In this document: positions 1 through 20,926 of the stretch, in pieces
Numbering within the stretch: the first letter of the stretch is position 1
Layout of the letters: every line of letters begins with the position of its first letter
DNA from: a virus
IMG/VR virus record: IMGVR_UViG_3300034060_000174
Location: 1-20,926 of that record
Length of the DNA stretch: 20,926 nt
Strand: one strand, 5' to 3'
Notes under the pieces: generated by a model
The model's input: only the letters and a program-made list of their open reading frames with translations
What the model was told of the DNA's origin: nothing
Database searches by the model: none
Made by a program: the position numbers and the translations under genes

Positions 1-1
1 A

Positions 2-688
2 TACAATTCACAAATGGCAGTGCAACGTGTTAAGGATGGCGTATCGTCGATTATAAACAAGTCTTACGGATTTAATATAGATAAGATAATACTTATTGTG
101 GGTAACGATGTTTTAAACACGGATAACGCGCGAAATCAAACAACAAAGGGTACGCAACAAGACACACATTTAAAGTGGTTCGACGCGTTCTTAATGGCTA
201 AACAGCTTTATATCGACATTATTAGTACGTTAGTATGTATTGCAGATTTAGAAGTAGTCTATAATGTATCTAATCACGATGAAATGTCAGGGTTCTTCCT
301 AATGGATTCTATCTATTCATGGTACAACGAACACCCAAACATAACATTCAATCGTTCACCAGCACATCGTAAGTATTCGGTATACGGCAAGAACTTAATA
401 GGTACAACACATGGAGATGGAGCAAAACAAACAGATTTACCTTTACTAATGTGCCACGAAGCTAGTCAACATTGGCACGATTGTAAGCATAGATACTGGT
501 TCACTCACCACGTACACCACAAAACAAGTAAAGACGTAATGTCAGTTCAGATTGAATCATTACGTTCACCTAGTCCAGCAGATTCATGGCATCACAAAAG
601 TGGATATCAACATTCACCATTGGCAATAGAGGGGTTTATATTCCATAAAACACATGGACAAGTTTGCAGAATTACTACACTTTTTTAA
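2..688 (+). CDS. Phage metallophosphoesterase (calcineurin-like), 5' end outside window
   Basis: This is a probable metal-dependent phosphoesterase of the calcineurin-like superfamily. The reading frame is open to the left edge, and the first ATG (14) lies only just before the second metal-binding motif, so the N-terminal Asp-x-His motif should be upstream and the gene is truncated by the window. Visible motifs, in order, are: VGNDVLNTDN (the GD/GND metal motif), SNHDE (the GNHD motif), a THGDGAK segment, and THHVHHK (the terminal GHxH motif). The C-terminal stretch with SADSWHHKSGY-like composition is also typical of phage members of this family. The natural substrate of these proteins is not established; nucleic-acid phosphodiester cleavage is a guess. 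A small hypothetical gene follows 29 bases later. Family assignment is fairly sure, function is not. Confidence 0.75.
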   Translation, partial: YNSQMAVQRVKDGVSSIINKSYGFNIDKIILIVGNDVLNTDNARNQTTKGTQQDTHLKWFDAFLMAKQLYIDIISTLVCIADLEVVYNVSNHDEMSGFFLMDSIYSWYNEHPNITFNRSPAHRKYSVYGKNLIGTTHGDGAKQTDLPLLMCHEASQHWHDCKHRYWFTHHVHHKTSKDVMSVQIESLRSPSPADSWHHKSGYQHSPLAIEGFIFHKTHGQVCRITTLF

Positions 689-717
689 GCCTATACCCTT
701 AAAATAAAAATTTAATT

Positions 718-936
718 ATGGCAAAAGTAACACTAGAATTCGACTCAATAGAAGACAGCGAAGATTTAAAATGCGCACTATACGGATGGAAATACGCGTT
801 TGTAATTGACGAACTAGACCAATACTATCGAAGCATCTATAAATACTCTGAAATAGGTAGCGAAATTGAAATAGCAGAACAAGTACGCAATAAAATTAGA
901 GAGATAATGCACGATAATGGATTGTTGATGGAGTAG
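718..936 (+). CDS. Small acidic hypothetical phage protein
   Basis: This 72-residue protein begins with a beta-strand-like stretch (MAKVTLEFDSIED) and continues with predicted helices rich in Glu, Asp and Tyr. Its ending, IREIMHDNGLL, resembles small acidic proteins often seen beside replication or phosphoesterase genes in phages. I cannot assign a function. It starts at an ATG in an A/T-rich context (TTTAATTATGG) with no Shine-Dalgarno sequence, as expected for Bacteroidetes. It sits between the phosphoesterase gene and the 527-base non-coding region, so it is the last gene of the upstream transcription unit. Confidence 0.65.
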   Translation: MAKVTLEFDSIEDSEDLKCALYGWKYAFVIDELDQYYRSIYKYSEIGSEIEIAEQVRNKIREIMHDNGLLME

Positions 937-967
937 AAAAGTAGAAAATGTATAAACTTGTATAAAA

Positions 968-1222
968 TTTAGGTGTTTTGTAACGTATTGATTTATATAA
1001 TTTTAAAGGAAACTTGAAAAACTTGAAAATAGCTTAACTTATTGATACTCATAGAAAGTAATAAAAGGTTAAAAGTGTTTTGCTATATTACACTAAAACA
1101 ATAAATAAAAAAAAAAGTGAAAAAAGTTTTAACTTTATACGTAAACCATTATAAATCAACAAACTAACTGAAAACAAGTTTCCTTTAAATTATTGATATT
1201 TAACAACTTACAAAACATCAAA
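968..1222. repeat. Long imperfect inverted repeat, possible origin or regulatory palindrome
   Basis: The left arm is 968-1016 and the right arm is 1175-1222, separated by about 158 bases. The strongest paired blocks are TGTTTTGTAA (974-983) with its reverse complement (1208-1217), and AAAGGAAACTTG (1005-1016) with CAAGTTTCCTTT (1175-1186). The second block extends outward to ATAATTT with one extra T in the left arm. A further outer pair, GTAGAAA (941-947) and TTTCTAC (1224-1230), is nested in the same order. The blocks keep their order and nesting, so this looks like one diverged palindrome and not chance AT-rich matches. Function unknown. Confidence 0.6.
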
Positions 1223-1325
1223 GTTTCTACATTTTTAAGCAAAGTTTTAACCTTTTTACGTTTTTCACAAAATTCAACATTTTATTTAGAATCAATATAA
1301 ATAACAATAATTTTTAATAAAAGTA

Positions 1326-1355
1326 TTGCAGATATAAAATAATGTAGTAATTTAG
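1326..1355 (+). promoter_or_regulatory. Bacteroidetes-type promoter-like signal
   Basis: A TTG at 1326-1328 is followed after 19 bases by TAATTTAG (1348-1355). This matches the Bacteroidetes -7 consensus TAnnTTTG at all but one fixed base, with typical spacing. Transcription would begin around 1359-1362, which is the first bases of the structured RNA at 1358-1447. That coincidence of predicted start and structure strengthens the call. The signal itself is short and the region AT-rich, so chance remains possible. Confidence 0.5.
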
Positions 1356-1357
1356 CA

Positions 1358-1447
1358 AAGTGTTAGGTCTCAAACATTGTAACACTTAAGATATTCGCCC
1401 TATCGATTTGTAAACTTGAGACCTTTACACTTCGATGGGGCTTTTTT
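1358..1447 (+). ncRNA. Structured RNA: two hairpins with complementary loops (kissing or switch RNA)
   Basis: Hairpin 1 pairs AAGTGTTA (1358-1365) with TAACACTT (1380-1387), 8 perfect pairs, with a 14-nt loop (1366-1379). Hairpin 2 pairs GCCCTATCGA (1397-1406) with TCGATGGGGC (1432-1441), 10 pairs including one G-U. It continues above a 2x2 internal loop with TGTAAA (1409-1414) pairing TTTACA (1424-1429), leaving a 9-nt loop. The loops contain GGTCTCAA (1366-1373) and TTGAGACC (1416-1423), a perfect 8-base complement, so the hairpins can form a kissing complex. Alternatively 1358-1363 plus 1365-1373 can pair with 1427-1432 plus 1416-1424, breaking hairpin 1 and the upper part of hairpin 2. 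A T tract follows at 1442. With the upstream promoter-like signal it reads as a ~90-nt small RNA or as a leader attenuator. I do not recognise it as any known RNA family. Confidence 0.6.
1397..1447 (+). terminator. Intrinsic terminator formed by hairpin 2 and T tract
   Basis: The GCCCTATCGA / TCGATGGGGC stem (1397-1406 with 1432-1441) is followed directly by TTTTTT (1442-1447) and then ATTT. The lower stem is the most GC-rich segment of the surrounding non-coding DNA. The long apical part, with its own 6-bp stem, is unusual for a plain terminator and overlaps the loop that can pair with hairpin 1. Termination here would end transcripts 16 bases before the next start codon at 1464. Confidence 0.55.
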
Positions 1448-1463
1448 ATTTAAACAAATTATT

Positions 1464-1943
1464 ATGAAAAAAATTATTTTAACAGTAGCAGCAGTTTTAA
1501 CATTAGGTTTAACATTTGCTCAAGAATGTAAGAGTGTAAAAGTAGAAGTAGATTCTTATACTGGTGAAAGAACAATCGAAACTGACTTTGTAGATTTCAA
1601 TGGTGGAACTTATACAGTATCTAAAAGACCATTTGGCATTGCATTATGGTTACAATTAGAAAGTAGTATAATACTATCAATAGATAAAGGGAATATTATA
1701 TACTTTAAATTATCTGACAATTCAGTAATCAAATTTGTAAATAGAAGACTATCCATGGCAGACTATTCAGCATCGACTGGTTATACTAATTCATTTGGAT
1801 TCATATTAGACCAAGAAGTTTTAGATGCTTTAATGAATAAAGAAGTGATTGTAATTAAATGTAGTGTAAATGAATATAATTTAAGTGCAAAAGAAAGTAC
1901 TACATTAAAAAACAATATTAATTGTGTCGTAAATACTAAGTAA
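1464..1943 (+). CDS. Exported protein with signal peptide, unknown function
   Basis: This 159-residue protein has a clear Sec signal peptide: MKK, a hydrophobic core (IILTVAAVLTLGLT) and an FAQ cleavage site near residue 20. The mature part is beta-rich, has two Cys residues (one near each end of the mature chain) that could form a disulfide, and no recognisable catalytic motif. The signal peptide style is that of Flavobacterium periplasmic proteins, which points to the host. The ATG at 1464 is chosen over an upstream in-frame TTG (1416) because that TTG lies inside the RNA hairpin and would put 16 residues before the signal peptide. It is the first gene after the structured RNA. A phage-encoded periplasmic protein at an operon head could act in superinfection exclusion or envelope modification, but this is inference. 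Confidence 0.7.
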   Translation: MKKIILTVAAVLTLGLTFAQECKSVKVEVDSYTGERTIETDFVDFNGGTYTVSKRPFGIALWLQLESSIILSIDKGNIIYFKLSDNSVIKFVNRRLSMADYSASTGYTNSFGFILDQEVLDALMNKEVIVIKCSVNEYNLSAKESTTLKNNINCVVNTK

Positions 1944-2215
1944 TGGTAGAAGAGTGGAAGCATTTAGAAGAACATTATTACATTAGTAACTTTGGAAATG
2001 TTATGAATAGAAATACTAATCGTAACTTAAAGCCGATTAAATGCAATCAATATAAAACAAAAGTAACTTTGACACTAGAGAACAATAGTAGAAAAAAAGA
2101 TGTATTTTTGGCGTCCGAAGTTGCTAGGAAGTTCATTAGTGAATCATTTAAGAAAGTAACTAGATTGGATAAAGACCCATTTAATAATAGAGTAGATAAT
2201 TTAAAAGTAATATGA
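1943..2215 (+). CDS. NUMOD4/HNH-like protein with degenerate nuclease motif
   Basis: The N-terminus (EEWKHL..HYYISNFGNVMNR, residues 3-23) matches the NUMOD4 DNA-binding motif of HNH homing endonucleases. The C-terminus (TRLDKDPFNNRVDNLKVI) matches the second half of an HNH_3-type motif with its NN and DNL signature. The His that normally precedes this segment (as in VDHIDxNxxNN) is replaced by TR, and no other HNH His is evident, so nuclease activity is doubtful. At 90 residues it lacks any AP2 domain. It overlaps the previous stop by one base (TAATG) and the next gene by ATGA. A degenerated homing endonuclease, or one reused as a DNA-binding regulator, both fit. Confidence 0.65.
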   Translation: MVEEWKHLEEHYYISNFGNVMNRNTNRNLKPIKCNQYKTKVTLTLENNSRKKDVFLASEVARKFISESFKKVTRLDKDPFNNRVDNLKVI

Positions 2216-3648
2216 ATGACAGCAATTTAATGCCGTTCTGGTCGGTTAATCAGAATGGTAAGATAGACCTTAATAACTATCTTTTTAAGAAGTTCTTAGA
2301 GAAATACGATTACTTTAAGAATAAACCAAATGCAAATAGTACGTTTAACATCATAAAAAAGAATGGTATATTTTTAGAGATTAAAGACGAAACAGATCTA
2401 AAAGACTTTATACTAACTCACATTGAACAAAATGATTTAGGTATAGGAGTTTATAACTTGATGTCTGGAAACCTTAAATACTTTAAGCGTGACTTTCTTT
2501 CTATGATTTCTACTAAAGAGATTGAAGTAATGAAAGACGATAGAGATAACGCATACTTTTTTTATAATAATTGCATTGTAAATATCACTAAAGACGAACG
2601 TAAAATTATAGATTATAAAGATGTAAATATTTCTATTTGGAAGAAACAAGTAATCAATAGAGATTTTATTGAAGCGGATCACCACCAATCACAATTTAGA
2701 ACTTTTGTTTGGAAAGTAAGCGGAGAAGATGTTGAGAGATATAATACTTTACAATCTGTATTAGGTTACTTACTTCATTCATATAAAACTAATAGTAATA
2801 ATAGAGCTATCATATTTAACGATGAAATGATAAGCGACAATCCAAATGGACGAAGTGGCAAAGGGTTGATTTGGAACGCTTTAAAACAGATTAAAAATGT
2901 TCAATCATTGGATGGTAAAACTTTTACTTTTAACAAGTCATTCCCTTATCAAAACGTTTCTACTGATTGCCAAATATTAGTCTTTGATGACGTTGAGCGT
3001 AACTTTAGTTTTGAATCTTTATTTAGTGTAATTACAGAGGGTATTTGTATAGAGTATAAAGGTAAAGATGCGATTCGATTAAGTGTTGAAGAAAGTCCAA
3101 AGATTATAATAACAACTAATTATACTATTAAAGGTGATGGTGGAAGTCATGAAGCTAGGAAATTTGAAGTTGAAATGTCAACGTTCTTTAATGCAGATTA
3201 TACTCCAGAAATGTTTTTTGGTAATAAACTTTTTAATGATTGGGCCAAACAAGAATGGGCAAGGTTTGATAATTACATGATGGAATGTTTACGTAAATAT
3301 TTAAATAATGGATTAGTTCGCAGCAATACAAAGAATTTAGAGATTAGAAAGCTAATTGATAAAATTAGTAGTGAACTACACACATTTATTCCGTCAATAC
3401 CAAATAACGAATGGGTAAACGTAAAGACTATTTACGATAACTTCTTAAATTCCTATCCTGAGTTAAAGAAATGGTATAAACAAAACAGTTTAACTATTGG
3501 TTTAAAGTCGTATGCTAAACACTACGGAGTTAAATATCATACAACAACAGCTGGGGGTATTACAAAGATTATGTTTGAAGCTACTAAAAGTTATAACAAT
3601 GAAGAGCAAAAGGATATTTGGGATTCAAACGAACTACAAGGATTATGA
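2212..3648 (+). CDS. Replicative helicase/ATPase, D5-like or SF3-like P-loop protein
   Basis: This is a 478-residue P-loop ATPase, probably the phage replicative helicase or the helicase half of a primase-helicase. Walker A is GRSGKG (213-218), Walker B is ILVFDD with acidic residues at 259-260, and a sensor-1-like IITTN ends at residue 303. The later segment (HEARKFEVEMSTFF) resembles the Arg-containing region of SF3/D5-type proteins. The N-terminal 200 residues show no primase motif I recognise. The C-terminal ~120 residues look like a winged-helix-type domain. It overlaps the preceding gene by ATGA and is followed by small genes and DNA-processing enzymes, consistent with a replication operon. 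ATPase identity is secure and the precise helicase family is less so. Confidence 0.8.
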   Translation: MNDSNLMPFWSVNQNGKIDLNNYLFKKFLEKYDYFKNKPNANSTFNIIKKNGIFLEIKDETDLKDFILTHIEQNDLGIGVYNLMSGNLKYFKRDFLSMISTKEIEVMKDDRDNAYFFYNNCIVNITKDERKIIDYKDVNISIWKKQVINRDFIEADHHQSQFRTFVWKVSGEDVERYNTLQSVLGYLLHSYKTNSNNRAIIFNDEMISDNPNGRSGKGLIWNALKQIKNVQSLDGKTFTFNKSFPYQNVSTDCQILVFDDVERNFSFESLFSVITEGICIEYKGKDAIRLSVEESPKIIITTNYTIKGDGGSHEARKFEVEMSTFFNADYTPEMFFGNKLFNDWAKQEWARFDNYMMECLRKYLNNGLVRSNTKNLEIRKLIDKISSELHTFIPSIPNNEWVNVKTIYDNFLNSYPELKKWYKQNSLTIGLKSYAKHYGVKYHTTTAGGITKIMFEATKSYNNEEQKDIWDSNELQGL

Positions 3649-3854
3649 CGATAGATAGTATAATAGCAATAAAGAAGATTGATAGTATCATATCTAAATA
3701 CAAAGATTCTATGGAATGGATAAAAGAAAAATATCCTAATAGATATGATTTATTTTATAGCCTAGAAGAATCTATAAGCAGATTAAACATAGTTAGAGCA
3801 GATATAATTATGTACGACACTAAAATAGAAGCAAAAGAATGGATGGAAAGCTAA
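3645..3854 (+). CDS. Small helical hypothetical protein A
   Basis: This 69-residue, Ile/Lys-rich, probably all-helical protein starts at the ATG that overlaps the helicase stop (ATGA, 3645-3648). An upstream in-frame start inside the helicase gene is unnecessary. A KYPNRYDLFYSLEESISRL segment resembles a KFP segment in the next gene and a KYP segment in the protein at 6531, hinting at a small paralogous set. No function can be assigned. Confidence 0.6.
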   Translation: MTIDSIIAIKKIDSIISKYKDSMEWIKEKYPNRYDLFYSLEESISRLNIVRADIIMYDTKIEAKEWMES

Positions 3855-4024
3855 GTAATATAATAATAGATGCTGAAATTGAAAAGGTAACTAATTCTAT
3901 GAATGAAGTAATATACAAGTTTCCTGAAAGATTGGAAACAATAGGCAAACTAAACTATGTACTAAAAGACTTAGAACACATTAAAAGACACGTTAAATTA
4001 TTAATTAAGAAGTATGAATTATAA
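3839..4024 (+). CDS. Small helical hypothetical protein B
   Basis: This 61-residue, Lys/Glu-rich, probably helical protein overlaps the previous gene by 16 bases, and its end overlaps the methyltransferase start by 11 bases. Its YKFPERLETIGKLNYVLK segment aligns without gaps to DKYPSLTTMIQEKLSVLK in the protein at 6531, sharing K, P, I, V, L, K and an aromatic residue. It also has an SM..(6-7)..K[YF]P spacing like its upstream neighbour. It may be a diverged duplicate. Function unknown. Confidence 0.6.
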   Translation: MDGKLSNIIIDAEIEKVTNSMNEVIYKFPERLETIGKLNYVLKDLEHIKRHVKLLIKKYEL

Positions 4025-4997
4025 TTGGAAATTAAGTGAAGCTAACTTCACAAAAGATAAAGGAAAAGTATTTAGCTGTTTTGCTTGCGGTGGTGGTTCT
4101 ACTATGGGATATAAACTAGCTGGTTTTGATGTAATAGGACACAATGATATAGATCCTAAAATGGTAGAAGTTTACAAAGAAAATCATAATCCAAAATATT
4201 CGTTTTTGGAATCGATTACAACTTTTGCTAAACGTAAAGACTTACCTAAAGAACTATACGAATTAGACATTTTAGACGGTTCACCACCTTGTAGTAGTTT
4301 TTCAATGGCTGGCAATCGTGAAAAGGATTGGGGTAAAGAAAAAAAGTTTAGAGAGGGACAAGAATTACAAGTTTTAGATACTTTGTTTTTTGACTTCATA
4401 GACCTTGCAAAAGAGTTACAACCAAAAGTTGTAGTAGCTGAAAATGTAAAAGGCTTATTATTAGGTGAAGCTAAAAAGTATGTAATTGAAATTTACAAAG
4501 CATTTGATGCAGCTGGTTATACTTGTCAACACTTTCTATTAAATGCTTCAAAAATGGGAGTACCACAACGTAGAGAAAGAGTATTTTTTATTGCTTTACG
4601 TAAAGATTTATCTGGTCCTTTTATAAAGTATGTTGATATGTTTACAGAATTGCCAAAGATTGAATTAAACTTTAATGAGAAAGAAATACCAATAAAAGAA
4701 TTTGCAAAAGGTATACCTAAAAAAGACACTCAAAATTATAGCGAAGATAGATTTGGCGATGTAATGTTAGACTTAAATAGAGCAAGTAATACAATCGCAA
4801 CAGATATTAATAGATATTGGTTAGACGAAAACACTTTAATAGATAAAAAAACAGTTCATTTAATAGGCAGCTATCCAACAGATTACAATCATTTAAGCCA
4901 TTCAAATCCTCAATATCTTATTGGTATGTCAGTACCTCCTTTAATGACTGGTAAAATAGCAGAACAGATTTATAAACAATGGCTATCGAAATTATGA
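4014..4997 (+). CDS. DNA (cytosine-5-)-methyltransferase
   Basis: This enzyme transfers a methyl group from S-adenosylmethionine to C5 of cytosine in a specific DNA sequence. Motif I is FACGGGSTMGYKLAGF starting at F23. The catalytic motif IV is GSPPCSSFS with the nucleophile C93. Motif VI is ENV at 143-145, and motif VIII is QRRER at 185-189. The target-recognition region lies in 210-290, and a motif X-like region (YLIGMSVPPLMTGKIAEQI) closes the protein. At 327 residues it is a normal single-domain size. No restriction endonuclease gene lies beside it, so it is an orphan enzyme, likely masking phage DNA from host restriction or marking it for another phage function. Its target sequence cannot be read from the protein. 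It overlaps both neighbours and so belongs to the replication operon. Confidence 0.93.
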   Translation: MNYNWKLSEANFTKDKGKVFSCFACGGGSTMGYKLAGFDVIGHNDIDPKMVEVYKENHNPKYSFLESITTFAKRKDLPKELYELDILDGSPPCSSFSMAGNREKDWGKEKKFREGQELQVLDTLFFDFIDLAKELQPKVVVAENVKGLLLGEAKKYVIEIYKAFDAAGYTCQHFLLNASKMGVPQRRERVFFIALRKDLSGPFIKYVDMFTELPKIELNFNEKEIPIKEFAKGIPKKDTQNYSEDRFGDVMLDLNRASNTIATDINRYWLDENTLIDKKTVHLIGSYPTDYNHLSHSNPQYLIGMSVPPLMTGKIAEQIYKQWLSKL

Positions 4998-6217
4998 AAA
5001 AATTACGTTCGTATCAACTAGACCTATCAAAGAAAGCAGTTGAGATATTAAAAGATAAGAAGATAGTGTACCTTGCTATGGAGGTTCGTTTGGGTAAGAC
5101 TTTAACTGCATTAAATACATGTGAGTTATTTGGTGCTAAATCGGTTCTATTTGTGACTAAAAAGAAAGCAATGAGTTCTATTGAATCGGATTATGCTAGT
5201 ATGCCGTTTTCTTTTGATTTAGTAGTTATTAATACAGAATCAATACATAAGGTTAATGGAACGTTTGATGTTGTTATAAGCGACGAGAATCATAAATATG
5301 GAAGTTTTCCTAAGCCAAGTAAAGGTGCAAAAGAATTTAAACAACGATACTCACATTTACCTTTGATATTCCTAAGTGGTACACCGCATCCAGAGAACTA
5401 CAGCCAAATATATCACCAGTTTTGGATTAGTAGATTCTCACCATTCCATCAATACCCAACATTTTACAAGTGGGCTAGTGTATTCGTAGATATTAAAGTA
5501 AAACATCTAGGATATGGCATGATTAAAGACTATTCAGGAGGTAAAAAAGAATTAATTGAACAAGTAATTAAACCATATATGATAACGTACACACAAAAAG
5601 AAGCTGGATTTAGTTCTACTATCAACGAGAAGATAATATACGTTGACATGAAAGAGTCAACATACGCATTAATTAAGCGATTAGAGAAAGATTTAATCGT
5701 ACAAGGTAAGAAAGAAGTAATACTCGGAGATACATCGGTTAAATTAATGTCTAAACTGCACCAGTTATACTCAGGAACTATAAAATTCGAGTCAGGAAAT
5801 ACTGCTGTTTTAGATTATTCAAAAGCTATCCGTATCTATACAATGTTTAAAGCTAGACAGATTGCAATATTCTACAAGTTTAAAGCTGAATTAGATGCCT
5901 TAGAATTCATATTTGGAGATACATTAACTACCGACCTAGAAGAATTCAACACAACAACTAAGTCAATTGCGTATCAAATCGTATCTGGTCGCGAAGGAGT
6001 CAACCTTAGTCGTGCATCTTCATTGGTTTACTACAATATAGATTTTAGTGCCGTATCATATTGGCAAAGTCGCGACAGGTTAACTACAATGGATAGACTA
6101 GAAAATAACGTATATTGGTTTTTTGCAAAGAATGGAATAGAAGATAAGATATACAAAGCTGTAATGAATAAAAAGAACTACACACTAAACGTATTTAAAA
6201 ATGACTTCGGAAAGTAA
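4994..6217 (+). CDS. SNF2-like superfamily 2 DNA helicase/translocase
   Basis: This is a 407-residue superfamily 2 ATPase resembling the SNF2-type helicases of phage replication modules. Motif I is EVRLGKT (30-36), close to the SNF2 form EMGLGKT. Motif II is DENH (97-100) where DEAH or DEGH is usual. Motif III is LSGTP (127-131), motif V is SGREGVNL (331-338), and motif VI begins QSRDR (358-362). Both RecA-like lobes are therefore present. I use the ATG at 4994, which forms an ATGA overlap with the methyltransferase; an in-frame ATG at 4979 would add five residues. The stop region overlaps the VRR-NUC gene. Such helicases commonly travel with VRR-NUC nucleases in phages and probably work on replication or recombination intermediates. 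Confidence 0.88.
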   Translation: MKKLRSYQLDLSKKAVEILKDKKIVYLAMEVRLGKTLTALNTCELFGAKSVLFVTKKKAMSSIESDYASMPFSFDLVVINTESIHKVNGTFDVVISDENHKYGSFPKPSKGAKEFKQRYSHLPLIFLSGTPHPENYSQIYHQFWISRFSPFHQYPTFYKWASVFVDIKVKHLGYGMIKDYSGGKKELIEQVIKPYMITYTQKEAGFSSTINEKIIYVDMKESTYALIKRLEKDLIVQGKKEVILGDTSVKLMSKLHQLYSGTIKFESGNTAVLDYSKAIRIYTMFKARQIAIFYKFKAELDALEFIFGDTLTTDLEEFNTTTKSIAYQIVSGREGVNLSRASSLVYYNIDFSAVSYWQSRDRLTTMDRLENNVYWFFAKNGIEDKIYKAVMNKKNYTLNVFKNDFGK

Positions 6218-6473
6218 AATTCAAGCAAGTTGCATTACGTATGCTAAAAAGAATGGGTGGTTTGTTCTAAAAGTTATTCGATGTAATGTGAATGGTTTTC
6301 CTGACGCGAGCTTTTTTAAAGACGGTAAAACATTTTTTGTTGAATTTAAAACAGCTATTGGAAAGCAATCAAAACTACAAGAATACGTTGAAAGTGAATT
6401 GATTAAGCAAGGTTTTAAATACTTTCTTATTCGAGACTTAAAAGAATTTCAAAAAATTATTACTGAATTGTGA
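6201..6473 (+). CDS. VRR-NUC domain nuclease
   Basis: This 90-residue stand-alone VRR-NUC nuclease belongs to the PD-(D/E)XK superfamily. The acidic residue E4, the G-x-P-D motif with D35, the VEFK core with E48 and K50, and Q60 in the KQSKLQ segment form the expected active site. Stand-alone phage members are thought to cleave branched or structured DNA, such as junctions. The gene overlaps the upstream SNF2-like helicase gene by 17 bases, so the two are probably co-translated and act together. It is the last gene before a 57-base spacer with a promoter-like signal. Confidence 0.9.
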   Translation: MTSESKIQASCITYAKKNGWFVLKVIRCNVNGFPDASFFKDGKTFFVEFKTAIGKQSKLQEYVESELIKQGFKYFLIRDLKEFQKIITEL

Positions 6474-6501
6474 TATTATTATAATAAAATAGTTATATTT
6501 G
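6468..6501 (+). promoter_or_regulatory. Bacteroidetes-type promoter-like signal for the second early operon
   Basis: TATATTTG (6494-6501) is a perfect match to the TAnnTTTG consensus of the Bacteroidetes -7 element. A TTG lies at 6468-6470, giving a 23-base gap, which is at the long end of the usual range. It sits in one of the few spacers between genes and ends 29 bases before the start codon at 6531. It would drive the recombination/accessory genes separately from the replication genes. Confidence 0.55.
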
Positions 6502-6530
6502 TCATATAGAAACAATTTAATATTTGAATT

Positions 6531-6758
6531 ATGAGTTACCCAAGTCCTTATTTAAAAGCAAAGTTTAAAACTAATTACGCAACAGGAGAATGTGAATTAG
6601 TAAAAGAAAGTATCGAAGCAAAAGCTAAGAAGTATGACGAGCTAGTAGAGACTATAAAGTCATTAGAGTTAATGTATACGAATGCATTAGATAAATACCC
6701 TAGCTTAACTACAATGATACAAGAGAAGTTAAGCGTATTAAAATTAATTAAATTATGA
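6531..6758 (+). CDS. Small hypothetical protein C
   Basis: This 75-residue protein begins MSYPSPYLKAKFKTNY and turns into a helical, coiled-coil-like C-terminal half. It is the first gene after the promoter-like signal at 6494-6501. The DKYPSLTTMIQEKLSVLK segment resembles that of the protein at 3839. It has a clean ATG in a GAATTATG context and overlaps the next gene by ATGA. No function assigned. Confidence 0.6.
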   Translation: MSYPSPYLKAKFKTNYATGECELVKESIEAKAKKYDELVETIKSLELMYTNALDKYPSLTTMIQEKLSVLKLIKL

Positions 6759-6955
6759 AAATAGTAGCAAACTTAACGGATAAGCACGAGACTAACCTAA
6801 AGCAAATTAAAAGACTTGGTTACATCTTAGGTGAAGAAGTCAACACGAAACCACAACAAGTATCACTAGCAATGGATTTATTGCAGTACTTAATGTGGGA
6901 ATTCAGCGAACAAGAATTAATAGAAATAATACTAAAGAACAATGAAAGAGCATAA
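6755..6955 (+). CDS. Small hypothetical protein D
   Basis: This is a 66-residue, probably helical protein. Its segment EEVNTKPQQVSLAMDLLQYLMWEF looks like a helix-turn-helix-sized bundle but has no recognisable DNA-binding signature. It starts at an ATGA overlap with the previous gene and overlaps the next by 14 bases, so it is embedded in the operon. Function unknown. Confidence 0.55.
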   Translation: MKIVANLTDKHETNLKQIKRLGYILGEEVNTKPQQVSLAMDLLQYLMWEFSEQELIEIILKNNERA

Positions 6956-7463
6956 CATTGATTGCATGAAACACAGAAAGCATACGCATTTAGCTGGTGT
7001 TGACATCGCAATAATCACAGCAGAGAAAGGTAAGTGCGTACTTACAATCAAAGATGCATACTACTCAAAAGGTGTAGATGTAAGTGGTAACAAAACGAAT
7101 GGTTACTTCCTAGAATTCGAAGAAGATGTAATGGATATGGTAGTTAATTCTTCCAATAGAAAGCAGATAAGTCAGAACTTGGTGTTAGAAAAAGGATTAT
7201 CTTTAACGGATAGCCGTAACATTGGTAATTGGATTGGTTACAAGATCGAGCTATACCATGACGAGACAATAAGAATGATGGGTAAAGTAGTTGGTGGAAT
7301 TAGAGTTAAAGGATTTAAAGTACTTCCTGAGTTACAACCTAACACACCGAACTTCGATGCAGTTAAGAAAGCATTACAAGGTGGTAACTATACAATTGAA
7401 CAAGTTAAAACGAAGTATAACGTATCTGAAGCGGTACAAAAATTGTTAGAAAATGGAAAATAA
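6942..7463 (+). CDS. Conserved phage protein next to exonuclease, possible recombination or ssDNA-binding factor
   Basis: This 173-residue protein has a beta-rich core (residues 15-130) of a type I recognise as a recurrent hypothetical protein in Bacteroidetes and other phages. The GVDIAI, YYSKGVDVSGNKTNGYF, RNIGNW and MMGKVVGGIRVKGF segments are the distinctive parts. The C-terminal tail (TIEQVKTKYNVSEAVQKLL) looks like a short helical domain. It directly precedes and overlaps a PD-(D/E)XK exonuclease, the place where phages usually carry a single-strand annealing or single-strand-binding protein. A role in recombination is therefore suggested, but by position only. An alternative start at 6966 would remove eight residues. 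Confidence 0.65.
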   Translation: MKEHNIDCMKHRKHTHLAGVDIAIITAEKGKCVLTIKDAYYSKGVDVSGNKTNGYFLEFEEDVMDMVVNSSNRKQISQNLVLEKGLSLTDSRNIGNWIGYKIELYHDETIRMMGKVVGGIRVKGFKVLPELQPNTPNFDAVKKALQGGNYTIEQVKTKYNVSEAVQKLLENGK

Positions 7464-8082
7464 AATATATAGACATAGAGCAAGTCAGTCAGGCTTGCTT
7501 TTAACAAACGGCAAAGACGATTTAAAGTTAGGTGCGTCAATGACTACACACTTAAAGAAGTGGTATGCAGAGCAAAAGTCGGGGGTACGTGAGGAAATTA
7601 GATCCAAGTATTTCGATAAGGGGAATATGTGTGAGGCAGATGCAATTGATATTACAGCAGAAAGATTAGGATTAGGCATCTTAGAAAAGAACATGGTGCA
7701 CTTCAACGATGAATACTTTCAAGGCACACCTGACGTTTACACGGATGAGTTTGTAATCGACACTAAATGCTCATGGGATTACACTACATTTTTAGACGCT
7801 GTAACGTCACCAATTAATAAAGACTACGAAGCACAATTACAAGTGTATATGCATTTGTTAGGATTAAAGAAAGCAAAGTTAGTGTATGTAATGTTAGATA
7901 CACCAGCTGAAGCTAATTATGGTGAGGATATCTTCTACTCACACCTTCCAATTGAGCAACGATTCTTTGCGTTTGATTTGGAATACGATAAAGAAATGAT
8001 TGAAGCAATGCAAGAGAAGGTAATTAATGCAAGAACTTTTTTAAATGATTACGATGCAAGAATCAAAAATATACTTAGATAA
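7453..8082 (+). CDS. PD-(D/E)XK exonuclease, YqaJ/lambda-exonuclease-like
   Basis: This is a 209-residue nuclease with the lambda-exonuclease/YqaJ-type core. The GTPDVY motif places D94. The catalytic D103-x-K105 lies in VIDTKCS. The following helix YEAQLQVYM carries Q128. An upstream acidic residue in MCEADAIDI probably completes the metal site. Such enzymes resect double-stranded DNA ends and work with a single-strand annealing protein. The overlapping upstream gene is the obvious partner candidate, and a DUF3127-type ssDNA-binding protein lies further down the same operon. It overlaps the next small gene by 29 bases. Confidence 0.85.
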   Translation: MENKIYRHRASQSGLLLTNGKDDLKLGASMTTHLKKWYAEQKSGVREEIRSKYFDKGNMCEADAIDITAERLGLGILEKNMVHFNDEYFQGTPDVYTDEFVIDTKCSWDYTTFLDAVTSPINKDYEAQLQVYMHLLGLKKAKLVYVMLDTPAEANYGEDIFYSHLPIEQRFFAFDLEYDKEMIEAMQEKVINARTFLNDYDARIKNILR

Positions 8083-8206
8083 GAGAGATAACACCATTGT
8101 CACGTTATTACTACGTGGCAATGGATTCATCCGAGTGCGTCCAAATAAAGGACTAGATATAGTAATGAGTGTAGAATGCTTTGAAGAAAATTTTAAAAAG
8201 ATATGA
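8054..8206 (+). CDS. 50-residue hypothetical protein
   Basis: A short ATG-started gene fills the space between the exonuclease and the gene at 8203. Its product begins MQESKIYLDKRDNTIVTLLL and continues with alternating strands (FIRVRPNKG) and a final helix ending EENFKKI, resembling a small beta barrel. The start lies inside the exonuclease 3' end, and the stop overlaps the next ATG as ATGA, which is the coupling pattern of this operon. That pattern is the main reason to believe it. Function unknown. Confidence 0.55.
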   Translation: MQESKIYLDKRDNTIVTLLLRGNGFIRVRPNKGLDIVMSVECFEENFKKI

Positions 8207-8451
8207 ATAAACAAATAAATAATACGTTTCAAGTATTATGCTTAATGCAAGTAGCTTTAGAGAAGTTAGAAGATATGCCAGAGGGCAACATCTTTAGAGA
8301 GAATAACTACGATGTGATAGACAACTTTATTAAGTATCTAGAATCAAATGTAGAGCCGTTGACAAGTGAGATTAACGTACAAGAGTCAGACCAATATATC
8401 TACATCACAAAGAACATTCGTAAAGTAATAGACAAAATTAGAATCAAATGA
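8203..8451 (+). CDS. Small hypothetical protein E
   Basis: This is an 82-residue, acidic, mainly helical protein with no motif I recognise. It is coupled to both neighbours by ATGA overlaps (8203-8206 and 8448-8451). It precedes an exported RlpA-like protein. No function can be proposed from sequence. Confidence 0.6.
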   Translation: MNKQINNTFQVLCLMQVALEKLEDMPEGNIFRENNYDVIDNFIKYLESNVEPLTSEINVQESDQYIYITKNIRKVIDKIRIK

Positions 8452-8765
8452 AAATAATAATCGTAATGTGTGTTTGGTGCGTTCTAACGAGTTTTAAAGC
8501 TACTTACTATAGTGATACATTCCACGGTAAAGTTATGCGTTCAGGAGCAATCTATGATATGAATAGACTGACTTGTGCAAGTAATACACATAAGTTAGGT
8601 ACTAGACTAAAAGTAACTAACCTAGATAACGGAAAGAGTGTGATAGTTAAAGTTACAGATACAGGTAGTTTTAAGAAAATAACACTAGATTTGTCAAAGA
8701 AAGCATTCAGTAAGATAGCCGAGTTAGATAAAGGAGTAATTAATATTAAAATAAAGAAAATATGA
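8448..8765 (+). CDS. Exported RlpA-like double-psi beta-barrel protein, possible lysis factor
   Basis: This 105-residue protein consists of a short hydrophobic signal segment (residues 1-18) and one RlpA-like double-psi beta-barrel domain. Diagnostic segments are YYSDTFHGK (20-28), RSGAIYDMNRLTCASNT (31-47), LGTRLKVTNLDNGKSVIVKVTDTG (50-73) and the ITLDLSKKAF helix (78-87). RlpA proteins act on the cell-wall glycan in the periplasm, some as lytic transglycosylases. Of the conserved Glu, Asp and His reported for Pseudomonas RlpA, only the Asp (D37) is kept; the equivalent positions here are A34 and S45. Activity is therefore uncertain. It has no SPOR domain. Its place amid recombination genes is odd for a lysis gene. 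It could help lysis or modify peptidoglycan during infection. Confidence 0.8.
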   Translation: MKIIIVMCVWCVLTSFKATYYSDTFHGKVMRSGAIYDMNRLTCASNTHKLGTRLKVTNLDNGKSVIVKVTDTGSFKKITLDLSKKAFSKIAELDKGVINIKIKKI

Positions 8766-9094
8766 CAAAGAAAGAATTAAAGCAAGCGTATGAATTTGAG
8801 CAACAAATAAACACGGCAATGTTTCAGGAATTTAAAAGAGTAGAAACAGAAAACAAAGTAATGCGAGACCAACTGTACGAATTAAGCAAGGACTACTTCA
8901 CGCCACAAGACGCTATAGTAGCAAAGGTAATTGAAGCATACAAAACGAGGTCAGAAATAGGAATAGCGAAGTATGGAACAACACTAGATGCAAACAATAC
9001 GGATAACTTTCTTCAGCATCTTCAGGAAGAATTAATGGACGCAACACTTTATATTGAAAAATTAAAAGAAATTGCATCGCAGTTAAATAAATAA
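8762..9094 (+). CDS. MazG-like phage protein
   Basis: This 110-residue protein has a coiled N-terminal half (1-45). Its C-terminal region (EIGIAKYGTTLDANNTDNFLQHLQEELMDATLYIEKL, 65-101) carries the KYG and EE-x2-D pattern of phage MazG-like all-alpha nucleotide pyrophosphohydrolases. E89, E90 and D93 would contribute to a metal site. If active it would hydrolyse nucleoside triphosphates to monophosphates; this is known for the family and unproven here. It overlaps the RlpA-like gene by ATGA. The next gene is a homing endonuclease inserted in the spacer after it. Confidence 0.6.
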   Translation: MTKKELKQAYEFEQQINTAMFQEFKRVETENKVMRDQLYELSKDYFTPQDAIVAKVIEAYKTRSEIGIAKYGTTLDANNTDNFLQHLQEELMDATLYIEKLKEIASQLNK

Positions 9095-9109
9095 TACTTA
9101 TATTTAAAC

Positions 9110-9589
9110 ATGGAAATATTTAAAGATATAGTTGGATACGAAGGATTGTATCAAGTTAGTAATATGGGTAGAATAAAGAGTATAATATATGCAAATGAAG
9201 TTATATTAAAGTCGCATGAAAATAAAGGATACCTTCAAGTTTCTTTAACTAAAAATAAAAAAAGAAAGCCACAAAGAGTTCATCAATTGATAGCAATGAC
9301 TTTCTTAAATCATACTCCATGCGGTCATGATTTGGTTGTAGATCATATCGACTCTAATAAAACAAATAATAAATTAGATAATCTACAAATAGTTACAAAT
9401 AGATTTAACTCTTATAAAACTCAAGGCAAATATTCAAGTAAATACAAAGGTGTGAGCTGGAATAAACGCACAGGCAATTGGAGGTCAAGAATAATGATAA
9501 ACGGAAAAGATATTTGTTTAGGATATTTTAAAAAAGAATACGATGCATACATTGCATATCAAAATAAATTATTATCTTTAAGCAATTAA
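9110..9589 (+). CDS. HNH homing endonuclease (NUMOD4-HNH-AP2)
   Basis: This 159-residue free-standing homing endonuclease has three parts: a NUMOD4 motif at 1-24 (EIFKDIVGYEGLYQVSNMG), an HNH_3-type nuclease at 57-95, and an AP2 DNA-binding domain at 109-151 (KYKGVSWNKRTGNWRSRI...GYFKKEYDA). Key nuclease residues are H58, D78, H79, N87 and N91, so it looks intact. Such genes spread by cutting a homing site in phage DNA that lacks them. It sits in its own gap, with 15 bases before and 10 bases after and no ATGA coupling, in contrast to the surrounding operon, which fits a recent insertion between the MazG-like and DUF3127 genes. I see no intron or intein around it. Confidence 0.92.
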   Translation: MEIFKDIVGYEGLYQVSNMGRIKSIIYANEVILKSHENKGYLQVSLTKNKKRKPQRVHQLIAMTFLNHTPCGHDLVVDHIDSNKTNNKLDNLQIVTNRFNSYKTQGKYSSKYKGVSWNKRTGNWRSRIMINGKDICLGYFKKEYDAYIAYQNKLLSLSN

Positions 9590-9599
9590 AAAATTAAAT

Positions 9600-9863
9600 A
9601 TGGAAATCAAAGGAAAAATTAGTTGGATCGGTGAGATTCAAAACACAGGAAAAGAAAACAGAGTATCTTTTGAAGTTACAGAATTAGAAGGACAATATCC
9701 TAACTCATTAGTATTAGACATATACGGAAATGAAAAGGTAGAGAACTTTTTTAAATTCAATATGATTGAGGACGAGGTGACAGTTGAATACAATTCAAGA
9801 GTATTCACCACTGCAGATGGAAGGAAGTTTAATAATCTATCATCTTGGAAAATAACGAAATGA
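9600..9863 (+). CDS. DUF3127-type single-stranded DNA-binding protein
   Basis: This 87-residue protein has the layout of the DUF3127 family found in Bacteroidetes and their phages. It opens with a GKISWIGEIQNTGKENRVSFEV strand pair, then QYPNSLVLDIYG, the FKFNMIEDEVTVEYNSR segment and a closing DGRKFNNLSSWKI. This is an OB-fold-like pattern, and the family is thought to bind single-stranded DNA. It would support replication and the exonuclease-based recombination encoded upstream. It overlaps the sigma-like gene by ATGA (9860-9863). Confidence 0.75.
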   Translation: MEIKGKISWIGEIQNTGKENRVSFEVTELEGQYPNSLVLDIYGNEKVENFFKFNMIEDEVTVEYNSRVFTTADGRKFNNLSSWKITK

Positions 9864-10384
9864 ATCCTCAAATAGCAGAGATAGCTAAAAAGCATAAAGA
9901 CTGGACACGTATTGTTCAGTCTTTTGGCTGTAAAACAGAAGCTGAAGACATTGTACAGGAAATGTATCTTAGATTAGATAAATACATCAAGCCTGAGCAA
10001 AAGATATCAACGTCATTCGTATGGATAACATTACGTAATATTTACTTTGACTTCCTAAAGAAAGAGCCAACCACGTTTGAACTAGATAAGACCGTTTCTG
10101 ACGCGCTTCCCGAGACTGAAAGTATAATTGCATTCGGAGAGTTAAATAAACGTGTTAGAGACGAACTTAATAATGTTGATTGGTTTGATAAGATGTTATT
10201 CGAGCTATACGTGACAAGTGGTAAGTCAATGCGTCAACTATCAAAAGAGACAGGGATAAGTCTTTCTTGTATATTCTACACCATCAATAGAACAAAAACA
10301 CACTTGCAGAGTTTACTTAATGAAGACTATGAAGATTATTTAAATGAAGATTACGAATGGCTAAAAGAAAAGCAACAGGACTAG
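9860..10384 (+). CDS. Sigma-70-like RNA polymerase sigma factor, possible late-gene regulator
   Basis: This 174-residue protein is organised like a small two-domain sigma factor. Region 2 spans roughly 10-69, with the hallmark AEDIVQEMYLRL (28-39) and FVWITLRNIYFDFLKK (53-68). A Glu/Asp-rich linker follows. Region 4 spans about 105-150, with a helix-turn-helix (SMRQLSKETGISLSCIFYTINRTK). The ATG at 9860 is preferred because it gives an ATGA overlap; an upstream TTG at 9845 would add five residues. It lies immediately before the packaging genes, so it probably redirects host RNA polymerase to late promoters. That role is inferred from position. A HTH transcription activator of sigma ancestry is the alternative. 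Confidence 0.75.
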   Translation: MNPQIAEIAKKHKDWTRIVQSFGCKTEAEDIVQEMYLRLDKYIKPEQKISTSFVWITLRNIYFDFLKKEPTTFELDKTVSDALPETESIIAFGELNKRVRDELNNVDWFDKMLFELYVTSGKSMRQLSKETGISLSCIFYTINRTKTHLQSLLNEDYEDYLNEDYEWLKEKQQD

Positions 10385-10713
10385 GAGATACAATTGAGAA
10401 CGTACTCCAAGCAACAGGAATAGATAAGGTAGCAAAGTTTATATTAGGAGAAGATTGCAAATGTGATGAACGTAAAGCAAAACTTAACGAACTTTGGTCC
10501 TATAGAAAGAAACCACTTTGCCTTAATGAAGATGAGTATCTTTGGCTTAACCAAGGAGGTTTAAAGAAAGCAGAAACATCATTAGTAGATTCTATGTTAA
10601 TGCAAAGGACACATAATAGAGTATTCCAAACAGGGAGATTAGAATATACTTCTTGTGCTTCTTGTTTGAGAGACCAATACCAAGACTTAAAGAAAATATA
10701 TGACGCATATTAA
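10357..10713 (+). CDS. Cys-rich conserved phage protein, unknown function
   Basis: This 118-residue protein starts with a basic tail and the segment GLGDTIENVLQATGI (8-22), followed by CKCDERKAKLNELW (34-47), which I recognise as a recurring pattern in Bacteroidetes phage proteins encoded just ahead of terminase genes. Cys residues at 34, 36, 55, 100 and 103 (a late CASC motif) could bind zinc. It overlaps the sigma-like gene by 28 bases, so the two are probably produced together. It could be a transcription or packaging accessory factor, but no function is shown. Confidence 0.6.
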   Translation: MAKRKATGLGDTIENVLQATGIDKVAKFILGEDCKCDERKAKLNELWSYRKKPLCLNEDEYLWLNQGGLKKAETSLVDSMLMQRTHNRVFQTGRLEYTSCASCLRDQYQDLKKIYDAY

Positions 10714-10791
10714 TAACGATATAATACAAGTAATACATTTAGGTAGCTTCTTTTTTGTAGTTTGCCTGAATTGACTAATCAATAGAAATCA
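10714..10791 (+). promoter_or_regulatory. Early/late boundary spacer, possible late promoter region
   Basis: This 78-base non-coding spacer is the only real gap between the sigma-like/Cys-rich pair and the terminase genes. It contains TACATTTA (a one-mismatch -7 match near 10734) without a convincing TTG at the right distance. It also holds a pyrimidine tract (CTTCTTTTTTG) followed by TAGTTTGCC, which resembles a shortened -7 element. No terminator hairpin is visible. A late promoter read by the phage sigma-like protein would be expected here, but its consensus is unknown. Confidence 0.3.
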
Positions 10792-11070
10792 ATGGCGGGT
10801 ACAGGAGGTAAAAGAGAGGGAGCTGGTCGTAAATCTTTAGCAACAGAGATTAAAGGATTTAACCTAGCTGCTCCACATGTAGAAGATGCTTTCAGAGTGA
10901 TTGCAGAAATAATGATTGACGAGACAAAACGTCCTGTTGATAGGATTGCTAGTGCTAAGATACTAATTGAGTATGGTTGTGGTAAACCAAAAGAAAGAGT
11001 AGAGTCAGATGTTACAATTAATACAACAACACTAAAAGATTTGATAAACTTTGGTAACACTGAATCCTAA
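10792..11070 (+). CDS. terS: Putative terminase small subunit
   Basis: This 92-residue protein opens with GGKREGAGRKS (5-15), a basic Gly-rich N-terminus very common in phage small terminase subunits. A helical region follows in which PVDRIASAKILIEYGCGKPKE resembles the helix-turn and oligomerisation segment of that family. Small terminase recognises phage DNA and passes it to the large subunit. It directly precedes the large terminase gene, whose start lies inside its 3' end. The size is small but acceptable. Position is the strongest argument. Confidence 0.75.
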   Translation: MAGTGGKREGAGRKSLATEIKGFNLAAPHVEDAFRVIAEIMIDETKRPVDRIASAKILIEYGCGKPKERVESDVTINTTTLKDLINFGNTES

Positions 11071-12256
11071 ATATAAACCATTTGGAAGTGATAGCAGATA
11101 TTTTATTATTACTGGTGGTCGTGGGAGTGGGAAGTCTTACAGTATTAACTTGCTACTTCTACTACTTACATATGAAAGTGGGCATACCATTCTATTTACG
11201 AGATATACACTTACTTCTGCTCACGTTTCTATTATTCCTGAATTTATTGATAAGATTGATGTATTAGATAAGCACTCCGATTTTCATATAACAAAGGACG
11301 AGATTATAAACTTAAGGACAGGAAGTAAGATATTATTTAAAGGTATAAAGACAAGCTCAGGAACTCAAACTGCAAACCTTAAATCATTAGCTGGTGTTAC
11401 TACATGGATACTAGACGAAGCAGAAGAGCTTACAGATGAAGATACATTTGATAAGATAGATTATTCGATACGTTCTAAAGACAAACAGAATAGGGTAATA
11501 CTTATACTTAATCCAAGTACAAAAGAGCATTTTATTTACAAGAAGTTCTTTGAAGCGAAAGGTGTTGAAGCGGGTAGTAATACAATCAAAGGAGATACAA
11601 CATACATTCACACTACTTACTTAGATAACGTAGAGAACTTATCTGAATCGTTCTTAAACCAAATAGAAACGATAAAAGAAAGAAGACCTGACAAGTATAA
11701 GCACACAATACTTGGAGGGTGGTTAGACAAAGCAGAGGGTGTTATATTTACTAATTGGAGGATAGGAGAGTTCAACAAAGAAAATGGTTCAGTGTTCGGT
11801 CAAGATTACGGTTTTAGTAATGATCCAAGTACATTAATTGAAACGTCAATTGATAGAGCTAACAAAAAGATATACATTAAAGAACACATACACAAGCAAG
11901 GTTTAACAACGTCTGAACTTGCGCAATTAAACCAACAATTTGCGGGAAGAGATTTAATTGTAGGAGATAATTCAGAACCTAGATTGATAGCAGAACTAAA
12001 AGCAAGAGGTTTAAATATAGTAGCAACAATTAAGGGAGCAGATTCAGTTAAATATGGGATAAGTTTAATTCAAGATTATGACTTGATTATTGAAGAAAAT
12101 TCCGTAAATTTGATAAAGGAATTAAACAACTATTGCTGGCTTGAAAAGAAGAGTGAGACACCAATAGATAAATGGAATCACTGCTTAGATGCAATGAGAT
12201 ATGCGATTAGTTATCAGTTAGCTAATCCAAATAAAGGAAAGTATTCAATTTACTAA
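11051..12256 (+). CDS. terL: Terminase large subunit (PBSX-like family)
   Basis: This is the 401-residue packaging motor: an ATPase that pumps DNA into the prohead plus a nuclease that cuts it. Walker A is GGRGSGKS (22-29). Walker B is TTWILDEAEEL, with the D-E pair around 121-122. The nuclease half begins near FGQDYGFSNDPST and carries further acidic residues in VGDNSEP and the C-terminal HCLDAMRYA. The only start available is TTG at 11051 (or CTG at 11060): the frame is closed by TAA at 11045-11047, and no in-frame ATG or GTG occurs until the C-terminus. Translation is thus probably coupled to the small terminase gene, which it overlaps by 20 bases. Confidence 0.92.
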   Translation: MVTLNPKYKPFGSDSRYFIITGGRGSGKSYSINLLLLLLTYESGHTILFTRYTLTSAHVSIIPEFIDKIDVLDKHSDFHITKDEIINLRTGSKILFKGIKTSSGTQTANLKSLAGVTTWILDEAEELTDEDTFDKIDYSIRSKDKQNRVILILNPSTKEHFIYKKFFEAKGVEAGSNTIKGDTTYIHTTYLDNVENLSESFLNQIETIKERRPDKYKHTILGGWLDKAEGVIFTNWRIGEFNKENGSVFGQDYGFSNDPSTLIETSIDRANKKIYIKEHIHKQGLTTSELAQLNQQFAGRDLIVGDNSEPRLIAELKARGLNIVATIKGADSVKYGISLIQDYDLIIEENSVNLIKELNNYCWLEKKSETPIDKWNHCLDAMRYAISYQLANPNKGKYSIY

Positions 12257-12268
12257 ATACAAAATAAG

Positions 12269-12472
12269 ATGAGTGAAGTTAAAGAAGTATCGTTCCAAGT
12301 ACCGAACAAGAAACAAATTATTAAAGATGTAACCTTAGACTTAATCGAGAAGTTTAAAGCTGAGCATGGATTGAATTGGAAGTTAGAAATGTACGGAGCT
12401 ATCGACAACGAGATAATGAAGTTTCAAGGAAGTTTAGAGTATTGGAAAGCTATTAGAAAGAATATTAAATGA
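12269..12472 (+). CDS. Small hypothetical protein after terminase
   Basis: This is a 67-residue, Lys/Glu-rich protein with a helical C-terminal half. I recognise no motif. It starts 12 bases after the terminase stop and overlaps the tail chaperone gene by ATGA. Its place inside the packaging/tail operon suggests a virion assembly role, without further evidence. Confidence 0.6.
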   Translation: MSEVKEVSFQVPNKKQIIKDVTLDLIEKFKAEHGLNWKLEMYGAIDNEIMKFQGSLEYWKAIRKNIK

Positions 12473-13158
12473 AGTTAGAATTAGTAATACCAACATCGTT
12501 AAGCGAGATACCTTTGATGCACTACCAAAAATACATGGTAGTTGCATCGAATAAGGACAACTCAGACTTGTTTATATCTCAGAAAATGATAGAGATCTTT
12601 TGTGGTATAGAATTGAAGAGCGTTGTAGATATTAAGTTATCAGATGTTATAGATTTGGTTACTCATTTCAAAGGTTTATTTGATAAAAAACTAGAGCTAA
12701 AGAAGACATTTGAGATACAAGGTGTAAAGTTTGGATTCATTAATGAACTAGAAGATATCTCTTTTGGTGAGTATATAGATTTAGAGTCAAACATTATTGA
12801 TGTGCAATCATTCCACAAGGCAATGGCTGTTATGTATCGACCTATCGTAGAAGAGAAAGGGGATAAGTATACCATCGAGAAATATAACGGTACAGCGAAC
12901 TATGCTGACTTAATGAAGTATGCACCACTTGATGTTGTATTACCAGCGTCGGTTTTTTTTTGGAGTTTAGGAAACGAGCTATTGACGGCTACCCTGTCCT
13001 ATTTAGAGAAACAGATGACGAAGAAGAGCAAAACGATTTTAGCGAAACAACTCAATTTGGAAAACAATGGGGATGGTATCAATCAATATATCAACTCGCT
13101 AAAGGAGACATTACAAAGTTTGAACGAGTTACAGAGTCGGGACTTTTTGAGTGCTTAA
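12469..13158 (+). CDS. Tail assembly chaperone, short form (gpG-like)
   Basis: This 229-residue protein is related to a recurrent Bacteroidetes phage family. Segments such as LPTSL/VIPTSLSEIPLMHYQKY, GVKFGFINELEDISFGEYIDLE and FHKAMAVMYRPIV are characteristic. It would be the short product of a tail assembly chaperone pair, analogous in layout to lambda gpG. At codons 163-164 the frame runs through nine T bases (12953-12961), where ribosomes can slip -1 into the overlapping frame that ends at 13235. The zero frame continues for 65 further codons after the slip site. The chaperone role is inferred from this frameshift arrangement and from its place between packaging and tail genes. Confidence 0.7.
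   Translation: MKLELVIPTSLSEIPLMHYQKYMVVASNKDNSDLFISQKMIEIFCGIELKSVVDIKLSDVIDLVTHFKGLFDKKLELKKTFEIQGVKFGFINELEDISFGEYIDLESNIIDVQSFHKAMAVMYRPIVEEKGDKYTIEKYNGTANYADLMKYAPLDVVLPASVFFWSLGNELLTATLSYLEKQMTKKSKTILAKQLNLENNGDGINQYINSLKETLQSLNELQSRDFLSA
12953..12961 (+). other. Programmed -1 ribosomal frameshift site (T9)
   Basis: A run of nine T bases (12953-12961) is read in frame as GTT TTT TTT TGG, a slippery heptamer of the T-TTT-TTT type. A -1 slip at TTT TTT leads into a frame that stays open for 91 codons (12960-13235) and has no ATG of its own. Six bases downstream a TAGGA / TCCTA stem (12968-12972 with 12997-13001) with a small inner AGC/GCT stem could act as a weak stimulator. Confidence 0.7.
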
Positions 13159-13235
13159 CAATGCTAACGTTTGAAAAGCAAAAGACTGACATAGAAAATA
13201 GACAATTAAAACGACAACATGAAAGGCTACTATGA
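12960..13235 (+). CDS. Frameshift extension of the tail chaperone (gpGT-like C-terminus)
   Basis: This reading frame has no ATG start. It opens at 12933 after a TGA stop at 12930-12932, and its first ATG lies near the end, so it should be made only as a -1 extension of the protein starting at 12469. The fusion would be about 255 residues: 164 from the zero frame plus 91. The segment WGWYQSIYQLAKGDITKFERV, followed by a Leu/Phe-rich helix and a charged tail, is typical of the T-like half of tail chaperones, which contacts the major tail and tape measure proteins. The overlap with the zero frame is 199 bases, and the next gene starts inside its 3' end. Confidence 0.72.
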   Translation: MEFRKRAIDGYPVLFRETDDEEEQNDFSETTQFGKQWGWYQSIYQLAKGDITKFERVTESGLFECLTMLTFEKQKTDIENRQLKRQHERLL

Positions 13236-13674
13236 TTTAACATCAAGACTTTATTCATCTTTAATTAGTGATGCATTAATTAACCAAGTCACTAAGGGAA
13301 GTTTAGATAAGATTACCAATGCTAAAAAAGATATGTATCCATTAGCTCACGTTATGGTGGATAGTGGCGTATTTGAGTCAAACACTATTAAATTTACTGT
13401 ATCGGTACTTATAATGGATTTAATTGATTACACAAAGGATAATCTAGAAGATTTATATTATGGTAATAATAATGAAGATGATGTACACCATCAAAGCATT
13501 TTGATTTGCCAAAGATTATTTGAAGAGTTTAGACGTGGGCAATTTAGTCATGAATACTCGATAGAAGCCGAGACTGCTACATTTGAATTATTTACTGAAA
13601 GATTTACGGATGATGTTGCTGGGTGTACAGTTACTTTTGATATTACAATGGCAAATACAATGGATATATGTTAA
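13219..13674 (+). CDS. Putative tail or head-tail connector protein
   Basis: This 151-residue protein belongs to a family I recognise by pattern from Bacteroidetes phage structural modules: an N-terminal YYDLTSRLYSSL segment, PLAHVMV near 41-47, MDLIDYT near 66-72, and a C-terminal TFDITMANTMDIC. Its location directly after the chaperone genes and before an HK97-gp10-like protein suggests a tail terminator or connector. It starts inside the end of the frameshift product and overlaps the next gene by seven bases. The exact role is not established. Confidence 0.6.
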   Translation: MKGYYDLTSRLYSSLISDALINQVTKGSLDKITNAKKDMYPLAHVMVDSGVFESNTIKFTVSVLIMDLIDYTKDNLEDLYYGNNNEDDVHHQSILICQRLFEEFRRGQFSHEYSIEAETATFELFTERFTDDVAGCTVTFDITMANTMDIC

Positions 13675-14195
13675 ACGTACAGGAAGAGTTAGATAAGTTT
13701 AAGAACTATGTAATACAGCAATCTAGGTCGAACTTAACTAAGCAAGGTAGGAACGTATCTAAATCACTGTACAACTCTATTAAAGGTGAAGCAAAAGCAA
13801 TGCCTAATTCATTCTATCTTAACTTTGAAATGGATGAACATGGGCAGTATTTAGATAAGGGTGTACGTGGTAAGAATTCAAGTGCAAAAGCTCCTGACTC
13901 ACCATTTAAGTTTGGAAGTGGTAAAGGTAAGAAAGGTGGATTGACTCATGGAATACAACGATGGGTTAAGGCTAGGAGGTTTCAGTTTAGAGATAAGAAG
14001 AGTGGTAAGTTTATGTCATACGAATCTACAGCATTCTTAATTACTAGGTCTATATATTCTAAGGGAACTAAACCGTCACTATTCTTTACAAAACCATTCC
14101 AAAAATACTTCGAGAAATTGCCACAAGAGTTAATCGTTAAATACGGATTGGACGTTGAGGAGTTATTTAAGTATACAATTCAACAACCTAAATAA
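13668..14195 (+). CDS. HK97-gp10-like tail completion / head-tail joining protein
   Basis: This 175-residue basic protein has the features of gp10-like neck or tail-completion proteins: an N-terminal helix, a conserved YLDKGVRGK turn near 61-69 and a C-terminal TKPSLFFTKPFQKYFEKLP segment. Members help finish the tail or join it to the head. The central stretch is unusually rich in Lys and Gly (FGSGKGKKGG). The gene ends one base before the next start codon, giving TAA followed directly by ATG, so translation is likely coupled. Confidence 0.65.
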   Translation: MLNVQEELDKFKNYVIQQSRSNLTKQGRNVSKSLYNSIKGEAKAMPNSFYLNFEMDEHGQYLDKGVRGKNSSAKAPDSPFKFGSGKGKKGGLTHGIQRWVKARRFQFRDKKSGKFMSYESTAFLITRSIYSKGTKPSLFFTKPFQKYFEKLPQELIVKYGLDVEELFKYTIQQPK

Positions 14196-15518
14196 ATGGC
14201 AAACATATTTGTAAGAAGTCCTTATATTGTAGCGATAAATGTAGCAGGACAGATTGGGACAAAGATAGAGATATTTCTTTGGAATGGCACAGGTTCAGCT
14301 CCTACTACACCACAATACACACTATCTAAATTAATTCCGTCAGACACTAACACATTAACTGAATACGACATTTCTCCTTATGTTAGAGAATACTTGTCTC
14401 ATTCTGCACCACAAGATACAGAAGCAGGTACATTTACAAGTCTTGCACCAACTCAATGGTGTAATGTTAAAGTTGTTAAATATAAATTAGTAGGTACAAC
14501 ATATAGTTTAATAAGTGCTTTTACAATAGTACATACTTTTGAAGCATATGCATTCGATGGATATTCATTCTACGAGTCAGGAAGTAATTATGACTATGGT
14601 AGATTCTTACTAGAGCAAAAAGAGTATTCCTATAATGAAGATGCTTTGTCTGCTGGTGAGGTTGCTGCTTACTTAAACACTAACGAGTTTGTTAGATACG
14701 TAGACGAAAGCACAACGACAACTATTACAGGTGTTACGTTAAATGTAAACGTATCTTTTGAAGTAACGACATTAACTAAAACAGGAAGATATATATTGCT
14801 ACCTGGTGAATACTTATCTTTTACATATACAAATGCTTTAGGAAATCCTGATGTTTGGGTGGGTACTGTTTTGACTTGTACTTACAATTCAGGTACGAAT
14901 ACAACAACAATAACACCTGACTTTGGCGCAAATATTGCAGAAACAGATGGTGTTTCTCCAACGACAAATAAAGTAGTTACAACATTAGACTCAGCTTACT
15001 ATACTGTACCATCTAGTAAATGGCATGCTGTTTCAAGAATTTCAGGCACTAAAAACACTTTGCAGATACTATCTAGTTCTTATACTAAGCTAGCTGAGTG
15101 GACATTTACACCTGTTTGCGAGCCTAAGTACACGCCAGTAACGATTGACTTTATTAATAAGTATGGTGCGTGGCAAAAAGAGTTCTTTTTTAAAGCATCT
15201 AAGAACACATTATCTATTGAATCGAGTGATTATAATGTGATGCAAAGTTCAGCTAGTAGTTACGATATATTACAAGGACAAAAAAGGACGTTTAATGCTA
15301 ATGCTAGAGAGACAATATCTGTAAATAGTGGCTATGTTAATGAAGATTTTAGCTCTAACATTAAACAACTTCTAATGAGTGAACGCGTATTGGTTGATAA
15401 TAAGCCTGCAATATGTAAAACAAAGTCATTAGAGTTGATGAAAAACATAAATAATCACATGATTAATTACAGTTTAGAGTTTGAGTTTGCGTATAACACA
15501 ATTAACAACGTGATATAA
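14196..15518 (+). CDS. Virion structural protein, tail/baseplate
   Basis: This 440-residue protein is rich in Thr, Ser and Tyr and almost entirely beta in character. The N-terminus (MANIFVRSPYIVAI), the TEYDISPYVREYL segment (about 55-67) and the mid-protein TIDFINKYGAWQ... region are shared features of a large-protein family that I know from Bacteroidetes siphophage tail modules. No enzymatic motif is visible. It lies between the tail completion gene and an 804-residue structural gene, whose ATG overlaps its stop by one base. A distal-tail or tail-tube-associated role is likely but not shown. Confidence 0.65.
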   Translation: MANIFVRSPYIVAINVAGQIGTKIEIFLWNGTGSAPTTPQYTLSKLIPSDTNTLTEYDISPYVREYLSHSAPQDTEAGTFTSLAPTQWCNVKVVKYKLVGTTYSLISAFTIVHTFEAYAFDGYSFYESGSNYDYGRFLLEQKEYSYNEDALSAGEVAAYLNTNEFVRYVDESTTTTITGVTLNVNVSFEVTTLTKTGRYILLPGEYLSFTYTNALGNPDVWVGTVLTCTYNSGTNTTTITPDFGANIAETDGVSPTTNKVVTTLDSAYYTVPSSKWHAVSRISGTKNTLQILSSSYTKLAEWTFTPVCEPKYTPVTIDFINKYGAWQKEFFFKASKNTLSIESSDYNVMQSSASSYDILQGQKRTFNANARETISVNSGYVNEDFSSNIKQLLMSERVLVDNKPAICKTKSLELMKNINNHMINYSLEFEFAYNTINNVI

Positions 15519-17932
15519 TGAAGAGAATTGTAGATGTATATGTAGAAAGTATCAGCGGAAGTGGTAACTATTCTAAATTAGAGTTGTTTAATGATGAGAA
15601 AATTGAGCTTACAAGTAGTATCCAAAATATACAAGACATTTCTAAAGTGTATACTGACTTTACACAGTCGTTTACAATACCAGCAAGCCCTATTAATAAT
15701 GCAATACTGCACCATTTTTACCAATCGGATGTAGATATAGCAACTACTAATGGAGTGTATCAATGGAATTTTAACTTTAGAATTAGAGCTAAAATAGAAG
15801 TTGGACTAACACCATTTAGAACGGGTACGATAATGGTTGAAAAGTCTGAGATAAAGGATGGAAGACCTGACAATTATACTATTACTTTCTACGGTGATTT
15901 AGTAAGTCTTAAAGACCAGTTTGGGAATAGCAAATTGTCAGATTTAGATTTAATTCCATATAATACAAGTTACTCTGCATCTGAAGTAATAAGTAAAGTA
16001 ACTAGTAGTACACAGCAAAATATTATGTATCCTTTAATTGGATCGAAAAGATATTGGACTTACAACGATGGAACTAGTACTGATATAAAAACAAGTGCTG
16101 GGGCTGTAGTTTTTAATGAGTTATTTCCAGCTATAAAAGTATCTATATTATTTAATTTAATCCAAAGCAAATTCGGTTTAACGTTTAATTCTAGTTTTTT
16201 TACATCAACAAATGAGAAATGGGATAAGATATATTTATTTTTAAAAAACGAAGAGACTTATACAGCTTTAACTAGTGGTGATTTCGCGGATATTACATCC
16301 CCTAGTGGTACACCACAAGTCCCAGGATTTAGCACATCTTTGGCTTCATATCCAGCTAAAAATGGATTTAACTATAATTTATCTACAGGGCTTATAACAT
16401 GTCAAAATCTTGAGCCAATAGGTAATGGCGTTATTGGTGTGCAAGCTGCTAAACTATTAATATCTGTAAGTAACTTATCAAGTCCAAGTATTGAATATTA
16501 TATAGATTTATATAAAGATGGTAAAGTAATAAAAACATATTCAAAAACTGGAGCATCATCTAATATACTTTTGTATACATTTTGGGCTAGTGATAATGGC
16601 AGTGCATTCTATATTATAGTAAGGTCTTCAACTCCTTTATCAATGAGTTTAGGAGCTGTAATACAATATCCTAATTACAACAATTTTAAACAAAGCGTTA
16701 CATTTAATACTATTACTACAACAGCATCTTTGGATATAGCATCAAAAATTCCTGATATTACAGTTGCAGATTTCTTTAGTGGTATTCTTAAGATGTTTAA
16801 TGCTACATGTTATGCAACTGATACAAATGTATTTACTATTGAACCTTTAGATTTATGGTATAATAAAGGCGCTATTTATGATATTACAGAGTATACAGAT
16901 ACAGATTCAATTGAAGTTGAAAGACCTAGTGTGTATAAAAAATTGTCTTTTAAATATCAAAAGTCAGAATCATTTATGAATCGTAGATATTACGATACTA
17001 ATATTGTAGATAGAGAATATTCTGACACGTCTATTACTTTATCAAATGAAGGGACTGATTTAACTATAGATGTTCCATTTGAAAGCTTGTTGATGGATAA
17101 TTTAAATGCAGATGATTTTCAAGTTGGTTTTTGCTTAACTAAAGCTCCTGATTATAAACCATATATCCCTAAGCCTATTTTGCTTTATTATAATGGTAGA
17201 ATAAACGATACGTTATATTTAAACAACGGCTCAACATCAACTTCATATACTGACTTTAATATATTTAGTAATGTTTTAGATATAGCTGGGGTTAAATATT
17301 CATTAACATGGCACCCTGAAAACGATGTTAAAACACCTAATCTACCTTTGGAAAATAATTTATATTCTTTATATTACAATAGCTATTTGCAAAATGTATT
17401 CAATCCTAAGTGCAGATTGGTTAGAGTTAAAGCACACTTCCCTTTATCATTAATAACTAAATTAAAGCTAAATGATAGACTTGTAATTAGAGATAAAAGA
17501 TATATTATTAACGAATTAAAAACGGATATTACTAGTGGCGAAGTAAGTTTATCGTTACTAAATGATTTCAGGTCTATGGTGAATAATCCTACCCTTAATT
17601 CGCTTGTGGCACCTAGTTCAGCAAGTACAATTGAACTACCTTTGGATTTCCCTAATGGGGCTAGTTCTGTTGATTTAACAAGTCCTATTGCTGGGGTTTC
17701 TTTTTCTCCATCTACAATAACTGAGAGTGGCACTGTAGATATTACTATCCCTACAAATACAAATACTCCTACACCGATAGCCCTAGAGTCAGGAACGGAT
17801 ACATTCATTACAGACGATGGATGGGGAATATCGAATGAAGAGGGTCAGGATAACTTAATTCCAATTTACGCAACGAATAATAATTTCGATGGAACAACAA
17901 GTATTTACGATTTTTATATAACACAAGAATGA
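15518..17932 (+). CDS. Large tail/baseplate structural protein
   Basis: This 804-residue protein is the longest in the window. Its N-terminal region (KLELFNDEKIELTSSIQNIQDISKVYTDFTQSFTIPAS, about 20-57) is a recognisable signature of Bacteroidetes phage tail proteins located just before the tape measure gene. A VADFFSGILKMFNATCYATDTNVFTIEPL block (about 419-447) and a LNDRLVIRDKRYIINEL block resemble baseplate hub or tail-associated proteins that form a beta-rich central channel. The last 110 residues (Ser/Thr/Pro-rich, from about 690) look like an exposed repetitive tail. No lytic or hydrolase motif was seen. It overlaps a 58-residue gene by ATGA. Confidence 0.65.
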   Translation: MKRIVDVYVESISGSGNYSKLELFNDEKIELTSSIQNIQDISKVYTDFTQSFTIPASPINNAILHHFYQSDVDIATTNGVYQWNFNFRIRAKIEVGLTPFRTGTIMVEKSEIKDGRPDNYTITFYGDLVSLKDQFGNSKLSDLDLIPYNTSYSASEVISKVTSSTQQNIMYPLIGSKRYWTYNDGTSTDIKTSAGAVVFNELFPAIKVSILFNLIQSKFGLTFNSSFFTSTNEKWDKIYLFLKNEETYTALTSGDFADITSPSGTPQVPGFSTSLASYPAKNGFNYNLSTGLITCQNLEPIGNGVIGVQAAKLLISVSNLSSPSIEYYIDLYKDGKVIKTYSKTGASSNILLYTFWASDNGSAFYIIVRSSTPLSMSLGAVIQYPNYNNFKQSVTFNTITTTASLDIASKIPDITVADFFSGILKMFNATCYATDTNVFTIEPLDLWYNKGAIYDITEYTDTDSIEVERPSVYKKLSFKYQKSESFMNRRYYDTNIVDREYSDTSITLSNEGTDLTIDVPFESLLMDNLNADDFQVGFCLTKAPDYKPYIPKPILLYYNGRINDTLYLNNGSTSTSYTDFNIFSNVLDIAGVKYSLTWHPENDVKTPNLPLENNLYSLYYNSYLQNVFNPKCRLVRVKAHFPLSLITKLKLNDRLVIRDKRYIINELKTDITSGEVSLSLLNDFRSMVNNPTLNSLVAPSSASTIELPLDFPNGASSVDLTSPIAGVSFSPSTITESGTVDITIPTNTNTPTPIALESGTDTFITDDGWGISNEEGQDNLIPIYATNNNFDGTTSIYDFYITQE

Positions 17933-18105
17933 TAGAACAAATTATAGCATTACTCAAAGTAGATAATTTCTATGGAGTGAGTGAAAATATAGATATAGCA
18001 AAAGGGAAATATTTGCTGTCAGATTCGATTGTTACAAACTACAAACAAGGCAAAAGAGAGTTATTATTGAAAGCAAAGTACAATGGCAGAAAAGAAAGTA
18101 ATTGA
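17929..18105 (+). CDS. 58-residue hypothetical protein before tape measure
   Basis: A short gene starts at an ATGA overlap with the preceding structural gene (17929-17932) and ends 22 bases inside the tape measure gene. The product, starting MIEQIIALLKVDNFYG and ending KYNGRKESN, has an N-terminal helix and mixed remainder. Without it there would be a 150-base gap in a region where every other gene is coupled, which favours it being real. Function unknown; a small tail component is possible. Confidence 0.55.
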   Translation: MIEQIIALLKVDNFYGVSENIDIAKGKYLLSDSIVTNYKQGKRELLLKAKYNGRKESN

Positions 18106-19678
18106 ACTAGAAGTAAAGACCAATGCGCAATCTCTTAAAGCACAATTAAGAGAAGCGCAGAATGAAGTTAATGCACTTTCTGAAAAGTTTGGTGCTACTT
18201 CTGAACAAGCTATTAATGCTGCTAAAAACGCTGCTAGATTAAAGGACGCTATTGGAGACGCTAAAGCACTTACTGACGCGTTTAATCCTGATGCTAAATT
18301 CAACGCACTAAGTAATTCCATTGGCGGTGTGCTTAACGGATTTCAAGCATTCGAGGGTGCGCTAGGATTGGTTGGAGTTGAAGGAGAGGCTGTTCAGGCA
18401 ACATTGTTGAAAGTCCAATCTGCTATGGCATTATCTCAAGGCTTGCAAGGATTAGGTGAAGCTAGAGATTCATTCAAACAATTAGGGGCTGTAATAGGTC
18501 AAACTGCACTAGGTCAAAAATTACTTACTGCTGCCCAAGTAGCTGGAGCTGTTGCAATGCGAGTTCTAAATGCTGTAATGGCTGCTAATCCAATATTACT
18601 TGTCGTTGGTGCTGTAGGTGCTTTAGTTGGTGCTTTAGAATTACTAAAAAGAGGTCAGGATGATGCAGCAAATAAGCAACGAGAACTAAACAGGCAATTA
18701 GAATATACTAAAAGATTAGAGAAAGAAAGTATAGATGCTACTTCTGAACATGTTAACGAATTAAAAAAACTGCATGAAAATAAACTTAGATTAAAACAAG
18801 CTGAAGGAGCAAAGGATAGTGAGTTAACAAAACTAGAGATTGATAATAAAAAAGAGATATTAAGATATTACAACTTAGTTTATCAAGGTGGAGCTAAATT
18901 AAATAAAGACCAGTTAGCAGATGCAAAACAATTAAGAGAAGAAATAAAAATATTACAAGCTCAACAAATAACAGACTTAAGGGAAGCAAACGCATCAAAA
19001 AAAGCAGTAGTAAAAAAAGATAAAGAAGAAGAACTAGAATTACGTAAAGATGATTTATCTAATTATTTTGAGAGGGGGAAGCAGACGTTAGCTATTGAAA
19101 ATGAATTATACGAAAAAAGAACAGAATTACAAAACAAAGCATACGAAGAAGAACAAGCTAGAAAAGAGAAAGAGAAAGCAGATGCCATAGCACTAGCAAA
19201 TGCAAAATATAATACAGCTAGACAATCTTTGACTGTAATAGGGGATTTAGCGGTTTCGTTTGCTGGTAAATCTGAGAAAGCTCAAAAGCGTGCGTTTGAT
19301 ATTCAGAAAGCAGCAAATATCGCGGGTGGTTTAATGGATACTTACAAGGCAGCATTAGGAGCGTTCAAAGATACACCAGGTGGACCAATTTTAAAAGGTA
19401 TTGCTGCTGGTTTAGTTACTACTGCTGGTTTAGCTATGGTAAATAATATTCGTAAACAAGAATTTACAGGGGGTGCTGTTGGAAATACAACTACTCCTAC
19501 TGCTGGAGGGGGTCAAGTAAACCAAGTTATCACTCCTAACTTTAATATTATTGGCTCACAAAACCAAACGCAATTGGCTCAATTGAATCAAGCACCGATT
19601 AAAGCTTATGTTGTAGGTTCGGATGTGACTACACAACAAATGTTAGACAAGAAAAAAATACAAAATGCTACTTTATAA
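18083..19678 (+). CDS. Tail tape measure protein
   Basis: This 531-residue protein sets tail length. It has an Ala-rich helical N-terminal coil (10-60), a strongly hydrophobic stretch at 150-188 (TAAQVAGAVAM...ANPILLVVGAVGALVGALELL), long charged heptad-like coils at about 195-375 (Lys/Glu/Arg/Leu-rich) and a second Gly/Ala-rich hydrophobic segment near 425-450. The C-terminus is Thr/Gly/Gln-rich. This build is typical of siphophage tape measures. With the usual rule of about 1.5 angstrom per residue, the tail would be near 80 nm. It is placed after two large structural genes instead of right behind the chaperone pair. Confidence 0.85.
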   Translation: MAEKKVIELEVKTNAQSLKAQLREAQNEVNALSEKFGATSEQAINAAKNAARLKDAIGDAKALTDAFNPDAKFNALSNSIGGVLNGFQAFEGALGLVGVEGEAVQATLLKVQSAMALSQGLQGLGEARDSFKQLGAVIGQTALGQKLLTAAQVAGAVAMRVLNAVMAANPILLVVGAVGALVGALELLKRGQDDAANKQRELNRQLEYTKRLEKESIDATSEHVNELKKLHENKLRLKQAEGAKDSELTKLEIDNKKEILRYYNLVYQGGAKLNKDQLADAKQLREEIKILQAQQITDLREANASKKAVVKKDKEEELELRKDDLSNYFERGKQTLAIENELYEKRTELQNKAYEEEQARKEKEKADAIALANAKYNTARQSLTVIGDLAVSFAGKSEKAQKRAFDIQKAANIAGGLMDTYKAALGAFKDTPGGPILKGIAAGLVTTAGLAMVNNIRKQEFTGGAVGNTTTPTAGGGQVNQVITPNFNIIGSQNQTQLAQLNQAPIKAYVVGSDVTTQQMLDKKKIQNATL

Positions 19679-19689
19679 GTTATAATAAT

Positions 19690-20262
19690 ATGGAAAAGTT
19701 ACAGAATATAGAGCTTACAATTAAGGACGAAAAAGAGCAAGGTGTGTTTGCTATTTCATTTGTAGATAGACCTGCGATTGAAGAAGATTTTATTTTACTT
19801 TCTGAAATGGAAGTTGAAATGAAAGTAATCGACGAGAGTAAACGAGAGGTAATCGGTCTTGCATTGGTCCCTGAAAAGAAGATTCTTAGACGTATTAAAG
19901 ACAAAGAATTTACAGTTTCGTTTAGTGCTGAAACAATTGCTAAGACTCAGGAGCTTTACATGAAGAAATTGTACGGAAATAATGTTACTGTAGACCATGC
20001 AGAAAACGTGGATGGTGTTGCATTGATTGAGTCATGGATAGTTGAGGACAGTAAGAATGATAAATCAAATATCTATAAACTTAACGCTCCTGTAGGTGCT
20101 TGGGTTGTAAAGATGAAAGTTTACAATGAAGAAGTTTATCAAGGTATTAAAGATGGTAAGTTTAACGGATTCAGCATTGAGGGCAAATATGATGGATTGG
20201 AGCAATTAGAAATGCAAGATGATGTACTAAATGAGATTAAAGAACTACTTGGTAAACTATGA
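19690..20262 (+). CDS. XkdF-like prohead protease
   Basis: This is a 190-residue protein with the pattern of XkdF-like putative serine proteases of phage head maturation. The N-terminal FAISFVDRPAIEEDFI (20-35) and EVIGLALVPEKKILRR (53-68) are family signatures. The VTVDHAE segment (99-105) supplies a likely catalytic His103, and NGFSIEG (159-165) the likely nucleophile Ser162. These enzymes trim scaffold or capsid during head assembly. The gene follows the tape measure gene after 11 bases and is coupled by ATGA to a tail appendage gene. No portal or capsid gene is beside it within the window, so it marks a head module that presumably continues to the right. Confidence 0.78.
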   Translation: MEKLQNIELTIKDEKEQGVFAISFVDRPAIEEDFILLSEMEVEMKVIDESKREVIGLALVPEKKILRRIKDKEFTVSFSAETIAKTQELYMKKLYGNNVTVDHAENVDGVALIESWIVEDSKNDKSNIYKLNAPVGAWVVKMKVYNEEVYQGIKDGKFNGFSIEGKYDGLEQLEMQDDVLNEIKELLGKL

Positions 20263-20926
20263 GTGAAATTCCATATTTCGTACGATATAAAGATGTAACT
20301 ACACTAGATAGTACGGATAGTCTATATTTAGACGATGCTACTAGTGATGTGCCAAAGAAGATATTGTATAGTGATTTTGCTACTTCTGTATCTTCTAATA
20401 TTGCAACTGGTAATATAGTCTTTGTAGCTAGCAAAACAGACTTACCAACTGCCGTTAGTGGTGTGATAACTTTAGAGAATAGCATTACTTATTTCATAAC
20501 AACAACAGTAGATTTAACAGGTGATAGATTAGTAGGTGGTCAAAATACTAGTATTATTGGTGGTAGTTCTGAGAATTGTTATCTTAAATCTACAGGACTA
20601 AGTTCATCAACGGCATTGATTACATCTCAATACTCACTACCATTACGCAACGTATCATTCACACATGATAAAGTATTAGATTTAGACGGAGACGGAGTAA
20701 ATACTGCACTAGATTGGTTCGGTATAAACTTTGTTAATTGTGCTACAATAGGTACTATCAAGGACTACTCTAATTTCGTAATGGGAGATAGTGCTTTTCT
20801 TAATTCTAGTGGCATGACATTCGATGGTACGATAGGTACTATTGCTTTTGGTAACTGCTTATTTGATTGTGCGAGTGGTGGAACTGCAATAACAATTTTA
20901 AGTACAGCTACGATTTCACGTAGATT
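20259..20926 (+). CDS. Beta-rich tail appendage/fibre protein, 3' end outside window
   Basis: An ATG at 20259 (ATGA overlap with the protease gene) opens a frame that stays open to the right edge, giving at least 222 residues. The product is rich in Thr, Ser, Gly and Asn with short alternating hydrophobic strands. Examples are RLVGGQNTSIIGGSSENCYL, and the repeated pattern of strands around NFVNCATIGTI, FVMGDSAFLNSSG and IAFGNCLFDCASGG. This is the look of a right-handed beta-helix used in tail spikes and fibres. A role in receptor binding or capsule contact is inferred. The C-terminal part that would show a tip or hydrolase domain is outside the window. Confidence 0.65.
   Translation, partial: MSEIPYFVRYKDVTTLDSTDSLYLDDATSDVPKKILYSDFATSVSSNIATGNIVFVASKTDLPTAVSGVITLENSITYFITTTVDLTGDRLVGGQNTSIIGGSSENCYLKSTGLSSSTALITSQYSLPLRNVSFTHDKVLDLDGDGVNTALDWFGINFVNCATIGTIKDYSNFVMGDSAFLNSSGMTFDGTIGTIAFGNCLFDCASGGTAITILSTATISRR

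Follow-up and report, generated by a model that had tools for sequence, protein, structure and literature searches.

Kissing-terminator leaders of Bacteroidota phages: a conserved two-hairpin RNA family predicted to act in cis as an attenuator of early operons

In plasmid replication attenuators of the pT181 and pIP501 type, a promoter-proximal terminator lies before the replication gene, and control depends on antisense RNA encoded by the opposite strand. The lambda nut and HK022 put elements are leader RNAs of early operons that act on distant terminators and are not known to involve kissing with a terminator loop. The phi29 packaging RNA carries two mutually complementary loops that vary between phages, the pairing being intermolecular and linked to packaging, and the C4 and P4 CI antisense immunity RNAs are short phage RNAs with regulatory loops (c4 is Rfam family RF01695). 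To our knowledge, very little is known about gene regulation in Bacteroidota phages. By analogy of architecture, the closest known device to the element described here is the guanidine-IV riboswitch, a 5' leader of two hairpins in which the second is a terminator, a start codon follows soon after, and the loop-loop contact has been proposed to give read-through by competing with terminator-stem closure (PMC7736828, PMC11611296).

Our analysis concerns a window of 20,926 nucleotides, the whole of the stretch taken from viral record IMGVR_UViG_3300034060_000174. At positions 1358-1447 of its plus strand, to which the promoter, the leader and the genes after it all belong, the loop of a hairpin close to the promoter and that of an intrinsic terminator are joined by an 8-bp loop-loop (kissing) pairing. 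An initial annotation had drawn two hairpins, their loops and a T tract here, and each is present in the sequence exactly where it had been placed. Hairpin 1 is formed by arms at 1358-1365 and 1380-1387 (fold and alignments), with 1360-1365 probably being the transcribed portion of the 5' arm. Its loop holds the kissing strand K1 (GGTCTCAA, 1366-1373), which is complementary to 1416-1423, starts at about transcript nucleotide +7 and covaries in relatives. A single-stranded linker (AAGATATTC, 1388-1396), containing the conserved motif AAGANNTT, leads to hairpin 2, the terminator, whose outer arms (1397-1406 and 1432-1441; fold and alignments) and inner arms (1409-1414 and 1424-1429; fold and alignment) are separated by a symmetric internal loop with TT at 1407-1408 opposite CT at 1430-1431. 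The second kissing strand, K2 (TTGAGACC, 1416-1423), which is complementary to K1 and covaries, lies in the terminator loop, and the T tract of the intrinsic terminator occupies 1442-1447. The region 1340-1460 has a minimum free energy of -29.9 kcal/mol (z = -3.8), and none of 200 shuffled sequences folded equally well; in the whole window there are only two sites for GGTCTCAA, namely the two loops. The kissing-loop fold that had been proposed is thus borne out by the 8-bp pairing, by covariation in relatives and by the stability of the fold. The annotation had also recognised no known RNA family, in agreement with a search of Rfam 15 in which no family matched at its gathering score and relaxed thresholds brought up no guanidine family; relaxed matches to NsiR1, TEG147 and mir families fell far under their cut-offs and were rejected. 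In the literature searched, a kissing-terminator leader of this kind is not described, and a paper on Lillamyvirus phages does not mention a terminator, promoter or ncRNA.

A promoter-like signal starting transcription at the structure had been suggested, and the window indeed carries a promoter of the Bacteroidota type rather than a sigma-70-like one. Its -33 element TTG (1326-1328) lies 19 nt upstream of a -7 box (TAATTTAG, 1348-1355) that agrees with Bacteroidota TAnnTTTG at all but one position. Given the spacing reported for transcription starts in Flavobacterium johnsoniae, where the G of the -7 box stands at -5 (PMC6847099), transcription is predicted to start at about 1360, so that hairpin 1 of the transcript would consist of 1360-1365 paired with 1380-1385. 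A TAnnTTTG-like box is present in nearly all relatives, and in 9 of 37 copies TTG occurs at a spacing of 19 before it, a peak that coincides with the spacing in the window. Half of the copies have K1 beginning at transcript nucleotide +7, and in most it begins between +5 and +10. A consensus TATATTTG promoter box is also found at 6494-6501 of the window, in the gap ahead of a gene at 6531 and without a kissing leader.

Relatives were collected with the replication protein encoded at 2212-3648 as bait, which yielded 57 and then further viral loci as well as 35 loci from cellular genomes. The first diverged copies came from blastn without any requirement on the loops, and their loops were different from those of the window yet matched each other (GGTCGGAA/TTCCGACC, CCTGAGAA/TTCTCAGG, GATCCTAC/GTAGGATC and CGTGGAAA/TTTCCACG). 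A descriptor search for a hairpin, a terminator and complementary loops in 1.84 Mb of related loci returned 42 matches scoring at least 60, every one oriented like the Rep gene, and two shuffles of the whole set scored no higher than 57; with a non-physical 'parallel' loop pairing as null, one score reached at least 65, versus 43 with antiparallel pairing. Because the descriptor itself requires complementarity, we built a covariance model (R1) from four rows that describes the hairpins only and holds no kissing information. R1 recovered about 11 further distinct copies, every one with complementary loops of 6-9 bp, the sole R1 match lacking them being a weak one on the minus strand (L108). About 13 more came from models R2 and R3, with two exceptions to the loop complementarity: L091:5934, in which K1 is lost, and the marginal L094:2868. 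Altogether, models without kissing information contributed about 25 further copies, nearly all of which have complementary loops. R3, built without the window group, matched the window element in register (1348-1448, 31.8 bits, E=3e-4, this and other E-values being rough since they come from short calibrations), and R2, trained mainly on a short-loop subclass, missed the window copy.

The family totals 66 unique copies, with 1-4 per phage, in Bacteroidota phages. Cultured carriers are the Flavobacterium phages hemulen6-1 (copies at 13739 and 14773), lillamy9-1 (14110) and 11b (33634); among more distant phages, no convincing copy was found in Polaribacter Leef_1, MW202828, Nonlabens P12024L, the first 50 kb of Cellulophaga phi19:3 or F. 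columnare FCL-2. A scan of host genomes with strict filters and no positive control gave one match in 299 Flavobacteriaceae genomes (L214, a 1.9-kb stretch) and none in 296 Bacteroidota genomes, which is weak evidence that the element is restricted to phages.

Two subclasses can be distinguished. The first, to which the window belongs, has a hairpin-1 loop of 14 nt whose 5' side holds K1; in the second, hairpin 1 has 4 bp and its loop 8 nt. The linker motif AAGANNTT lies 0-4 nt past hairpin 1 in most copies. Across the family the terminator stem is interrupted by a symmetric internal loop, possibly a bend or a protein site, and many copies have one of tandem G.A type. Internal loops of the form UGAA/GGAU, UGAU/UGAU and CGAU/UGAA, in which the tandem G.A is flanked by U.U, occur in L018, L020, L021, L039, L046, L096, L101 and others, and in L051 the two sides of the internal loop are swapped. 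A few copies keep the K1:K2 complementarity though hairpin 1 is hardly visible, which marks the loop pairing as the core of the element.

This pairing is supported by covariation. Compensatory changes in related phages, which the annotation had named as a check, were examined with covariance models and are present: the loops differ and their complementarity is kept. Among 39 copies there are 34 distinct K1 sequences, with three to five pair types at each of seven kissing positions. In a hairpin-fitted alignment of 27 sequences, pairing is seen in 96.9% of kissing cells, and both sides have changed in 6 of 7 pairs; the covariation of the kissing helix exceeds that of all 500 shuffles and of all slid versions, although the aligned sequences share kinship and the shuffle counts are not to be read as probabilities. 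In the second subclass (7 sequences), the kissing helix is 100% paired and 6 of 8 pairs covary. Judged by these sequence comparisons, the two hairpins with complementary, covarying loops, the second hairpin being a terminator, clearly form a conserved RNA family. Since the loop contact is a feature kept by selection, its influence on termination is very probable.

Comparison of the copies also bears on two other ways of using the complementary loops. The annotation had offered, as a second model, a terminator/antiterminator switch working through one long alternative stem. The window sequence permits such a stem, but across the family the pairing extends past the loops by a mean of 1.9, at chance level compared with 2.1 for mixed pairs, and we regard this switch as vanishingly unlikely. 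The loops could also pair between molecules, in a multimer resembling packaging RNA or through a terminated RNA that binds nascent leaders as a copy-number sensor, and loops that are complementary without being palindromic could indeed pair in trans. However, several copies with different loops occur within one phage, tethering favours pairing in cis, and there is no link to terminase genes, so that an intermolecular role appears very improbable. The dimerisation that had been suggested is likewise unsupported, because the differing loops among the copies of one phage imply that each copy pairs with itself; each copy in multi-copy phages has its own loop pair. Matches to the loops elsewhere in the phages number 33 against 36 expected, and without an excess of such matches the loop pairing is best placed in cis.

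The position ahead of a replication operon, as first described, also holds. The leader at 1358-1447 is followed by a gene for a 159-aa exported-type protein (1464-1943, without a match in Pfam or PHROG), whose counterparts also follow copies L006 and L100:5175, by a NUMOD4-motif protein (1943-2215; PF07463, slightly under cut-off) and by the replication protein (2212-3648; phrog_28855), the C-terminal part of which is of VirE/primase-helicase type. The exported-type protein, beginning MKKIILTVAAVLTLGLTFAQEC (window 1464-1943; L006:3174; L100:5274), is found after leaders with three different loop pairs. More generally, the genes after the leaders include those for the BT4734/PriCT primase-helicase, NUMOD4-HNH endonucleases, an N6/N4 methylase, a DEAD/ResIII helicase and the exported-type protein, and have mostly early functions. 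In hemulen6-1, the copy at 13739 directly precedes the annotated NUMOD4 endonuclease gp037, and that at 14773 precedes gp040 and the primase gp042. NUMOD4-HNH genes stand directly after the leader in L013, L028, L044, L096:14528, L100, L101:10758, L104, L117:4765, L167:880 and L207:13739, a recurrent pairing that looks as if the two had moved as one cassette, and the endonuclease cassette of hemulen6-1 is identical in 34 Flavobacterium phage records. A guide RNA of these endonucleases was considered and rejected, as the leader also precedes primase-helicase, methylase, helicase and exported-protein genes.

Upstream of the copies there is often a gap of 300-430 nt. In the window it comprises about 420 nt of AT-rich non-coding DNA (936-1358), which contains a repeated AAAGTTTTAAC and inverted repeats that are long but imperfect (965-1016/1175-1226 and 1187-1202/1298-1313). 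These gaps, in the window and in many relatives, may be replication origins. One of the related loci, L096 (IMGVR_UViG_3300023181_000008), carries at 13571-13985 a tRNA-Asp overlapped by what is predicted to be a permuted tmRNA (Rfam RF04321, E=5e-7; ARAGORN tag DNVINLFGNEAKIAA).

The leader is closely coupled to a start codon. An ORF starts at most 30 nt past the terminator in 62 of the 66 copies, compared with 18% of 78 control terminators, that is, other terminator-like hairpins of the same phages. The window has both a promoter directly before hairpin 1 and an ATG, at 1464, within 30 nt of the terminator. This coupling separates the two roles that had been suggested for the element: a leader or attenuator is favoured, and a free small RNA of about 90 nt is not. 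In the latter reading, the terminated RNA of about 85-90 nt would itself be the product, a stable, kissing-protected phage sRNA acting in trans on targets in the host or the phage, with the downstream genes expressed through leaky termination. A promoter and a terminator of its own, the promoter starting at the first base of hairpin 1, would suit such an RNA, as would the compact fold and the conserved single-stranded AAGANNTT linker; set against it are the nearby start codons, the number of loop targets in the phage, which is not above expectation, and the fact that no loop sequence is common to the copies of one phage. We therefore consider a trans-acting sRNA unlikely, though not negligible.

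We instead favour, as a prediction held with some confidence, a cis-acting 5' leader or attenuator of early operons. Host RNA polymerase would start at about 1360, and the first 26 or so nucleotides would form hairpin 1 or at least leave K1 exposed; the short A/T-rich linker would come next, and then the terminator with its K2 loop. As it emerges from the polymerase, K2 could bind K1 while the lower terminator stem is still open, a placement from which K1:K2 pairing could influence whether transcription stops at 1442-1447, giving an RNA of about 85-90 nt, or continues through the gene at 1464 and on into the replication operon. The trigger might be the speed of the polymerase, a protein of host or phage origin, or a ligand that acts on either the AAGANNTT linker or the internal loop. 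Promoter, leader of about 85 nt, terminator and start codon leave no room for a second promoter, so that downstream expression needs read-through and the element should behave as an attenuator. Alongside the observed structure, covariation, promoter unit and close start-codon coupling, we infer that kissing controls termination, and the guanidine-IV precedent suggests that it favours read-through; the terminated RNA should still be made. Counting against the attenuator reading, apart from the linker geometry considered below, are the mismatch in the -7 box of the window and copy L091:5934, which still precedes a replication gene without K1. In this copy (5934-6021) the terminator and its loop are intact and the gene that follows is of primase-helicase type, which makes it a natural test case for the role of kissing. 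A further candidate, a linker pre-emptor pairing with the 5' arm of the terminator, was slightly better than with shuffled linkers (-1.7 versus -0.9 kcal/mol) and was rejected as too weak.

Energetics and geometry are relevant to whether the contact switches anything. The kissing energy is about -10 kcal/mol, with hairpin 1 alone being weaker (mean -2.6). By a crude estimate, the linker of the window is too short for a straight kissing stack together with the full terminator stem (63 versus 95 Angstrom), which would be compatible with guanidine-IV-like competition, yet the length geometry would allow kissing and the full terminator to coexist in 29 of 39 copies, so that neither competition nor coexistence is general. 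Both the strength of the kissing and this frequent coexistence would fit a contact that only stabilises or protects, yielding a strong terminator near the promoter or a 5' end that resists RNase and giving constant low expression with no switch. A plain terminator, however, could give a constant level with no need to conserve a second hairpin, the linker motif or the placement of K1 at +7, and we find a purely stabilising role quite doubtful.

As an attenuator, the element probably decides whether the genes of early operons are read. The family is common to otherwise different phages, cultured Flavobacterium phages included, and stands before replication and DNA-modification genes. It would show that kissing with a terminator loop has been put to use a second time, independently, and its variable loop pairs offer a natural series for studying the effect of kissing on intrinsic termination.

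Compared with the systems introduced above, the phage leaders resemble plasmid attenuators in having a terminator before a replication gene but differ in the absence of an antisense -7 box: none occurs in the 100 nt behind each of 39 copies, and an antisense-controlled attenuator was rejected on this basis. With nut and put they share the nature of a phage early-operon leader RNA beside its promoter that could govern termination, the difference being that the leaders described here kiss the terminator loop. The phi29 packaging RNA is alike in its variable complementary loops but has no terminator-leader layout, and the several different loop pairs per phage argue against an RNA of this type. 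Unlike the C4 and P4 CI RNAs, the leaders have no Rfam match and no complementary targets elsewhere in the phage. With guanidine-IV they have in common a two-hairpin 5' leader, kissing between the upstream hairpin and the terminator hairpin, and a nearby start codon. Guanidine-IV, however, has highly conserved nucleotides and precedes guanidine/MepA exporter genes, whereas the phage leaders show almost free variation in both loops, have their conserved letters in the linker, and are followed by primase-helicase, HNH, methylase and helicase genes; hairpin 1 of the phage leader, moreover, lies at the first base of the transcript, which sets it apart from guanidine-IV as published. We class the kissing-terminator leaders of Bacteroidota phages as a new family, a variant of terminator-coupled leader RNAs. 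More tentatively, they might represent a phage-borne switch class in which the first loop of the transcript docks into the terminator loop and so determines whether transcription of several early operons is terminated; these would make up a leader regulon that responds to a host or phage signal through the AAGANNTT linker, with guanidine-IV-like mechanics and no conserved aptamer letters.
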